Source: Spirochaetales bacterium (lineage in GTDB: Bacteria; Spirochaetota; Spirochaetia; DSM-27196; Alkalispirochaetaceae). Taken from it: 64,000 bases of DNA. Positions 1-64,000 of this stretch are shown one piece after another. Made by a program: the position numbers and the translations under genes. The notes below the pieces were generated by a model. That model worked only from the letters and a program-made list of their open reading frames with translations. It ran no database searches and was not told the origin of the DNA. Where the stretch lies: contig JANQHT010000078.1 of NCBI GenBank assembly GCA_028282545.1, forward strand, positions 1 through 64,000, in the 5' to 3' direction. The number at the start of each line of letters is the position of its first letter. Within the stretch, counting starts at the first letter, position 1.

Positions 1-1083
1 GGTGAGAGTGCGACAACGGTGTCGTTCACCAATGAATACCGGATCATCCCGGGAAACACGCTTGAACGAACCGTCACGCTCGACGTTATGAGCGCCGTCA
101 CAGCGCTCGGGGCCGACGGGCAAGGCGACGGTTCGTACATCACCCTCTCCTGGACCAACCCGACCGGTACCTGGTTCGACGGTGTCGTCGTTACGGCGTC
201 ACAAACGGAAACGCCCTTGTCCGTGAGTGATGGAACAACGTTGTACAATGGAAGCGCCGCGGCGTATACCCATACCGGTCTCTCTGCCGGAGAGGGGTGG
301 AACTACGCGGTCATCCCGTACGCGGAAGATTCCGGTGTTCGCGCCTACGGTCCCGTTTCAATCGTCTCCGCTACGTCGATCGACGGCGTCCCGCCGGGCA
401 CGCCGCCATCGTTTACAGTGACGCCGGGGACGGCGACGACCACGAGCGGTCCCGTGAGCATCTCCTGGGGCGCAGCGAGTGGGTCCCCGTCGGAGTATCG
501 ACTCCTTCGAAAGACGGGTTCACTCCCGACATCGTACACCGACCCGGGGGCGACCACGCTCTACACCGGGACGGGTACGTCCTTTGCCGACACCGTGTCC
601 GCCACGGGCGTCTACTACTACGCGGTGTATGCCCTGGATGCGTCGGGGAACGTCGGTTCCCCCGCCCAGGCGTCCGCCTCGGTAACGCTTCTTCCCCCGC
701 CGACGGAGGACTACTGGATCGGCGGACCGGGATCGTACTACGGGAGACTCACCGGTGGCCAGACCACGTCGCGCAGGTCATCGTACAAGTACGCGGATAC
801 GTGGACCTTCTCGATCGCGTTTGGCGGAACGGTAACGATCGACCTTGAGAGCTACGGGCTCTACAGCGACTGGTTTGACACGTACCTCTACCTGTACGAC
901 AACGCCGGCAACTACATAACCGCCAATGACGACGGTGGATACTACCTGAACTCGAAGATCGTCATCTATCTGAATCCGGGTACGTACAAGATCGAGGCGT
1001 CGCACTACGGGTGGTACCGCACGGGGTCCTACCGGCTGAACGTCAACAAAGACACGATGTTCCTCTGGATACCGCTGTGGTAA
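1..1083 (+). CDS. Fibronectin type III repeat surface protein, 5' end outside window
   Basis: The frame is open from base 1 and ends with TAA at 1081-1083, so the true start lies upstream; the GTG at 19 is probably internal. The visible 360 residues hold two fibronectin type III-like beta sandwiches (roughly residues 35-120 and 130-230, with the typical ...YAVIPYAED and YYYAVYALDASGN strands) separated by proline/threonine-rich linkers. The last ~110 residues, after a PPPTEDYW linker, resemble a pre-peptidase C-terminal (PPC-like) beta domain with many Tyr, Gly and Asp residues. Such proteins are exported and act in surface binding or as accessory modules of secreted enzymes. No catalytic motif is visible in this part. 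It is followed at 20 bp by the cNMP-binding gene on the same strand. Confidence 0.75.
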   Translation, partial: GESATTVSFTNEYRIIPGNTLERTVTLDVMSAVTALGADGQGDGSYITLSWTNPTGTWFDGVVVTASQTETPLSVSDGTTLYNGSAAAYTHTGLSAGEGWNYAVIPYAEDSGVRAYGPVSIVSATSIDGVPPGTPPSFTVTPGTATTTSGPVSISWGAASGSPSEYRLLRKTGSLPTSYTDPGATTLYTGTGTSFADTVSATGVYYYAVYALDASGNVGSPAQASASVTLLPPPTEDYWIGGPGSYYGRLTGGQTTSRRSSYKYADTWTFSIAFGGTVTIDLESYGLYSDWFDTYLYLYDNAGNYITANDDGGYYLNSKIVIYLNPGTYKIEASHYGWYRTGSYRLNVNKDTMFLWIPLW

Positions 1084-1102
1084 GGACGGGAGGCGAGACG
1101 CA

Positions 1103-1546
1103 ATGACAAAGGTTGTCCTCGAAGCGGGAGATACCCTCTTCAACGAAAACGATACAGCGGAACACATGTACTACGTAGTGAACGGCGAAATCGAACTCTT
1201 CACCGCGGTAAACGGCGAGATGCTCGTCCTGGATCACATCGGTAGGGGCGACATGTTCGGGGAACTCGCGCTGATCAACGGCGACCCCCGTACGGCCAAC
1301 GCGATCGCAACGCGTCAGACGGTCTTGGCGTCACTTACCAAGCAGGAACTCCTGCTTAAGGTAAAGAACGACGCCACTTTTGCGGCGAAGATGATCTGCA
1401 AGCTTGCAAAGAAACTCAAGGGGGCAAACAAAGCGCTCAAGGATCAGTTGGGCCACAAAACCAGCATGGAGATCACCTTCGGGGGGAAGCGGGACCGCGC
1501 CCCGGAAGAGGAGTGCTTAGCAGCGGAGGTTGGCGCTTCGCCGTGA
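1103..1546 (+). CDS. Cyclic-nucleotide-binding domain protein
   Basis: The 147-residue product is essentially one CRP-type cNMP-binding beta-roll: LEAGDTLFNENDTAEHMYYV at the start, then GDMFGELALINGDPRTANAIA, the phosphate-binding-cassette region (FGELALI...PRTA). No helix-turn-helix follows; the tail is a basic helix (CKLAKKLKGANKALKDQ) and an acidic end. It therefore looks like a stand-alone ligand sensor, as found in many spirochaetes, rather than a DNA-binding CRP. The ATG has a GGGAGG ribosome-binding site about 9 bases upstream. It sits directly behind the fibronectin-domain gene and may be co-transcribed. The partner it regulates cannot be told from the sequence. Confidence 0.85.
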   Translation: MTKVVLEAGDTLFNENDTAEHMYYVVNGEIELFTAVNGEMLVLDHIGRGDMFGELALINGDPRTANAIATRQTVLASLTKQELLLKVKNDATFAAKMICKLAKKLKGANKALKDQLGHKTSMEITFGGKRDRAPEEECLAAEVGASP

Positions 1547-1586
1547 CACTACCGGCGGCGTCACGTCGCACGCCAGGGGCGGGGCC

Positions 1587-2210
1587 CTACCGGCCCTCCG
1601 CTCGCATGGCGATAACGGCTGAGGCTCGCTCCCTGACCGAGTCCGGGAACCAGTTGCTTTCCGAAGCGGCCATCATGAGCGCCGAATCCGCCAGGGGCAC
1701 GGTGGCGTGGTAGAGCGTTGCAATACATGCGGCCGCCACCTGGGCGTTACCGGCGGGATCGTCCCCGGGTGCCATAGCCAACATAAAGAGCGTGTCCGCG
1801 ACCCAATCGTGAGCCACCTTGTAGTCGGCGCTCCGCAGGGCGTACACGGCCATCGTCTTGAGGTCGACGTTGGTGGCGGTTCGGGCGATGGTGAAGATGT
1901 CATCCAACCGTGAGCTCGGCTTGTCGGGTGAGTACTGGGCGAGCACGATCCCCAGAATCTTCTGGTTCAGGAGTTCTTCGTTCCCGCCGGCGGCATATAC
2001 CCGGCGACCATGGAGGTCCGATAGAACGTGGTCCCAGAACTCGCTCCCCGCGCCCCGCTGCGCGAAGTCGGTGACCAGGGCCAGCCGGTCCTGCGGAGCC
2101 GTGTTGGAATCGTAGTACGCGATGTAATAGTCGTCACCACGCGCCGCAACCGGGACCGATAGGTTCACCACCAGCAGCAGGAGGAATAACGGAGCACACA
2201 CAGTTTTCAT
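1587..2210 (-). CDS. Exported protein of unknown function (paralogue of 8148-8759)
   Basis: A 207-residue protein with a clear signal peptide (MKTVCAPLFLLLLVVNLSVPVAA, cleavage near ARG) and an AAGGAG ribosome-binding site. The mature part is all-helical with repeated Ala/Leu stretches, resembling short HEAT-like repeats. Its last ~60 residues align with the protein encoded at 8148-8759: MAPGDDPAGNAQVAAACIAT against MGPGVDPLGDEIVASACVES, and WFPDSVRERA against WFPDYIRESA. The two are therefore paralogues placed on either side of an ABC transporter and a lipoprotein gene. I do not recognise the family. Location is probably periplasmic. Confidence 0.75.
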   Translation of the reverse strand: MKTVCAPLFLLLLVVNLSVPVAARGDDYYIAYYDSNTAPQDRLALVTDFAQRGAGSEFWDHVLSDLHGRRVYAAGGNEELLNQKILGIVLAQYSPDKPSSRLDDIFTIARTATNVDLKTMAVYALRSADYKVAHDWVADTLFMLAMAPGDDPAGNAQVAAACIATLYHATVPLADSALMMAASESNWFPDSVRERASAVIAMRAEGR

Positions 2211-2309
2211 CTAACCGTTTTCTCCTTCCTATACTCTCGGCCATGGAAAGGTCAAACGCAAATGAGGTGGCTACACCGCCGTGCCGCCCGGATCAGCAGG
2301 CTCCGTTCG

Positions 2310-3263
2310 TTACTCTTCGGGCCGTTCAATCATGAAGTCGACACCGTCGGCCTTGGGAGGCCGGCTGCGTCGCACGAGTCCCGCCACGGCCAATAGGGTT
2401 GCGATGTACGGGAAGATGATAAAGATCTCCTCCGGAACCTGCAGGACCTTGAAGACCTGGAATCGGATCTGCAGGGCGTCTGCAAAGCCGAAAAAGAGCG
2501 ACGCCAGGAAGGCACCCACCGGCCGCCAGCCGCCGGAGATCATCGCCGCCATGGCGATGAACCCCTTCCCGTTTGTCATTCCCTCGGTGAAGCTCGCGCT
2601 GTTCTCGATCGAAAGGTAGGCGCCGGCAAGGCCGCCCATGAGGCCGCTCACGATGACTCCCAGGTAGCGCATGCGGTACACGGAAACGCCGATCGTTTCC
2701 AGGGCGAGCGGGTGCTCACCGGAAGCGCGCACGTGCAGACCCGTCTTGGTCTTCTTCAAGAACCAGGTGAAGAAGATGACCATGACAAAGCTGAGATAGA
2801 CGATAGGCGTCTGGTTGAAAAAGATGGGGCCGATAACGGGAATACGACTCAAAAGCGGTATGGCAACCTGGAAGTTGCCCAGGGTCCGTGCGATCGGTTC
2901 GCTGGTCCCGGGGTGCCCGAACACGAGCACCATCAGGTACCGGGTGAGTCCAAAGGCGAGAATATTGAGGACGGCGCCGCTGACGGTGTGGTCCAGGTGG
3001 AGGCTCACGGTAGCCGCGGCGTGGATCATGCTGTAGACGCCGCCGGCGAAGACACCGGCCACCAATCCGAGCCAGGGGCTCCCGGTGAAATAGGCAACCA
3101 CGGCGGCGAAAAAGGCGCCGACGATCATGATTCCTTCCATCGCGATGTTCACAACGCCGGAGCGCTCGCAGATCGTGGCACCGATGGCGGCCAGCGTAAT
3201 GGGGGTTGAAAGGCGAACCATTGCAACCAGCAAGTCCGTGTTGAAGATGCTGAGAACGTTCAC
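2310..3263 (-). CDS. ABC transporter permease, BMP/nucleoside (simple-sugar) type, second permease
   Basis: About 317 residues from a GTG at 3263 that overlaps the preceding permease stop as GTGA and has GGAAGGAG upstream; an in-frame extension to 3329 would run into the upstream gene and encodes an Arg/Cys-rich stretch, so it was rejected. The protein is strongly hydrophobic (8-9 membrane segments) and shows family signatures ITLAAIGATICERSGVVNIA near the N-terminus and GLHVRASGEHPLALETIGVS in the cytoplasmic loop, as in permeases of the YufQ/NupQ class that serve BMP (PnrA-like) solute-binding proteins. It is the last gene of the 6051-2310 operon (ATPase, permease, permease). The substrate is probably a nucleoside or simple sugar; no binding protein is encoded in the operon itself. 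Confidence 0.9.
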   Translation of the reverse strand: MNVLSIFNTDLLVAMVRLSTPITLAAIGATICERSGVVNIAMEGIMIVGAFFAAVVAYFTGSPWLGLVAGVFAGGVYSMIHAAATVSLHLDHTVSGAVLNILAFGLTRYLMVLVFGHPGTSEPIARTLGNFQVAIPLLSRIPVIGPIFFNQTPIVYLSFVMVIFFTWFLKKTKTGLHVRASGEHPLALETIGVSVYRMRYLGVIVSGLMGGLAGAYLSIENSASFTEGMTNGKGFIAMAAMISGGWRPVGAFLASLFFGFADALQIRFQVFKVLQVPEEIFIIFPYIATLLAVAGLVRRSRPPKADGVDFMIERPEE

Positions 3264-4516
3264 GACGCGGCTCCTTCCGCGGCCGCGACACCGGCGGCAA
3301 GGCGGCGTTTTCGCCGTTTTCGTATCCAATCACCGAGATAGACGTAGATGTACTTCGCCACCACGAGGAAAAGGAGAATGCCCTTCACGATCTCGACAAT
3401 CGCGTTCGGCGTTTGCGTTGTCCGCACCATGTACTGGCCGCCCGCATCGAGCATGCCCCAGAAGAGGGACGTAAAAATGACGCCGATGGGGCTGTTTGAG
3501 GCGAGCAGCGCCACGGAGATACCGTTCCACCCGTACCCGGCCTGCAGGTTTTCGAAGAGCTTGTGATCAAGTCCCGTGACCTGGTTCACCCCGGCAAGAC
3601 CCGCCAAAAACCCGGCGATGAGGAGGGCTCGCATGATGTTGCGCCCGATCGAGATCCCCTGGGCCCGTGCCGCATCCCTGTTCTGGCCGACCGCGCGGAT
3701 CTCGAAACCGATTCGCGTCTGGTAGATCAGGTACTGCACAAAGATCGCCGCCAGGATCGCGATGAGGATGCCCGTGTGGAGGCGGTAGTTCGCCTCGGGC
3801 AGGAAGCTCTGGAACGCGGGCAGCCAGTTGCTCTCGAGAATCTCGGTTGTCACGTAGGGGTGGGTACTCGTCGAGGGGTCGCCGCCGTTGGCGCGGATAA
3901 ACACCGGCGAGAGGTACCGTGCGGTGTGGGCGAGCATCATCGTGGTAATGACCTCATGGGCACCGGTGCGTACCTTGAGAATAGCAGGTACAAAGTTCCA
4001 CGCTGCACCAAAGGCGCCGGCGATCACGAAGATCAGGGTGATCGAGATGACACTGGGGAGGTTGAGTGTAAGGCCCAGCCAAGCGGCGGCCATGGCGCCC
4101 ATGTAATACTGCCCTTCGGCACCGATATTGAAGAGACCGGCCTTGAAGGCCACGGCGATCGAGAGACCGGTGAAGAGGAGCGGAGCCGCGTTCAAAACGG
4201 AGATGTGCCAGTTCCGTACCAGGCCACCGTAAAAGAGCGCCGCGTACGCTTTGAACGGGTTGTAGCCGGTGACGACCATGATGATACCGCCGGTGACAAT
4301 CGCAATCACGATACCGGCAAGAGGGACCCACAGCATCTTGTAGCTCTTCTTGACGAGGGCCATCGTCTCTTCGGCGCCATCGCGTTTGAACACTTTGAAC
4401 AGGTGCAGGGCGATGGCGGCGAGGATGAGAAAGCCGCCCCAGAAGTAACTGCCCAGGTAGAGGACGGTACCCGCCGCGGCGAGCACGATCGTCAGAACGG
4501 TGATAGCTGCAATCAC
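3260..4516 (-). CDS. ABC transporter permease, BMP/nucleoside type, first permease
   Basis: 418 residues starting at a GTG (4516) that overlaps the ATPase stop codon by four bases (GTGA), the usual translationally coupled arrangement. It has an N-terminal hairpin of two extra membrane segments, then the permease core with FTGLSIAVAFKAGLFNIGAE and the loop EIRAVGQNRDAARAQGISI, characteristic of the YufP/NupP class. The GLFNIGAEGQ element is the equivalent of the SGVVNIAMEG element in the second permease, so the two form the expected heterodimer. The C-terminus is a basic RKRRKRRL cytoplasmic tail. Confidence 0.9.
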   Translation of the reverse strand: MIAAITVLTIVLAAAGTVLYLGSYFWGGFLILAAIALHLFKVFKRDGAEETMALVKKSYKMLWVPLAGIVIAIVTGGIIMVVTGYNPFKAYAALFYGGLVRNWHISVLNAAPLLFTGLSIAVAFKAGLFNIGAEGQYYMGAMAAAWLGLTLNLPSVISITLIFVIAGAFGAAWNFVPAILKVRTGAHEVITTMMLAHTARYLSPVFIRANGGDPSTSTHPYVTTEILESNWLPAFQSFLPEANYRLHTGILIAILAAIFVQYLIYQTRIGFEIRAVGQNRDAARAQGISIGRNIMRALLIAGFLAGLAGVNQVTGLDHKLFENLQAGYGWNGISVALLASNSPIGVIFTSLFWGMLDAGGQYMVRTTQTPNAIVEIVKGILLFLVVAKYIYVYLGDWIRKRRKRRLAAGVAAAEGAAS

Positions 4517-6051
4517 GACGCCTTCTCCTTTCCCCCGGTCATGAAGAACCCGACTTCGCGTTCATCCGTCCGGTCCGGGTCCAGTTCCTTGACGATCGCC
4601 CCCTCGTAGAGGACGAGAATCCGGTCCGCCAGGGCGAAAATCTCTTCCAGTTCGAGGGAGATCATCAGTACCCCCACGTCCTGGGAACGCATGGCCAGAA
4701 CCTCCGAGTGAATGTACTCGATGGCGCCGACGTCGAGTCCCCGTGTGGGCTGGCTCACCAGCAGGAACGTCGGTTTGCGTGTAAACTCCCTCGCAAGGAT
4801 GACCTTCTGCTGGTTCCCTCCCGACAACTGCCCCGCCGGGGTGAGGGGCCCGGGAGCGCGGATATCGAACTGGCCTATCAACTCTTCCGCCCGCCGCGCC
4901 ATGGCGGGGTAGTCCAGGTTGATGCCCCGGGCGTTTGGTGACCGGTCGTGGTAACCCATGGCGATGTTTTCGGCGATCGTCATGGAGAGTACCAATCCGT
5001 AGCGCTGACGGTCCGCCGGAACGTAGCTGATACTGCGCCCGATCCGCTCCTTGGTACTCATTCGGGCGATGTCGCTTCCCAGGTGCAGCAACCGCCCGGA
5101 TTGGACGGGACGAAGCCCCATGATCGCGTCGGCCAGTTCGCTCTGCCCGTTGCCGTCCACGCCGGCGATACCGACCACTTCGCCGGGGCGCACCGAGAGC
5201 GTCAGACCGTTCACTGCGGGATATGCCCGGTCGTCGAGGACGTGCAGGTTCTCGATCTCGAAAACGGGTTCCGGGTGCGGCTCGTGCGGTTCACGGTGAA
5301 CGGTGAGAACCACGCTGCGGCCCACCATAAGGTTCGCGAGCTCTTCCTTGTTGACGTCGGCCGTAGCCCGTTCCCCTTCGATCTTGCCGCGGCGCAGGAT
5401 ATAGACGCGGTCACTGATATCGAGGACCTCTTCGAGCTTGTGGGTGATGATGATGATGCTCACCCCCGACGCCCGCAGCTCCTTGATCACTCCAAAAAGT
5501 TCCTCTACCTCCTGCGGTGTCAGGACCGCCGTAGGCTCGTCGAGGATAAGGATGCGCGCATCGCGATAGAGCGCCTTGAGAATTTCTACCCGCTGCTGCA
5601 ACCCGACCGAAAGATTCTCTATCATCGCGTCGGGATCGATCTTGAGACCGTAGGTCTCGCTGAGTTCCTTCACGCGTTTACGCGCTTCCCGATAGTCGAT
5701 TTGAACGCCCCGCCCGGGCTCACTGCCGAGAATGATATTCTCCGTAACGGTGAGCGTCTCCACGAGCATGAAGTGCTGGTGCACCATACCGAGCCCCAGG
5801 CGAATGGCATCCTTTGGGGACGAAAAAACAACGGACCTGCCGTTGAGGTACATCTCACCGGCAGTCGGCTTGTATAACCCGTAGAGAATGTTCATCAGCG
5901 TGCTCTTACCGGCCCCGTTCTCACCCAGGAGACACAGAATCTCGCCCTCGTGAAGCTTGATGTTTACGTCCTGGTTGGCCAGTACCTTGGGGAACTGTTT
6001 GTACACGCCGCGTGTTTCGAGAATGACCTTCCGTTCGGATTTGCTTGCCAT
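4513..6051 (-). CDS. ABC transporter ATP-binding protein, two nucleotide-binding domains (sugar/nucleoside import)
   Basis: 512 residues with two fused ABC ATPase domains. The first (about 1-245) has Walker A GENGAGKST, a divergent signature LSVGLQQR and Walker B LILDEPTAVLT. The second (about 265-500) has a Walker A-like GVDGNGQSE, canonical LSGGNQQK, and a Walker B in which the catalytic Glu is replaced (LVSQPTRGLDVGA). One complete and one degenerate ATP site is usual in the BMP/nucleoside import family. The ATG at 6051 has GGAGG upstream. It is first in a three-gene operon with both permeases and is divergent from the lipoprotein gene at 6124 across 72 bp. Confidence 0.92.
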   Translation of the reverse strand: MASKSERKVILETRGVYKQFPKVLANQDVNIKLHEGEILCLLGENGAGKSTLMNILYGLYKPTAGEMYLNGRSVVFSSPKDAIRLGLGMVHQHFMLVETLTVTENIILGSEPGRGVQIDYREARKRVKELSETYGLKIDPDAMIENLSVGLQQRVEILKALYRDARILILDEPTAVLTPQEVEELFGVIKELRASGVSIIIITHKLEEVLDISDRVYILRRGKIEGERATADVNKEELANLMVGRSVVLTVHREPHEPHPEPVFEIENLHVLDDRAYPAVNGLTLSVRPGEVVGIAGVDGNGQSELADAIMGLRPVQSGRLLHLGSDIARMSTKERIGRSISYVPADRQRYGLVLSMTIAENIAMGYHDRSPNARGINLDYPAMARRAEELIGQFDIRAPGPLTPAGQLSGGNQQKVILAREFTRKPTFLLVSQPTRGLDVGAIEYIHSEVLAMRSQDVGVLMISLELEEIFALADRILVLYEGAIVKELDPDRTDEREVGFFMTGGKEKAS

Positions 6052-6123
6052 CGTTCCTCCAGCGAAAGATGATACCCTGAGCGCCCCGTGACAGAATAGG
6101 GTCCAATTTGCATACTTCCTCCC

Positions 6124-8151
6124 GTGAATCTACCGCCGGGTGCGCGAATTACAGCGGTGCTTTCCCTCATCGCGATGCTCGGCTCGGCGTGCGGAAACGG
6201 TGGTGAGCGAATCGCGACGCCCCATGCACCTCCGGCCGGTGCGCAGCCGGCTCCCGAACCGAATTCACCCGGAGAAACGACGCCGTCTCCGTCGATCGCC
6301 TGGGAGAACATCCCGCTCATGGAGTTGCCCTCCCCGACCGAGGATGAACAGGGACCCCCGGACGTTCCCGTCTACCGGGATCCCCTAGCGTCGCAGTGGG
6401 ATCGGCTCCTGCACGAGGCAGCGCCGGCGGTGGAAACGATCTATCTCCCCGACATCTATCACGCCGTTGGGAACGGCCGCATACCCGAGGAGGCCTGGCG
6501 AAGCACCGATGGTTTGGTTGTCACCGCCTCCACGACGATCACCGTCGCAACGGTGACGACGACTCGTGAAGCACTCACCTCGGTCCCGGTGGAGATATAC
6601 CCGGGTGACGTGGTTATCGTGGAGCGCCGGAGCCTGGCACCGGTAACAACTGTTCCGGTCCTCCTGGAACTCGGCATCGAAGTTGGCAGCGACTCGGTGC
6701 GAAGGGAGGTCATGACCGTTCGCCACGCGGCGGCGCTGCCCAATACGCGGACGCCGGATCACGAGTGGCTGCGCGTGGCCGGCTCAGTACCCACCGAAGA
6801 GGCGGCACTGCTGGACGGGCACTTCGGGGAGTGGACGGAAGAGCGCTACACCTACGACACCATGAGCGGCCGCGGCATGTACCAGATTGCCAGGGAGGAT
6901 GGGGACGACAGTACCGTCATCGTCGCCACAGGACCGATAGAAGCGCCGTCCGAACTGGTAGTCCGGCTGGGCGTCGAGACGAACTCACCGCCCTACGCCT
7001 ACGAAATCGAGTGGCTGACCCTCTCGGTTCGGCGCGGCGACCGGGCGGTTGAACGGCGGCCCGTTGCACGGAAGGTACCAGCGGAACGTAGCGCGGCACC
7101 GGTCGTTCCGGTGACCGGTGGGCGGCGCGGCCCGGTCGTAACGCTTGACGCCGGCGACACCGCGCGGGTTGTGACGCTCCCCGGCGGGGAGAGCGTCCGC
7201 GTACCCGCCACGTTTTGGCGGGAGGGGGAAACGCTGCGATTCACCGCTATGGAGCTCTCGGGAATCGCAGTCGAAGTGCTTTCGGAGGACGGGGCAACCG
7301 TCGCCCGCGCCTTTGATTTGCCCCTGTGGATAGACCTCGCCTCCGGGGAATCGATCCCTGTACTCGAGCCGGGCCTGGTCCTGAACCCGCCGGCGCTGCC
7401 CGCGCCGTGCCCCGCGGACCGGTTGGAACACCATCCGGCGTTTGCGGGCGTGGCGCGATCCGTGCGTTTCCTCGGGTGGTCACCGGAGCAGACGGTTTTG
7501 GGAACGACGGAGAATGCGGCACCGGAGGCGCTTCTCTTTGGCGACGCCTTTTCGCGGCGGTTTGCCGCCCTGCGCGAGTTGGAACGGTACATTCCCGGTG
7601 AGATCGCGGCGTTGCCCGTGTCCATCGACGACGAACAACCCGATCCGGACGTGGTGCGAGCCCTGGTGGGTTTTTGCGTCACCACCACTGCGGGCGGGTT
7701 CGAAACGCGGGTTGAGTTCGAAAACCTTCTGGTCCGCCTCCTCAGGCGGGCGCTGCCGGACCTGGACACCGGTATCCCTGCCGAACTTCGACGTGCCCGG
7801 GCGTACCGCGACGCACTGTTGCGCCTCGCCCTAAAGCAGCTTCCGTCGGAACGGGCCTACGCGGAGGCTCTCCTGGAACTGCATCGTCTGGAAGCGGCAC
7901 GCTACATCTCGGCGGTCGCGGCGGGTGAATTGGAGTTCCGGGCATCCCGGGAAATTGCGCTCACGGTGGAGGACTCGCCGGTACTTCGGATGCGGCCGAC
8001 GGAAACGCCCGGTACCTTCGCCGGGCGCATCCCCGTTGCCGCGTTCTGGGCGGCCGGATGCCCCGCCGGCGTTGTAGATCGTGGGGGCGGCGCTACCCGC
8101 CCCTTTGCGATCGAGGACGCCCGCGGGCCGATCGACCTGGATCGACTCTAG
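6124..8151 (+). CDS. Large predicted lipoprotein, unknown function
   Basis: 675 residues from a GTG start. The N-terminus is a lipoprotein signal, ITAVLSLIAMLGSAC, with the lipid-carrying Cys at residue 23 followed by a Pro/Ala/Glu-rich linker of about 50 residues. The body is beta-rich in the first 350 residues, including Val/Thr-rich strands such as TVATVTTTREALTSVPVEIY, then a helical C-terminal part rich in Leu, Arg and Glu (about 480-610). No enzyme motif or known domain was recognised. Its stop overlaps that of the convergent exported-protein gene (8148). It is divergent from the 6051 ABC operon, so the two may share regulation. Confidence 0.8.
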   Translation: MNLPPGARITAVLSLIAMLGSACGNGGERIATPHAPPAGAQPAPEPNSPGETTPSPSIAWENIPLMELPSPTEDEQGPPDVPVYRDPLASQWDRLLHEAAPAVETIYLPDIYHAVGNGRIPEEAWRSTDGLVVTASTTITVATVTTTREALTSVPVEIYPGDVVIVERRSLAPVTTVPVLLELGIEVGSDSVRREVMTVRHAAALPNTRTPDHEWLRVAGSVPTEEAALLDGHFGEWTEERYTYDTMSGRGMYQIAREDGDDSTVIVATGPIEAPSELVVRLGVETNSPPYAYEIEWLTLSVRRGDRAVERRPVARKVPAERSAAPVVPVTGGRRGPVVTLDAGDTARVVTLPGGESVRVPATFWREGETLRFTAMELSGIAVEVLSEDGATVARAFDLPLWIDLASGESIPVLEPGLVLNPPALPAPCPADRLEHHPAFAGVARSVRFLGWSPEQTVLGTTENAAPEALLFGDAFSRRFAALRELERYIPGEIAALPVSIDDEQPDPDVVRALVGFCVTTTAGGFETRVEFENLLVRLLRRALPDLDTGIPAELRRARAYRDALLRLALKQLPSERAYAEALLELHRLEAARYISAVAAGELEFRASREIALTVEDSPVLRMRPTETPGTFAGRIPVAAFWAAGCPAGVVDRGGGATRPFAIEDARGPIDLDRL

Positions 8152-8759
8152 AGATCGATAAGCTGGGCCAGCTCCATCAACCCTTCCTGCGCCGATTCCC
8201 GGATGTAGTCGGGGAACCACGCGCGGATATCGGAGGCGGCGCTGAGAGCGGCCTCGGCCTCGCTTGTCCGGTACATGCGCAGACTCTCCACGCAGGCAGA
8301 GGCGACGATCTCATCCCCGAGCGGGTCAACGCCGGGCCCCATACTCATGTGCCAGAGATGATTGGTGAGCCAGGGAATGGCGCGATCAAACTGGAGGTGC
8401 CCCAGCGTCAGGATCGCCTCGCCCTTCAGGTGGGGGTTGTTCGTTTGTCTGGCCAGGGCGTAGATGATGGCGCCGGTTTCACTGGTCTCGTTGTTACGAA
8501 CGTTACTCAACGATGTCCGGAGCGCCTCTTCCACCGCCACACGGTCAAGGGTGTTTCCCAGGTTGTTCCATCGGAGGTACAGGTCGAGCGTCACCACGTC
8601 CCAAATCTCGCCTTCGGCACCCATACGCTGCATCCGCTCGATGACCCGCGCCTTCTGCTGCAGATCGAGGGTCGCTTCGTAGACGGAAACCCAGTCGGTC
8701 TGCGCAAATGCAGCCGTTGCCGCCAAAATCAGTATTGCCACTCCAATCAGCCGTTTCAT
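8148..8759 (-). CDS. Exported protein of unknown function (paralogue of 1587-2210)
   Basis: 203 residues from the ATG at 8759, which has GAGGAGG seven bases upstream and opens a good signal peptide (MKRLIGVAILILAATAAFAQ). The longer frame to 8837 adds only basic residues before that signal and was rejected. The mature protein is helical, with HEAT-like repeats, and shares with the 1587-2210 product the pattern M-x-PG-x-DP-x-G...A-x-ACxxxL and WFPDxxRExA. The two genes bracket the first ABC operon and the large lipoprotein gene. The function is not recognised. It is divergent from the BMP binding-protein gene across 147 bp. Confidence 0.75.
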   Translation of the reverse strand: MKRLIGVAILILAATAAFAQTDWVSVYEATLDLQQKARVIERMQRMGAEGEIWDVVTLDLYLRWNNLGNTLDRVAVEEALRTSLSNVRNNETSETGAIIYALARQTNNPHLKGEAILTLGHLQFDRAIPWLTNHLWHMSMGPGVDPLGDEIVASACVESLRMYRTSEAEAALSAASDIRAWFPDYIRESAQEGLMELAQLIDL

Positions 8760-8811
8760 CCTGCATCCTCCTCTCGGTGTTGCATGCGTTTGGCGTCTCA
8801 TCTCTTCAAGT

Positions 8812-8830
8812 GTAGGAAATCGTTTCCTAC
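8812..8830. promoter_or_regulatory. Palindromic operator-like site upstream of the BMP gene
   Basis: GTAGGAAA-TCG-TTTCCTAC is a perfect inverted repeat with 8-base arms and a 3-base centre. It lies 15 bp upstream of the -35 box of the BMP binding-protein promoter and about 50 bp from the divergent exported-protein gene. A related site, sharing the core GGAAAYCGTTT, occurs at 11867-11886 before the second ABC operon. It is likely the binding site of a dimeric regulator; which one is unknown. Confidence 0.55.
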
Positions 8831-8844
8831 CATGCAAATTCGGC

Positions 8845-8873
8845 TTGCTGAGGGGCGGGCGATTTGATACGAT
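8845..8873 (+). promoter_or_regulatory. Putative sigma-70 promoter of the BMP gene
   Basis: TTGCTG (8845-8850), a 17-base spacer and TACGAT (8868-8873) lie 33 bases before the ATG at 8907. The match to consensus is moderate, but the spacing is ideal and the palindrome 8812-8830 lies just upstream. Confidence 0.45.
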
Positions 8874-8906
8874 TCAAAGACCCCAAATTCCATGGAGGTC
8901 AAACCC

Positions 8907-10109
8907 ATGACTCTCAAAAGACTCACTCTCGCGTTGGTGCTGGTACTTTTTTCGGCCGCTCTGCTCTTTGCGGGCGGCGGACAGGAAGAGCCGGCGATGG
9001 CGGCCGAGGAGGACGATACCGTTAAAGCGGCATTTGTCTACATCGGGCCGGCAGGTGACTTCGGCTGGACCTACGCCCACGACCAGGGCCGTCTTTACGC
9101 GGAAGAGCAGCTTCCCTGGCTGGAAACGGTGACCGTTGAGAGCGTTCCCGAAGGCGACGCGGTACGGTTTATCGATCGCCTCGTGCAGGAGCAGCAGGTG
9201 GACGTGGTATTCACGACGAGCTTCGGCTACATGGATGATACGGTCCAGGCGGCCGAGAAGTACCCGGACGTGGCGTTCTATCACTGCTCGGGCTTCAAGC
9301 GCGGTCCAAACATGGGCACCTACATGGGTGACATGTACCAGATCTACTACCTCAACGGGCTTATCGCCGGCGCCCTGACGCAGACCGATAAGATCGGTTA
9401 CGTCGCCGCCTTTCCCATCCCGGAACTCTTTCGCCACATGAACGCCTTTGCTCTGGGTATCAAGGAAGTGAACCCGGAAGCGACCGTCAGCGCCAAGTGG
9501 ATCTACGCCTGGTACGGCCCGGACAAGGCGCGTGAAGCCGCGGAAGCGCTGGTGGCCGAAGGATGCGACATGCTCGGGTTTACCGAGGATACACCCACCG
9601 TCATCGAGGTTGCCCAAGAGTACCAGGAGCGCGGTCAGGACGTCTGGGCCTTCAGCCATTACAGCCCGATGGAAGCGTATGGCGAGGACGCGGTCATAAC
9701 GGGCCAGCTCACCGATTGGGGCGTGCTCTACGTCCAGATGCTCGAAGACTACAAGGCGAATCCCGATGCCGATCTCACCAACTACGACCTGCTCTGGCTC
9801 ATGAAAGAGAACGCCGTTGAACTGGGCGGCACATGGGAAGAGAAGATCAACCCCGCCTACGTGGACCTCGTTCAGGAGACGGTGGTTACCAGCTCGTTGG
9901 AGGGCGAGATCAGTCTCTACGACTTGGTCATGATGCGCTACGAGCAGATGGACCAGGGCCGCGACATCTTTGATCCCTTCACCGGCCCCATCACGGACCA
10001 GGACGGGAACGTGACCGTCCCGGCCGGAGAGGTCGCGTCGATCCCCCATCTCTTTGCCGAGATGATGTATCAAGTCGACAACTTCGACACCGCGCCCCCG
10101 CAGCAGTAG
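8907..10109 (+). CDS. BMP-family (PnrA-like) ABC transporter substrate-binding protein
   Basis: 400 residues from the ATG at 8907, chosen because GGAGG lies 8 bases upstream; an ATG at 8892 precedes that site. The signal peptide ends LFAGGGQEE with no Cys, so it is probably cleaved by signal peptidase I or anchored otherwise. The mature part has the BMP fold: AAFVYIGPAGDFGWTYAHDQ (ligand-facing loop), VDVVFTTSFGYMDDTVQAAE and KIGYVAAFPIPELFRHMNAF. Family members bind purine nucleosides or related small ligands for ABC import. It is a single-gene unit with its own promoter and a strong terminator, lying between two ATPase/permease sets that both lack a binding protein. Confidence 0.92.
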   Translation: MTLKRLTLALVLVLFSAALLFAGGGQEEPAMAAEEDDTVKAAFVYIGPAGDFGWTYAHDQGRLYAEEQLPWLETVTVESVPEGDAVRFIDRLVQEQQVDVVFTTSFGYMDDTVQAAEKYPDVAFYHCSGFKRGPNMGTYMGDMYQIYYLNGLIAGALTQTDKIGYVAAFPIPELFRHMNAFALGIKEVNPEATVSAKWIYAWYGPDKAREAAEALVAEGCDMLGFTEDTPTVIEVAQEYQERGQDVWAFSHYSPMEAYGEDAVITGQLTDWGVLYVQMLEDYKANPDADLTNYDLLWLMKENAVELGGTWEEKINPAYVDLVQETVVTSSLEGEISLYDLVMMRYEQMDQGRDIFDPFTGPITDQDGNVTVPAGEVASIPHLFAEMMYQVDNFDTAPPQQ

Positions 10110-10163
10110 GGCCTTTGACCGGCGGGCAACCCCCCGGCGCATCGGTATCGTAGAAAAACCGAA

Positions 10164-10193
10164 GGGCCACCCGTAGCGGGTGGCCCGTTTTTT
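10164..10193 (+). terminator. Rho-independent terminator of the BMP gene
   Basis: GGGCCACCCG-TAG-CGGGTGGCCC forms a perfect 10-bp stem with a 3-base loop and is followed by G and six T (10187-10193). It lies 55 bp after the BMP stop codon. Confidence 0.93.
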
Positions 10194-10229
10194 CGTCGAT
10201 TGCGATGATCCCGGACCGATCCACGTTGC

Positions 10230-10926
10230 TTAACTGTCGGCGGGGACCCGCGCGGCCAGAACAACCTCCCAAAGGCTGAAGTAAAGCGTCCCGTCCGTCC
10301 AACGCGGAGAAAAGAGCGGCTCCAGCTCCGGCGGCACGGTACGGAAGAGATCCAGGAGCTTCCGCTTGTTGCCGCGGGAAACGCGTTGTCGGTCCGCCCA
10401 CCGGTGGAACTCGAACTCCTTGGTCAGCGTTTTCGTCGCTTCCACCACAAATCCCGCAGCCTCAATACGCGTCCTCAACGGTGATGTTGTCCGCGAATCC
10501 GAGAACTCCACCCGGGCGAAGAACGCGGGCACATCCCTCCATCGCCGCGCGGAAGTCGTGAAAGTGGTGCGCCCCGAGCCGGCACGTTACGAGGTCAAAG
10601 GCGTTACCGGGAAAGGGCAGATTGCACGCGTCGGCAACGCGCGTTTTTAGGTTGGTGAGGCCCTTGCGGCGGGCGAGCGCCTCCGTTTCCGCGAGCATCT
10701 CCCGTGTCACGTCCGTAGCGATCACACTGTGGACACGTGATGCAAAGGCGAGCGCCGTATGACCGGCGCCGGTCGCCACGTCAAGTGCGTTCCAGTGCTC
10801 CTCCGGCCGCGTCAGTTCGAGCAGGTAGTGTAGGTCTTCGCCGCCGGCGAAGAAGGCGCTCTCCGCGTAGTCGGACGCGGACCGTCCGAACTGGGCCCGG
10901 ACCCGTTCTATCGATTCCTCGGGCAT
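10230..10926 (-). pseudogene. SAM-dependent methyltransferase broken by an internal deletion/frameshift
   Basis: The first 154 codons (10926-10462) encode a class I methyltransferase: motif I ALDVATGAGHTALAFA, then VIATDVTREML and VLRPGGVLGFADN, of the UbiE/YcgJ kind. The frame stops at TVEDAY-TGA. In the next frame the family's C-terminal part continues (RIEAAGFVVEATKTLTKEFE to RWTDGTLYFSLWEVVLAARV, stop at 10230). About 20-25 residues normally found between these halves are missing, so the break fits a deletion that is not a multiple of three, near 10462-10475. The N-terminal half has an AAGGTGG ribosome-binding site. It is probably inactive unless the break is a sequencing or assembly fault. 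Confidence 0.75.
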
Positions 10927-10987
10927 GGTACCACCTTGTTCACCGCGCTGCGGGGCGGATGTATCGCCATGGTATCACGCCGAGAAA

Positions 10988-11809
10988 CTAATAGTAGAGC
11001 ACGTGGGCGACACCCTCCGGTGCGAGCAGGGGTTGCTCCGGATCGCCGGTGGGGGGGAGCGCAACGGTCTCGAATGCGAAAGTGACCCCCGCCGCGGCCT
11101 CGGTGGGAGCGGCCACGTGCAGGCCGCACTCGTCGCGCTTACCACCGAACCGCGTTGCCCTTGAATCGCGATCATCCCGGCGAAGGGGCCGGCTCGAATG
11201 GCCGTCGCCCACCGTACGATACCCTTTGGCCTCCAGCGGGTGTCGCGGTAGGTCGTACTTGCGCAGATATCGATCGACGTCGCCTTCGTTCCATCCCAGG
11301 AGGGGATGAATCTTGGCGACGCCCCAGTGTTCCACGGCGACGCCGAGGGAACGGCGGAAGGAGTTTTGATCCGCCCGGACGCCGGCGATCCACGCCGTAG
11401 CGTTCAAGTCGCGAAGGGCCCGTTTCATCGGTTCGACCTTTCGGATCGCGTGGTAGAGGTCCAGGTCTTCCGGGCGGTCCGACTCCCAGAGACGTCCCAT
11501 GCCCGCCTCCATGCGCGCCGGGCTGATCGCGCTCTGGTACGGAAAGAGGTTGATGTTCAACCGCTGCACGAGAGTATCAACGTAGCGGTACGTTTCCGCC
11601 GGCAGATAGCCGGTATCGATCCAGATGACGGGGATACCGGGGAAAACCGAGTTGGCCAGGTGAAGAAGGACGGAGGAGTGGATGCCGAAACTCGACGACA
11701 TTACGACGTTTTCGCCGAAAACGCGTACCGACTCGTGAACGATTGACGCTGCATCGGCGTCCGTCATGGCGGCGCAAAAGCGCCCGATCGTTTCGCCCCG
11801 CGTATCCAT
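10988..11809 (-). CDS. cysH: Phosphoadenylyl-sulfate (PAPS/APS) reductase
   Basis: About 273 residues. It reduces activated sulfate to sulfite with thioredoxin. Visible signatures are the phosphate-binding loop VMSSSFGIHSSVLLHL, WIDTGYLPAETYRY, the Arg/Gln motif GVRADQNSFRRSL, KIHPLLGW and the C-terminal catalytic cysteine in KRDECGLH. The two CC pairs of Fe-S APS reductases are absent, so it is of the PAPS-specific, cluster-free type. The ATG at 11809 was chosen; a TTG at 11845 would add 12 residues, and neither has a convincing ribosome-binding site. No other sulfate-activation gene is in the window. After ECGLH the tail is about 40 residues longer than usual. Confidence 0.85.
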   Translation of the reverse strand: MDTRGETIGRFCAAMTDADAASIVHESVRVFGENVVMSSSFGIHSSVLLHLANSVFPGIPVIWIDTGYLPAETYRYVDTLVQRLNINLFPYQSAISPARMEAGMGRLWESDRPEDLDLYHAIRKVEPMKRALRDLNATAWIAGVRADQNSFRRSLGVAVEHWGVAKIHPLLGWNEGDVDRYLRKYDLPRHPLEAKGYRTVGDGHSSRPLRRDDRDSRATRFGGKRDECGLHVAAPTEAAAGVTFAFETVALPPTGDPEQPLLAPEGVAHVLYY

Positions 11810-11866
11810 GATGGAATCGTGGCCGGGGCGTCCCGCCAACCGCAACCGTAGCGGCGGGAATGGAGT

Positions 11867-11886
11867 AATGGAAACCGTTTACCATT
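11867..11886. promoter_or_regulatory. Imperfect palindrome, LacI-like operator candidate
   Basis: AATGGAAACCGTTTACCATT matches its reverse complement at 8 of 10 arm positions. It lies between cysH and the second ABC operon (start 12007) and shares the core GGAAAYCGTTT with the palindrome at 8812-8830 before the BMP gene. Confidence 0.4.
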
Positions 11887-12006
11887 CGGAATACGCCGCA
11901 ATTGGGACGTTTTCGGGCCCGGTTCGATGGTGAATGAATGAACGGAATGATTCACTTTCTCACGCAACCCGGGCTACACTAAGCGGATTCCAACCGGGAG
12001 CGCAGA

Positions 12007-13536
12007 TTGAGGTCGATCGAGCAGCTGGAGATGCGGGGGATCCACAAATCCTTCGTCGGGGTGCAGGCAAACCGGGACGTCAACCTGTCTATCGGGGCGG
12101 GCGACATTCTCGGCCTCCTTGGCGAGAACGGGGCCGGCAAGACGACGCTCATGAACATCCTCTACGGCTTGTACCGCCCGGATGAAGGCGAGATCTTCGT
12201 CAACGGTGAAGAGGTTGTGATTCGCAATCCCCGAGACAGCATGCGCGCCGGGATCGGGATGATCCATCAGCACTTCATGCTCGTCCAGAAGCATACCGTT
12301 CTCGAAAACGTCGGTCTCGGGTACGAGAAAGCGCCGTTCTTTTTTCCCCTCCGGGAGGTGCGGAAACGGATCGAGGCGGAAGCGGATCGCCTGGGGCTGC
12401 ACGTGGATCCCGACAAACAGATATGGGAACTCTCCGCCGGCGAACAGCAGCGCGTGGAGATCTTGAAGGCGCTGCTCCACGACGCGGACCTGCTCATCAT
12501 GGACGAGCCCACCTCCGTCCTTACGCCCCAGGAGGCGGACGGCCTTTTCGACATCCTCCGTGCCATGAGCCGCGAAGGGCATTCGGTGATTCTGATCAGC
12601 CACAAGCTCGAGGAGATCAAGGCGATCTGTAATCGAGTCCTGGTTCTTCGGAAGGGAACGGTCACCGGCGAGGCGCAGATCGAAGATGTGACCATGGCGG
12701 ACCTGGCGCGCATGATGGTGGGCCGCGAAATCGCCGACTCCTATCCAAAGGCGGACCTGCCGGAAGGCGAGGCGGTCCTCGAAGTTCGCAATCTCAACGT
12801 TCAGAGCGACCAGGCCGTTCCCGCCGTGCAGGACCTAAATCTCACGGTGCGCCGGAACGAAATCTTCGGTATCGCCGGGGTTTCGGGAAATGGGCAGCGG
12901 GAACTGGTGGAAGCGATCTCGGGATTGCGCCACGTGGAATCGGGCGCAGTCCACCTCAACGGTGAGAAGATCACCAACCGAACCGCGCGCACGATCAACG
13001 ACAGCGGCCTGACACACGTGCCGGAAGAGCGCATCAAGTTCGGTATCGTTCCGAACCTCTTCCTCTACGAGAACGCCGTCCTCAAGAAACACCACCGCAA
13101 TCCCTTCAGTATTCGGATGCGCATGAACTACCCCCGCGTCAAGAAACACGCAGAGACGCTGGTTCACGATTTCAACGTGGACGCGGCATCCATCGGCGTC
13201 CCCATGAAAAACCTCTCCGGCGGCAACATTCAGAAGATGATCCTGGGTCGTGAGATCAGTGCCGAGCCGGATCTGCTCATCGCGGCGCATCCTACCTACG
13301 GACTCGACGTGGGGGCGGCGGAGTACATCCGCAAACAGCTCATCGAGCGGCGCGATACAGGGGGATCGGTCCTGCTCGTCTCGGAAGACCTGGAAGAGCT
13401 CTTCCAGGTGTGCGATCGCATCGCCGTCATGTACGAAGGGCGGTTTATGGGGATTGTACCCCCCGCCGCAACGACGATCGAGCAGGTGGGTCTCATGATG
13501 GCCGGTTGCCCCGCGGGAGAGTGCGATGAAGATTAA
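12007..13536 (+). CDS. ABC transporter ATP-binding protein, two nucleotide-binding domains (second BMP-type system)
   Basis: 509 residues from a TTG with GGGAG six bases upstream; an ATG at 12031 is an alternative. The first ATPase domain carries GENGAGKTT, LSAGEQQR and LIMDEPTSVLTPQE. The second carries GVSGNGQRE, LSGGNIQK and AAHPTYGLDVGA, where the Walker B catalytic Glu is replaced by His. This matches the product of 4513-6051 in plan but differs in sequence throughout, so it is an independent system rather than a recent duplicate. It overlaps the next permease gene by 11 bp and heads a three-gene operon. Confidence 0.92.
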   Translation: MRSIEQLEMRGIHKSFVGVQANRDVNLSIGAGDILGLLGENGAGKTTLMNILYGLYRPDEGEIFVNGEEVVIRNPRDSMRAGIGMIHQHFMLVQKHTVLENVGLGYEKAPFFFPLREVRKRIEAEADRLGLHVDPDKQIWELSAGEQQRVEILKALLHDADLLIMDEPTSVLTPQEADGLFDILRAMSREGHSVILISHKLEEIKAICNRVLVLRKGTVTGEAQIEDVTMADLARMMVGREIADSYPKADLPEGEAVLEVRNLNVQSDQAVPAVQDLNLTVRRNEIFGIAGVSGNGQRELVEAISGLRHVESGAVHLNGEKITNRTARTINDSGLTHVPEERIKFGIVPNLFLYENAVLKKHHRNPFSIRMRMNYPRVKKHAETLVHDFNVDAASIGVPMKNLSGGNIQKMILGREISAEPDLLIAAHPTYGLDVGAAEYIRKQLIERRDTGGSVLLVSEDLEELFQVCDRIAVMYEGRFMGIVPPAATTIEQVGLMMAGCPAGECDED

Positions 13537-14599
13537 GGTCTTTCCCCGGGAGTACGCCGGCGGGCCCTTCAACGCACTGGTTCTGCTGCTCTCGCTCCTG
13601 GCGGGTCTGGTGGCGGTGGGCGTCGTCTTCGCACTCAAGGAGATCAACCCCTTCTTTGCGATCTTCTCCATCTTCAAGGGTTCCTTTGGAAGCTGGTTCG
13701 GAATCAAGGAGACGATCACCAAGGCGATACCGCTGATCCTGATCGGCGCAGGCCTCGCCCTGGCGTATCGCGCCAAATTCTGGAACATCGGCGCTGAAAG
13801 CCAGTTGCTCCTGGGCGCCATCTTTGCCACGTGGGTGGGCCTCAACTGGGGTCCGTCGCTTCCCGGCTGGGCGGCATACCTGCTCATGTTCCTGGCGGGG
13901 TTCATCGGGGGAGCCCTCTGGGGCATGATCCCGGCGGTGCTCAAGATCCACTTCGGCATCAACGAGGTCATCTCCACGCTCATGCTCAACTACATCGCCG
14001 CAGAGATCGTGAAGTTCCTGGTAGTGGGGCCCTGGAAGGGCGAGACGAAATACGGCTATCCCTACACGGACGACCTGCCGGATCAGGCGATCCTCTGGCT
14101 CTTCCCCTACTCCCGCGTTTCGCCGCTCCTGGTGGTGCTCACCGTCTTCGTGGCGCTCTTCCTCTGTTACCTCGTGTTCCGCTCGCGCTTCGGCTACGAG
14201 ATCCGCGTCATCGGGGAGAACGCGGAGGCGGCGCGGTACGCCGGGATCGATTTCTTCAAGACACTGCTCTTGGTGATGGCGATCTCCGGCGGCGTGGCGG
14301 GGCTGGCCGGCGTGGGCGAACTCGCGGCAATCCATCACCACTTGAGTTACCCGGAGACGATCAGCGCCGGCTACGGCTTCACGGCGATTATCGTGGCCTG
14401 GCTGGGGCGCCTGAACCCGGCGTACACGATCCTTTCGGGACTCTTCTTCGCCGGTATCGTGGTGGGGGGCGACGCGATCCAGATGACGATGGGGCTCCCG
14501 GCGGCGACGGTACAGGTCTTCAACGGCCTGATCCTCACCTTCCTGATCATGGGGGACTTCTTCGTTCACCATCGCGTGACGATTCAGAGGGAGGCGTAA
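13526..14599 (+). CDS. ABC transporter permease (second BMP-type system), first permease
   Basis: 357 residues, strongly hydrophobic with about nine membrane segments. The family element LALAYRAKFWNIGAESQLLL corresponds to KAGLFNIGAEGQ of the first system, and the loop EIRVIGENAEAARYAGIDF is the coupling region. The ATG lies inside the end of the ATPase gene, so translation is coupled. It pairs with the 14601 product. Confidence 0.9.
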   Translation: MKIKVFPREYAGGPFNALVLLLSLLAGLVAVGVVFALKEINPFFAIFSIFKGSFGSWFGIKETITKAIPLILIGAGLALAYRAKFWNIGAESQLLLGAIFATWVGLNWGPSLPGWAAYLLMFLAGFIGGALWGMIPAVLKIHFGINEVISTLMLNYIAAEIVKFLVVGPWKGETKYGYPYTDDLPDQAILWLFPYSRVSPLLVVLTVFVALFLCYLVFRSRFGYEIRVIGENAEAARYAGIDFFKTLLLVMAISGGVAGLAGVGELAAIHHHLSYPETISAGYGFTAIIVAWLGRLNPAYTILSGLFFAGIVVGGDAIQMTMGLPAATVQVFNGLILTFLIMGDFFVHHRVTIQREA

Positions 14600-14600
14600 G

Positions 14601-15533
14601 GTGCCCATACTCGAGATCATCGAAAACATCCTGGTGCGCACCGTTGTGGCGGGAACGCCGCTTCTGCTCGGCACCCTGGGCGAAGTGGTCGCCGAGCGGT
14701 CCGGAATTCTCAACCTCGGTGTGGAGGGCATGATGAGCGTGGGCGCCGTCACCGGGTTTATCGTCACCTTTACCACGGGCAACCCCTGGCTGGGGTTGCT
14801 GGTGGCCACACTGATCGGTGCCGCCTTCAGCGTCCTCCACGCCTTTATCACTATCAGCCTGCGCGCCAACCAGGTCGTCAGCGGCCTGGCCCTCACGATG
14901 CTGGGCCTGGGCGTGAGCGGACTCTGGGGCAAGCCCTATATCGGACGCCCCCTCACGACCAAGATGGCGGAGATCCGGATACCGGTGCTCAGCGAGATAC
15001 CCGTGCTGGGTCGCGTACTCTTTTCCCATGACCCCTACGTCTATCTTTCCATCGTCCTGGGAATCGTCGTCTGGTTCCTCCTGAGATACAGCAAGCTCGG
15101 CATTACGCTGCGATCGGTGGGTGAGAACCCCAGGGCGGCGGAGACGCAGGGTATCAACGTGAACCTCGTGAAGTACATAGCCGTAGTAGTGGGCGGCGCC
15201 TTTGCCGGAATGGCCGGGGCGCACCTCTCCACGGCGTACAGCAAGTCGTGGATAGAAGGCATGACCTCGGGGCGGGGCTGGATCGTGATTGCCCTCACCA
15301 TCTTCGCTCTCTGGGAGCCGTCCCGGGCGTTCCTGGGCGCCTACGTCTTCGGCTGTATCTTCGTGCTGCAGTACGTCCTGCAGCCTTTGGGGATCTCCCC
15401 CAACATCCTGGCGATGATGCCCTACCTGGCCACGCTGGGTGTGCTCTTTGTCTACGGCCTCTCCAGCGCCGGCAAACGCCGCATGAGCGCCCCGGCGATG
15501 CTTGGTGAGCCGTATATCCGGGGGAGTCGGTAG
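14601..15533 (+). CDS. ABC transporter permease (second BMP-type system), second permease
   Basis: 310 residues from a GTG one base after the previous stop. Signatures are LLLGTLGEVVAERSGILNLG near the N-terminus and the loop ITLRSVGENPRAAETQGINV, both typical of the YufQ/NupQ class. The last gene of the operon, it ends four bases before the convergent DUF4143 ATPase gene. Because the operon and the BMP gene share a similar palindromic site, this set is the better candidate partner for the 8907 binding protein. Confidence 0.9.
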   Translation: MPILEIIENILVRTVVAGTPLLLGTLGEVVAERSGILNLGVEGMMSVGAVTGFIVTFTTGNPWLGLLVATLIGAAFSVLHAFITISLRANQVVSGLALTMLGLGVSGLWGKPYIGRPLTTKMAEIRIPVLSEIPVLGRVLFSHDPYVYLSIVLGIVVWFLLRYSKLGITLRSVGENPRAAETQGINVNLVKYIAVVVGGAFAGMAGAHLSTAYSKSWIEGMTSGRGWIVIALTIFALWEPSRAFLGAYVFGCIFVLQYVLQPLGISPNILAMMPYLATLGVLFVYGLSSAGKRRMSAPAMLGEPYIRGSR

Positions 15534-15537
15534 GGTT

Positions 15538-16686
15538 CTACGAACCGAGTTCGGCGAGCAGGTCGGGTACCGAGCGCACAAGGATCCGGTCCGTGAGCGG
15601 GTACGGTTCGATTCCGGGATACGCGACGTAAAGCGCATCCAGCTGCAGGTCTGCGAGTACTACGTGCATCGATTTTGTCGTGGCGGGAGACTCGGTGTAC
15701 TTGCATTCGATTCCGATCCGTTGCCCGCCTCGAACCAGAAGCAGATCGATTTCCCCTCCGCTGTAGGTGGACCAGAAGTACGCGTCGGAGGCGGCAGTGT
15801 TCCTCAGGATCTGCTCTATGACGAAGCTCTCCCAGGAGACGCCGATCTGCGGATGGCCAAGAAGCGAATCGTAGTCATCAACGCCAAGCAGACGGTGAAG
15901 CAGTCCCGTATCCGTCAGGTAGATCTTTGGTGATTTGACCTGTCGCTTCCCGAGGTTTTCGTACCACGGCTGGAGCTGCCGAACCATGTAGGTATCGCCC
16001 AGGATGTCTACGTAAGATCGGATTGTCTTGTCACTTAATCCCATGGAAGCCGCGAGTCGTGAACTGTTGAGGACCTGTCCATGACTGTGAGCGAGCATCG
16101 TCCAGAACCGTCTCATGGTGGATTCAGGCACGTTCACCCCGAACTGTGGAAGATCGCGCTGAAGAAAGGTGCGAATGAACCCTTCGCGCCAGGCAAGGCT
16201 GTCTTCCTCGGATTCGGCGAGGAAGGCCCGCGGGAAACCGCCCCGGATCCACAGCGCGCGCATCGAATCACGCTCGGTGCCCGTCTCGTTGATAGCAAAT
16301 CCCTGCAGATCAACGAACTCGATTCGTCCCGCCAGCGACTCCGAGGCATCGTGGACAAGCCGGCCGGAAGCGCTTCCAAGAATCAGAAACCGACCGTTGC
16401 CCACAGAGCGATCGGCGAGGACTCTCAAAACGGGAAAGAGTTCCGGCATCGTTTGGATCTCGTCCAGGACGATGAGTCCCGATAGCTCACCCAGGTACAG
16501 CTCGGGATTGCGAAGCCGGGCCCGGTCGGCCGGCGACTCAAGGTCGAAGTATTGTGAATCGATATCGCTCGCGACGCGTTGAGCGAGGGTGGTCTTGCCA
16601 CACTGGCGTGGACCGAGAAGCGCGACGATCTTTGAACGACGCAAGGCGGTACGAATTCTCGTCTCGTAGCGTGTCCGTGGGACCAT
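15538..16686 (-). CDS. AAA-family ATPase with DUF4143 domain
   Basis: 382 residues: an N-terminal AAA_14 P-loop domain (ALLGPRQCGKTTLAQRVA, Walker B LIVLDEIQTMPELFPVLR, sensor FLILGSASGRLV) and a C-terminal DUF4143 restriction-endonuclease-like domain with the nuclease-type core GGEIDLLLVRGGQRIGIECK. These proteins are widespread, often multicopy and horizontally moved; their role is unproven. I chose the ATG at 16686 (MVPRTRYETR) rather than the one at 16701, because a TTGAAA-17-TAAAAT promoter ends five bases before it and covers the other start. A homologue lies at 49137 but has a different base composition. Confidence 0.88.
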   Translation of the reverse strand: MVPRTRYETRIRTALRRSKIVALLGPRQCGKTTLAQRVASDIDSQYFDLESPADRARLRNPELYLGELSGLIVLDEIQTMPELFPVLRVLADRSVGNGRFLILGSASGRLVHDASESLAGRIEFVDLQGFAINETGTERDSMRALWIRGGFPRAFLAESEEDSLAWREGFIRTFLQRDLPQFGVNVPESTMRRFWTMLAHSHGQVLNSSRLAASMGLSDKTIRSYVDILGDTYMVRQLQPWYENLGKRQVKSPKIYLTDTGLLHRLLGVDDYDSLLGHPQIGVSWESFVIEQILRNTAASDAYFWSTYSGGEIDLLLVRGGQRIGIECKYTESPATTKSMHVVLADLQLDALYVAYPGIEPYPLTDRILVRSVPDLLAELGS

Positions 16687-16733
16687 TCGTGATTTTAACA
16701 TTGAATATTCGGATTTTCAATCCGAATATTCAA
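16687..16733 (-). promoter_or_regulatory. Leaderless promoter overlapped by a 14-bp-arm palindromic operator
   Basis: On the minus strand TTGAAA (16720-16715), 17 bases, TAAAAT (16697-16692) and five bases lead straight to the ATG at 16686 with no Shine-Dalgarno. A perfect inverted repeat, TTGAATATTCGGAT (16701-16714) and ATCCGAATATTCAA (16720-16733) with a 5-base centre, covers the -35 box and most of the spacer. A protein bound there would block transcription, which fits autoregulation. Confidence 0.75.
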
Positions 16734-16789
16734 TGATTACCCCACCGGTTCGCCGTCAGGGCGCGTCGACGTTACGCGACGATCGTGGA

Positions 16790-17818
16790 CTACCGCCCGT
16801 CAATCCATCGGGCGATCGTATCGACCATAACCTCCGGAACCTCCTCGTGTGGCATGTGCCCGCTACCGAGGAATTCGACGAAGGTGGTGTTCGGGATCCT
16901 CTCCGCGACGCGCCGGCTGTCTTCTACGGAGACGACGGCGTCCTCCGAACCGGCAACAACGAGCGTGGGCACGACGATCTCCGGCAGCCGCGATTCAAGG
17001 TTCGCCGTGGACGAGTTCCACGCCTGTAGGTAGGCCCAGAGCGCCGAGTCCCACCCCTCGACACGGGTGTGAACGGTTGTCCGAGCGGCCTTCTCTTGCG
17101 TCCACGCTTCAGAATCGGCGTAGCACATCTCGAAGAACGACTTACTGGTGGCGAGGGAACGCGCAAGGAGCGGGCCCAGGCGCCGTATCTGGGGCGTCCG
17201 AAGCAACCAGGCGGGCATGCTCTCGGAGACGTAGATCGCCGGTGCCACCAGAACCAGCGCTTCGACCCGGTCCGGGAACTCGATCGCCGCCCGCGTTGCG
17301 AGGGTGCCGCCGTACGAGTGGCCGACGAGCGTAACCCGTTCCAACCCCAGTTCGTCGAGAAAGGCGATGAGCCGCCTGACCGCGGCGGTTTGCGAGTACG
17401 GGTTTTCCCCCTCCCACTCGCCCGCCTGTACCTTTTCGCTCAACCCGTAGGGGACCTGATCGTACGCAACGACGCGTCCATACGCCGAGAGGCTGCCGGC
17501 AATATCATCCCACGTGGTAAGCGTGAACATCGAACCGTGGAGGAGGACGAAGGTCCGGTCGGGACTCGCTTCCCGGGATCCGGTCGCGTTGCGGTCCGAT
17601 ACACGGTCGACGTAGTGGATCTCGATACCGTCAGTTCCCGGAAAGGGAACGGTGGCAAACCGGCCGGCAGCGCCGGCGAGATCCTCGGCGGGCACGAGAT
17701 CCGAGAGTTCGGAAACGGGCACAAGGAACGGAACGACAAGGGCGAGCACAATCACTATGCCGACGGCGATGCCAATACCACGGGCGATCTTCTGTACGGC
17801 GCTTCTTTTCTTTGTCAT
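16790..17818 (-). CDS. Membrane-anchored alpha/beta hydrolase
   Basis: 342 residues. An N-terminal membrane segment (about residues 12-32) is followed by an alpha/beta-hydrolase fold. The oxyanion HG motif is in VLLHGSMF, the nucleophile elbow is GHSYGG, the acid is likely in VAGSEDAVV, and the catalytic His is in GSGHMPHEE. A cap domain lies in the middle. The substrate is unknown; homologues include esterases and haloalkane dehalogenase-like enzymes. It is divergent from a MarR regulator across an A+T-rich, palindrome-containing gap, suggesting that the regulator controls it. Confidence 0.85.
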   Translation of the reverse strand: MTKKRSAVQKIARGIGIAVGIVIVLALVVPFLVPVSELSDLVPAEDLAGAAGRFATVPFPGTDGIEIHYVDRVSDRNATGSREASPDRTFVLLHGSMFTLTTWDDIAGSLSAYGRVVAYDQVPYGLSEKVQAGEWEGENPYSQTAAVRRLIAFLDELGLERVTLVGHSYGGTLATRAAIEFPDRVEALVLVAPAIYVSESMPAWLLRTPQIRRLGPLLARSLATSKSFFEMCYADSEAWTQEKAARTTVHTRVEGWDSALWAYLQAWNSSTANLESRLPEIVVPTLVVAGSEDAVVSVEDSRRVAERIPNTTFVEFLGSGHMPHEEVPEVMVDTIARWIDGR

Positions 17819-17833
17819 GGAAGGAATATAATT

Positions 17834-17882
17834 CGATAACGTATTAATTACAATGTATATTGACTAAATTATTATGTTATCG
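17834..17882. promoter_or_regulatory. A+T-rich intergenic operator region between hydrolase and MarR gene
   Basis: The 89-bp gap (17819-17907) is far richer in A+T than its surroundings. CGATAAC (17834-17840) and GTTATCG (17876-17882) form an inverted repeat, and CAATGTATATTG (17851-17862) is a near palindrome between them. MarR proteins usually bind such sites in divergent promoters of themselves and their target. Confidence 0.5.
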
Positions 17883-17907
17883 TATTATATTTAACAGGAG
17901 AAGCGAT

Positions 17908-18465
17908 ATGAACGAAACAACAAACCTCGAGCTGGCCCAGGATCTTCTAGGACACCTGAATACGTTTCTAAAAAACGAGTCTAGTGGATCGTGGCCTCAC
18001 GATTTCGGCAACTACCTGGCGACGCTATCGGAGCCGCCGGACGATTCCGACCCCGTTTCGCTCGGGGCGTCGCTCGTCGCGCTCGCAAACCTCGTCCGGA
18101 GGCAGGCGTCGCGAGCGCTGCGAGATAGTCCATTCACAACGATCATGGACTACCAATTTCTCTATGTTCTGCGTTCGCACGGGCCGATGAGCAAGAGCGC
18201 ATTGATCGGAGCGAACGGCATGGAGACGTCATCAGGCACCGAGGTTATCAAACGGATTCTCCTTGAAGGATGGATCAGAGAGGAACCGAACCCAGTAGAC
18301 GGACGATCGATTCTCGTTCATATAACCGAGCGGGGAGAGCGGGTGGAGTCCGAGAACCGTGCGCACGTTTCCGAGTTCTACGCGTCGCTGTCGAAGCCAC
18401 TTCGCGTGGAGCAAAAGGCGCGTCTATTTCAACTCCTTCACGCCCTGGCAAACACCACAGCATAG
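17908..18465 (+). CDS. MarR-family transcriptional regulator
   Basis: 185 residues from the ATG at 17908, which has AGGAGA eight bases upstream; in-frame sequence from 17860 lies in the promoter. The winged-helix core runs from about residue 70: TIMDYQFLYVLRSHGPMSKS, the recognition helix around METSSGTEVIKRI, and the wing EEPNPVDGRSILVHITERGE. The DGR...ITERG wing is typical of MarR. The N-terminal ~60 residues are an acidic helical extension. It probably represses itself and the divergent hydrolase. Confidence 0.85.
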   Translation: MNETTNLELAQDLLGHLNTFLKNESSGSWPHDFGNYLATLSEPPDDSDPVSLGASLVALANLVRRQASRALRDSPFTTIMDYQFLYVLRSHGPMSKSALIGANGMETSSGTEVIKRILLEGWIREEPNPVDGRSILVHITERGERVESENRAHVSEFYASLSKPLRVEQKARLFQLLHALANTTA

Positions 18466-18514
18466 GTAGCGGGACCGCCGGAATTCGTAACGTCCTCGCC
18501 TCCGGCGACTACCC

Positions 18515-19039
18515 CTATGTGCCGGGGCGTAGTGACTCCACGGCCCGCTCCGCCAGTTCGTCGATCTCAGTCTGACTCAGCCGGTAATGCATGGTGTCTT
18601 TTCGAGCCGGCGCGGGCTCCGGCGGGAGCAGGTTCGCGATGTGCAGATCAACCACCGTCGCGGGGCTTTTGCCGAGGCGTGCCACCAAGTCCGCTTCGAG
18701 ATCTGTGTTGGGACCGTCTGCGCCGCCGCTGATCGAGACAAAGCTGTAATCGCCGATCTTTCCCCGAACCTGTGAAAAGGTACGGCGGAGCGGCGAGGCG
18801 GCCTTCCCCATCCAGACGGGTGCCACGAAGATCGGTACTTCGTTGACATCGGTGAACAGCTCGCCGGAAAGCTCTGTTCGAGGCGCACGATTGAAGAGCA
18901 TATCCAGAGCGATTCGTCCGATGGACCTCTTCTTTGATTCGGTGATGCGCACGTGCCGGGCATCGAGCCGGTCTGCGATCTTTTCGGCCAGGGCGTTGTT
19001 GTTGCCGGTGTGAGAGTACGATACGACCACGAGTTTCAT
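18515..19039 (-). CDS. Flavodoxin-like protein
   Basis: 174 residues starting at ATG 19039 with AGGAGG upstream. The FMN phosphate-binding loop is VVSYSHTGNNNALAEKIADR, followed by the alternating alpha/beta fold (VPIFVAPVWMGKAASPLRRT, FVSISGGADGPN). Flavodoxins carry single electrons; versions with this loop are often NADPH-dependent FMN reductase or quinone-reductase-like proteins. It lies 133 bp downstream of the molybdenum hydroxylase genes on the same strand and could be an electron carrier for them, but this is only inferred from position. Confidence 0.8.
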   Translation of the reverse strand: MKLVVVSYSHTGNNNALAEKIADRLDARHVRITESKKRSIGRIALDMLFNRAPRTELSGELFTDVNEVPIFVAPVWMGKAASPLRRTFSQVRGKIGDYSFVSISGGADGPNTDLEADLVARLGKSPATVVDLHIANLLPPEPAPARKDTMHYRLSQTEIDELAERAVESLRPGT

Positions 19040-19172
19040 CGGGTGACTCCTCCTGCATTTCACATCGCGGGATCTGTACCTTGAAACACCGGAGGAGCCC
19101 GATGGTGTCACCGCTCGCCGAAGCGAACTGCGAAAAGGCGTTCCAGGGCGATACCCCGGGCGAGCAAACATC

Positions 19173-19733
19173 TCATCCGGTTGTCCCTTCGGTTTCGTCT
19201 TGGGTGCACCCCGGGGATTCGATCCCGCCGTTATCACGCATGAATCGTGCGGCGTGCTCCACGGCGTCCACGATCTGCTGGTACCCGGTGCACCGGCAGA
19301 GGTTGCCCTGCAACGCCCGCCGGATCTCCAACCGCGACGGTTCGGGCTTCGACGCGAGCAGCGCCTGCGCGGCAAGTACCATCCCGGGCGTGCAGAATCC
19401 GCACTGGATGGCGCCGACGTCGACAAAGGCCTGCTGGAGGGGGTGCAGAGAACCGTCGGGCCGCTCCATTCCCTCGATGGTAACAACGTCGCCGGCAACA
19501 TCCGTAACCGTCGTTTTGCACGCCCGGACGGGCCTTCCGCCAACAAGGACGGTACACGCTCCGCACGCTCCGATCTCACATCCGTTTTTTGTACCCGTCA
19601 GAAACTCCCGCTCCCGGAGCCACCGGAGCAGCGTCATGCCGGCGTCCGCGGGCAACAGGGGGCGGGCGGCTCCGTTTACGCGGATCGTTTGCCCCGCCGG
19701 CGCGGCGCCGGCGGAACCGGTGGCGCGGCTCAT
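19173..19733 (-). CDS. Molybdenum hydroxylase (xanthine dehydrogenase/aldehyde oxidase family), 2Fe-2S subunit
   Basis: 186 residues. The N-terminal plant-type ferredoxin domain has CEIGACGACTV plus a later Cys (VRACKTT), and the C-terminal domain binds the second cluster with CGFCTPGM and CRCTGYQ. This is the small electron-transfer subunit of xanthine dehydrogenase-type enzymes. Its ATG overlaps the stop codon of the large-subunit gene (ATGA), so the two are coupled. The protein has an Ala/Gly/Pro-rich N-terminal extension of about 15 residues. Confidence 0.92.
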   Translation of the reverse strand: MSRATGSAGAAPAGQTIRVNGAARPLLPADAGMTLLRWLREREFLTGTKNGCEIGACGACTVLVGGRPVRACKTTVTDVAGDVVTIEGMERPDGSLHPLQQAFVDVGAIQCGFCTPGMVLAAQALLASKPEPSRLEIRRALQGNLCRCTGYQQIVDAVEHAARFMRDNGGIESPGCTQDETEGTTG

Positions 19734-22006
19734 GGGAGTTCCTCCGGATCGATTTTGATTGGTATCGAGTTGCAGCGAATCCCGGTCGCGTTGTGAACGG
19801 CGTTGGCGATGGCCGGTGCAATCAGCTCGAGCGCCGGTTCCCCGATGCCCTTGGCGCCGGTCAACGATTTCGGGTCGTGGTTTTCGACGATGATTCCGTG
19901 CATGTCGGGAACGTCCAGGGCGCGGGGAATTCGGTACCGGTTGTAGTTGAGTTCCCGGATGCGTCCGCCGTCGCGGTGGACCTCCTCCATGAGCGTCATG
20001 CCGGCGCCCTGGGTGATGCCGCCGTACATCTGGCCCATGACCATGGCGCGATTGATCGCGCGCCCTACGTCGTGGGCCGCCACCACGTTGAGCAACTTGA
20101 CGTTCCCGCTCTTCCGGCTCACCTGGACCTCCGCCGCCTGGCAACTGTAGACGTAGGTGAAGTACGCGTTTCCCTGGCCCGTTGTATCGTCCCAGCTCAC
20201 GTCGGGCGCCTGGTAGGTGCCGAAAGCAAAGGGCGTGATCCGCTGCAAATAGAGTTCCTTCATCGCCTCCGCCCAGGTGAGACTCGCGTCGAAGGTGGTT
20301 CCCCAAATTCGATCCTCGTGGAACCGGACCTCTTCGGGTTTGCACCGTAGCCGCGTCGCGAGGCTCGTCGAGAGCAACTGCCTGAACTCCCGGGCGGCGA
20401 CAACGACGGCGCTTCCGCCGAGGATCGTGCCGCGGGTGGCGACGGTGGTACCGCTGTCGGGAATCGTACTCGTTGACGATCGCCTGTAGCGGATACGCTT
20501 GAGGGAACAGCCCAATTGCTCCGCCAGGACGAGCGTCATCACGGACTCGGATCCCTGGCCGTTCTCGTGAATACCCGTCTCGAGGATGAGCGATCCGTCG
20601 AACTGACCGTTTACGATGGCCGAGCAAAAGTCCATTCCCTCCGCCCCGAGACTCGAACCGCGGTAGCTGATGGACAGGCCGATGCCGTAGAGGGCGTCAC
20701 TGTCAGTCTCCGAGGGTGTGCCGAAGCTGCACTCCTCGTACTTCTTTCGGAATCCCACCTCGTGCACCACGCGGTTCATCACCTCTTCGATGCTCACCGT
20801 GTGGTCGTCGAGCACCTGTCCCGTTACGGTGGTGCTCCCCTGTTTCACCATGTTGATACGACGCAACCCCAGCGGATGGATCTTCAGCCGTCCGGCGATG
20901 ATGTCCATGATCGATTCAACGGCGAAGTTGACCTGGGGCGCACCGAAACCGCGCATGGCGCCGTTGAAGCCGTTGTTGGTCGCAACGCCGTACACGTCGG
21001 CGCACACGTTGTCCACCGCGTAAGGACCGAAACACTGCGCCGTGGACCGCCACGTTACCCAGGGGGTGACGGAGAGGTACGCCCCGGAGTCGGCGAACAT
21101 CTCCGCCTTTACGGCGGCCACCCGGCCCTCGCTGGTGACTCCCACCTTGTATTTGAGGATGTAGGGGTGGCGCTTGTACGACTCGCGGATGGACCACTCC
21201 CGGGCATAGGTCAGCTTCACCGGCCGGCCGGTGATCAGTGCCCCCAGGGCCGCCCGCGCGCAGACGGCGGCGGCAGTGTCGTCCTTGCCGCCGAAACCGC
21301 CCCCCACCGCGACGCCGTGGACCTCGATGTTCGCCAGGGACTCGCCGAGAAGAGAGGCCACGAAGCGGCGCGTGCTAAAGGGGTGCTGCATGCTCCCGTA
21401 GACCTCGATCACGCCGTCCGTACGGGGGACGCAGACCGCCGATTCGGGTTCCAGATACGCTTGTTCGACCACGGGGGTGCGAAACTCCTCTTCCACGATC
21501 AGTTCGCACTCTGCGAAGGCGGCATCGGGGTCACCCCGCCGGAGGCGGTGATGAACGACGACGTTGGAGTCGGACCACGTGGGGATGACCCGCGCGTATG
21601 GGTCCAGCGCTTCCTCAACGGTGAGAATGGGCGTCTCCTCCGTGGCCGTCACCGTGACGCGGGCGGCCGCCTCGATCGCGGCGTCCCGCGTGTCGCCGAG
21701 CGTCAATGCAACCACGTCACCCCAGGTTCGAATCGTGTCGGTAATCAGGATGGGATAATCGCGCTCGATCTGCCCGTAGTGTGTAGCTCCCGGAACGTCG
21801 GCGGCGGTGAGAACGCGGCGGCACCCGGGCACGTCGAGCGCGGCGGAGACGTCAACGCGAACGTCCCGGGCGGCAACGTAGTCGGCGTACACCGGCGCCA
21901 TGTGCAGCATGCCGGCGTACGAAACGTCGTCGGCAAAGACGGCTCGCCCGGTGACCTTGGCCACCGCATCGTTTCGGAACGCCTTTTCGCGGATCGTCGT
22001 GCTCAT
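19730..22006 (-). CDS. Molybdenum hydroxylase, molybdopterin-binding large subunit (XdhA/aldehyde oxidase type)
   Basis: 758 residues, normal length for the separate Mo subunit. Signatures are the N-terminal KVTGRAVFADDV, the cofactor-binding VGGGFGGKDD and AMRGFGAPQ, and the C-terminal GAKGIGEPALE that carries the catalytic Glu. It hydroxylates purines, aldehydes or N-heterocycles using water as oxygen donor. The substrate cannot be fixed by eye. It lies in a two-gene operon with the 2Fe-2S subunit; no FAD-binding subunit gene is found in the window, unlike standard three-subunit xanthine dehydrogenases. A divergent ribokinase-like gene starts 43 bp away, which would suit nucleoside/purine salvage. 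Confidence 0.92.
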   Translation of the reverse strand: MSTTIREKAFRNDAVAKVTGRAVFADDVSYAGMLHMAPVYADYVAARDVRVDVSAALDVPGCRRVLTAADVPGATHYGQIERDYPILITDTIRTWGDVVALTLGDTRDAAIEAAARVTVTATEETPILTVEEALDPYARVIPTWSDSNVVVHHRLRRGDPDAAFAECELIVEEEFRTPVVEQAYLEPESAVCVPRTDGVIEVYGSMQHPFSTRRFVASLLGESLANIEVHGVAVGGGFGGKDDTAAAVCARAALGALITGRPVKLTYAREWSIRESYKRHPYILKYKVGVTSEGRVAAVKAEMFADSGAYLSVTPWVTWRSTAQCFGPYAVDNVCADVYGVATNNGFNGAMRGFGAPQVNFAVESIMDIIAGRLKIHPLGLRRINMVKQGSTTVTGQVLDDHTVSIEEVMNRVVHEVGFRKKYEECSFGTPSETDSDALYGIGLSISYRGSSLGAEGMDFCSAIVNGQFDGSLILETGIHENGQGSESVMTLVLAEQLGCSLKRIRYRRSSTSTIPDSGTTVATRGTILGGSAVVVAAREFRQLLSTSLATRLRCKPEEVRFHEDRIWGTTFDASLTWAEAMKELYLQRITPFAFGTYQAPDVSWDDTTGQGNAYFTYVYSCQAAEVQVSRKSGNVKLLNVVAAHDVGRAINRAMVMGQMYGGITQGAGMTLMEEVHRDGGRIRELNYNRYRIPRALDVPDMHGIIVENHDPKSLTGAKGIGEPALELIAPAIANAVHNATGIRCNSIPIKIDPEELP

Positions 22007-22049
22007 TGCGCCATCATATCACAGCGGCCACCGTGGTATACTCGACCGC

Positions 22050-22955
22050 ATGAAAGATATCGACGTCCTCGTGGTCGGGAGTGTGAACATGGATCTCAAC
22101 GCGCAGGTCCGGGAACTGCCGGAGCGCGGCGCCACCATTTTGGGTCGCACCTTCACCACGGCCGCCGGGGGAAAGGGGGCCAATCAAGCCGTTGCCTCCG
22201 CGCGGTTGGGCGCAAAGACGGCGATGATCTGCGCGGTTGGGCGCGACGAGTACGGCTCCGTCCTCTTGGAGGGACTGGAAACGGAGGGCATCGACCTCTC
22301 GGGAGCACAACGCGTGGAGGGTCCTTCGGGAGTCGCGCTCATAACGATCGAAGCGTCGGGACAGAATACGATCGTCGCTATCTCCGGCGCCAATAGTCAC
22401 GTTACGCCGGCGGTCATCGGAGCAAACGTCCACCTCTTTCAAAGGGCGAAAACGGTGCTGCTCCAGTTCGAGATTCCGGTGGAGTCGGTGGTCCCCGCGG
22501 CACGCCTGGGGCGCGACGCGGGGTGCACGGTGATCCTCAATCCCGCCCCGGCCGCGGACGTACCGGACGAGCTGATTCCCCTGGTGGACATCGTCACTCC
22601 CAACGAAACGGAGGCGGAAGGGATCACCGGCGTTGCCGGCGAAGAGGCGGCGGCCCGGGCGCTCCTCGATCGGGGAGTGAAAACGGTAATCGTTACGCGC
22701 GGCGCGGAGGGTGTACTCGTCGCCACGGAGAGCCGTATCACCACGTTCCCGACCTTCGAAGTCGATGCGGTGGACGCTACCGCGGCGGGCGACGCCTTCA
22801 ACGGCGCCCTGGCGGCGCGCCTGGCCGCGGGAGACGACGTGGATGCGGCGCTTCCCTGGGCGCTGGCAACGGGAGCGCTGACGGTTACGAAGCTGGGAGC
22901 ACAACCGAGCCTACCCGGGAAGGAGGAGGTCGCCAAGCTGGTGGCGTCGCGGTAG
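22050..22955 (+). CDS. rbsK: Ribokinase (PfkB family)
   Basis: 301 residues from ATG 22050; sequence further upstream in frame belongs to the divergent gene's promoter and 5' end. PfkB signatures are strong: GSVNMDLNAQV at the N-terminus, AAGGKGANQAVASARLGA (first motif, ribokinase-specific form) and VDATAAGDAFNGAL (second motif with the catalytic Asp). It phosphorylates ribose or deoxyribose at O5. Its position beside the molybdenum hydroxylase and near nucleoside-type importers suggests use of the ribose part of nucleosides. The ribosome-binding site is weak. Confidence 0.87.
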   Translation: MKDIDVLVVGSVNMDLNAQVRELPERGATILGRTFTTAAGGKGANQAVASARLGAKTAMICAVGRDEYGSVLLEGLETEGIDLSGAQRVEGPSGVALITIEASGQNTIVAISGANSHVTPAVIGANVHLFQRAKTVLLQFEIPVESVVPAARLGRDAGCTVILNPAPAADVPDELIPLVDIVTPNETEAEGITGVAGEEAAARALLDRGVKTVIVTRGAEGVLVATESRITTFPTFEVDAVDATAAGDAFNGALAARLAAGDDVDAALPWALATGALTVTKLGAQPSLPGKEEVAKLVASR

Positions 22956-22978
22956 ATCGGTACCGTTCAACGACGTAA

Positions 22979-23013
22979 TTGACTAAGTCATTGAACTAAG
23001 TTAGATTAGTAGC
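22979..23013 (+). promoter_or_regulatory. Leaderless promoter and operator of the Phd/VapC operon
   Basis: TTGACT (22979-22984), a 17-base spacer, TAGATT (23002-23007) and six bases lead to the GTG at 23014 without a Shine-Dalgarno. Two small palindromes, TGACTAAGTCA (22980-22990) and AACTAAGTT (22995-23003), lie over the -35 box and spacer at 14-base spacing, as expected for antitoxin autoregulation. Confidence 0.65.
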
Positions 23014-23253
23014 GTGAAGACGGTGACAATCCACGAAGCGAAGACCCATCTCTCCAGGCTGATACGTGACGTGGAAGCGGGCGAAACGCTGGTTATCAGC
23101 CGCGGCCGGAAACCGGTGGCCCGCCTGGTGCCTATCGCCGCGGAGCACCGCCGGTTCAACGCGCTCCCGAACCTTATCGAGCGGTTGGACGATTCGTTCT
23201 TTGACCCGCTGGAGGATTTCTCGCCGTACCTGGCGGCGGAAGACCCCACGTGA
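23014..23253 (+). CDS. Phd/YefM-type antitoxin
   Basis: 79 residues, GTG start. The N-terminal DNA-binding fold is typical: VTIHEAKTHLSRLIRDVEAG, ETLVISRGRKPVARLVP. The C-terminal part (FFDPLEDFSPYLAAED) is the toxin-neutralising acidic region. It is overlapped by the toxin gene through GTGA. The start is fixed by alignment with the family, yet no ribosome-binding site precedes it (see the promoter at 22979). Confidence 0.88.
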   Translation: MKTVTIHEAKTHLSRLIRDVEAGETLVISRGRKPVARLVPIAAEHRRFNALPNLIERLDDSFFDPLEDFSPYLAAEDPT

Positions 23254-23636
23254 AGATACTCCTGGACACCCACGTGCTGCTCTGGATGCTCTCCCGAGCG
23301 GAGCGGTTGTCGGAGACGGCGCGGTCGCTAATCTCGGACCAAGACAACGAACTCCTGTTCAGTGTGGCGGCGTACTGGGAGATCGGAATCAAAGTGAGCA
23401 TCGGCAAACTCGGACTCTCCGACGATTGGCAGGAAACGATTCCTACCGAAATGGCGCGGAATGAAATCGCGTGGTTGCCGATCTCCCCGGCTCACATTCA
23501 CGCCGTATCGAAGCTTCCATGGATGCATCGCGATCCGTTTGACCGCCTCTTGGTGGCACAGGCGCAAACGGAAGAGCTAACGCTGCTCACCAACGACGCG
23601 GCTTTTTCCGGCTACGACGTGGTCGTTTCCTGGTAA
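23250..23636 (+). CDS. vapC: PIN-domain ribonuclease toxin (VapC family)
   Basis: 128 residues with the PIN acidic residues in place: LLDTHVLLWML (first Asp), SVAAYWEIGIKVSIGKL (Glu), HRDPFDRLLVAQA (Asp pair) and LTNDAAF (last Asp). This W-E-I / DPFDR version belongs to the Sll0205-like group that pairs with Phd-type antitoxins. It cleaves RNA when free of antitoxin. It starts within the antitoxin stop (GTGA). Confidence 0.9.
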   Translation: MKILLDTHVLLWMLSRAERLSETARSLISDQDNELLFSVAAYWEIGIKVSIGKLGLSDDWQETIPTEMARNEIAWLPISPAHIHAVSKLPWMHRDPFDRLLVAQAQTEELTLLTNDAAFSGYDVVVSW

Positions 23637-23703
23637 AGGGCGCCGTGGATCGACGTTTCGTCCCGGGATAGATGCGGTGACTCCATTGTGGTGGCTTCCT
23701 CGC

Positions 23704-24936
23704 TCACTCGAGAGCGTGTATGACCACTTGGTCATTTGGGTCATCACCGGACAGGGGCGCCACGTCCGCGACCACCTTTGACAGGGGTGGGACCGCCGCT
23801 CGTTTGGTGACCTCGATATCCGCGGGCCACTCGGAGAGACCTTCAACGCCGAATCGAACCGCGTCGCGGGCTACATCGGCAAACAGCGGGAGGATGGTAG
23901 CGGCGCAGGCCTCCACCGACGCGCCGTGATCGGTGGCGCCAATCTCGCCGTCGCTTGCCGCGCGTGTCCCGGTCGTTGCTACACCCCTCGATAGGCGCGC
24001 TGCAAGGCGCATGGCGCCTATCAACCGATCGTGGCGACCCAATTTACGCTCCAGGTCACGCCCCACCCGTTCCACGGTGTCGCCCAAAGCGGCGTTCCCA
24101 AAGCGAAAAAGCAGCTCTTCCGCGTGTTCCTGCAAGTCCCCGGGAACAAACGCCCCCGGATAGGCGCGTGCAACGAGTTCGACCGCGGCGTACATCACGT
24201 GGCGCGTCCACCGCTCGATCGACGGCCGTGCGATCGCTTCGGCAATCGTCGTGATTTCCGGATCAGATGCGCGGGCACGCCAGGCGCAGGCGGCGTGGCC
24301 GAGGTTGTGCACGTAGAGTTTCCGGTCCATCCACGCCTCGATGTTCTCGACGACGCGGATCCACGGCACATCGTGCGGTACCGGCCCGCGCCAGTCCGTC
24401 CCGTCCACGATCAGGGTGTTGAACGCCTCGGCACGAACCACGATCTTCCCGGAGGAGGCGCCGCGCTCCTGGAACGGAACCATCTTCCCCACGCTACAGG
24501 CGTGGATTCCCGGGGCGTTGTCGCCGAGAACGTCCAGCGCGACAGATCGCGGATCGTGAATGTTCTCAGCGGCGACGATATCGAGGGCAGCCGGGTCCAC
24601 GGCCGCACGGGCGGCGGCGTCCGCGACGGAACGCACGACATCCGAAAAGGCGCGCAATCCAACCGACGTCGCGATGAGCGGCCGATCGCGCAACAAAGCA
24701 CCAACGGCGCCGGTGTCACGAGCATCTACCGTCTCGACCGGCGAGATCTCCAGCTCTTCCGAGCCGCCGGCCGGATCCAGCAACGCTACGCGATAGCCGT
24801 CGTAGCGTCTGAGGCGTTCCAGAACCTCTGCGTCGGTGTCGGCAAAGATGACCCGATATCCCGACCGGGCGAAGATTTGGCCCACGAAGGAGAGACCGAT
24901 GTTGCCGGCGCCGAAGGCGAGGAGCGTTCGTGCCAT
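23704..24936 (-). CDS. Mannitol-1-phosphate 5-dehydrogenase-like oxidoreductase
   Basis: 410 residues. The N-terminal dinucleotide fold has LLAFGAGNIGLSFVGQIFAR, and the middle shows the polyol-dehydrogenase motifs AENIHDPRS, VGKMVPFQ and KLYVHNLGHAA, where Lys, Asn and His are the family's catalytic triad. MtlD interconverts mannitol-1-phosphate and fructose-6-phosphate with NAD. The protein is longer than E. coli MtlD (382), with an Asp/Gly-rich insert near residue 320. It is the last gene of the minus-strand sugar operon; substrate in this setting could be another phosphorylated polyol. Confidence 0.8.
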   Translation of the reverse strand: MARTLLAFGAGNIGLSFVGQIFARSGYRVIFADTDAEVLERLRRYDGYRVALLDPAGGSEELEISPVETVDARDTGAVGALLRDRPLIATSVGLRAFSDVVRSVADAAARAAVDPAALDIVAAENIHDPRSVALDVLGDNAPGIHACSVGKMVPFQERGASSGKIVVRAEAFNTLIVDGTDWRGPVPHDVPWIRVVENIEAWMDRKLYVHNLGHAACAWRARASDPEITTIAEAIARPSIERWTRHVMYAAVELVARAYPGAFVPGDLQEHAEELLFRFGNAALGDTVERVGRDLERKLGRHDRLIGAMRLAARLSRGVATTGTRAASDGEIGATDHGASVEACAATILPLFADVARDAVRFGVEGLSEWPADIEVTKRAAVPPLSKVVADVAPLSGDDPNDQVVIHALE

Positions 24937-24944
24937 ATTCCTAC

Positions 24945-26144
24945 CTATCTACCTGCCATGCCGACCTGTTTCCGGTAGGCGCTCCGGAGCCGCTCGATTC
25001 TCGAGAGCGCAGCGCCCGGTTCCGGTTCGACGTAGGTACCTCCCAACTGGAACCACGCGGCGGCGCCGGCGCACACGCCGTCTATTGCAGCCTCGGTGAG
25101 GTCGAGCGGCGCGGTGACGCTCTTGCGCTGAAGCGCAATCGAACTCAAGATGCCGCCCATGAAATTATCACCGCAGCCGGTGGTATCCCGCGCCGCCGGA
25201 TCGGTTGTATCCGCCAGACGGCGGACTTCGTCGGACACGGGAAGGGTCGCGACGGCGGCTTCACGAAACCGGCCTTCCGACGCCCCGAACGTGACTGGGT
25301 CCGCTCCGGAGGTGACGACCGCGGCCCCGGAGCCCCACTCGAGAAAACGGCGAACCGCGTCGGCGGGCACCCGGGCGCCGGTCAGGCGACGCGCCTCTTC
25401 GGCGTCGGTCACGGTGAGATCGATCAAGGGGTAGTCTCCCTGCCCCTCTCCCAACGGCCACAGCGCGTCGGGCGAGCGCGACTCGTTCAAGAAATCGTAG
25501 ACCGTGCCCACTACCGTCATGGCGCCCCGGGTCCGCGCCGAATGGAGCGCCACGCCCAGTTCCGCGTGGAGTCGCGGTACCAGGGCGGTCCCCCCGAAGA
25601 AGGCGATGTCGTAGTCGAAAAACTCAGCCGGAATGTCTCGGACACGGAAATGCTCCGCCACGCCCAGGGTGTTGATAAAGAGGCGCTCTCCTGCGCCGCC
25701 TTCGGCGCTTGAGTCGGAGAGTACCCGCGTCGACGGTGATTCCCCGGGGCGGCGGCGGAGACCGTCGAGGCCGAGAGGGGTCCTGGCAACGATGCGTTCG
25801 ATCGAAGACCCGATCTCATCGTCGCCGCGAAAACCGAAGTATCGAACCGGGATGTTGTGGGGCGCGAGGACCTGTGCCGCCAACACGAGCGCGACGATCG
25901 CCGGCCCGCCGAGATTCCGGTGCGGCTCTGATCCGCCGCACAGCTCCGCAACAACGGAGGCTGCCGGGACACCGGCGAATCGATCGAGGGCGGATGAGAA
26001 GACAAGTTGTCCCGGGACCAGGCCCCCGTCGCCGGGTGACCGCGAGGCATACCGGCTGAAGGCGTCCCCGGAGAACCGTGCATCCGGGTAGAGCATATCC
26101 AGGAGCGCGCAGCCGACGCCGGCGATACCGTCTCGAAGGGTCAA
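24945..26144 (-). CDS. PfkB-family carbohydrate kinase
   Basis: 399 residues, long for the family (about 300-330). The conserved C-terminal motif is DTTGCGDNFMGGIL, with the catalytic Asp and anion hole, and the first motif is RNLGGPAIVALVLAAQVL. The N-terminal ~70 residues carry an unusual segment (GDGGLVPGQLVFSS). The start overlaps the lyxose isomerase stop as ATGA. It probably phosphorylates the ketose or aldose produced in this operon; the exact sugar is not determined. Confidence 0.82.
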   Translation of the reverse strand: MTLRDGIAGVGCALLDMLYPDARFSGDAFSRYASRSPGDGGLVPGQLVFSSALDRFAGVPAASVVAELCGGSEPHRNLGGPAIVALVLAAQVLAPHNIPVRYFGFRGDDEIGSSIERIVARTPLGLDGLRRRPGESPSTRVLSDSSAEGGAGERLFINTLGVAEHFRVRDIPAEFFDYDIAFFGGTALVPRLHAELGVALHSARTRGAMTVVGTVYDFLNESRSPDALWPLGEGQGDYPLIDLTVTDAEEARRLTGARVPADAVRRFLEWGSGAAVVTSGADPVTFGASEGRFREAAVATLPVSDEVRRLADTTDPAARDTTGCGDNFMGGILSSIALQRKSVTAPLDLTEAAIDGVCAGAAAWFQLGGTYVEPEPGAALSRIERLRSAYRKQVGMAGR

Positions 26145-26818
26145 CCGAGAATCTCCGCGTAGTCGGTACAGAGCAGCCGATATGGCGCCTGGTCCTCCTC
26201 AACTGAGGGAAAGCGACCAACCGGGTCAAAGAACCGGTTGTCCGTCGCGTCGTCGTTCACCGAGGAGACTTCGCCCACGACGCAGGCGCCGCCCTCGGCC
26301 CAGAACGAATGGTAGAGGTAGGGCGTCAAGGTGATGCTCTGTCCCGGTTCGAGACGGACGCGGTCACCCGGGGCGCACTCGATGTGTATACCGTCGCGGT
26401 AGACGACAAAATCGTCGCTCGTCTTCTGCTCCGACGTCGGGTCGGCCATGACGAGTTCGACAACCAGTTCGCCGCCGCCACGGTTGATGATATCTTCCGT
26501 CTTGGTCCAGTGAAAATGGAAGGGCGTGACCTGATGGTCGCCTACCACCATCAGTTTTTCGGCGTACGGGAGCCGGCTGGTGGGTCTGGGTGTGCCGTTC
26601 CGGACAGTGAAGAGCAGGAGTCCCAGGTGCTCGAAATCGCCGGAGCCGAAATCGGTCAAGTCCCATCCGAGGCGTGCGTCGAGAATCTCCTGCGCCCGTT
26701 CGCGTTGGTCCATCCAATCCGCCGGCGACCAATGCGCCCACTCGGGGAGATGGAGACCGCGCGACGAGAAGCGTTGTTCCGCGGACCGAATCAGCGCGTT
26801 GATTTCGCTTCGTTTCAT
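26141..26818 (-). CDS. D-lyxose ketol-isomerase
   Basis: 225 residues, the usual length of cupin-type D-lyxose isomerases. Metal ligands appear in TPFHFHWTKTEDIINRGGGE (His-x-His and a distal Glu) and YLYHSFWAE (His); TPYLYHSFW is a family signature. The enzyme interconverts D-lyxose and D-xylulose and often also D-mannose and D-fructose. It is overlapped at its 3' end by the PfkB kinase gene, so the product may be phosphorylated directly. Confidence 0.88.
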   Translation of the reverse strand: MKRSEINALIRSAEQRFSSRGLHLPEWAHWSPADWMDQRERAQEILDARLGWDLTDFGSGDFEHLGLLLFTVRNGTPRPTSRLPYAEKLMVVGDHQVTPFHFHWTKTEDIINRGGGELVVELVMADPTSEQKTSDDFVVYRDGIHIECAPGDRVRLEPGQSITLTPYLYHSFWAEGGACVVGEVSSVNDDATDNRFFDPVGRFPSVEEDQAPYRLLCTDYAEILG

Positions 26819-26833
26819 TCCGTTATCCTGTCG

Positions 26834-27649
26834 CTACACAAGACTATCGCCGAGCACACCCGACCGCGTCAGCTCCTCGAACTGATCATTGTCGTGACAG
26901 ACCAGGACATGGACATTTGGCTCCTCTTCATCGATGCGTTTGAGCCAGCGGTAGTGTTCCGCCAGCGTGTCGCGGTCCTCCTTGACCCAGGGCGCCGCTT
27001 TCTGCTTGAGGAGGCGGATGTTGTCCATGTGCCAGGCAGAGTCAACGCTGTGGAGGAAGTCGCGGCCGTCGGCAAGGGTGATGAAGAGCATCTGCGAGTC
27101 CGGGGTGTGTCCCGGCGCTTTGATCAGGACGAGACCCGGGGCGACGGGCATCGCCTCTTGATAGTCTATCACGATGAAGGGCGCGATCGTATCGGCGTCA
27201 ATTTCGAGGGTCGGTTTATGAGGCGATTCCACCAGGAGGCGTGCCGTCTCCGCGGTAACGAGCGTCTTGGGCGCCAGTTCGTCAATGAACCGGGAGCGCA
27301 GGACGCCCGCCGCGTGGTCTCCATGGTAGTGGGTGAGAACGATGAAGCGCGCCCGGCGGAGCGCTTGCTGCAGTTCTTCGTTCCGGTTCGCGAAAAAGGG
27401 CTGCGGCGTCTTGCCGAACGTAGCGTGCGTCTCTTCGTCCAGGCCGGAGTCGATCATGACGGTCCCGTCGCGATAGACCACCTGGTAGGCGGTTCGTGCC
27501 ATGACGTGCGGCGTCTCATCGGCGCCCTCCACGACGAGATTGCGCGTGCGGTGCGACTCAGCTACTTTGATCACGTTGAGGGCGACCGGCGGCGATCCGG
27601 GAATACGGCCGGCGACGAACCGGAGATGGTCAAGGTCGGGAGCAAACAC
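26834..27649 (-). CDS. MBL-fold metallohydrolase
   Basis: 271 residues from a GTG. The zinc site THYHGDHAAG (HxHxDH) is intact and further ligands are in IKAPGHTPDSQ and HSVDSAW. The N-terminal strands (YQVVYRDGTVMIDSGLDEE) are typical. The family includes lactonases, glyoxalase II-like thioesterases and others. Within a sugar operon a lactonase role is plausible but not shown. Confidence 0.82.
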   Translation of the reverse strand: MFAPDLDHLRFVAGRIPGSPPVALNVIKVAESHRTRNLVVEGADETPHVMARTAYQVVYRDGTVMIDSGLDEETHATFGKTPQPFFANRNEELQQALRRARFIVLTHYHGDHAAGVLRSRFIDELAPKTLVTAETARLLVESPHKPTLEIDADTIAPFIVIDYQEAMPVAPGLVLIKAPGHTPDSQMLFITLADGRDFLHSVDSAWHMDNIRLLKQKAAPWVKEDRDTLAEHYRWLKRIDEEEPNVHVLVCHDNDQFEELTRSGVLGDSLV

Positions 27650-27755
27650 GTGTGGACTCCTTTATCCTACGCCCGGACGCCGTCCGGCGCCCTCCCACAA
27701 TTCTATCTCTACCACGATCTCTTTCCCCGGTTTTGGGATGGAGCAGCGAACGTAG

Positions 27756-29252
27756 CTACACCGTCTCGACCATACTCAACCACTCCGCCGCGTACTCCTC
27801 GATACCCGGCATCGTCACGGGATCCACGGGTGTGATCCCCAGGTCAACTAGGTCATGGAACGACTCGACGGGGACCTCTTCAACCATCGCCTTGCCGCAC
27901 AGGGCCGCACCAAAGCTGGTGGCTTCGTCGATGGCGGTGAGCGCCAGGGGGCTCTCCGGCAGCAGCGCGGTGAGAAGCTTTAGGTACGCCGGATTGTTGC
28001 GGAATCCCCCCTCCACGTAGATCGTTGACGACGGCGAGGCACCCACGCGGCGCAGAGCTACCTGTGTTTGGATCGCAACCGAGATGTTGATCAACGCGTG
28101 GGCGCGTTCGTACTCGGAGAAGATCTCGGGAATGCGCCCCGGCATCTCCTCCACGTATATCGTCGATCCCTTCTCGATCACGCGCCCCCGAGAGTCGGGA
28201 AACTGGCCCGTACCGCGGATCACCGACGGCAGGAGAAAGGCATCACCGTTGGCGATCACATCGGCGTATACGGACCGGTCGAATCCGGGATCGTCGTCGC
28301 GTCCGTGCAACTGCGTGAGGATCTGCGTGTACGTCTCGTATTCGAGGCCGCCCATGAGGATCGCCGTTTTGACCGGTTTGTTCTCAAAGGAAATGTTGTA
28401 GAAAACGAGCTTCCCGATTTCGTCGTCCTCGAAGGCGACGCGCCCTTCCGGATGCATGGCGACGCACCACGTTCCCGTCGAGTTGAGAACAAACTCGTCG
28501 GTTTGGGTAATGAGATAGGGTATCAGGCTGCTATTGGAGTCGTGGATACCGACGCCCACGATCGTGTCCGGGGACAGGCCCGTGCGCGCGGCGACGTCTG
28601 CGGTTATCGTACCGAGATAAGAGTGCGGCACCCGCGGTTTCTCCGGAAGCTTGCTACGGATACCCAGGCGGTCCACAACGATCGACCAATCCCACCTGGT
28701 GAAATCCCAGAGGTAGCTATGGCACCCGGTGTAGGTGAAGTCTGCCGTCGCTTCGCCGGTAAGGCGGTATGCGAAGTACTGCGGGTACAGCAACACGTGT
28801 TTCGTGCGTTCCCGCCCCTCCGGGAACCGTTCAAAGGAGTAATAGAGCAGCTTTCCCACGTTGATGAGCGGGTTGACCTCCGCGGTCGCGGTCGTTTTCT
28901 GGAGTTCGGCACGGGATCCCATCTCCGCGTAGAAGCGCTCGTGTACCTCATCGGGTATCTCGTTGGTATAAGCGACCGACGGAATACTCGGTTTTCCGTC
29001 CTCTCCCACGCACACGACCGACGCTCCGTGGGTCGATATAGAGATGGCGCGGATCGGGTACCGGCCGGCCAACTCCGTGAGCTGTGTCAGGCACCACTCC
29101 TCGATCTCCTCCACCGGCTCCACGTCGAGACCCTCGACGTTCACAGTGTCTATATGTTCCCGACGAATCGCCAGGGTATTCAATGCGTCGTCAAAGAGGG
29201 CGACCTTTTTGTTGGTCTTGCCGATGTCGAGTACGGCGATCGCATAGTCCAC
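27756..29252 (-). CDS. FGGY-family carbohydrate kinase (fuculokinase/rhamnulokinase-like)
   Basis: 498 residues from the GTG at 29252, chosen because GGGAGG lies 9 bases upstream; a TTG at 29261 abuts that site. The N-terminal ATP-binding element is AVLDIGKTNKKVALFD. The catalytic region shows VGVGIHDSNSSLIPYL (Asp as base) and the C-terminal domain has IYVEGGFRNNPAYLKLL. Sitting directly after fucI and fucU, it most likely phosphorylates L-fuculose or a closely related ketose, but E. coli FucK-level identity could not be judged by eye. Confidence 0.85.
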   Translation of the reverse strand: MDYAIAVLDIGKTNKKVALFDDALNTLAIRREHIDTVNVEGLDVEPVEEIEEWCLTQLTELAGRYPIRAISISTHGASVVCVGEDGKPSIPSVAYTNEIPDEVHERFYAEMGSRAELQKTTATAEVNPLINVGKLLYYSFERFPEGRERTKHVLLYPQYFAYRLTGEATADFTYTGCHSYLWDFTRWDWSIVVDRLGIRSKLPEKPRVPHSYLGTITADVAARTGLSPDTIVGVGIHDSNSSLIPYLITQTDEFVLNSTGTWCVAMHPEGRVAFEDDEIGKLVFYNISFENKPVKTAILMGGLEYETYTQILTQLHGRDDDPGFDRSVYADVIANGDAFLLPSVIRGTGQFPDSRGRVIEKGSTIYVEEMPGRIPEIFSEYERAHALINISVAIQTQVALRRVGASPSSTIYVEGGFRNNPAYLKLLTALLPESPLALTAIDEATSFGAALCGKAMVEEVPVESFHDLVDLGITPVDPVTMPGIEEYAAEWLSMVETV

Positions 29253-29300
29253 GCTGCCCAACCTCCCGCCGGCGTTCTACCGGGCCGTTGATCTCTTTCC

Positions 29301-31109
29301 CTACCGGTACAGGGGGCCAAAGTTCGCGCACGCGCGGTAGTCGGCGCCTTCCAGCTCCATCCCGAACAGCTTCCATACCGCGGGTCGAAAGATCTGGTCC
29401 GCCGACACGTTGTGCATGTTCACCGGGATGCGCAACATCGACGCCAGGGTGATCAGGTCCGCGCCGATGTGACCGTAGCTGATAGCGCCGTGGTTGGCTC
29501 CCCAGGCGGCCATCACGCTATATACGTCGGTGAAGAATCCCTCGCCGGTGACACGCGGGGCGAACCACGTGGTGGGCCAGGTGGGGTTCGTACGCATGTC
29601 CAGCGCGTCGTGTACCTTCTCCGGCAAGTCAACGGTCCAGCCTTCCGCGATCTGCAGCGCCGGTCCGAGGCCCTTCACGAGGTTCACGCGACACATGGTA
29701 ACGGGCATGTCACCGCGGGTGAGGAAATCGGTGGAGAAGCCGCCGCCCCGGAAGTATCCCAGGTCCGCCGCGCAGAAGCGCGTCGCATCGGCGCACGCCT
29801 TGGCCTCATCGCCGGTCACCTCCCAGAAGGGTTTGATCGCGGGCTTCCCGTCGATCTCCTGTTCGCCCGTTCCGTCCATGGTGGTGGAACCGCTGTTGAT
29901 CAGGTGGATAATGCCGTCCTTGGCTATTCCGGTGAGCGTGTGGCCGGTGACGCGCTTGACCGCGTCCGCGCTCCAGAAGGTGCGCACGTCGCTGAAGATC
30001 TGCGCCGTCCCGGTAAGGAGATTGCCGAAGAGCATGACCACGCCGTTCAGGCTGTCATTCTCGGTGGCGAACATATAGGGCTGGCGGATGCCGTTCCAGT
30101 CGAAACTGGTGTTGAGCATCGTCTCCATAAAATCGCCGTTGGGGAGGTAGTCGGTCCACTGGCGCTGTCCCTGGAAGCCGCCGGCGATCGCGTTGTGGCC
30201 CTGCGCCTCCTCACCGAAGCCGAGTTCCGCCAGGCGCGGGTTACCGGTCATGAGATCGCGGCCGATAATCGTCATCTTGACGCTGTACTCCCACTCGGCG
30301 TCTTTTTTCTCGCGCGAATGCCGGAGCGCCTCCTCGTTGGGGTCCATCCCCTCCCGGAGGTTTTCTTTTACCCACGATAGGGCAAGTTCGTACTCGTCCT
30401 TGTCGTAGATCTCCTCTTCGATACGGCGGGTGATCTCACACATGTCGACGTACTCGTTGCGCATGCCCAGGTACTCTTCGAAGAAGTCCTCCTTCACGAT
30501 CGAACCGCCGATTCCCATCGATACGGAACCGATCGCCAGGTACGACTTGCCGCGCATGATCGCCACGGCGAGGCCCGCCCGGGCAAAGCGCAGGATCTTC
30601 TCCTGTACATCCTGGGGTACGCTGTTGTCGTCCAGGTCCTGCACCTCGTGACCGTAAATACCGAAGGCGGGGATGCCCTTCTGGGCGTGGGACGCCAGAA
30701 CCGCGGCCAGGTAGACGGCACCGGGTCGCTCCGTCCCGTTGAAGCCCCAGACCGCCTTGGGTGTATGGGGATCCATATCCATCGTCTCGCTGCCGTAACA
30801 CCAGCAGGGGGTGACGGTGAGCGATACACCCACGCCTTCGCGCTGGAACTTCGCCTGGCACGCCGCCGCCTCGGCAACGCCGCCGATGGTGGAGTCCGCG
30901 ATGACACACTCCACGTGCGTTCCGTCGGGATAGAAGAGGTTTCTCGAGATCAGGTCCGCCGCCGCCCGGGCCATACCCATCGTCTTTTCCTCCAGCGATT
31001 CGCGCACGCCGCCCAGGCGCCCGTCGATCGTCGGCCGGATGCCCACCGTGGGCCGCTCGCCGCTGTAGCGCCATTCACCCGTCTTTGGCTTCATCGATTT
31101 CCAGTCCAT
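29301..31109 (-). CDS. fucI: L-fucose isomerase
   Basis: 602 residues, close to E. coli FucI (591). It converts L-fucose to L-fuculose and also D-arabinose to D-ribulose, using Mn2+. Features include [20 protein letters not shown] at the N-terminus, the metal-site regions [19 protein letters not shown] and [16 protein letters not shown], and NMHNV near the C-terminus. The start has GAGGAGG upstream. It lies between the FGGY kinase and the fucose mutarotase, confirming the pathway. Confidence 0.95.
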
Positions 31110-31130
31110 TGCGTCCTCCTCGTCCGCGGC

Positions 31131-31562
31131 CTATTCGACCACGACTCCCTTCTTGAGAATGATATTGGCGTAGAGCGCCTTTTCGCCGGTGGTGACCGTG
31201 GCGTGGGCGGCGCGGGCCCGTTCGTAGAATGCAAAGCGTTCCGTGTTCTCGAAGTCCGGTGCCTCCGGGTCGTGTTTCCTGACGATCGCCCGGTACTCGT
31301 CCCATATGGGCGTTTCTACGGGATCACCGGGCGTTACCTGCATGAGGATCACCGGGTGGTCCACGTACCGATCCAGCGGAAAAAAGCGCAGGATCGCATC
31401 GAGGAGTTCCGGGATACCAAGACCGTCGGCGCGAATCACTCGCTCGGCGTGTCCCCCGGCAAAGTAGTTTCCGTCCGCGAGCACCAGCTCGTCGCCGTGC
31501 CCCATGGCCATCATCGTCTTAAGCAGTTCCGGTGAGAGAACCGCGGGTATTCCCTTGAGCAT
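31131..31562 (-). CDS. fucU: L-fucose mutarotase (RbsD/FucU family)
   Basis: 143 residues. It interconverts alpha and beta anomers of L-fucose ahead of the isomerase. The family signature MGHGDELVLADGNYFA contains the catalytic His, and LMQVTPGD and the final Tyr-containing IILKKG region are also typical. A GGGGGAGG ribosome-binding site precedes the ATG. It lies 21 bp upstream of fucI. Confidence 0.93.
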   Translation of the reverse strand: MLKGIPAVLSPELLKTMMAMGHGDELVLADGNYFAGGHAERVIRADGLGIPELLDAILRFFPLDRYVDHPVILMQVTPGDPVETPIWDEYRAIVRKHDPEAPDFENTERFAFYERARAAHATVTTGEKALYANIILKKGVVVE

Positions 31563-31650
31563 TCGTTTTGCCTCCCCCTAGGTGTATTATGCTTGGCTCC
31601 ATCCTACCATGGGCCGTCCCGGGATGCAGTCTTTTCCCCGTGCAACGGCG

Positions 31651-32925
31651 TCACTCCGCGGTTTCTATTGCCGGCGCGTTCGCGAGTAGGTACGCTTCCG
31701 CCTCCGCGTTCCACAGACCGTTGTTCTTCTCGACGAGGCGCGCGAGTTCGGCAAAGAGCGGATCTTCCGCACCCTTTACAACGAAATCGGCGATGGCCGT
31801 GAGCGGCAGATCGACGTTAGTGTACATGAGCTTCTTGGCGCCGGGGATCTTGGGGAGCGTGAGCGTCGTCTCCACGACCGACCCCAGGCCGCCAACATGG
31901 GTAATCATGATGGAGGGATTCACCCGGCCCTCTTCCATGAGCTTCAGGGAGATACGCATGTCTTCCGTGTTACCGCCGCTGGTGCCGACAAAGCGGTGCG
32001 ACGCGTAGTGGAGATCGTAGAAGTTGATCTCGGCAGTGAACTCCGTGTTCGTCGGTCCGGCGAAGAAGTTCATGCACCCGTCGCGAGCCAGGATGCGGTC
32101 CCCCTGTTCAACCACCGGCCGGACCGGCGCCATAACGAACACGTCGTCGTAGCCGTCGCCGCCGGAAAGCCTCTTGAGTTCCCCCACCGCGTCCGCCATC
32201 GCCCTGGTGTTCACGAAACTCAGCGTGATGCCGTCCTTCGCCGCCGCTTCAACGGGGAAGAGCTGTGCCGCCCGGGCGAGGCGGTCGTCGTCGATGTCGG
32301 TTACAACGAGCGTCGACGGCCTGGTGTCACCGTGGAGCGCCAGGTCGATCGAACCGAGCCCCATGGGGCCGGCCCCCGCCAGGATTGCCATCGTTCCGCC
32401 GCGCTTAATGCCCATCTTGTGATCGTAGCTCCCGGGATCCGCGTGGTAGCTGGCGCGAAAGGCGCCGACGATGCACGACATCGGTTCGCTGAGGCTGCCG
32501 AAGTAGAAGGCGTCTCCCTTGTACGGGAGCAGGCAATCCATCTCCATGACCTCGTTGGGGATGTTGATGTAGGTAGCGTCACCGCCGATGTAACGGTACG
32601 AGTACCCCGGGGCGTTTAGGCTGCCCTTGTAATTGAGCGCCGGCTGGATGACAAACCGGTCACCTTCGTTGTACTTGTGCTTCCAATTTGCGCCGACCTT
32701 CACGATCTCGCCGCAGAACTCGTGACCGATCATCACCGGGTTGGCGGCGATACCCGCTGGAACGCGCTTGTGGTCCTCTCCCTGCTCCACCGCCTTGTAG
32801 GAACTCATGCAGATGCTGTCGGAAATGTTGTGCGCCAGGATCTCGTCGTCGCCGATCTCCGGCAACTCGAACGTCTCGAGCCGGAGGTCCTTCTTCCCGT
32901 ACATCCGTACAGCCGTTGTTTTCAT
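31651..32925 (-). CDS. Zinc-type (MDR) alcohol dehydrogenase, sugar-phosphate reductase-like
   Basis: 424 residues, a medium-chain dehydrogenase. MIGHEFCGEIVKVG is the GHE motif and ILAGAGPMGLGSIDLAL the NAD-binding Rossmann motif. The Cys at the usual first zinc-ligand position is in DSICMSSYK. Length and the FGSLSEPMSCIVGAF segment resemble L-sorbose-1-phosphate reductase and related sugar (phosphate) dehydrogenases. As the first enzyme gene behind the repressor it may oxidise or reduce the operon's sugar. Confidence 0.8.
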   Translation of the reverse strand: MKTTAVRMYGKKDLRLETFELPEIGDDEILAHNISDSICMSSYKAVEQGEDHKRVPAGIAANPVMIGHEFCGEIVKVGANWKHKYNEGDRFVIQPALNYKGSLNAPGYSYRYIGGDATYINIPNEVMEMDCLLPYKGDAFYFGSLSEPMSCIVGAFRASYHADPGSYDHKMGIKRGGTMAILAGAGPMGLGSIDLALHGDTRPSTLVVTDIDDDRLARAAQLFPVEAAAKDGITLSFVNTRAMADAVGELKRLSGGDGYDDVFVMAPVRPVVEQGDRILARDGCMNFFAGPTNTEFTAEINFYDLHYASHRFVGTSGGNTEDMRISLKLMEEGRVNPSIMITHVGGLGSVVETTLTLPKIPGAKKLMYTNVDLPLTAIADFVVKGAEDPLFAELARLVEKNNGLWNAEAEAYLLANAPAIETAE

Positions 32926-32952
32926 CGTCTCTCCTCGTATGTCGGCTGCGGG

Positions 32953-33705
32953 CTACACCAATTGCACGCGGCAGCCGAGCGCTTCTATCTCTTTGATCTC
33001 GTTGGCCGGTAGGCCCCTGTCGGTAACGAGCACGTCCACCTGGTCCAGCCCCATGATTGCGGTGAAGCCTTTCCGGTTGAGTTTCGACGAATCGGCCACG
33101 AGAACCACTTGGTCCGCCTGGGCCGCCATCGTCCGGGAGACTTCGGCAGCTTCGACAGATCCGGAGGTCAGGCCGTTCGGGACCGAAAACCCGTCCGTCC
33201 CGAGGAACGCGATGCGGACGTTGTAGGTGGCGAGTTCGCGGAGCGTTACCGGCCCCACCATCGCCTCCATGGTAGAGTCGAAACGACCGCCCGCAAAGAC
33301 AACGGAGAGCCCCGGATTGGTGCGCGCGTAGGGAAGGATCAACGTGCTGTCGGTGACCACGCGAATATCCTGTTTTCCCATGAGGTAGCGCGCGATCAAG
33401 GCGGGCGTCGTCCCCGATTCGATCATGATCGAATCACCGGAATCGACCATGGCGGCAGCGGCCCTGGCGATGCGTCGTTTCACGTCGGTGTGGTCTTTCT
33501 GGCGAGCAACGATATCGGGGTGAAAGGCGGGTAGCGCCCCACCGTGTACCCGCACGATGTAGCCCTTGTCGGCGAGTCCGTCCAGGTCGGCCCGCGCGGT
33601 GACCACGGAAACGCCCAGGCGTTCCGCCAGTTCCGTTACTCCGATCGTTGGCGTTTCGCTGAGCAGATCGAATACTTGTTTGTCGCGTTCCCTCAGGTTG
33701 TCCAT
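32953..33705 (-). CDS. DeoR-family transcriptional repressor of the fucose/lyxose operon
   Basis: 250 residues. The N-terminal winged helix is IGVTELAERLGVSVVTARADL (the DeoR recognition helix), followed by the GYIVRVHGGA wing. The C-terminal sugar-phosphate-sensing domain has SIMIESGTTPALIARYL and VTDSTLILPYA-like motifs. It is the first gene of the 33705-23704 operon and is preceded by paired A-rich direct repeats, so it very probably represses the whole operon and is released by a phosphorylated sugar. Confidence 0.9.
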   Translation of the reverse strand: MDNLRERDKQVFDLLSETPTIGVTELAERLGVSVVTARADLDGLADKGYIVRVHGGALPAFHPDIVARQKDHTDVKRRIARAAAAMVDSGDSIMIESGTTPALIARYLMGKQDIRVVTDSTLILPYARTNPGLSVVFAGGRFDSTMEAMVGPVTLRELATYNVRIAFLGTDGFSVPNGLTSGSVEAAEVSRTMAAQADQVVLVADSSKLNRKGFTAIMGLDQVDVLVTDRGLPANEIKEIEALGCRVQLV

Positions 33706-33720
33706 GAACTTTTCAATTAC

Positions 33721-33760
33721 TTTGTTTTTACATACTGATAGATTTGTTTTTATATGTCAA
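33721..33760 (-). promoter_or_regulatory. Promoter with direct-repeat DeoR operators
   Basis: On the minus strand TTGACA (33760-33755) is followed after 17 bases by CAGTAT. Two direct repeats, ATATAAAAACAAA (33755-33743) and ATGTAAAAACAAA (33733-33721), are 22 bases apart (two helical turns) and cover the spacer and the region just after the -10. A-rich AAACAAA repeats are the usual operator style of DeoR repressors. Confidence 0.6.
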
Positions 33761-33866
33761 GTGGTTTTTGTTGATCCGGCACCGGGCCGCTGGTCGTCCC
33801 GTGACCGACCTCGAGGCGGCACACCGTAGCGTGGTCGTTGTCCGGGCAGTCGCGATAGAATGACCC

Positions 33867-34670
33867 GTGGCAGTAACCGCTCGCCGTACCGCAGACGTCC
33901 TCGCCTTTCTCCTTGTGGCGGTGGGATCGCTTATGCTCCCCTACACCGGGTGGCCCTTTGTCGCGCGATTGCTGGTGGGAGTGCTACTCTGTGTGCCGGT
34001 CGCGCGGTTGGCGCAAACAAACAGGGCGGCCTTTGTACCGGCCCTCTTCTTCGCGATCCACGCGGTGATCGCTCCGCCGGTCTTTCTGGCGCTGGAACGG
34101 CTGCCGTTTTATGTCCCGCAGAGCTACTTCCTGCCGGCGGCGGTGGCATACCTGGCGGTTCTATTTACGACGCCTGGATTGCGGGAACACGCGCGATGGT
34201 ACCGGCGCGGCGATGCAAACCGATTGACGATTGCACTGGGTGTCATCCTGGTTGTCGGGAGCGCCGGCGCGCTCGTGGCGTGGGCGTCCTTCGTCGCCGG
34301 AGACTTGACGCGCTTCGCTCGGTGGGTCCCAGACCTCCCGCTGCCGCTGCTGGTTCTTTACGGTGTGCTCTTTGCGGCAGCGAACGCGCTCTTTGAGGAG
34401 TTTATCGCTCGCGCCTTGCTCTACGACGCGTTCGTCGCGCTCTTCGAAGGTCGCCTGTGGGCTGCCGTCGTGGCGCAGGCGCTCCTCTTTGCACTCTGGC
34501 ACTACGACGGTTTCCCCGGCGGTCCCGTAGGAGTAGGAATGGTATTCGTGTGGTCGCTCTTCCTGGGTGCCATGCGCCACACGTCAAGGGGCGTGGTGGC
34601 GCCCCTGGTGGCGCACTTCTTTGCGGACCTGACGATCGGGGGAATCCTGCTCTTCGCGATCGTTGTGTGA
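33867..34670 (+). CDS. CPBP-family intramembrane metalloprotease
   Basis: 267 residues from a GTG, with about eight membrane segments. Active-site motifs are present in order: FEEFIARALLYD (EExxxR), FALWHYDG (FxxxH) and LVAHFFADLT (HxxxD/N type). Family members include type II CAAX proteases and bacteriocin-immunity proteins. Its last 71 bases, encoding the C-terminal helix, recur almost exactly at 43049-43119 beyond the neighbouring sugar operon. The gene itself is intact. Confidence 0.85.
   Translation: MAVTARRTADVLAFLLVAVGSLMLPYTGWPFVARLLVGVLLCVPVARLAQTNRAAFVPALFFAIHAVIAPPVFLALERLPFYVPQSYFLPAAVAYLAVLFTTPGLREHARWYRRGDANRLTIALGVILVVGSAGALVAWASFVAGDLTRFARWVPDLPLPLLVLYGVLFAAANALFEEFIARALLYDAFVALFEGRLWAAVVAQALLFALWHYDGFPGGPVGVGMVFVWSLFLGAMRHTSRGVVAPLVAHFFADLTIGGILLFAIVV
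34600..34670 (+). repeat. 71-bp direct repeat, left copy (end of CPBP gene)
   Basis: Identical to 43049-43119 at 70 of 71 positions, ending exactly at the TGA stop. The single difference (C at 34619, T at 43068) is a silent third-codon change in a Phe codon. Sequence similarity stops abruptly on both sides. Together the two copies bound the SorC/ABC/ribulokinase operon. Confidence 0.95.
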
Positions 34671-34692
34671 ACGTCGCGGACAGGTAGCGCCG

Positions 34693-36375
34693 CTACGACG
34701 ATACGGCGGATCGGATATGAAGTAGGTCCTTCATGACGTGTTGGAGCGTTCCGCGGTAGGTAGTCGTGCCAAACGCATCGTGGAGCTCTCGGTACAATGC
34801 GTACAGACGCCGGTACACCTTTACGTTGTCTTCGATCGGGGAGAATCTCTCGCTCCGAAACCCCACCATCCTCTGGACCGCCGCTTGGATGTCGCCACGT
34901 CCACCCGCAACGAGGTCGGCTGCTGCTGCCGCACAGATGGCCGAACCGAGCGCTGCGGTTTGGTCACTTCGCGCTATTCGAAGACGCCGCTCGAGAACAT
35001 CAGCAAAAACCTGCATGACCAACGAATTTCGTCCCGGCAATCCACCGGACGTAACGATCTCTTCGACGTCAACACCGAACTCGCTGAGCCGGTCAATGAT
35101 CACGCGGCTACCGAATGCGGTCGCTTCGATCATGCTTCGATAAAGGTGGTTTGGTTGAGTCCGGAGGTTGAGGCCCACGACGAGTCCGGACAACCGTTGA
35201 TCTATCAATACGGTTCGGTTGCCATTGAGCCAGTCCAAACCGAGCAGACCCGTTTCGCCGGGCCGCAGACGTTCGGCATCGCGAGTCAGTGACTCGTGGG
35301 ATTCATTGGTCGGCCGCATTTGCTCTACGATCCATCCGTAGATGTCACCTACGGCGCTTTGGCCGGCCTCGACCGTCACGAATCCAGGAAGAACCGAATG
35401 GGGAACAACTCCCGAGACGCCGGGTATCGTATCGGGAGCGTCCGCGAGTGAGGTAACCACGAGATCCACTCCGGATGTTCCCATTATTTTGACCATTCGT
35501 CCGGTCTCTATTCCCGACCCAAGTGCGCCGATATGCGCGTCGATAACCGGAACAGCAACGGGTATACCCGCCGGTACGCCCAGATACTCGGCGTTCTCCC
35601 GAGAAAGCATGCCCACGACCGAACCCGGCGGGCGCACCTTGCCGCGCATCGTTTCTCGAATCCTGGCTAGGGCAGGATCAATGGCGCGAACCACGTCGTC
35701 CGGCACAAAACCGTTCCACTCGGAATCGTAGAGCGCCTTGTGGCCGGCCGCGCAAATACCTCGCGACATCAAGTTCGGATCGCGTTCGCCGACCAACCAC
35801 GCGGCAAACCAATCGGATACTTCGATCCACGAATGCGTCGCCGCAAACGCCCCGGGCGCAACTCGGGAGAACCGCAACAGCTTGGCCCAGAACCACTCCG
35901 AAGAGTACACTCCACCAATTCGATCAAGAACGGCCGGAGCGCGATTACGAAGAACCGCGGTGATTTCCTCCGCCTCTCCCACGGCGGAATGGTCTTTCCA
36001 AAGCCACGCCAACGTGTCCACCGAACCGGCGAACTCCTCGGTCAAAGCGAGCGGAACGCCGCCACGGCTCACGGGAATGGGCGTGCTCGCCGTCGCATCG
36101 AGCCCGATTCCGCAAATCGCGTCGACCCGGAACGAGCGAACGTGCTTGGCCGATTCCAGCGCGGAACGTACGGAATCGCGGGTGACTTCCGCGTAGTTCC
36201 CCGGATGGTGTCTCGCCACGTGGGGATTGGCGTCGTCGACAACAACTCCCTTTTCGCCGCTACGGTAGGCCGCGATTCCGGTGCCTATCTCTTCACCGGT
36301 AGCGACGTCCACTACCACCGCGCGGGCCGTGTTGGTACCAAAGTCGATTCCTACAGAATACATAGCCGACAACAC
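34693..36375 (-). CDS. Ribulokinase-like FGGY carbohydrate kinase
   Basis: 560 residues, the length of AraB-type ribulokinases rather than shorter FGGY kinases. Signatures are VGIDFGTNTARAVVVDVATG, LDATASTPIPV, the catalytic-base region VIDAHIGALGSG, and IVTSGGLPGRNSLVMQVFAD near the C-terminus. It probably phosphorylates a pentulose such as ribulose. The GTG at 36375 has GAAGG six bases upstream; an ATG at 36363 (MYSVGID) is an alternative. The final gene of the island operon, it starts one base after the permease stop. Confidence 0.88.
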   Translation of the reverse strand: MLSAMYSVGIDFGTNTARAVVVDVATGEEIGTGIAAYRSGEKGVVVDDANPHVARHHPGNYAEVTRDSVRSALESAKHVRSFRVDAICGIGLDATASTPIPVSRGGVPLALTEEFAGSVDTLAWLWKDHSAVGEAEEITAVLRNRAPAVLDRIGGVYSSEWFWAKLLRFSRVAPGAFAATHSWIEVSDWFAAWLVGERDPNLMSRGICAAGHKALYDSEWNGFVPDDVVRAIDPALARIRETMRGKVRPPGSVVGMLSRENAEYLGVPAGIPVAVPVIDAHIGALGSGIETGRMVKIMGTSGVDLVVTSLADAPDTIPGVSGVVPHSVLPGFVTVEAGQSAVGDIYGWIVEQMRPTNESHESLTRDAERLRPGETGLLGLDWLNGNRTVLIDQRLSGLVVGLNLRTQPNHLYRSMIEATAFGSRVIIDRLSEFGVDVEEIVTSGGLPGRNSLVMQVFADVLERRLRIARSDQTAALGSAICAAAAADLVAGGRGDIQAAVQRMVGFRSERFSPIEDNVKVYRRLYALYRELHDAFGTTTYRGTLQHVMKDLLHIRSAVSS

Positions 36376-36376
36376 G

Positions 36377-37405
36377 TTACACCTTCGACCGCGAGATCAC
36401 GTGTTGAACGACGACCGCGGCGATGAGAACGATCCCCATGATCATTTCCTGCGGCGACGGAAGCACGCCCAGAAGACTCAGCACGTTTCGTATCAGGCCG
36501 ATGATCATAACGCCGACAACGGTCCGTCCCAGACTCCCCCGGCCACCGTCGAAGCTCGTCCCGCCGATTACAACAGCCGCAATCGCGTTGAGCTCCCACG
36601 CCTGCGCAACGCGTGGTTCGCCAACATCCAATCTCCCCGTCAAACAGATACCGGCAACTGCGGCGAGAAACCCAGAGATGACGTACGCTGCAATCCGGTA
36701 CGTGTCGGGGTTGATCCCCGAAAGAAAGGCCGTCTCGGGATTCTCCCCTGTGGCGTACAAGCGTCTTCCGAAGGGCGTACGGTTGAGTACGAACGAGCCG
36801 GCGACGATCGTTACGATCCAGAGGAGTGCAACGAACGGTATTGGACCGACCATCCCGCGACCAAGATAGCGGGTGAAATCGTCAACGCCAAAAATCGTGC
36901 CACCGCCGCTCACGGCAAAGGCGAGTCCCCGCACAAACACCATCATTCCAAGCGTCGTGACAAAACCGGTCACCTTCAATTTAGTGATGATGAGGCCGTT
37001 CACAAGTCCAATGCCGGCCCCGAGGGCAAGCACGGTCAAGATGATGAACGGAGTCGGATAAACGTGTGAGAGTTCATTCGTGAACCCGATGTAAATTCCC
37101 CAATGCTGCAATAGGGCCATCACAACGCCGCTGAATGCGAGGATCGACGCTACCGAAAGGTCGACGATCCCGCCGCAGAGAATCACGAACGTCATGCCGA
37201 CGCTGATAAAACCAAGAAACGAGAAACTCCGCAGTAAATTGAGGAAGTTCTGAACCGTCAAAAACCCCGGAGCCAACGACGCGGCGATCGTCACCAACAC
37301 GACAAGAATGCCGTAGTGGCTGTTTTGCACCAGTAGATCTGCGGCGCTTCCACGTGCCGGCGCTCCGGACAACCAGGTCCCTCCCGTTGTACTACCGTCC
37401 GCCAT
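36377..37405 (-). CDS. Sugar ABC transporter permease (RbsC-like)
   Basis: 342 residues, about nine membrane segments. The conserved sugar-permease elements are ILCGGIVDLSVASILAFSGV near the N-terminus, NRTPFGRRLYATGENPETAF (cytoplasmic coupling loop) and AIAAVVIGGTSFDGGRGSL. It pairs with the 38909 permease and the 37405 ATPase, whose stop is followed immediately by this gene's ATG. Confidence 0.92.
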   Translation of the reverse strand: MADGSTTGGTWLSGAPARGSAADLLVQNSHYGILVVLVTIAASLAPGFLTVQNFLNLLRSFSFLGFISVGMTFVILCGGIVDLSVASILAFSGVVMALLQHWGIYIGFTNELSHVYPTPFIILTVLALGAGIGLVNGLIITKLKVTGFVTTLGMMVFVRGLAFAVSGGGTIFGVDDFTRYLGRGMVGPIPFVALLWIVTIVAGSFVLNRTPFGRRLYATGENPETAFLSGINPDTYRIAAYVISGFLAAVAGICLTGRLDVGEPRVAQAWELNAIAAVVIGGTSFDGGRGSLGRTVVGVMIIGLIRNVLSLLGVLPSPQEMIMGIVLIAAVVVQHVISRSKV

Positions 37406-38919
37406 CAGTTACTCCCCATGGAATATGCGAGAAGCGCTTCCTGCGACGCCTCAGTCACCGGTACGTTTCCGGTGATCCTTCCCGAATGCATGACCAGCAC
37501 GCGGTCACTCAACATCAGGATTTCCGGGATCTCCGACGAAATCAGGATGACCGCTTTGCCGGACTCAGCGAGATCGACGATCAATCTGCGGATCTCTTCC
37601 TTGGCGCCGACGTCCACGCCGCGCGTGGGTTCGTCAAAAATGAACAACTCCATGTTCCTGCTGAGCCACTTCGCCAGGACGACCTTCTGTTGATTCCCGC
37701 CGCTCAGAAATTTCGAGCGTTGCTCGATACCCGGCGTCGCTATCTTCAACTTCTCGGTGAAGTCGCGGGCCCGCACCGTGATCGCTCGACGATCGAGCAA
37801 AACGCGACCAACAGTGAGGTCGCGCAGGGACGGCAACGCGACGTTCTCTCGGACCGATTTGTCAAGCAACAAACCCTGCAGTTTCCTATCTTCGGGAATA
37901 AGACAGGCGCCGTATCGAAGCGTGCGCTTCGGGTTATGCTTTCGGAGTTCGGTACCGGCTACCGTCACGACCCCTTCGTCAACGGCGTCCGCACCTACGA
38001 TCGCGCGCGCCACTTCGGTGCGACCGGCACCGACGAGTCCGAAGATCCCGACGATTTCACCGGCGGACACCGAAAAAGAAACGTTCTCGAGAACGCCGCG
38101 ACGGGTCACATTTTTTACTTCAAGAACGGGTGTCCCGTCCTGAGCGGGCGAGAAGCGTTGGCGCAGACGCGTCTCGTGAACCTCCCGTCCGACCATGTGC
38201 CGAATCAGGTCGTTCTTGTCGATATCCGATGTCGGGTTTGTGGCCACTACGGCTCCGTTGCGCAAAACGGTGACGCGATCGCCTATTTCGAAGATCTCGT
38301 CGAGTCGGTGTGAGATGTACACGATGCCCTTGCCGTCTTTCCGCAGGTTTTTGATGATCTCAAACAGACGCTCCAGCTCGATCAATGTGAGCACGGCCGA
38401 TGGTTCATCGAATATGATCACCTTTGCGTCCAGCGAAAGAGCTTTGGCAATACTGACGAGTTGCTGTTTTGCAACCGGTAGATCGCCGAACACCGCCCTT
38501 GAATCTATTCCCGAGTTAATGAACTCGAGCCAGTAGTCGGCTTCCCGGTGAAGCGAGCGATAATCCACGACTCCCAAACGCGTTCTCGGGAGGCGCGAGA
38601 GGTAGATGTTCTCCGCTACGGTGAGGTCCGGGAGCGCGGGCAACTCCTGATGGAGCACCGCAATACCTTTATCCTGCGCGCTCCGCGGCGACTCGAAAGA
38701 GACCCGGGTCCCTTCAAAGCGGATCTCACCGCTGTCGGGGGCTATCGTGCCTCCAACGATTTCAATGAGTGTGGATTTGCCGGCGCCGTTCTCGCCGGCC
38801 AGGCAATGAACCTCACCATAGCGTACGTCGAGATCGACATTGTCAAGAGCGACAACACCGGGATACGCTTTGGTCAAAGATTGGACTTCGAGCAAGAGTG
38901 CGTTCGGGTTATCGTTCAT
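37405..38919 (-). CDS. Sugar ABC transporter ATP-binding protein (RbsA-like, two domains)
   Basis: 504 residues from ATG 38919, which has GGGAGG a few bases upstream; the ATG-less extension to 38940 is rejected. The first domain has GENGAGKST, LPVAKQQLVSIAKAL in place of the usual signature, and IFDEPSAVLT. The second has FGLVGAGRTEVARAIVG, LSGGNQQKVVLAKWL and IFDEPTRGVDVGAK. RbsA-type proteins energise import of ribose, galactose, xylose and similar sugars. It overlaps the upstream permease gene by 11 bp. Confidence 0.93.
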   Translation of the reverse strand: MNDNPNALLLEVQSLTKAYPGVVALDNVDLDVRYGEVHCLAGENGAGKSTLIEIVGGTIAPDSGEIRFEGTRVSFESPRSAQDKGIAVLHQELPALPDLTVAENIYLSRLPRTRLGVVDYRSLHREADYWLEFINSGIDSRAVFGDLPVAKQQLVSIAKALSLDAKVIIFDEPSAVLTLIELERLFEIIKNLRKDGKGIVYISHRLDEIFEIGDRVTVLRNGAVVATNPTSDIDKNDLIRHMVGREVHETRLRQRFSPAQDGTPVLEVKNVTRRGVLENVSFSVSAGEIVGIFGLVGAGRTEVARAIVGADAVDEGVVTVAGTELRKHNPKRTLRYGACLIPEDRKLQGLLLDKSVRENVALPSLRDLTVGRVLLDRRAITVRARDFTEKLKIATPGIEQRSKFLSGGNQQKVVLAKWLSRNMELFIFDEPTRGVDVGAKEEIRRLIVDLAESGKAVILISSEIPEILMLSDRVLVMHSGRITGNVPVTEASQEALLAYSMGSN

Positions 38920-39925
38920 GCTCCCTCCCGAAGCGCGCAATCAAGTTTTGCAATGCAACGGCGGCGATAATGAGCATTCCTTTCACCATCTGCTGCGGAT
39001 AGTCGGCGATACCGAGAAGGTTCATTACGTTCACAACTATTCCTACGATCAGCACGCCAATCGTCGTTCCAACGAGGCTGCCCTTTCCGCCTTGGAGGGC
39101 CGTCCCGCCGATGACGACCGCCCCTATCGCGTCGAGTTCCCACCCCTCGGCGATTTTTGGATCCCCCGCCGCCATCCTGCCGCTCATCATCAGGCCCACC
39201 AATGCAGCACATACACCGGAAACAACAAACGGTGTGATTCGGTAGAGTGCGGGTTGAATCCCTGAGAGCCGGGCGGCTTCCTCGTCGCCGCCCACCGCGT
39301 ATATCCGTCGTCCGTAGCGGGTGTATTTCAATACAAAAGCGGCAACAACGACGATGACAATCCAAAGAACGACAGGCGTGGGAACGCCCAAGATCGATCC
39401 GTACGCGAGCCAACTGATGTACGGCGGCACACCAAATAGCGGTTGTCCGTCGGTATAGGAACGGCCGAGACCGCGCACAAAGATCATCATCCCGAGGGTA
39501 ATGATGAACGAGTGGATTTTTAGCGAAAACGAGAGTGCGCCGCTTACGAGACCAATAAGCGCTCCCGCCACGAGAACGACAAAAAGGTTGAACGGCAGCG
39601 GCAGAAGCGGCGTCAGGTCTTGCATACCTGCGTAGATGAACATCTCATCGGGCATAAACGTGAAAAGGTTGCCGTGCATCATCGTCGCGAAGAGGATCGA
39701 TGAGAAACCGACGATAGAACCAACCGATAAGTCGATTCCACCGGTCAGGATCACCGTGGTCATGCCTACGGCGATGATTCCCACGAAACTAACCTGAGTC
39801 AGCAGATTAACCACGTTTTGCGGAGTCAGAAAGAGTGGGGAGAGGAGCACGGAGACGCACACCATAACGATCAGAACCAACAACAGCCCGTATCGTTTGA
39901 GAAATCCCGTCCGTTCAAACCTCAT
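38909..39925 (-). CDS. Sugar ABC transporter permease (RbsC-like)
   Basis: 338 residues. Elements TVILTGGIDLSVGSIVGFSS, KYTRYGRRIYAVGGDEEAAR and AIGAVVIGGTALQGGKGSLV match the sugar-permease family and parallel those in the 36377 product, so the two likely form a heterodimeric pore. The loop around residues 85-115 is longer than in the partner. A GAGGGA site precedes the ATG. Confidence 0.92.
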   Translation of the reverse strand: MRFERTGFLKRYGLLLVLIVMVCVSVLLSPLFLTPQNVVNLLTQVSFVGIIAVGMTTVILTGGIDLSVGSIVGFSSILFATMMHGNLFTFMPDEMFIYAGMQDLTPLLPLPFNLFVVLVAGALIGLVSGALSFSLKIHSFIITLGMMIFVRGLGRSYTDGQPLFGVPPYISWLAYGSILGVPTPVVLWIVIVVVAAFVLKYTRYGRRIYAVGGDEEAARLSGIQPALYRITPFVVSGVCAALVGLMMSGRMAAGDPKIAEGWELDAIGAVVIGGTALQGGKGSLVGTTIGVLIVGIVVNVMNLLGIADYPQQMVKGMLIIAAVALQNLIARFGREHER

Positions 39926-40011
39926 TGCGTCATGTTCCCTCGTTTCAAAAAGAACGCAGAGGTGCCGAACGCGTTGTCGGCGCCCCTGGGTTCATCCAGC
40001 ATGGCGCAGTT

Positions 40012-41061
40012 CTAAAACACCGCGTCCGGATCGTAGAAATCCTCGACGTTTGCGTCGTTCACGAGCACCGTCCCGGTAATGACATCCTTGCCTTCACGGA
40101 CTTCCACCGTTTCGGCGAGGCGTTCGTCGGCATCCTTGAGGCCGTCGACGACCTCTTCGACCGATTTGCCCGTTGCAAGGTAGTCTACGAGAATCTGCAC
40201 GGCGATCTGCGTGATTTCCCACGAGTTGTTCACGACGGAAGATTTGTACTGGTCCGTTTCGATAATCGCCTGGTACGCCTCTTTTTGGCCGTCCACACCG
40301 CTGAGCATAACGTCATCCATTCCCGCTTCGCGCAACGCTTCCATCGCGCCGAGTGCCATCGAATCGTTGGCTGCATAGACAAGATCGATTGCGTCGCCGT
40401 GTGCAGCGATCGCTTCTTCCATCTTGCTCAACCCCTGGCTGCGGTTGTAATACGCGGCGTAGGTACCGAGAATGGTGTACTTACCCTGGTTTTCCGGTCG
40501 ATCGAGGACGCTGCGCATACCGTTCATACGTCCGATATTCGCGGATCCGCCGGGGTCGCCGGCCAGGAGTACGATGTTTCCGCCGTCGGGCAGAAGTTCC
40601 GCCGTGATGAATTCACCTTGCAACACTCCCGCCTTCCACTGATCGATACCGACGTAAGCGATGTAATCACCGTACAGGTTCCTGTCGATCGCAACCACGG
40701 GAATCCCGCCGGCAGTAACCTGTTTGATCACCGGCATCGTTCCGTACTCGGTGGTCGAGTTGACGATCAATCCATCGATCCCCTGAACCATCAAGTTGTT
40801 GATATCGTCAATTTGCTTCGAAATATCGTTGTCGGCATTGAGTATCGTGATCCTGACACCCAATCGTTCCGCCGTTTCCCGTGCCGCCCGCTCCATCGCG
40901 ACGTAGTACGGCGCGTTCATGGCGACTGCCGAAAAACCGATGTGGAGATCGGATGAATCCACCATCGCGGCTTCGTCCTGACCACCAGCCCATACCGTGG
41001 TCGCCACAAATACGAGTATCGCCGCGACCACACCAACCGTTCGTAACCTCTTGCTGATCAT
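40012..41061 (-). CDS. Sugar ABC transporter substrate-binding protein (RbsB-like)
   Basis: 349 residues from ATG 41061 with GGAGGTGCAT upstream. The signal peptide runs RLRTVGVVAAILVFVATTVW-AGGQDE; there is no lipobox Cys. The mature part is a type-1 periplasmic binding protein: IGFSAVAMNAPYYVAMERAA, ITILNADNDISKQIDDINNL, GIDGLIVNSTTEYG, IPVVAIDRNLYGD (ligand-contacting RNL) and VYAANDSMALGAMEAL, all typical of ribose/allose/galactose binders. It is followed 87 bp later by the permease gene. Confidence 0.92.
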   Translation of the reverse strand: MISKRLRTVGVVAAILVFVATTVWAGGQDEAAMVDSSDLHIGFSAVAMNAPYYVAMERAARETAERLGVRITILNADNDISKQIDDINNLMVQGIDGLIVNSTTEYGTMPVIKQVTAGGIPVVAIDRNLYGDYIAYVGIDQWKAGVLQGEFITAELLPDGGNIVLLAGDPGGSANIGRMNGMRSVLDRPENQGKYTILGTYAAYYNRSQGLSKMEEAIAAHGDAIDLVYAANDSMALGAMEALREAGMDDVMLSGVDGQKEAYQAIIETDQYKSSVVNNSWEITQIAVQILVDYLATGKSVEEVVDGLKDADERLAETVEVREGKDVITGTVLVNDANVEDFYDPDAVF

Positions 41062-41155
41062 ATGCACCTCCATTGATCTACAAAACACACACTTACTACC
41101 ATGACTTCGTCGTTCACCTTCTCCGTCAAACCACCTCCTTTTGCAGTGTTGGGGA

Positions 41156-41920
41156 TTAGTCCATGTAATAGCCGCCATTGATATTCACGGTTTCTCCAGT
41201 GATAAACGACGATTCATCTGAAGAGAGGAAACGGATGAGCGCCGACATATCCTCCACAGTGCCTAAGCGTCTTACCGGGATTTTGTCTGCGATTTGCTGC
41301 TTTTTGTCGGCATCCCAGTACTCCATCATCTTGGTCATGACAGCGTGCGGAGCGATCGCGTTGCAGGTGATCCCGAACGGACCCAACTGGCGCGCGACCG
41401 ACCGTGTCAGCGAAATCACCGCGCCCTTCGTTGCGCCATACGCAAAGACCGTCGAGTTGTCCCCGTTTTTCCCGGTGATCGATGCGACGTTGATAATTCG
41501 CCCGTAGCCTTGCCGTTTCATGAGGGGAGTGACCGCACGAATTGCGTACAGAACTCCGTTGAGGTTGACCGAAAGTGTTCGATCGATAATCTCATCGGTG
41601 GTCTCTTCGATTGTTCCAGTGGTCAGGTAACCGGCGTTGTTCACCAGTATGTCGACGCTCCCGACCCACGAAACGGCATCCTCTATGAGTTTTTCCACCT
41701 GATCCCGCGACGAGACATCGCACGGTATCGCAACCACCGTCCCACCGCGCTCACGTATCTCACTCTCGAGTTTCTTGATATCGTCCCCGAGAATATCGGA
41801 CACGACGACAGACGCACCTTCTTCCGCGAAGTCGGTCGCCACGGCGCGCCCTATACCCTGTGCGGCCCCGGTGACAAGAGCCGTTTTCCCGGCGAACCGC
41901 TGGTGTCGTTCGCTACCCAT
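41156..41920 (-). CDS. Short-chain dehydrogenase/reductase
   Basis: 254 residues from ATG 41920, preceded by GAGGAG; the longer frame to 41941 overlaps that site. Classical SDR motifs: TALVTGAAQGIGRAVA (cofactor), LVNNAGYLTTG (NNAG), a catalytic Ser in VASITG, YGATKGAVI (YxxxK), and FITGETVNINGGYYMD at the C-terminus. It probably oxidises or reduces the imported sugar or polyol to the ketose used by the kinase. It lies 17 bp behind the SorC regulator. Confidence 0.92.
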   Translation of the reverse strand: MGSERHQRFAGKTALVTGAAQGIGRAVATDFAEEGASVVVSDILGDDIKKLESEIRERGGTVVAIPCDVSSRDQVEKLIEDAVSWVGSVDILVNNAGYLTTGTIEETTDEIIDRTLSVNLNGVLYAIRAVTPLMKRQGYGRIINVASITGKNGDNSTVFAYGATKGAVISLTRSVARQLGPFGITCNAIAPHAVMTKMMEYWDADKKQQIADKIPVRRLGTVEDMSALIRFLSSDESSFITGETVNINGGYYMD

Positions 41921-41937
41921 TTCCAACTCCTCGTGTT

Positions 41938-42924
41938 TCAAACCCGGTCAATCAGACGATCCGCTGTCGTCTCATCCGTTATGAGAACGTCCACGAAGCC
42001 GCCAACAACGGCCGCGCGAATCGCATCGAACTTCGACATTCCCCCGGCCACAGCAATAACAAGTGTCTCCGGCAATTTGAGAACGTCGAGTGATATTCCG
42101 ATGACCCGGTCATGAATTTCGTCATCGACAACGTCACCGTTTTTGTCGATGAACCGGCTGAGAATGTCCGCCACAGCGCCCTTCTTTCTCAGCCGTGCAA
42201 GGTCGTCGGGCGACAAGAACCCCATCTCGAAGAGACTCGCAGACTCACTGACTTCACCAATCGAAATAACTGCAATATCAGACTTGCCGGCGCGTCGAAT
42301 CGTCTCGTCGATCCACGGTTCAGATCGAAAAACCTGGGCGCGCTCCTTGCTTTGCGCGATCGCCGGCGCCCAGATGTTATAGAACGGTGCGCCGAGACGA
42401 CGCGCGATGCGCTCCGCCGTGATGTAAGGGTTCATGGCGACGTTCACCATCAGATTGCCGATCAACGACACCACCGATGTGTTGGCCGTATTCCCGTGCG
42501 GATCGAAGTAGTCTGCCAAATGGGCCGTCGTATTGCCCCAACCGAATCCAAGTGTGATTTTGCCGTCCCTGCGAAGAACGCGTTCAAGGTACTCGGCACT
42601 CGCGCGTGCGAAAGAGCGACGCAAAACTTCTTGATCAACCGACTCGGTCGGCACGACCACTGCGTCGCGCAACCCAAGACGCTGGTGCAAGCGCTGTTCC
42701 GCCGAAAGGAGATTGAACTGGGGATGAGTAATCTGGAATCGAACGACCTCAAGATCACGGGCACGTTCAAGCATCCGCTGTACCTTCGGACGCGAAAGGT
42801 TGAGCTGTTTTCCAATGTCGTGTTGCGTTTTTTTCTCGTGGTAGTAGAGCCACGCAATTCGCGTGATCAGATCCGCGTCGCGCCCCGAAGAAGCATGTTT
42901 TTCGTCGCCCGATTTTTCGATCAT
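41938..42924 (-). CDS. SorC-family sugar-binding transcriptional regulator
   Basis: 328 residues from ATG 42924. An ATG at 42954 lies upstream of the predicted transcription start, so it is rejected. The N-terminal helix-turn-helix is AWLYYHEKKTQHDIGKQLNLSRPKVQRMLERA, and the C-terminal effector domain has LGFGWGNTTAHLA (sugar-phosphate loop), IYNIWAPAIA-like strands, DIAVISIGEV and VIAVAGGMSKFDAI. SorC proteins respond to phosphorylated sugars. It heads the island operon and presumably controls it. Confidence 0.92.
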   Translation of the reverse strand: MIEKSGDEKHASSGRDADLITRIAWLYYHEKKTQHDIGKQLNLSRPKVQRMLERARDLEVVRFQITHPQFNLLSAEQRLHQRLGLRDAVVVPTESVDQEVLRRSFARASAEYLERVLRRDGKITLGFGWGNTTAHLADYFDPHGNTANTSVVSLIGNLMVNVAMNPYITAERIARRLGAPFYNIWAPAIAQSKERAQVFRSEPWIDETIRRAGKSDIAVISIGEVSESASLFEMGFLSPDDLARLRKKGAVADILSRFIDKNGDVVDDEIHDRVIGISLDVLKLPETLVIAVAGGMSKFDAIRAAVVGGFVDVLITDETTADRLIDRV

Positions 42925-42945
42925 ATGATCACTCTCTGAACATAT

Positions 42946-42974
42946 ACCATACATTCGCTCGTTAAAGCTGTCAA
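42946..42974 (-). promoter_or_regulatory. Sigma-70 promoter of the island operon
   Basis: TTGACA (42974-42969), 17-base spacer, TATGGT (42951-42946) on the minus strand, followed 21 bases later by the SorC ATG with AGAGAG in between. The promoter lies about 75 bp inside the right-hand repeat. Confidence 0.65.
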
Positions 42975-43048
42975 TGATTGTTTTCAATCCACATCGAGAG
43001 TGGTAGTTAGCGACCGAAACCGTTGTTCGAAAACAATGGGCACAGTGC

Positions 43049-43119
43049 CGCCCCTGGTGGCGCACTTTTTTGCGGACCTGACGATCGGGGGAATCCTGCT
43101 CTTCGCGATCGTTGTGTGA
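43049..43119 (+). repeat. 71-bp direct repeat, right copy (C-terminal fragment of CPBP gene)
   Basis: Repeats 34600-34670 with one silent change and still encodes the CPBP C-terminus (LVAHFFADLTIGGILLFAIVV and stop), but has no gene in front of it. It lies between the SorC promoter and the sensor kinase gene, marking the other edge of the putative island. Confidence 0.95.
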
Positions 43120-43134
43120 CGCGGTGCGCGCCCG

Positions 43135-44898
43135 TTACTCGAACCAGGGGAAGGTGATGGAAATGGTCGGTTCCGGTCCGCGTTCGATCGATACGATTCC
43201 GTCGATCTGGCCGGCAAGCACGGTGATGATCTTCATTCCCATGGTCGCCGGTGATGACAAATCGACGGAAGATGGTATCTCGGAACCGTTGTTGCGGATG
43301 ACGAGGCGGCACTCTTTGTCTTCGGTGTCGCCGGCGAGCCGAACGTAGAGGCGGGGATTGGGCTCCGATCGAAAACCGTGCTTGACGGCATTGGTTGCCG
43401 CTTCGTTCAGGATGAGGCCAACGGGAATCGCCAACTCTCCAGGTAGATGCAGGTTGTCGATATCTACGGTTGTTTCGATACCGTTCCGAGAAGCGCCGTC
43501 AATCACCGACCGAAGGAGTGATCCACAGTACTCCCGGATATCGATACTCCCCGAGTGACGCGAGGAGGTGAGTGAGTCGTGCACCATCGATACGGCCGCC
43601 ACCTGACGCGACAGATCCGCCAGTTTTTCGTCATTCTGCGATGTGGTCCGCTTTAACTCGATCAATGACGTAATCAGTGCCAGGTTGTTCTTCACCCGGT
43701 GATTGACCTCTTCGAGGAGAACCGATTTTGCTTCCAGTTCGCGATGTGCATTGAGTTCGCGTTCCTTCTGGTCCGTGACGTCGGTGTTGAATCCGACGAA
43801 GCGTTGCGGATTCCCGTCGTTGTCGAGCACCACCTTGCCGCGCCCGATAATCCAACGGTACTCACCCGACTTGGTACGCATGCGAAAGGTCGATTCGTAC
43901 GTCTTTGATCTGCCTTCGAGATAATCTGCCACCCGTCGGTTTGCCGCTTCCACGTCATCTGGATGGAGCAGATTGCGCCACGCCGCCGCTGTCGCCGGAA
44001 GCTCCCCCGGTTCGTAACCGAGCATCGACCCGAATCGATCGTTGAAATACGCTTCGCCGGTCACCAGGTGCCAATCCCACAGTCCGGCCCTACTCCCCTC
44101 AACGGCAATACGAAACCGTTCTTCGCTTTGCCGCAACTGATCCTCAAGGCGTTTGCGCTCGCTGATGTCGCGGGTGATCGAGAGGATGTGCGGTTGCTGG
44201 TTGATCGAAATGATGCGCGCAGACATTACCGCGGTGGTCAAGGATCCGTCCTTCCGACGGAACTGCGACTCGAGGTTTTCGACCGACCCGTCGCGTTTGA
44301 GCCCCTCGACGAGCCGTTCCCGGTCCTCCGGAATCGCCCAGATGCCAATTTCCGACGACAGTTTCCCGATCACGTCCTCCCGTGTGAAACCGGTAAGCGC
44401 GGTGAATCCCTCGTTGATGTCCACGTACAAACCGTCGAGTCGGTTGATATTGACCGCGTCGGGGCTGGTCATAAACGCCGCACGATACTTTTCCTCGCTC
44501 TCGCGCGTGTGTTGAAGCACAGCGTGAAGCTCAAAGGCCATCGAAATCGATTCGAGCAGAACAAAATCGCCGGTATTCTTGAGGACGTAGCCGTACCTGG
44601 TTATCCCTTTTACCCGATCAACCGTCGATTGCTCGGAGTGGTTTGTCAGAAAAACGACGGGAATGGTGTGAGATTCGAGGATCTTCTTGGCGGCAACCGT
44701 ACCATCCATCTTCCCTCGACCCAGGTCGATGTCCATGAGCACCAGATCGGGAACGCGCTCGTTGACCGCTTTGATCGCATCGTCAGCGCTATGTTCGATC
44801 CGCACGGCGTAGCCGTTGTCGCGCAGCACACTGGCGGTACCGATTGCAATGAGACTCTCGTCTTCGACGAGCAGGATTTCACGACTCTCTCGTTCCAT
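43135..44898 (-). CDS. Hybrid sensor histidine kinase: receiver, two PAS domains, HisKA_2-type kinase
   Basis: 587 residues. An N-terminal receiver domain (about 1-120) has EDE, LVLMDIDLG with the phospho-accepting Asp, VVFLTNHS and YVLKN with the conserved Lys. PAS 1 (about 130-250) and PAS 2 (about 255-380, SRAGLWDWHLVTGEAYF, with a PAC motif) follow. The kinase part has EEVNHRVKNNLALITSL (phospho-acceptor His, HisKA_2 class) and a C-terminal ATPase with NEAATNAVKHGF and TMGMKIITVLAGQIDG. No membrane segment is seen, so it is cytoplasmic. No separate response regulator is adjacent; the output partner is unknown. Confidence 0.92.
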   Translation of the reverse strand: MERESREILLVEDESLIAIGTASVLRDNGYAVRIEHSADDAIKAVNERVPDLVLMDIDLGRGKMDGTVAAKKILESHTIPVVFLTNHSEQSTVDRVKGITRYGYVLKNTGDFVLLESISMAFELHAVLQHTRESEEKYRAAFMTSPDAVNINRLDGLYVDINEGFTALTGFTREDVIGKLSSEIGIWAIPEDRERLVEGLKRDGSVENLESQFRRKDGSLTTAVMSARIISINQQPHILSITRDISERKRLEDQLRQSEERFRIAVEGSRAGLWDWHLVTGEAYFNDRFGSMLGYEPGELPATAAAWRNLLHPDDVEAANRRVADYLEGRSKTYESTFRMRTKSGEYRWIIGRGKVVLDNDGNPQRFVGFNTDVTDQKERELNAHRELEAKSVLLEEVNHRVKNNLALITSLIELKRTTSQNDEKLADLSRQVAAVSMVHDSLTSSRHSGSIDIREYCGSLLRSVIDGASRNGIETTVDIDNLHLPGELAIPVGLILNEAATNAVKHGFRSEPNPRLYVRLAGDTEDKECRLVIRNNGSEIPSSVDLSSPATMGMKIITVLAGQIDGIVSIERGPEPTISITFPWFE

Positions 44899-44984
44899 GT
44901 GCGTTTCCGGACGGGCAGATTCTAATTCGTCTGATCCGTCACTGCAATTGTGATATCAACGCGCCCTTCGACCGACCAACACCC

Positions 44985-46040
44985 CTACCCGAGGCGTTCG
45001 AGTATTCCCCGCGCCTCTTCCTCGGAAGCGCACTCTGCAACGAGCATGACCCCCGCCGGGTCCATCTGGTCGAAGATCGGGATCACTTCTTCCGGTTCAC
45101 AGTAGACGTAAAGGCTCTTTCCGCCGGCGCGGATTCGCTTCATGACGTCGATCCACTCGCCGGCCGGCGGCGCACCGGCGCCCTGTACCCACTGGATCGC
45201 GTCAAGATTCGGCAGCGCCAGCAGCGTGTCCAGGTGGCGTAGCGCGTCCGGGCCGTCCAGGTGGAAGATAGTTCGCTCTACCATGTTCGTCTGCGCTTTA
45301 ATCGCGGGCAAGAGGTGCTCCACGAACATCTCGTTCGAGATAAGACCGGAGACGTCGGACTGCAGGTCAACGGCGGGTCGTTCCGCCCAGACGCGCATAA
45401 ACGTGAAATACCCGCCGTGTCGCTCGGTGATAGCGGTGACGGCGCACCACGCGTGGTACCAGGCGGTGTTGATTTCCCGCAAGGCCGGGGCGATAGCATC
45501 CGGCTCGTCGTAGAAGTCCACGGCGAACTCCTCCCGCCCGCGCAAGCCCGCCAGGACCTCGGTGGGGCCGTTGAGGTCCGGATTCCCCAGGTACCATTCG
45601 TGGCCGGACTCGTCTATGGCAGCGCTCCCCGCTTCCAAAAGCGTCCGGGAAGCCCGCCACCATTCGTTGGATTCATCAAACGCAAAGGTGGGGCGCGTGG
45701 CCCAGTTGTCGATTACGTGACCGGACCAGGTGGTCTCCTTGTCCACGTACCGGTTGGGCGCACCCAGGTACCGGGCCAACATAGCGACGATTCGACCGGA
45801 CACGGGAAACATCACCGGAAACGCTTCACCCCCGAAGAAAGTGTTCCGGAGGCGGTGTACCTCGCGGGGAATAACAAAAGCGGGATCGGTCCACCAGGCG
45901 TGCAGATCGTCCGTATCGGGTCCGTCGTAGGGAACGCCGTCCGCGGCGGGCGCCGTGAGCTGAACCACCGGGCGATCCAGCAACTCCCCACGCCACCACG
46001 CCTCGACCCGTTCCTTTGCTCGCTCTCGTTCGTTTTGCAT
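44985..46040 (-). CDS. Uroporphyrinogen decarboxylase-like protein
   Basis: 351 residues from ATG 46040; an in-frame ATG at 46079 and the long frame to 46259 lack ribosome-binding sites and lie in the divergent promoter region. The protein has the URO-D-type barrel pattern (HLDGPDALRHLDTLLALPNL, IQWVQGAGAPPAGEWIDVMK, LYVYCEPEEVIPIFDQM) and the N-terminal RVEAWWRGELLDRPVVQL. Relatives are usually methyltransferase-like or of unknown role, often next to sugar-uptake genes, and not heme enzymes. It is divergent from an MFS transporter. Confidence 0.7.
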   Translation of the reverse strand: MQNERERAKERVEAWWRGELLDRPVVQLTAPAADGVPYDGPDTDDLHAWWTDPAFVIPREVHRLRNTFFGGEAFPVMFPVSGRIVAMLARYLGAPNRYVDKETTWSGHVIDNWATRPTFAFDESNEWWRASRTLLEAGSAAIDESGHEWYLGNPDLNGPTEVLAGLRGREEFAVDFYDEPDAIAPALREINTAWYHAWCAVTAITERHGGYFTFMRVWAERPAVDLQSDVSGLISNEMFVEHLLPAIKAQTNMVERTIFHLDGPDALRHLDTLLALPNLDAIQWVQGAGAPPAGEWIDVMKRIRAGGKSLYVYCEPEEVIPIFDQMDPAGVMLVAECASEEEARGILERLG

Positions 46041-46104
46041 CGTGGCAGAATAGCGTGTGTCGTGGTTTTGATCGACCATCGTTGTTGATGCGGAGTTCCG
46101 AGCC

Positions 46105-47379
46105 GTGGTACTCGTAGAACCCGGGAGCAACCGTTTGAACAACACGATTATTGCGATTACGAGTCTTGGCCACGCCCTGTGCCACGTTGCGATGCTGGTA
46201 CTGCCGGTGGTGCTGGCACCGATTGGGCGGGAATACGGCCTTTCGCTCACGGAGGTCACCGCCGTCGGAACGGCGGCGTACCTCCTGTACGGTTTCGGCG
46301 CGGTCCCGGCGGGAATCCTGACGCGCTTTCTCGGCTCCCGAACGATGCTGCTCGCCTATTTCACCGGCATTGGTACCGGCGCGCTCCTGGTGGCGCTGGC
46401 GCCGTCCTTTGCGTGGTTCGTTGCCGGCATGGTTCTGCTGGGCCTGGCGGCGAGCATCTACCATGTAGCCGGACCCACGCTCATTTCCCACTGTTCACAA
46501 AAAACGGGACGCGCCTTCGGGATCCACGGTATTGCCGGAAGCGCCGGTATCACCATGGCTCCACTCGTCGCCGGCCTGCTGGCAGGATGGCTCGGTTGGC
46601 GCGCGGCGTACCTCGTGCTGGCGCTGCCCGCGGCGGTCGGCGTTGCGCTGGCGCTCGCGATGGCACGCGTTGACGGCAACGGCCCGCCCAACGACGCGTC
46701 CGGGGAGATCGCGGGAAACAGAACCGACACGACCGCAAAGCGACGGCTATTAGTGTTTGTCCTGCTCCTCTTTGTCCTCGCGATCAACGGCCTCGTGTAC
46801 CGGGCGACCCTGACAATCTTTCCGATGCACCTATCGGACCGCATATCCCTGGCGGCACTGCCGGACGTTGTTACCGGCGGCGTTCTCGCCAGCGCAGTCC
46901 TCGCCTTTGGTATGGTGGGTATGTACGCGGTAGGAAGCGCCGCAGACCGCGTGGACCGTTTTCGCCTTTACGCGTTACTCTTCGCCGTCGTGGCGCCGCT
47001 TCTCGTGATCATTGGCGTCGCGCAGGGAGTCCTCCTGCTCGCGGCATCGGTGAGTTTCTCCCTCTTCTACTTCCCGTGTCAGCCGGTGGAGAACTCGATC
47101 CTGGGAACGTACGTACCGCCGCACTTGGTGAGCTCGATCTTCGCGCTGAAGTTCGTAATCACCTTTGGCCTGGGTTCCCTGGGATCGGTGGGCGCCGGCT
47201 ACGTGGTGGAACGCATGGGGACAACGCCCCTGTTTGTCATGCTCGGTGGCGCCACGGTGGTTTCGTTCACGGTCGCCTTTGCCGCCTCCGTGATACGGCG
47301 GGCGGCACCACCACACGAGCCGGGCAGTGATCCCGCCCGTTCGCAGGTTGACCGTGTGCCGGAGGCGCCCTTACTGTAG
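46105..47379 (+). CDS. Major facilitator superfamily transporter
   Basis: 424 residues from a GTG, with twelve predicted membrane segments in two bundles of six and a cytoplasmic linker near residues 190-215. The loop 2-3 region VPAGILTRFLGSRTMLLAY is the MFS signature equivalent, and GSAADRVDRFRLYAL is its second-half counterpart. The C-terminal tail is hydrophilic. The substrate is not evident. It is divergent from the URO-D-like gene. Confidence 0.88.
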   Translation: MVLVEPGSNRLNNTIIAITSLGHALCHVAMLVLPVVLAPIGREYGLSLTEVTAVGTAAYLLYGFGAVPAGILTRFLGSRTMLLAYFTGIGTGALLVALAPSFAWFVAGMVLLGLAASIYHVAGPTLISHCSQKTGRAFGIHGIAGSAGITMAPLVAGLLAGWLGWRAAYLVLALPAAVGVALALAMARVDGNGPPNDASGEIAGNRTDTTAKRRLLVFVLLLFVLAINGLVYRATLTIFPMHLSDRISLAALPDVVTGGVLASAVLAFGMVGMYAVGSAADRVDRFRLYALLFAVVAPLLVIIGVAQGVLLLAASVSFSLFYFPCQPVENSILGTYVPPHLVSSIFALKFVITFGLGSLGSVGAGYVVERMGTTPLFVMLGGATVVSFTVAFAASVIRRAAPPHEPGSDPARSQVDRVPEAPLL

Positions 47380-47438
47380 GCGCGCGGCGGGCGCCCCGTT
47401 GTCCCGCCGTTCCGTTGTTCCAAGCTTAGGAGGATTCC

Positions 47439-48746
47439 ATGAGTACCGTCGTCGCCAAGTTCGGAGGGACGTCCGTCGCCAACGCCGCACAGATCAAAAA
47501 GGTTGCCGCCATCGTCAGAGCGGACGAACGGCGGCGTATCGTGGTGGTTTCCGCACCGGGTAAGCGCGACAGGCAGGACGAGAAGATCACCGATACCCTC
47601 ATCGCGTGTCACGCGCTGGCAGCCCGGGGCCGGCCCTTTCGCGACCGCTTCGCCCCAATTAGCGATCGCTTTCGCGAGCTGGCGCGGCAACTCGGCATCG
47701 GCGGTGACATGGACCCGTGGGTGGACGAGGTGGAAGATCTCATCGCTTCCGGGGCGGACCAGAGCGCCGTGGTTTCCCGGGGCGAGTACCTCTGTGCCCA
47801 CATGATTGCCCGCTATTTGGGCTTCGAATTTGTCGATGCCACCGAGATAATCGAGTTCTCCGACGCTACCACGGTGGACGCAGCGGCAACGGACCGGCGA
47901 ATCGCAGTGCGCCTCAACGGCAACGCCCGCTACGTGATACCCGGTTTCTATGGCGGGCGAACCGACGGCAGCGTACAGCTCTTCACACGGGGCGGCTCCG
48001 ACATCTCGGCGGCGCTCGTCGCCCGCGGCATCGGCGCTGAATCCTACGAAAATTGGACGGACGTTTCGGGGCTCCTCAGCGCGGACCCGCGCATCGTCGA
48101 TTCACCCCGCCCAATCGCTGAGGTCAGCTACCGGCGTCTCCGGGAATTCGCGTTCCTCGGAGCCGCCGTCTTCCATGAAGAGGCGGTTTCGCCGGCGGCG
48201 TCGCGTTCCATCCCAATTGTGATTCGAAACACAAACGCTCCGGACCATCCGGGGACGACAATCGCCGCGGCGAGCGAGTCGGAACCGCGGATCACCGGCG
48301 TGGCCGGCCGTGACGCCATTCACCTGGTGTCCGTCGAACGGTCGGGACTGGGGAAGGACGTGGAAGCTGCCGGCGCTATCGGGCGCGCCGCCCGGGACGC
48401 CGGGGTCGCCCTGGTTCACCTTGGCTTCGGGGCCGATTCGGGAACGGCCCTGGTGGCGGCCACAACGACGGAAGCGCTCGATGCGTTTTTGGGTGCAATC
48501 CCGGCGGCAGTCGGGTGCGACAACGTGGCGCCCCCGGAGGCGGTTGCGATGGTTGGAGTGGTGGGAGAGAACGTTGCGCGCAGTGCCGCGCTCATGGCCG
48601 CCGCCGTGGGGGCCCTGGAGGCGGCGTCGATCCCCGTGATGGGCGTGACCGCCGACTACTCGCCGTTCAGCTTCTTCTTCGTCGTTCCCGACGAACGGTA
48701 CGCTGAGGCGACGAAGGCGCTCTACGGCGCAGCGGTTTCCGGTTAA
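47439..48746 (+). CDS. lysC: Aspartate kinase
   Basis: 435 residues, monofunctional length. VVAKFGGTSVANAAQIKKV is the kinase N-terminal signature, FTRGGSDISAALVARGI is the aspartate/ATP region, and two ACT domains follow (about 295-360 and 370-432). It makes aspartyl-4-phosphate from aspartate, the first step to lysine, threonine and methionine. TAGGAGG precedes the ATG. The aspartate-semialdehyde dehydrogenase gene is 5.6 kb downstream, after a region of acquired DNA. Confidence 0.93.
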   Translation: MSTVVAKFGGTSVANAAQIKKVAAIVRADERRRIVVVSAPGKRDRQDEKITDTLIACHALAARGRPFRDRFAPISDRFRELARQLGIGGDMDPWVDEVEDLIASGADQSAVVSRGEYLCAHMIARYLGFEFVDATEIIEFSDATTVDAAATDRRIAVRLNGNARYVIPGFYGGRTDGSVQLFTRGGSDISAALVARGIGAESYENWTDVSGLLSADPRIVDSPRPIAEVSYRRLREFAFLGAAVFHEEAVSPAASRSIPIVIRNTNAPDHPGTTIAAASESEPRITGVAGRDAIHLVSVERSGLGKDVEAAGAIGRAARDAGVALVHLGFGADSGTALVAATTTEALDAFLGAIPAAVGCDNVAPPEAVAMVGVVGENVARSAALMAAAVGALEAASIPVMGVTADYSPFSFFFVVPDERYAEATKALYGAAVSG

Positions 48747-49022
48747 TTCAAACGGCAACGCACCGACACAAGCCTCTCACCGCATTCGCTCGGACGTTTG
48801 TTTGTATGGCGGGAAAAAGGGTCCCCTTGGCCCGCAACGGAGTCGGCAAGGGAACTTGTGGGCGGTTTGAAGTTTTTGAATTTGCATTTCCGCGTTGGGG
48901 GGTGACACATCACCGTTGTAGGGCACGGCGAGACCGCGGTGTTCCATTCACGCCCCGCGTGGGGGCGACTTGGTACGAGCTGTATCTCTCGTTTGGACAG
49001 ACGGTTAGCCCGGATATCTCAG

Positions 49023-49043
49023 TTCCTCCGAATTTCGGAGGAA
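49023..49043. repeat. Perfect 10-bp-arm inverted repeat
   Basis: TTCCTCCGAA (49023-49032), one centre base, TTCGGAGGAA (49034-49043). It has no T-run, so it is not a typical terminator. It lies 58 bp upstream of the -35-like TTGACA of the DUF4143 ATPase gene. Confidence 0.6.
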
Positions 49044-49100
49044 ACAAGCGGCTTAGTGGTCCAGATTTCGAGGGGAACACCTCAGTATGTTACCCCTCAC

Positions 49101-49136
49101 TTGACAACCATGTAAAATTATCAACAAATTCTAAAT
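49101..49136 (+). promoter_or_regulatory. Possible leaderless promoter of the second DUF4143 ATPase
   Basis: TTGACA (49101-49106) lies 36 bases before the ATG at 49137; after an 18-base spacer CAAATT (49125-49130) is a poor -10. There is no Shine-Dalgarno. The -35-to-start distance matches the other leaderless candidates in the window (34-35 bases). Confidence 0.4.
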
Positions 49137-50303
49137 ATGCATGGTACAATCGAAAGGAGGTTATACCAGGACCTTTCGCAGAAAATGACATATGCTCCGG
49201 TCTGTGCCATATTAGGTCCCCGGCAATGTGGAAAAACGACCCTTGCCGATATGTACGGCCGGGAAAACCCTACCTTTCTGAAATTGGATCTGGAACGGCC
49301 TTCGGATCTGAGAAAGCTGGATGATCCTGAATCCTTCTTTTCAGAAAACCGAGACAGGCTTATCTGCATCGATGAAATCCAGCGAAAACAGGATTTGTTT
49401 CCTGTAATCCGTTACATCACCGATAAGGAATCCCTCCCCGGACAATTCCTTATCCTGGGTTCCGCCTCAAGGGATTTGATCAGGCAGAGCTCCGAATCCT
49501 TGGCCGGTAGGATCAGTTATTTGGAGCTGACACCTTTTTTGCACAGCGAGATCAATCAGCATATAAGGCAGCTTCATTCCAGAGGAGGATTTCCCAGGAG
49601 TTATTTGGCAGAATCGGATAGACAAAGTCTGGAATGGCGGCTCAGCTTCGTCAGAGACTTCCTAGAAAGGGATATCCCATTCATGAGCTCCAGGCTTTCA
49701 CCGGAAGTCATCAGCCGGCTGCTACAGATGCTCGGGCACTGCCATGGGCAACTGTTGAATATGAGTACCATCGCGAGATCCCTGGGGGTGGACAATATGT
49801 CGGTGAAGCGATATCTGGATTTACTGGAAGGAGCGTTCATTATTCGCAAGCTTCCCCCATATTTCGGCAACTTGAAAAAGCGTCTGGTCAAATCTCCCAA
49901 AATCTACATCCGGGACTCAGGGATACTCCACGCCCTTCTGCAAATCCCCGACTGGAACGGCCTTGTGGGCCATCCTGTGTACGGTTTTTCCTGGGAATCC
50001 TTCTGTATAGAGAATATTATTCCTCAACTGAAGCCGGAGATCCGATACTCCTTTTACCGGACTTCCAACGGTGGGGAGATCGATCTGATCCTGGAAACAG
50101 CATCAGAAAAAATCGCCCTTGAGTTCAAAGTGTCCTCAGCTCCGAAGCCCGAAAAGGGATTCGGTATCGCTCTGAATGATTTGGGGATCGGCAGAGCCTG
50201 GGTTATCGCTCCTTTGGAAGACGGGTATACGATCGGGAATATTCGCTATTCCCCACTGTCACAGTTCATTGGCAACTCCGATAATCGGGATATTTTTCGC
50301 TAA
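49137..50303 (+). CDS. AAA-family ATPase with DUF4143 domain (acquired copy)
   Basis: 388 residues with the same plan as the 15538 product: AILGPRQCGKTTLAD (Walker A), LICIDEIQRKQDLFPVIRYI (Walker B region), FLILGSASRDLIRQSSESLAGR, a winged-helix region around MSVKRYLDLLEGAF, and the C-terminal nuclease-like core NGGEIDLILETASEKIALEF. Codon use is plainly more A/T-rich than neighbours (one 60-base line, 49621-49680, counted 50% G+C), so it was probably acquired recently and separately from the first copy. Its stop overlaps the end of an IS630 remnant on the other strand. Confidence 0.9.
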   Translation: MHGTIERRLYQDLSQKMTYAPVCAILGPRQCGKTTLADMYGRENPTFLKLDLERPSDLRKLDDPESFFSENRDRLICIDEIQRKQDLFPVIRYITDKESLPGQFLILGSASRDLIRQSSESLAGRISYLELTPFLHSEINQHIRQLHSRGGFPRSYLAESDRQSLEWRLSFVRDFLERDIPFMSSRLSPEVISRLLQMLGHCHGQLLNMSTIARSLGVDNMSVKRYLDLLEGAFIIRKLPPYFGNLKKRLVKSPKIYIRDSGILHALLQIPDWNGLVGHPVYGFSWESFCIENIIPQLKPEIRYSFYRTSNGGEIDLILETASEKIALEFKVSSAPKPEKGFGIALNDLGIGRAWVIAPLEDGYTIGNIRYSPLSQFIGNSDNRDIFR

Positions 50304-50508
50304 TCAATTCCAGAACATGTATGCCCTTTCCATAGTTTTCTCGCCTTGGCAATGGAAACCATGATTTCACCTGCGGTCTTGGTCCACCTGAAGGCCTTCC
50401 CCGAGCGATTCCAGTCGTGAATGTAGTCGAGGATCGCCTTCTCCAGGTGTCGTGTGCCTTCCCAGCTCTCGCGGCGAATCCGCTTGTTCATCAGCTCCGC
50501 GAACCGTG
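50300..50508 (-). mobile_element. IS630-family transposase remnant (C-terminal end only)
   Basis: The minus-strand frame encodes RFAELMNKRIRRESWEGT, then LEKAILDYIHDWNRSGKAF and WTKTAGEIMVSIAKARK. It matches the C-terminal part of IS630-type transposases (W-F-A-x-L-T-x-K-x-I-R-R...W-N...F-x-W-T-K-T-A). The catalytic DDE part is absent and the frame is cut near 50508, where VapC sequence begins on the other strand. It cannot encode an active transposase. Confidence 0.8.
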
Positions 50509-50697
50509 ACCGTCCCTATCACTGACGAAACGGCCCAATGGTTTGCCGAAGTGAAGTCCGGCCTCCGGAAACGCGGCAAACAGATACCGATCAACGACGT
50601 TTGGATCGCCGCGTCGTGCCTGGAACACGGCGCCCAACTGTTATCATTGGACGCGCACTTCGACGGGGTCGACGGCCTCCGGCGAGTGGAGTTGTAG
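50509..50697 (+). pseudogene. VapC (PIN-domain) toxin fragment, N-terminus lost
   Basis: Encodes the last ~60 residues of a VapC-like PIN protein: ITDETAQWFAEVKSGLRKRG, IPINDVWIAASCLEHGAQLL (conserved ND-WIAA) and LSLDAHFDGVDGL, ending in TAG at 50697. The first half, including the first catalytic Asp, is missing; the break coincides with the end of the IS630 remnant, which suggests the insertion and a later deletion removed it. No antitoxin gene remains. Confidence 0.75.
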
Positions 50698-50730
50698 TTT
50701 CCGTCTCGTTCCGCAACTGAGACGCCACGA

Positions 50731-51162
50731 CTACGGTGTTGCTATCTCGATAGTTTCCGGACACAGCCGTGCGAAATCCTTCACGTTGTACGTGAAGATG
50801 CGGGAGCAAGCGCCCTTTTGGGCGGCCGCAACGTGGAGCACATCGTAGGCGATTCCACCCGCAAACGCTCCGCGGGCCACTGTGGAGAGTGTATCCATGT
50901 AGTCGTCCGCAACCAAGTCGACAACTACGAGCCGTTCAACCAAGTTGGTACGAACGATAGCTTCCGCTTCCAGGCCGGACACTCGGCGTTCGACGGGTAG
51001 AGTCGTGAGGATGGCGTACACCTCGGCCAGCGAGTGGGTGGAGACATGGCCGGTATGCTCGCCGTCCGTGAATGAGGAAAAACATCGTCGCGCCGGTTCG
51101 TGATTGGGAAGTTGATCGACAAACGCGGGCACCAGGACCGACGTATCGAAATAGACGTTCAC
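50731..51162 (-). CDS. vapC: PIN-domain ribonuclease toxin (VapC family)
   Basis: 143 residues from a GTG overlapping the antitoxin stop (GTGA). PIN residues: VYFDTSVLVPAFV (first Asp), STHSLAEVYAILTTL (Glu), YDVLHVAAAQKG (Asp) and IFTYNVKDFARL (last Asp/Asn region). Paired with an AbrB-type antitoxin it forms a second VapBC module, unrelated in antitoxin type to the Phd pairs. Confidence 0.9.
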   Translation of the reverse strand: MNVYFDTSVLVPAFVDQLPNHEPARRCFSSFTDGEHTGHVSTHSLAEVYAILTTLPVERRVSGLEAEAIVRTNLVERLVVVDLVADDYMDTLSTVARGAFAGGIAYDVLHVAAAQKGACSRIFTYNVKDFARLCPETIEIATP

Positions 51163-51431
51163 CGATCAAGTCGCCCAGCAACGGTACGGCCAATCCGCCG
51201 GTCCCTTTGGCTCCGAATGTGCTCCACGACGTTGATGTCCGCGATTGTACCACCGTGGTGTACCAGGACACCGTCCCGCTCAACGAGGGAACTCCCTGCG
51301 TCCGCCGGGATCAGGTGGATCGCATCAACGGAGTCCTCGATCTCGAGCCGGGCACCGGCGTACAGGTTGTGCCGGTCACGAATCTCCTTGGGGACCACAA
51401 TACGCCCCGCCTTGTCAATGGTAACTACTAT
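51159..51431 (-). CDS. AbrB/MazE-type antitoxin with predicted AUA start codon
   Basis: The swapped-hairpin DNA-binding domain reads VVTIDKAGRIVVPKEIRDRH, the standard VapB/AbrB N-terminus. The only ordinary in-frame start is a GTG at 51398 inside this motif (V-PKEI), which would delete the first beta strand. Family alignment places the start about 11 codons earlier, where ATA stands at 51431-51429. A promoter (TTGACG-17-TACCAT) ends exactly six bases before this ATA, the same spacing as at the leaderless antitoxin genes 23014 and 63600. I therefore annotate 90 residues from ATA; the alternative is an antitoxin damaged by a start-codon mutation. Confidence 0.65.
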   Translation of the reverse strand: MVVTIDKAGRIVVPKEIRDRHNLYAGARLEIEDSVDAIHLIPADAGSSLVERDGVLVHHGGTIADINVVEHIRSQRDRRIGRTVAGRLDR

Positions 51432-51466
51432 GGTAAAATGGTAGTATTGATAGTATTACGCGTCAA
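51432..51466 (-). promoter_or_regulatory. Leaderless promoter of the VapBC (AbrB-type) operon, overlapping the gdhA stop
   Basis: TTGACG (51466-51461) contains the TGA stop of gdhA; after 17 bases comes TACCAT (51443-51438), then six bases, then ATA (51431). The region also shows repeated CTACCAT/ATAGTAG half-sites that may be the antitoxin's operator. Confidence 0.55.
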
Positions 51467-52800
51467 TACCCCAGGTCCACCATCGCGTCGGCCACGCGCC
51501 GGAACCCGGCGATATTGGCACCCCGGACGTAGTCGATACCGCCGCCGGGCATGCGCCCGTGGCGAACGCACGTGGCGTGGATCGTCTGCATGATCGACTG
51601 TAGTTTGGCGTCTACCTCTTCCGCCGGCCAGGAGAGTTTCATTGCGTTCTGCGACATCTCCAGGCCCGATACGGCAACGCCGCCGGCGTTGGCCGCCTTG
51701 CCCGGCGCCAAGGGTACCCCGGCGGCGGCAAAGGTTTCCACCGCGTCCGCGGTGCACCCCATGTTGGACGCCTCCACGACGACACCGACGCCGTTTTTGA
51801 TCAACGCCTTCGCGTCGCTTCCATCGAGTTCGTTCTGGATTGCGCAAGGAATCGCCACGTCTACCGACACCTCCCAGGGCTTCCGCCGGGGTACAAAGGT
51901 GGCGCCAAACTCGCGGGCGTAGGGTTCAACCACGTCGTTGTTCGACGCACGGAGGTCCAGCATGTACTCGATCTTCTCGTCGGTGTTGATACCGTCGGCG
52001 TCGTGGATGTAACCGTCGGGACCCGAGATCGTAACGACCCTGGCGCCCAGTTCCGTCGCTTTGAGCGCCGCTCCCCACGCAACGTTGCCAAACCCGGAGA
52101 GCGCGATCCGTTTTCCCTCGAGCGATTCGCCGCGTTCGTTCAACATCTCCACCAGGAAGTAGATCGCCCCGAATCCCGTTGCCTCAGGTCGAACCAGGGA
52201 ACCGCCCCAGAGTCTGCTTTTCCCGGTAAGGACTCCGGTGTGTTCGCTTCTTAAACGTTTCCACTGACCGTAGAGGTAGCCGATTTCGCGACCGCCGACG
52301 CCGATGTCCCCGGCGGGAACGTCTGTATCGGGCCCCAGATACCGCTGCAGTTCGGTCATAAAGGCGTTGCTGAATCGACGGATCTCCCGTTCCGAGCGAC
52401 CCCGGGCGTTGAAGTCGGACCCGCCTTTGCCACCGCCCATGGGGAGACCGGTGAGGCTGTTTTTGAAAATCTGCTCGAACGCGAGGAACTTGAGGCCGCC
52501 GGCCGTTACGCTCGGGTGAAACCGGAGCCCGCCCTTGTAGGGTCCAAGGGCGTTGTTGAACTGAACGCGGTAGCCCCTATTCACCTGGAGTTCACCCCGA
52601 TCGTCTTCCCATTCGACGCGAAAGGAGATTACCCTGTCCGGCTCCGTGATCCGTTCGAGAATTTTGTTCCCCCCATAGGACGGGGTGCGGTTCACCACGT
52701 CGATTACCGACTCACATACTTCGGTCACCGCCTGGACAAACTCCGGTTGCGCGGGGTTGCGGCGGGCAACGTCCTCGACAAATGAACGCACTTCATACAT
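51463..52800 (-). CDS. gdhA: Glutamate dehydrogenase (hexameric, NADP type)
   Basis: 445 residues, the size of bacterial NADP-dependent GdhA. Signatures: GPYKGGLRFHPSV, the catalytic Lys in LPMGGGKGGSDF, DVPAGDIGVGGREIGYL, the Rossmann motif LSGFGNVAWGAA, and C-terminal ANAGGVAVSGLEMSQN. It interconverts 2-oxoglutarate plus ammonia and glutamate. An AAGGAGC site precedes the ATG. It is divergent from an aminotransferase operon that would consume 2-oxoglutarate or glutamate. Confidence 0.95.
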   Translation of the reverse strand: MYEVRSFVEDVARRNPAQPEFVQAVTEVCESVIDVVNRTPSYGGNKILERITEPDRVISFRVEWEDDRGELQVNRGYRVQFNNALGPYKGGLRFHPSVTAGGLKFLAFEQIFKNSLTGLPMGGGKGGSDFNARGRSEREIRRFSNAFMTELQRYLGPDTDVPAGDIGVGGREIGYLYGQWKRLRSEHTGVLTGKSRLWGGSLVRPEATGFGAIYFLVEMLNERGESLEGKRIALSGFGNVAWGAALKATELGARVVTISGPDGYIHDADGINTDEKIEYMLDLRASNNDVVEPYAREFGATFVPRRKPWEVSVDVAIPCAIQNELDGSDAKALIKNGVGVVVEASNMGCTADAVETFAAAGVPLAPGKAANAGGVAVSGLEMSQNAMKLSWPAEEVDAKLQSIMQTIHATCVRHGRMPGGGIDYVRGANIAGFRRVADAMVDLGY

Positions 52801-52981
52801 GGTCAGCTCCTTTCTATTAAATTAATAATTATCCAAATAATACAATTATATCCACTATGCGGCGATCCGCGCGCCGTGTCAACGACCATTCTACCCTTGA
52901 CAGGCGCCACAGTTCCATTGCACAATTGAATACCGTTTCACGATAGTAACATATGTTCAAATAATAGAAAAGGAGGTGCCC
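52801..52981. promoter_or_regulatory. Divergent promoter region, gdhA and aminotransferase operon
   Basis: A 181-bp gap with A+T-rich ends. Toward the aminotransferase, TTGACA (52897-52902), 18 bases and CACAAT (52921-52926) form a plausible promoter. Toward gdhA, TATAAT (52850-52845, minus strand) is a good -10 without an obvious -35. CAAATAATA occurs twice in the same orientation (52834-52842 and 52958-52966), close to each gene start, and may be a shared regulator site. Confidence 0.45.
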
Positions 52982-54361
52982 GTGGACCTGAACAGATTTT
53001 CGTATCTCTCGCTCGACGATGCCCCGATAATCAACACGACTCCCCCGGGACCAAAGTCAAAAGAACTACTCGATTTCCAGGCGCACAACGAAAGCTCAGC
53101 CGTGTCGTACCCCAAAGGTATGCCTATGGCAATCAAGATGGGCAAGGGTGCCACGATCGTTGACGCCGATGACAACGTCTTTATCGATATGTTCGGCGGT
53201 GCCGGCGTCATGGCGGTTGGGAACGGCCACCCAGACGTTTTGAAGGCGGCCCACGAAACGATCGACAGGTACACACACACGCTGGACATCCCCACGGACG
53301 TTCGTAGGACGCTCGTGAACACGCTCCGCGAGGTACTCCCCAAAGAGCTTACGCGTATCTTTTTCGGCGGTCCCACCGGTTCGGACGCCGTTGAGCAGGC
53401 GATTAAGCTCGCCAAGTACAACACCGGCCGGCAGGAGATCATCGCGTTCCAGGGTGCCTACCACGGAATGACCGGAATGGCGTTGGCTCTCACCACGGAC
53501 GCGAGCCATCGACGCGGCCTGGGCTCCCTGGTGCCGGGTGTGCGTTTTGTCCCGTACGACTACTCGTATCGTTCTCCCTTCGCCGACGCCGGCGAGGACT
53601 CAGATCTTCGCGCCGCGGAATACCTGGAAATGGTGCTGACCGACTCGCACTCCGGGTTCGACAAGCCGGCGGCGGTCATCCTCGAATCGGTTCAGGGCGA
53701 GGGCGGGACGATCATCCCCAGCACGCGTTTTATGCGACGTGTGCGAGAGATCACCAGGGCGCACGACGTGTTGCTCATCTGCGACGAGATCCAGTCGGGC
53801 CTGGGGCGAACGGGAAAGATGTTCGCCTTTGAGCACTTCGGCGACGACTTTGTTCCGGACATCATTACGATGAGCAAGGCCCTCGGTGGTGTGGGATTCC
53901 CGATCTCCGCGATCGCCTACCGGGAGGAGCTCAACACGTGGCCGGCGGGGCTGACGATCGGAACGTTTCGCGGAAACATGGTGGCCTACGCCGCCGGTGC
54001 GGCGGCCCTGCGCTTTATGATCGACAACGACCTTCCCGGACACGCCGCGGCCCTGGGTGAAAGGCTGCTGCCGGAACTCAAAAAGCTGGAAAGGGAGACC
54101 TCCATCGTCGGCGAAGTTCGCGGCATCGGCCTGATGATTGCCGTCGAGATGGTCCGCGACCAGAAAACCAGGGAACCGGCCCCGGAGCTGGCCAGGAAAA
54201 TCCGCCAATACGCCCACCGGCGCGGCGTCATGATCGAGGTTGGCGGTCATCACGGAAACGTGGCGCGTCTTCTCCCGCCGCTGGTCATCACGGAGAAACT
54301 TGCCATGGCCGGTATCGGCGTCATCGCGGACGTCGTTCGTGACATCGAAAAGGGAATCTGA
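52982..54361 (+). CDS. Class III PLP aminotransferase, diaminobutyrate/2-oxoglutarate type
   Basis: 459 residues from the GTG at 52982, which has AAGGAGG at 52970-52975; a GTG at 52976 abuts that site. Features: DNVFIDMFGGAGVMAVGNGH, GPTGSDAVEQAIKLAK, the PLP-binding DEIQSGLGRTGKMFAFEHF and the active-site Lys in TMSKALGGVGFPISAI. The segment TIGTFRGNMVAYAAGAAALR resembles the GTFRGN motif of L-2,4-diaminobutyrate transaminases (EctB/Dat). That reaction links aspartate semialdehyde and glutamate with diaminobutyrate and 2-oxoglutarate, and asd is the next gene. Exact substrate is inferred. Confidence 0.8.
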   Translation: MDLNRFSYLSLDDAPIINTTPPGPKSKELLDFQAHNESSAVSYPKGMPMAIKMGKGATIVDADDNVFIDMFGGAGVMAVGNGHPDVLKAAHETIDRYTHTLDIPTDVRRTLVNTLREVLPKELTRIFFGGPTGSDAVEQAIKLAKYNTGRQEIIAFQGAYHGMTGMALALTTDASHRRGLGSLVPGVRFVPYDYSYRSPFADAGEDSDLRAAEYLEMVLTDSHSGFDKPAAVILESVQGEGGTIIPSTRFMRRVREITRAHDVLLICDEIQSGLGRTGKMFAFEHFGDDFVPDIITMSKALGGVGFPISAIAYREELNTWPAGLTIGTFRGNMVAYAAGAAALRFMIDNDLPGHAAALGERLLPELKKLERETSIVGEVRGIGLMIAVEMVRDQKTREPAPELARKIRQYAHRRGVMIEVGGHHGNVARLLPPLVITEKLAMAGIGVIADVVRDIEKGI

Positions 54362-54362
54362 C

Positions 54363-55391
54363 ATGGAGCGGTACAACGTCGCCGTTGTCGGTGCGATGGG
54401 GATGGTTGGATCGGAGATGACGCGCACCCTGGAACGGCGTGACTTCCCCATTGCCGAATTTCGTCCCCTGGACATCCCAGCAAACGCCGGCAAGACAGTT
54501 ACCTACAAGGACAACCCCGTTACTGTCCAGGCAGCGGAGAAAGCCAATTTCACGGACATCGACATCGCTATCTTTTCAGCCGGTGCCACGGCCGGCAAGA
54601 CGCTCGCACCTCAAGCGGTTGAGATGGGCGCCGTGGTCGTCGACAACTCCTCACAGTGGCGCATGGATCCGGGATGCCCGCTGGTGGTGCCCGAGGTGAA
54701 CTCCCACGATCTGAAGTGGCACAAGGGTATCATCGCGAATCCCAACTGTTCCACGATCCAGATGGTGGTGGCGCTCAAACCGCTGCACGACCGATCGCCC
54801 ATCCGCCGTGTGATCGTCTCGACCTACCAGGCGGCCGCCGGGGGCGGACGCCGCGGATACGAAGGTCTGCAGACGGAGGCGGAAGAGTTCATCCGGACGC
54901 GCCGGCCCGTGGAAGCGAGGGTCCACCCGGTACAGCTCGCCTTCAACGCCGTTCCCCACATCGATATCTTCCAGGAAGAGGGGTACACCAAGGAAGAGTA
55001 CAAGATGGTGAACGAAACGACGAAAATCATGGGCGAGGAAGCGATCGAGGTCACGGCCACGTGCGTTCGCATCCCCGTGTTCATCGGCCATTCCGAATCG
55101 GTCTATGTCGAGACCGCGGAGCGCATCGGTGCCGATGACGCCAGGCAAATCCTCGCGGCGGCGCCGGGCGTTGTCGTCAAGGACAACCCCTCCAACAACG
55201 AGTATCCCACACCGCTCGAATCCGAGACGGAGGACGACACGTTTGTAGGGCGTATCCGCAACGACCTTCACAACCCCAACGCACTAAACATGTGGATCGT
55301 CTCGAACAACGTCCGGAAGGGGGCCGCACTCAACGCGGTCCAGATTGCGGAAACGCTCACCGCCATGGACCTGGTCCGCGTACATACATAG
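54363..55391 (+). CDS. asd: Aspartate-semialdehyde dehydrogenase
   Basis: 342 residues. VAVVGAMGMVGSEMTRTLE is the NADP-binding start, IIANPNCSTIQMVVAL holds the catalytic Cys, and VFIGHSESVYVET the catalytic His region; KDNPSNNEYPTPLE and VSNNVRKGAALNAVQIAE complete the pattern. It interconverts aspartyl-4-phosphate and aspartate semialdehyde. The ATG is one base after the aminotransferase stop and AAGGGA lies upstream, so the two are coupled. Together with lysC at 47439 it gives both enzymes between aspartate and its semialdehyde. Confidence 0.94.
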   Translation: MERYNVAVVGAMGMVGSEMTRTLERRDFPIAEFRPLDIPANAGKTVTYKDNPVTVQAAEKANFTDIDIAIFSAGATAGKTLAPQAVEMGAVVVDNSSQWRMDPGCPLVVPEVNSHDLKWHKGIIANPNCSTIQMVVALKPLHDRSPIRRVIVSTYQAAAGGGRRGYEGLQTEAEEFIRTRRPVEARVHPVQLAFNAVPHIDIFQEEGYTKEEYKMVNETTKIMGEEAIEVTATCVRIPVFIGHSESVYVETAERIGADDARQILAAAPGVVVKDNPSNNEYPTPLESETEDDTFVGRIRNDLHNPNALNMWIVSNNVRKGAALNAVQIAETLTAMDLVRVHT

Positions 55392-55399
55392 GAGGCTCG

Positions 55400-56617
55400 A
55401 TGGGTATCCGCGACGACATCCGTACTCACACCGATGAGCTGGTGGCGATCCGCCGGGATCTCCACATGCATCCGGAGCTGGGGTTCGAGGAATTTCGGAC
55501 CGCAGATATCATCGAAACGTACCTAACGGACCTTGGGCTGGATCCGAAGCGGATGGCAAAGACGGGGATGGTGGCAACGCTCACCGGAACCGCACCGGGA
55601 GCGGAGAGCGGCCCCACCCTCATGCTGCGAGCCGACATCGACGCTCTGCCGATCCAGGAACTCACCGACCTCCCCTACAAGTCACAAAACGACGGAAGGA
55701 TGCACGCCTGTGGACACGACGCCCACACGGCGATGCTCATGATCGCCGCCAAGATTCTCGTGGCTCGGAAAAACGAAATCTCCGGCCGCGTGAAGTTCCT
55801 CTTTCAGCCGAACGAAGAGGTAGCGGGCGCAGAGATCATGATCGAGGCCGGGTGCCTGGAGAATCCGAGCGTGGACGCCGCCATGGGCATCCATATCTGG
55901 ACGCCGCTCCCCAGCGGGACTATCGCGGCCACACCCGGCGGCGTGATGGCGACCATGGTGCCTTTCCGCATCGTGATCACCGGCAAGGGCGGTCACACGG
56001 GATACCCCGAGCTGGCGGTGGATCCTATCATCGCTGCCGCCGATCTCATCCAAACGGCGCAGCGCCTGCAGACGCGTGACATCAGCCTCCTTACTCCCAC
56101 GGCGCTTGTCTTTTCAAAGATCGAGAGCGGTTCGAAAAACAACATCATCCCGGATCAGGTGGTGCTGGAGGGGACCGTCCGATTTCTCTACGAGCCGGCC
56201 GCGAACCAAGAGCCGGTGGAGCGTCTGGAAGAGATCGTTGCGTCGGTCTGCGCCGTCCACAAGTGCACGTATGAGATGTCGTCGTTCACCCAGAACACCG
56301 TCGTCATGAACGATCCAGGCATGGCTCAACTGGTTCGCGACGTGGCGCGCGAAATCGTGGACGATGAAGCGAAGATCCTGGATCACCGTTCAATGGCAGG
56401 CGAAGACTTCGCGGCGTACGCCCGGCGCGTTCCCGCGGTCTTTGCGTTCGTCGGGACCGCTGACCCCGCGAAGGGAAGCGACCTGCCGCACCACAGTCCG
56501 CGGTTTGCCATCGACGAATCAACGATGCCCACCGGTGTCGAACTGTTCGTTCGCACTGCGTTGCGCTACTTCGAGGAATCCAACAATCGTGCTCGCGACG
56601 GAAAGGAGGAAAGGTAA
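55400..56617 (+). CDS. M20-family metallo-amidohydrolase (N-acyl amino acid hydrolase type)
   Basis: 405 residues from ATG 55400 with GGAGG upstream. Zinc-site motifs of the IAA-amino acid/N-acyl amino acid hydrolase group are present: RRDLHMHPELGFEEF, MLRADIDALPI, MHACGHDAHTAML, FQPNEEVAGAEIMIEAG and GGHTGYPELAVDPI (lid domain), and HRSMAGEDFAAYA near the end. It removes acyl groups from amino acid derivatives. In this operon it may deacylate a compound imported by the TRAP system and pass the amine to the aminotransferase. Confidence 0.9.
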   Translation: MGIRDDIRTHTDELVAIRRDLHMHPELGFEEFRTADIIETYLTDLGLDPKRMAKTGMVATLTGTAPGAESGPTLMLRADIDALPIQELTDLPYKSQNDGRMHACGHDAHTAMLMIAAKILVARKNEISGRVKFLFQPNEEVAGAEIMIEAGCLENPSVDAAMGIHIWTPLPSGTIAATPGGVMATMVPFRIVITGKGGHTGYPELAVDPIIAAADLIQTAQRLQTRDISLLTPTALVFSKIESGSKNNIIPDQVVLEGTVRFLYEPAANQEPVERLEEIVASVCAVHKCTYEMSSFTQNTVVMNDPGMAQLVRDVAREIVDDEAKILDHRSMAGEDFAAYARRVPAVFAFVGTADPAKGSDLPHHSPRFAIDESTMPTGVELFVRTALRYFEESNNRARDGKEER

Positions 56618-56676
56618 GTAAAGTCCAAAAAGCATTTTAAGTGGAAATGTCAACAATCGATAGGAGGAAATTCGAT

Positions 56677-57747
56677 ATGACAAAACGATTCATGCTGATT
56701 CTTTGGGCGTTTGCCCTTGCGGCAGGCGTTGTGTTCGCCGGCGGCGAACAGGAAAGCGGTTCCATGGACGGCGGGAGGGAGGTCATCCAGGCAAAGCTCG
56801 CGTCGGAAGAGATCGAAGGCGACTTCATGACCGTCTGGGCGGAGAGATTCGCCGACTACATGCGGGAAGCAACGGACGGCGGTTACGATCTGGAGGTCTA
56901 TCCGTACGGTTCGCTCGGCGACACGCGCGACATCAACGAGCTCGCGCAGATCGGTGTTGTCGAGTACGTCTACTCGGACTTTGCCTGGATCAGCGCGTTT
57001 GTTCCGCAGGCGCAAGTACTGGCGCTGCACTACCTGTGGCCCCGCGAACGGATCGGCGAAGTGCTGGAATGGGTTGTCCGCAACGGTGAATCGTGGCCGA
57101 TGTTGGTCGAAGCGTTCCGCGCGAACGGTCTGGTGCCGCTCGCTATCCACTACGAAGGGTGGCAGTGGCTGACGTCCAAGAACCCGGCGAGCACGCTGGA
57201 AGAGGCCCAGGGAACCAAGACGCGTCTTATGGGATCGCAGCTCCTGCTCGAGAATTACAAGACGTACGGATTTGCCCCGACTCCCATGAGCTACGGCGAA
57301 GTCTACAGCGCTCTCCAGACGGGCTTGATCGACGCACAGGTCAACCCCCTCTTTGCCATCTACAGCATGAAGTTCTACGAACCGACGAACTACTTCACGC
57401 AGATGTGGGCGGAGCCGTTCCTGGGAATTCCGACGATCAACAAGCAGCACTTCGATGGCCTTCCGCAGGAGTACCGGGACCTGATGACCGAGTGGTGGGT
57501 CGACAACACCGTCGCAGCGGCGGAGTACATCGATGAGCGAAACGCCCGGGACCGCGCGAGCATCGAGGCGGAAAAACCGTCCATCGTGTGGTACGAGTTT
57601 ACCGATGAGCAGGTTGCAGAAACGCGAGAAATCGCCCGCACCGTCGACGATGTATACGTGGAAATCGGTGGCGACGGCGCCGCGGAACTCCTCGACGCCC
57701 TGCTGGCCGACATAGACAACGCCAAAGCGGCACTCGGTATCGACTGA
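56677..57747 (+). CDS. dctP: TRAP transporter substrate-binding protein (DctP family)
   Basis: 356 residues from ATG 56677 with AGGAGG eight bases upstream. The signal peptide ends VVFAGGEQESG. Typical DctP features: VIQAKLASEEIEGDFMTVWA, VYPYGSLGDTRDINELAQIG, the Arg-containing ligand region TKTRLMGSQLLLENYKTYG and SYGEVYSALQTGLIDAQVNP (family signature). It delivers a small carboxylate or zwitterion to the DctQM membrane complex encoded next. Confidence 0.93.
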   Translation: MTKRFMLILWAFALAAGVVFAGGEQESGSMDGGREVIQAKLASEEIEGDFMTVWAERFADYMREATDGGYDLEVYPYGSLGDTRDINELAQIGVVEYVYSDFAWISAFVPQAQVLALHYLWPRERIGEVLEWVVRNGESWPMLVEAFRANGLVPLAIHYEGWQWLTSKNPASTLEEAQGTKTRLMGSQLLLENYKTYGFAPTPMSYGEVYSALQTGLIDAQVNPLFAIYSMKFYEPTNYFTQMWAEPFLGIPTINKQHFDGLPQEYRDLMTEWWVDNTVAAAEYIDERNARDRASIEAEKPSIVWYEFTDEQVAETREIARTVDDVYVEIGGDGAAELLDALLADIDNAKAALGID

Positions 57748-57816
57748 TCGCGGTCCATACCGATAGCATGTGGCATGGGCGGGCAACCGTCCATGCCACG
57801 ATGAGGAACACCATTC

Positions 57817-58374
57817 ATGAGTGACAAATCGAACGGCGGTGTTTTCCACGCGGTTGGCCGAGTGATCGGTAAGGCGGTGGACCTCTTCGAGGTTACGGCC
57901 CTCGCGACGTCCACGGGCTTCCTGGCCATTCTGTTGATCGCCAACGTCATTGCCCGCACCTTCTTCCAGGCGATCTACTTTGCCGAGGAACTCAGCGAGT
58001 TTCTGATTATCTTCACGACCTTTGTGGGCGTCAGTTACGCGGCTCGTAAGGCGCGGCACATCCGGATGGGAGCGTTCCTGGACGCGATGCCGCGAAGGAT
58101 GGAGAAGATCTTCATCTACGTGATCTCCGCGATCAGCGCCCTGGTGATGTTCCTGATGGCGTACCACTCGTGGAATTACATGGCCACGGCCAAGATGTTG
58201 CGACAAACGACGCAGGCCTTGCGCATGCAGTACTGGATCACGCTTGTGATCGTTCCCATCGGGTTCTTTTCCGCCGGTATCCAGTACGTCCGGACGGTGA
58301 TCAAGAACACCGTGGAAGATGAGGTCTGGCAGTCGCCGGAACAGCAGAGCGAGTACGAGGACATGGGGTACTGA
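57817..58374 (+). CDS. dctQ: TRAP transporter small permease (DctQ family)
   Basis: 185 residues with four membrane segments: ALATSTGFLAILLIANVIAR, FLIIFTTFVGVSYAARKARH (the family's conserved ARK/H pattern), a central pair and ITLVIVPIGFFSAGIQYV. It scaffolds the large permease. It starts 69 bp after dctP and ends two bases before dctM. Confidence 0.92.
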   Translation: MSDKSNGGVFHAVGRVIGKAVDLFEVTALATSTGFLAILLIANVIARTFFQAIYFAEELSEFLIIFTTFVGVSYAARKARHIRMGAFLDAMPRRMEKIFIYVISAISALVMFLMAYHSWNYMATAKMLRQTTQALRMQYWITLVIVPIGFFSAGIQYVRTVIKNTVEDEVWQSPEQQSEYEDMGY

Positions 58375-58376
58375 TC

Positions 58377-59663
58377 ATGACGTTGATGTGGGTCAGCATG
58401 GTGGTGATGCTCCTGGTCGGGTTCCCCTTTATGGTGCTCATCCTGGGATCACTCATTTTGCAGTTGGAAGTGAACATGCCCGCCTTCAATATGACGGTCA
58501 TCGTGCAACAGGTGCTTACCGGTATGTCGCCACCGGCGCTGCAGGCGGTGCCGATGTTTATCCTTGGGGCAAGCATACTCACCTCCGGGCAGGCGGCACG
58601 ACGCCTCATCAACATGGTGCGCGTCGCCGTGGGACACATTCCGGGTGGGTTGCCTATCACGACCAACGCGAGCTGTACGCTCTTCGGTGCGGTATCGGGT
58701 TCCACCCAGGCGACGGTGGCGGCCATCGGCGGAACGATGCGCCCGATGCTGCTCGAGGCGGGGTACAAGAGTTCCTTCACACTGGGGCTCATCATAAACG
58801 CCAGCGATATCGCGCTCCTTATTCCGCCCAGTATCGGCTTCATCGTCTACGGCGTTGTCACCAGCACCTCGGTTGGGAAGCTGTTCCTCGCGGGAATCCT
58901 GCCGGGAATCATGATATTCCTGCTCTTCTCGATCTACTCGTACGTCTACTCCCGCGTGATGAACGTGGGAACGGCGCCGAAGGCGACGAGGCAGGAGCGG
59001 TGGACGGCGTTCAAGGAGGGTTTCCCCGTTTTAGGATTCCCCGTCATCATCGTCGGTGGAATCTATCTGGGCATCTTCAGCCCCACCGAGGCCGCAGCGG
59101 CAGCGGTACTCTACGCGCTCTTTTTGGAAGGGGTGGTCTACCGGACGCTGACGTGGAAGATCCTGGTAAAGGTACTCCTCGATACCGGCGTCATCACCGG
59201 CGTGGTGTTCGTTCTCGTTGGCGCGGGGCAGGCGTTCAGCTGGCTGATCAGCTTTATGAAGATCCCCCAGGCGGTCATGCCGGTTATCCTGGGCACCGAT
59301 CCAACCGCGCTCAAAGTGATCATCGTCATCGTGGTCGCCTACTTCGTGGCGTGTATGTTCGTAGATCCGATCGTGGCGATCTACGTCTTCAGTCCGATCT
59401 TCGCGCCTTATGTGCGGAACCTCGGAATCGACCCGGTGTTCCTGGGCACGCTTGTGACGCTTCAGGCCGCGATAGGTTCGGCGACGCCACCGTTCGGATG
59501 CGACATCTTCACGGCGCAGCTCATCTTCAGGCGGCCGTACCTGGAGGTGATCGGCCACACGCTCCCGTTTATCCTGATCCTCATTCTGGCAACGGCACTG
59601 ATCATCATGTTCCCGGGCATCGCCACGTTCCTCCCGAATACGATGATGAGCGTGGGAGGGTGA
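58377..59663 (+). CDS. dctM: TRAP transporter large permease (DctM family)
   Basis: 428 residues with about twelve membrane segments. FPFMVLILGSLILQL begins the transport domain; INASDIALLIPPSIGFIVYG contains the conserved PPS loop and ATPPFGCDIFTAQLI its symmetric partner, both involved in sodium-coupled transport. FSPTEAAAAAVLYAL is another family signature. It completes a standard DctPQM set. Confidence 0.94.
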   Translation: MTLMWVSMVVMLLVGFPFMVLILGSLILQLEVNMPAFNMTVIVQQVLTGMSPPALQAVPMFILGASILTSGQAARRLINMVRVAVGHIPGGLPITTNASCTLFGAVSGSTQATVAAIGGTMRPMLLEAGYKSSFTLGLIINASDIALLIPPSIGFIVYGVVTSTSVGKLFLAGILPGIMIFLLFSIYSYVYSRVMNVGTAPKATRQERWTAFKEGFPVLGFPVIIVGGIYLGIFSPTEAAAAAVLYALFLEGVVYRTLTWKILVKVLLDTGVITGVVFVLVGAGQAFSWLISFMKIPQAVMPVILGTDPTALKVIIVIVVAYFVACMFVDPIVAIYVFSPIFAPYVRNLGIDPVFLGTLVTLQAAIGSATPPFGCDIFTAQLIFRRPYLEVIGHTLPFILILILATALIIMFPGIATFLPNTMMSVGG

Positions 59664-59726
59664 ACCGCTCCGGCAGCGTGCGCCCGGCGCACATTGCGCG
59701 ATTCGTGTGATACGATAGAACTCCGG

Positions 59727-59754
59727 GCCGGCACATCCGGGCCGGCGTTTCTTT
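59727..59754 (+). terminator. Weak terminator candidate after the TRAP operon
   Basis: GCCGGC (59727-59732) and GCCGGC (59741-59746) can pair as a 6-bp stem with an 8-base loop, followed by GTTTCTTTT. The T-run is interrupted and the stem lies just before the start of the next gene, so it may be only a partial terminator. Confidence 0.35.
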
Positions 59755-59768
59755 TGCCGGAACAGTTC

Positions 59769-62732
59769 GTGAACAAAAACGACCGCTACGAATTCGAAGA
59801 GATCCCCGTCAAAGAGCTCATGCAGCTCCGCGTGCGCGAGATCCTGTTGATCTGCAGCGCCTACGACAGTTTTATGCTGGAAGAAGACGGGCGCGTGGAC
59901 GAGCAAATCTTCGAGGAGTACGCGTCGCTCCACCTCCGCTATCCGCCGCGCTTCACCCAGGCGTTCAGCGAGGAGGCGGCGATGCGCTTCCTAAAGACGC
60001 GTTCCTTCGACCTGGTCATTTCGATGGTAAACGTCGGCGGTCCGGATGCGGCAGATCTGGCACACCGTATTCACACAACGTACCCGTCGCTTCCCGTCGT
60101 GTTGCTCTCGCCGGCGGGACGGACCACCGGAACGACCGCTTCCGTCGTTCACCGGGGAGACTCCGTACACGAGTTCGCCTGGCTCGGTGACGATTCGATT
60201 CTCCTGGCGATCGTCAAGGTGATCGAGGATCGGAGAAACGTTGACAGGGACGTCGCCGAGGCGGGTGTGCAGGTGATCATCCTTGTGGAAGATTCCGTTC
60301 GGTTCTATTCGGGATACCTGCCGGTGATCTACCGAACGCTCATCCAGCAGGGCCGAAACCTCATGGAGGAGGGACTCAACGAATGGGAGCAGACAACACG
60401 TATGCGTTGCCGTCCCAAGATCCTGCTCGCCAAGACGTACGAGGAAGCAACGGACCTCTTCGACCGGTACCGAGAACACGTGCTCGGCGTCATAACCGAC
60501 GTCTCCTATCCGAGGGGCGGAGAGGAGGATCCCGAGGCCGGAATCGAACTGTGCCGGCGTATACGTGATAAAGACCCGGACCTTCCGATCCTTGTGCAGT
60601 CGTCCAACCGTGACCATCGTGACGCCGCACGCGAGTGGAACGCCGAGTTCCTCCACAAGTACGCCAAAGACCTCTACTTACAGCTCCAGCGCTACCTGCG
60701 CCACCACTACGGTTTCGGCGACATCCTCTTTCGCAACCCCGAGACGGGAACGGTTGTTGCCCAGGCGTCGAACCTGCGGGAACTGCAGGCGATCATCCGG
60801 GATGTCCCGGATGAAAGCGTCGTCCACCACTTCCGGCGTAACGACGTGTCGCGCTGGCTCCGCGCGCGGGCGCTCTTCCCGCTGGCGCGCGTAATGTGGA
60901 AGTACCAGCCGGATCTGACAGACCCGGAACGTTCGAGAGAGGGTGCGTACAACATCATCGCCGCCTATAGGCGGTGGCAAAGCCGCGGGAAGATCGCGCG
61001 ATTCGACCGCAGTCGGTACGACGTCTATGCGTCGTTCGCACGAATCGGAAACGGGTCCCTGGGGGGCAAGGGGCGTGGACTCGCCTTCGTGGACCACACG
61101 CTCAAGAACCACGACGTTCGCGACCGTTACCCCGGCGTGCTCGTGTCGATTCCGCGAACGGTTGTGCTCGCAACCGATATCTTCTCACGTTTCATGGAAG
61201 CGGAGGAACTGGCGCACCTGCACACGGAGGAACTCTCGGACGACCAGATACTGGCGGCGGTGGTCGCCGTCGACTTCGACCGGGAGTTGCGGGCGGATCT
61301 CCGGGCGGTACTGACGGTGATCACGGGGCCCATGGCCGTTCGGTCCTCCAGCCAGCTCGAAGACTCCAGCTACCAGCCGTTCGCCGGCGTGTACAACACG
61401 TTCCTGCTTCCAAACGCCGCAGACGACACTCAACGCCTAAGCGACCTGGAAACCGCGATCAAGTGCGTCTTTGCCTCGACCTACTTCCGCGCATCCCGGG
61501 ACTATCTCGCATCGGTTCACAGTCGCGCCACCGAGGAAAAGATGGGCGTGATCATCCAGGAGATGACGGGAACGGTCCACGGCGACCGCTGCTATCCGAC
61601 GATCTCCGGCGTGGCGCGGTCCATCAACTTCTACCCGACGGAACACGAGTCGAGTGACGACGGAGTCGCCTACGCGGCGATCGGACTCGGAAAGAGCGTG
61701 GTGGACGGGATGCCCTCCCTGCGTTTTAATCCGCGTCGCCCCGACGCGGCGCTGCAACTGAACGATACGGAGGCCGCCCTGCGTACGACGCAGAAACACT
61801 TCTACGCGCTCCGGATGTCGATGGACGCGTTCGAGGCGTCCGTGGACGAGGAAACGCCGCTTGAAGTTCGTGACGTACGGACGGCTTCAGAGGATCCGTC
61901 CTTCCCGTTGGTGGTCTCCACGTATGACCGGCACGAGCACACGTTGCGTGACGGATGGGCCCCTCCGGGGCGTCCCGTTGTAACCATGGCGGGAATACTC
62001 AAGTTTGACGCCTTTCCGCTGGCACAGATTCTCAGCGATCTGCTGGAAATATCGGCGCGGGAGCTCGGCACGCCGGTAGAAATCGAGTTTGCCGTCGATC
62101 TCAACCGGCCCACGGGTGAGCCGGCGCTTTTCAGTTTTCTCCAGGTCCGGCCGATCATCCCCGGCGCCGAATCGAACGACGTGGACCTAACCGGCATTGA
62201 CGCGTCACAGGCGCTTGTCTACTCGGCGTCGGCACTCGGCAACGGCGTTCTCAGTGACGCGACACACGTGCTCTACGTAAAACCGAACGCGTTTGACCCG
62301 GCGAACAGCCGGGAGATCGCCGAGGCGATCGGTACAGTGAACGAGCGCATGGCCGCCTCGGGAGAACAGTGTGTGCTGATAGTGCCGGGACGGCTCGGGT
62401 CACGCGACCCGTGGCTGGGAATCCCCGTGGCGTGGCACCACATCTGCCAGGCACAGGTCATCTGCGAGTACGAACTGGAAGGCTTTGTCGTGGACCCCAG
62501 CCAAGGTTCGCACTTCTTCCACAACATTACGGCACTCCGCGTCGGGTACCTCACCGTCGCCAAAAACGCGATCGACTTCCCCTACCTCGACGCATCCCCG
62601 GCTTGGTTCGACGAACGGGGCGTTTGCGCGGTCTCCTACTCGCAGGGTATCGAAACGGTCATAGACGGGAAGAACCGCGTGGCGGTTGTGAGGTACCCCG
62701 CGGAAACCGACGGTACCGCCCGGGAACCGTAG
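59769..62732 (+). CDS. PEP synthase/PPDK-like ATP-grasp protein with two receiver-like domains
   Basis: 987 residues from the GTG at 59769 (VNKNDRYEFEEIP); a TTG at 59694 would place the terminator-like repeats inside the gene. About residues 15-140 form a receiver-like domain lacking the phospho-Asp, and about 165-325 a second one that keeps VEDS, LGVITDVSYPRGG (Asp), PILVQSS and FLHKYAKD (Lys). From about 430, a PPDK N-terminal ATP-grasp domain follows: GSLGGKGRGLAFV, MAVRSSSQLEDSSYQPFAGV, VIIQEMTGTVHGD, AIGLGKSVVDG and FSFLQVRPI. The phosphohistidine swivel and PEP-binding domains of true PEP synthase are missing; the remaining ~140 residues are unlike them. Role unknown; it is not a normal PEP synthase. 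Confidence 0.8.
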   Translation: MNKNDRYEFEEIPVKELMQLRVREILLICSAYDSFMLEEDGRVDEQIFEEYASLHLRYPPRFTQAFSEEAAMRFLKTRSFDLVISMVNVGGPDAADLAHRIHTTYPSLPVVLLSPAGRTTGTTASVVHRGDSVHEFAWLGDDSILLAIVKVIEDRRNVDRDVAEAGVQVIILVEDSVRFYSGYLPVIYRTLIQQGRNLMEEGLNEWEQTTRMRCRPKILLAKTYEEATDLFDRYREHVLGVITDVSYPRGGEEDPEAGIELCRRIRDKDPDLPILVQSSNRDHRDAAREWNAEFLHKYAKDLYLQLQRYLRHHYGFGDILFRNPETGTVVAQASNLRELQAIIRDVPDESVVHHFRRNDVSRWLRARALFPLARVMWKYQPDLTDPERSREGAYNIIAAYRRWQSRGKIARFDRSRYDVYASFARIGNGSLGGKGRGLAFVDHTLKNHDVRDRYPGVLVSIPRTVVLATDIFSRFMEAEELAHLHTEELSDDQILAAVVAVDFDRELRADLRAVLTVITGPMAVRSSSQLEDSSYQPFAGVYNTFLLPNAADDTQRLSDLETAIKCVFASTYFRASRDYLASVHSRATEEKMGVIIQEMTGTVHGDRCYPTISGVARSINFYPTEHESSDDGVAYAAIGLGKSVVDGMPSLRFNPRRPDAALQLNDTEAALRTTQKHFYALRMSMDAFEASVDEETPLEVRDVRTASEDPSFPLVVSTYDRHEHTLRDGWAPPGRPVVTMAGILKFDAFPLAQILSDLLEISARELGTPVEIEFAVDLNRPTGEPALFSFLQVRPIIPGAESNDVDLTGIDASQALVYSASALGNGVLSDATHVLYVKPNAFDPANSREIAEAIGTVNERMAASGEQCVLIVPGRLGSRDPWLGIPVAWHHICQAQVICEYELEGFVVDPSQGSHFFHNITALRVGYLTVAKNAIDFPYLDASPAWFDERGVCAVSYSQGIETVIDGKNRVAVVRYPAETDGTAREP

Positions 62733-62902
62733 GTAGGACCCGCGGGCACGTCAACGGCGGCACCGCGTTGCGGGCGTGTAGAGACCCGTGAATGCCCTCG
62801 TCTATCTCCGCAACGATCACGTCTACCGCTTTTGCTCCGGCGTTTACGAAATCGTTCATACCGCGCCGACAACCAACGGGAATAGCGCATTGCGGACAAC
62901 GT

Positions 62903-63364
62903 TCATGGTATCACCCCGGTGGGGTTGGATTTGTTGTTCTCGGCAAAGGGCGTGATCAAACCGAGAGAGCGCGCACACCGGTTCATGGCGCGGTCAAATG
63001 AGAAAAGGTGAACCGCGCCGCCATGCTCCACAACGCCTCCCGCCAGGAATTCTGCCGTAGCCATGTGCAAAGCATCCAGCGTTCGAACAACAACGGGAAA
63101 CGTACCCTTGGCGCGTTCTTTGATGGCCGCAGAGAGGAGGAACAGGTCGGTACCATCCAAGACCGCACCGAGACGATCCCGCGCCGCAACAAGACCATCA
63201 TCGTCAAGGAGACCTTCCAGCCGCGCACGCTCAATGACGCGCCGGCACTCGATCTCCAGCAGTTCGCTCGAAACAACACGAGGAATCGCCGACACGTGAT
63301 GAATCGCAGGATCACCGTTCAGGATATACCGAAGTGCTACCGACGAATCGAGATACGCGATCAC
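62903..63364 (-). CDS. vapC: PIN-domain ribonuclease toxin (VapC family)
   Basis: 153 residues from a GTG overlapping the antitoxin stop. PIN residues: IAYLDSSVALRYIL (first Asp), VVSSELLEIECRRVIERARL (Glu), TLDALHMATAEFL (Asp) and LFSFDRAMNRCARSLGL (last Asp). The -SSEL-x-x-E-x-R- pattern is common in VapC proteins paired with Phd-type antitoxins. It is the third intact toxin gene in the window. Confidence 0.9.
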   Translation of the reverse strand: MIAYLDSSVALRYILNGDPAIHHVSAIPRVVSSELLEIECRRVIERARLEGLLDDDGLVAARDRLGAVLDGTDLFLLSAAIKERAKGTFPVVVRTLDALHMATAEFLAGGVVEHGGAVHLFSFDRAMNRCARSLGLITPFAENNKSNPTGVIP

Positions 63365-63600
63365 CGGTCAGCCCGCTCCCTTTCCAAAAGGCGGACGGCG
63401 TCTTCATCGATCAACGATTCCGCACGGGGGAGATCAAAGATCCGCCTGGCGGGACGCACAAGTTCAAGGTCTCGCGCGATCGGGATGATCATTGCCACCG
63501 GGCGTTTGTGGTCAAGTATCGTAACGGAATGGCCTTCCGCCACCCATCGTAACTCCCGGCTGAGATGCGCCTTTAACTCCGCAATCCCGATAGTCTGCAT
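63361..63600 (-). CDS. Phd/YefM-type antitoxin
   Basis: 79 residues: IGIAELKAHLSRELRWVAEG and HSVTILDHKRPVAMIIP form the Phd DNA-binding fold, and the C-terminal part (FDLPRAESLIDEDAVRLLE) is the toxin-binding helix. The ATG is fixed by family alignment and has no ribosome-binding site; a strong promoter ends six bases before it. Confidence 0.88.
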   Translation of the reverse strand: MQTIGIAELKAHLSRELRWVAEGHSVTILDHKRPVAMIIPIARDLELVRPARRIFDLPRAESLIDEDAVRLLERERADR

Positions 63601-63635
63601 GTGACTATTTTATGACTATTTTTTGAAATTTTCAA
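63601..63635 (-). promoter_or_regulatory. Leaderless promoter with direct repeats, third TA operon
   Basis: TTGAAA (63635-63630), exactly 17 bases, TAAAAT (63612-63607), six bases, then ATG at 63600. The 10-base repeat AAAATAGTCA occurs twice (63622-63613 and 63611-63602) with an 11-base period over the spacer and start, a likely antitoxin operator. Confidence 0.75.
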
Positions 63636-63692
63636 CGACGATGCGCGAGACGTTTATCCCTACGTTAAGGAAAAAAGGACGACCCAGCGGCC

Positions 63693-64000
63693 CTACCCGA
63701 TCTCCACCCCCAGCCCCTTCTCCTGGGCGATCGCGTAGGCGCGCAGGCTGATCATCGTGTCCTGTACGCCGACGCCTGTGAGGTCGCACATGGTGACCTG
63801 CTGCTCGTCGGTTCGGCCCGGGTGCTTACCGTTCACAAAGGCGCCGAGTTCAAAGATGGGAGTCTCCGCCGTGATGGCGCCGTCCCGCAGGGCGGATCGC
63901 AGTTCGCCCAGACGCGTACTCTGCGCCTTTAAATCGCAGGCGAGAATATTCACCGCGCCGGCCACCGCCCCTTCCAGTTCCTGCTTCTCTTCGGCGTCGG
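63693..64000 (-). CDS. Ornithine cyclodeaminase/mu-crystallin family protein, N-terminal part outside window
   Basis: The frame is open to the window edge and ends at 63693. The ~100 visible residues match the C-terminal part of the family: FELGAFVNGKHPGRTDEQQ, VTMCDLTGVGVQDTMISLRA and YAIAQEKGLGVEIG, like the typical ...GE-x-x-x-G-x-x-x-GR...D-x-TG-x-A-x-QD... pattern. Members include ornithine cyclodeaminase and imine reductases such as alanine or ketimine dehydrogenase. The N-terminal lysine-binding and Rossmann parts are not seen, so activity cannot be assigned. Confidence 0.8.
   Translation of the reverse strand, partial: DAEEKQELEGAVAGAVNILACDLKAQSTRLGELRSALRDGAITAETPIFELGAFVNGKHPGRTDEQQVTMCDLTGVGVQDTMISLRAYAIAQEKGLGVEIG

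Follow-up and report, generated by a model that had tools for sequence, protein, structure and literature searches.

Many chromosomal hotspots of gene transfer lack recognizable mobile elements, and recombination at the flanking core genes has been described for them (Oliveira et al. 2017, PMC5635113). Among prokaryotic defences PDC-S01 has been ranked fourth, with validation pending for most candidates of its group (PMC12988326). The window analysed here, i.e. the whole stretch of 64,000 nucleotides from contig JANQHT010000078.1 of a Spirochaetales bacterium (draft genome, 165 contigs, 86% complete), contains a 2.7-kb interval between lysC and gdhA that resembles the hotspots as described in that study in that accessory genes and debris lie between two core genes and an integrase is absent from the interval. 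Only one occupied genome is known at lysC-gdhA, the other syntenic sites examined being empty, whereas a hotspot, as the place had been called, would need different accessory genes at one site in several related genomes. Most probably, a convergent junction that was nearly closed in the ancestor took up several small modules in this lineage (Table 1).

Table 1. Features of the lysC-gdhA interval and its flanks (window coordinates)
Feature	Position	Strand	Evidence or remark
lysC (aspartate kinase), left flank, convergent with gdhA	47439..48746	+	AA_kinase 3.9e-35
33-bp relic of a thermonuclease (SNase) gene, codons for RGLAVPYNGD	48908..48940	-	31/33 to contig 5, E 2.9e-6
Perfect inverted repeat TTCCTCCGAA-T-TTCGGAGGAA, arms 10, spacer 1	49023..49043	.	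no T run after it
37-bp degenerate dyad CCATG..CATGG over the DUF4143 start	49108..49144	.	arms 9/12; weak on its own
DUF4143 (AAA_14) protein, PADLOC PDC-S01; ATPase, winged-helix-like stretch, PD-(D/E)XK-like domain	49137..50303	+	apparently intact
IS630 transposase 3' fragment	50341..50505	-	90% DNA identity over 165 bp to the contig 149 copy
CCGCGAACC, 9 bases that belong to both similarities (IS630, VapC); microhomology where a deletion presumably joined the two	50497..50505	.	
VapC (PIN) fragment without N-terminal half and without vapB	50497..50697	+	PIN 1.2e-06, profile positions 66-119 of 120
VapC toxin (PIN), full length	50731..51162	-	PIN 2.4e-10, profile positions 1-117 of 120
VapB antitoxin (AbrB/MazE type), ATA at start position 51431-51429	51159..51431	-	AbrB 1.2e-12
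vapBC promoter TTGACG-17-TACCAT; -35 box holds the gdhA stop (51465-51463)	51438..51466	-	
gdhA, right flank	51463..52800	-	ELFV_dehydrog 8.9e-82

Between the stop codons of lysC and gdhA lie 2,716 bp here vs 15, 150, 99 and 75 bp in the four relatives with the same tail-to-tail arrangement, i.e. all four have an empty site. These four, all from other genera, are the syntenic members of a comparison set of 60 relatives, none of which belongs to the same genus. Acquired and broken DNA between the two genes, as proposed by an earlier sequence-only reading, is supported, and the same fragments in all relatives, which that reading had named as the finding that would speak against recent turnover, were not observed. 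Against 45 other genomes of the order, the gap DNA gave no match except a weak one of 41 bp in G041. Among 90 inspected lysC loci, most from other phyla and five from the class, a gdhA match was present at six. Four of these (G014, G038, G044 and G045, from the same order and with the same lysC) carry both genes codirectionally and several kb apart and are uninformative on the junction; L039 was taken as the same locus as that of G003; and the clostridial L066, with a convergent dehydrogenase of only 32% identity ~0.5 kb from lysC, was left out of the junction count. Five genomes of the class that have a lysC match were inspected within 1.5 kb of lysC and showed no gdhA in that range. The insert had also been thought to split lysC from the operon carrying asd, but in G003, G006 and G007 the convergent gdhA, on the opposite strand, already separates lysC from the aminotransferase-asd genes. 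Another convergent junction, at a distance of 11 kb, holds a second VapBC and measures 960 bp here vs -14 bp in each of G003 and G006, the two relatives where it was seen and where it is closed.

A very improbable alternative is an ancestral interval that the relatives have lost. Only four relatives with a syntenic junction were found, which makes one loss each formally possible, and the nearest genomes with the junction, although within the family, belong to other genera; yet four of four are closed, and the low G+C content of the DUF4143 gene fits arrival. Because these nearest genomes are of other genera (identity to G007, G003 and G006 of 55%, 55% and 53% for lysC and of 77%, 74% and 74% for gdhA), the age and the number of events cannot be fixed; at least two stacked insertion/deletion events, as suggested before, are supported. 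Rather unlikely, in our estimate, is a single entry of the whole 2.7 kb as part of an island from another bacterium, e.g. by transformation and recombination in the flanks, with the fused IS630-VapC piece already included. No integrase was found among the proteins of the interval and no repeat pair bounding it, both of which would agree with such an entry, as would the many hotspots reported to lack recognizable mobile elements and to recombine at flanking core genes (PMC5635113). However, the G+C content changes inside the interval, from 0.49 in the DUF4143 gene to 0.58-0.61 in the IS630 fragment, the VapC fragment and vapBC, which suggests different sources and speaks against a single entry.

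The part of the interval next to lysC had been described as a gene-free gap with a perfect inverted repeat. Two unannotated gap frames tested (48806-49324, plus strand; 48777-48947, minus strand) gave no family match, but the gap does hold the SNase gene relic, which matches the 3' part of the contig 5 gene, the sole SNase (PF00565) gene found in the genome. The inverted repeat is real, but not rare here, since the window has 8 separate sites with perfect inverted repeats of 10 bp and a short loop vs ~0.8 expected, a value scaled from 10 shuffles of 8 kb. As a T run is absent downstream, the repeat was rejected as an intrinsic terminator, and as the genome has no second copy even when 2 mismatches are allowed, it was rejected as a member of a genomic repeat family. 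The RNA fold of 48990-49140 has a z of -2.5, and Rfam gave only a sub-threshold snoRNA match in the interval, away from the repeat. The repeat may itself be the dyad of the DUF4143 gene (see below), but it sits 93 bp upstream of the DUF4143 start, whereas most dyads of relatives end within ~40 bp.

The DUF4143 gene, a candidate for an anti-phage role, apparently still is functional. Its product matches Pfam DUF4143 (E 5.6e-42, 143.6 bits) and AAA_14 (E 2e-25, 89.7 bits), both above the curated cut-off, as well as PDC-S01 models (best 4.8e-83; another over residues 5-337 at 1.2e-51), and it keeps the conserved residues of the ATPase and of the E-x-D...E-x-K motif (G27, G32, K33, D79, E80, E314, D316, E329 and K331), each found in 28 or 29 of 29 aligned rows. 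The gene is A+T-richer, as had been noted, with a G+C content of 0.490 vs 0.607 for the whole window; four other DUF4143 genes of this genome, measured out of eight other places, have 0.57-0.61.

The predicted N-terminal part resembles the Arch/STAND ATPase 2qen (Z 17.3, rmsd 2.9, 248 aligned residues) and 2fna (Z 16.6), followed by a mixture of NLR/CED-4 and general AAA+ proteins at Z 12-14, with dynein and p97 at Z 12-13.5; the Foldseek TM-scores (query length) among the 50 matches listed are low and do not exceed 0.36. For the C-terminal part the best matches include many PD-(D/E)XK nucleases (Can2, Card1, McrC, VRR_NUC, Hjc) at Z values of at most 8.4, e.g. Can2 (8q41_B; Z 8.4, rmsd 4.3, 140 aligned) and McrC (6hz4_M; Z 8.1, rmsd 3.8, 126 aligned), with 2czr, a TBP-interacting protein, tying at Z 8.4 and a best Foldseek E of 2.8e-3. 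By predicted fold, the protein would be an Arch/STAND-like ATPase followed by a PD-(D/E)XK-like domain, which most likely makes it a small protein that acts on DNA in defence or plasmid maintenance. A phage as carrier finds little support, DUF4143 proteins occurring in 7 of 50,697 phage records with 20-31% identity; they are commoner in plasmid records (380 of 72,556, all below 60% identity).

DUF4143 (PDC-S01) genes often carry a dyad of 29-47 bp, commonly 37 bp, over the start codon. In a position-bound test of 44 of 45 genes (L162 was left out, as Walker A is missing at the chosen start) the outer arms were complementary at 10 or more of 12 positions in 17 genes vs 4.8% of shuffles, and in 4 of 44 when the test was moved 150 bp further upstream. 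The arms differ from gene to gene: complementarity between arms of different genes is 3.9/12, random arms giving ~3, and the 10.25/12 for a gene's own arms is biased upward, because the 28 dyads compared were chosen for being visible. In an open search on plasmids, a dyad was found upstream of 11 of 20 genes vs downstream of 5 of 20 (P 0.054), and in the position-bound test 9 of these 20 genes reached at least 10/12, although in at least L210 it counts another repeat than the open-search dyad, one reaching into the gene. For the order, the open search covered 25 of 32 DUF4143 genes (L006, L007, L008, L171, L175, L176 and L179 were left out because they gave no hit, were partial or distant, or lay too close to the end of a contig); the score used there was also reached by 11 of 79 control upstream regions, one of which precedes the other DUF4143 gene of the window. 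Some of the control frames are probably spurious or, owing to overlapping loci, double-counted. Inverted repeats scoring at least 8 lay downstream of 3 of the 25 genes from the order and of 5 of the 20 from plasmids, which gives no support to a transposon-like unit with terminal repeats on both sides. Several genes, e.g. L002, L212, L215 and L217, show no dyad, and the one in the window sits near the position of the dyads in several relatives.

We tentatively speculate, aware that this is more doubtful than not, that the winged helix of the DUF4143 protein may bind its own dyad, so that each of these STAND-like ATPase-nucleases represses itself. Switching on might follow if foreign DNA attracts the oligomer, or if copying of the dyad or its extrusion into a hairpin takes place. 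In this view each gene would bring along its private self-mark, the dyad, onto plasmids and chromosomes, the window copy being one carrier with a worn dyad. No mention of a start-codon dyad was met in the available part of PMC12988326, and literature under these names is sparse. As a testable cis-element, the dyad provides a ready DNA ligand for binding and regulation tests of a very common uncharacterised defence candidate.

Downstream of the DUF4143 gene lies an incomplete transposase gene that is not a working IS630 member. By itself the stump gave no significant IS630 profile match, and its identity as an IS630 transposase stump, which agrees with the sequence-only reading, comes from the contig 149 copy, the two halves of which match NCBIfam transpos_IS630 at 7.3e-24 and 5.5e-10. 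This copy is the only near-full one found elsewhere in the genome and is disrupted; two shorter fragments exist as well, i.e. the proposed search for full-length copies returned none that is intact. The stops of the ATPase gene and of the IS630 frame do overlap on opposite strands (TAA 50301-50303; TAG 50302-50300, minus strand), but this does not mark an insertion point, as the IS630 similarity starts only at 50341 and the stop of the IS630 frame thus lies in other DNA. The headless VapC fragment was recognised correctly, its similarity being in frame from the P-R-T codons at 50497. A join of the two fragments, placed at about 50508 before, exists as well, but the pieces overlap instead of abutting, 50497-50505 belonging to both. 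As these 9 bases are common to both pieces, the join looks like a microhomology deletion.

The VapBC pair beside gdhA had been called intact. Its VapC is full length (51% identical to the G042 and G030 copies) and the AbrB domain of VapB is present, but the vapB start codon is ATA in this assembly, whereas 14 close homologues, with promoter and following codons aligned, have 13 ATG and 1 GTG; no ATG, GTG or TTG occurs at the conserved start position. Thus, VapB seems to have lost its usual start codon, and an assembly error could explain the ATA. Alternatively, VapBC may be fully functional with VapB beginning at ATA or at the internal GTG 51398, only the older fragments being broken, a possibility we take seriously while leaning against it. 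The promoter, which is common to relatives as TTGAC-17-TACCAT, the rest of vapB and the full-length vapC are all present, and ATA is among the listed alternative start codons of table 11. On the other hand, there are the start codons of the homologues, a start at 51398 would presumably remove the first strand of the AbrB fold, and weak translation of vapB would probably reduce that of vapC too, since vapC overlaps the end of vapB.

Coming back to the filling by several modules, we envisage that a donor of lower G+C content supplied the DUF4143/PDC-S01 gene and that an IS630 element and a VapBC module were once near each other, until a deletion through the ~9 bp of common sequence would have joined the 3' end of the transposase gene to that of vapC, removing vapB. 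Another VapBC pair may have landed at the very end of gdhA, driven by a promoter that contains the gdhA stop, its VapB later losing the standard start codon. Inserts between convergent genes would disturb no promoter and no operon, which may explain why they survived at this junction.

Each of the modules has described counterparts. Like PDC-S01 as defined in PADLOC, the window protein matches the models and has AAA_14 and DUF4143; its resemblance to Arch/STAND ATPases (2qen, 2fna; NLR, CED-4) in the predicted N-terminal part and to PD-(D/E)XK proteins (Can2, Card1, McrC) in the predicted C-terminal part is one of fold only. The pair beside gdhA shares the PIN domain, the AbrB antitoxin and the overlapping genes with VapBC modules, and its promoter with relatives, but differs in the ATA start of VapB. 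From the IS630 family the 3' part of a transposase gene is present; unlike a family member, it comprises 165 bp in the window, with no terminal repeat recognised. Taken together, the pile-up between lysC and gdhA is of an ordinary kind, and it illustrates clearly how modules of defence and toxin-antitoxin type can gather between convergent genes, where they disturb little, and decay afterwards.

The 2,716 bp that separate lysC from gdhA in this draft spirochaete genome (4.28 Mb, 165 contigs, 86% complete) are a real interval, which is missing from comparable relatives and involved more than one event. A search at E 1e-40 over 61 genomes, i.e. the window's own and 60 relatives, found lysC in 15, own counted; the nearest lysC among named records, at 55%, belongs to the Spirochaetaceae MAG PLM2.Bin22 (L039). 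lysC and gdhA lie tail-to-tail in G003, G006 and G007, all of the window's own family, and in G041, which is from another family of the order and whose contig breaks off inside gdhA; the stop-to-stop distances are 15, 150, 99 and 75 bp, respectively. In G014, G038, G044 and G045 both genes are codirectional and several kb apart, which is uninformative for the junction, and no gdhA was seen near lysC in G055 or, within the 1.5-kb flank examined, in five genomes of the class. Thus, the insert is missing from every comparable site found. The proposal of the sequence-only reading that acquired DNA and stacked events meet here is supported. The same reading held that the insert splits lysC from the asd operon. 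However, an aminotransferase gene and asd come after gdhA, in the window's order, in G003, G006 and G007; as gdhA already lies between lysC and asd in these relatives, their separation predates the insert. Taken together, the interval is interesting as a case and ordinary as a kind.

Features of the lysC-gdhA interval, left to right, and of related sites in the window
Feature	Position	Strand	Remark
lysC	47439-48746	+	left flank
390-bp gap			leftmost in interval; holds thermonuclease relic and perfect inverted repeat
thermonuclease relic	48908-48940		near-perfect 33-bp match to thermonuclease gene elsewhere in genome
window dyad	49108-49144		CCATGTAAAATT...AAATATGCATGG, 9/12, over DUF4143 start
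DUF4143/AAA_14 gene	49137-50303	+	PADLOC label PDC-S01
SNORD14 match	49647-49759	-	sub-threshold (28.4 bits vs cut-off 64), within DUF4143 gene; taken as chance
IS630 3' fragment	50341-50505		90% over 165 bp
VapC fragment	from 50497
VapBC pair		-	beside gdhA
vapBC -35 box	51461-51466		encloses gdhA stop codon
gdhA	51463-52800	-	right flank
second DUF4143 gene	15538-16732	-	perfect inverted repeat, 17-bp arms, immediately 5' of start
PIN toxin	62903-63364	-	in second convergent junction
Phd/YefM antitoxin	63361-63600	-	in second convergent junction

Around the thermonuclease relic the gap is nearly without matches. Further to the right, the IS630 similarity extends to 50505 and the VapC similarity to homologues in other genomes runs in frame from the P-R-T codons onwards, so that the nine bases CCGCGAACC are part of both. 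An IS630 insertion is expected to be bounded by a terminal repeat at TA; judged from the sequence, the join looks like the pattern left by a deletion between short direct repeats, its VapC side being based on protein similarity, with the exact parent not found. The VapC fragment has a match in 21 of the 46 genomes of the order, own counted. The search for a full-length IS630 elsewhere in the genome returned a copy on contig 149, itself disrupted, and two further fragments (153 bp at 82% and 62 bp at 77%), with no intact copy found in the assembly. As multi-copy elements often drop out of such assemblies, the organism itself may possess one.

The VapBC pair beside gdhA, taken from sequence to be intact, is less clean. 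VapC homologues occur in 20/46 genomes of the order, own counted, with a VapB match at 16 of the 19 loci examined. Fourteen of these 16 share a leader like the window's, in which a box of TTGAC type is followed by one of TACCAT type and by the start codon, ATG in 13 and GTG in one (L139); the remaining two are more distant. In the window the promoter is TTGACG-17-TACCAT and VapC is full length, but VapB has ATA at the position of the ATG. The codon may reflect decay of the pair or an erroneous base, or ATA itself may serve as the start. TTGA microhomology may have set the edge of the module.

A second filled convergent junction lies at 62732|63693, where 960 bp are inserted between genes whose ends share 14 bp in G003 and in G006. 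The starts of the PIN and Phd/YefM genes of this second VapBC pair (62903-63600, minus strand) are GTG and ATG. The genome holds 29 PIN matches, six of them on the window's 103-kb contig, and nine DUF4143 matches; as these counts are small and the window was picked for its debris, we make no statistical claim on convergent sites.

While the inverted repeat of the sequence-only reading was being examined, a long dyad was noticed that is frequent at the start codon of DUF4143 genes. Among 25 such genes (24 of the order plus the window's) the best upstream inverted repeat scored at least 8 in 16, as compared with 11/79 upstreams of other genes (Fisher 3e-6) and 3/25 DUF4143 downstream regions. 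With the search confined to the sequence ahead of the Walker A codon, at least 10 of 12 outer-arm positions matched in 17/44 genes, in 4.8% of 660 shuffles and in 4/44 regions lying 150 bp further upstream. The same match was reached by 9 of the 20 plasmid genes, collected only after the pattern had been noticed, one of them (L210) by another repeat. Examples of genes with the dyad are L001, L161, L163, L172, L177 and L181 from genomes and L199, L203, L205, L207 and L209 from plasmids. Among 28 dyads picked by eye, 11 are 37 bp long (range 29-47 bp). The arms vary from gene to gene and are complementary within each; there are 21 distinct left 8-mers, and arms from different genes match at 3.9/12. 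The common form CCTTGCA...TGCAAGG is found in Alphaproteobacteria, Acidithiobacillus and some spirochaetes, CCATGAAA...TTTTCATGG in spirochaetes and TTTATGTAA...CATAAA in two Bacteroidota. Some dyads enclose a TTGAC box. The dyad at 49108-49144 is in itself weak evidence, since its match of 9/12 is close to the shuffle mean of 8.2; it ends about 70 bp before Walker A, like several plasmid dyads, and in many spirochaete dyads this distance is 82-89 bp. The simplest reading is that the dyad is a putative operator for self-regulation through a winged helix; residues 192-240 of the DUF4143 protein give a sub-threshold HTH match.

DUF4143 and PDC-S01 are scarcely met under these names in the papers searched, among which work under other names would be overlooked. 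In several of 20 plasmid stretches examined, DUF4143 has genes for replication, partition or a recombinase as neighbours. On Emticicia plasmid pEMTOL02 (L210) a lone DUF4143 gene is flanked on one side by the gene for L-ribulose-5-phosphate 4-epimerase and on the other by araA, which both run on the opposite strand; it is a further example of a single gene inserted between neighbours of linked function.

The window's DUF4143 protein retains the residues conserved across 29 aligned rows, and its AlphaFold2 model has a mean pLDDT of 92.9. In this predicted structure, residues 1-270 are closest to two ATPases of archaea, 2qen (Z 17.3, rmsd 2.9, 248 residues aligned) and 2fna (Z 16.6, rmsd 3.0, 249 residues aligned). 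Next come the NLR and CED-4 STAND proteins (Z about 13), interspersed with other AAA+ proteins such as dynein and p97 (Z 12-13.5), and Foldseek TM-scores for this part are low. The last 150 residues, modelled alone (pLDDT 86.7), give long alignments to Can2 and McrC, with Z about 8, a score that 2czr ties, and the conserved pattern E314-x-D316...E329-x-K331 in the protein sequence fits the PD-(D/E)XK motif.
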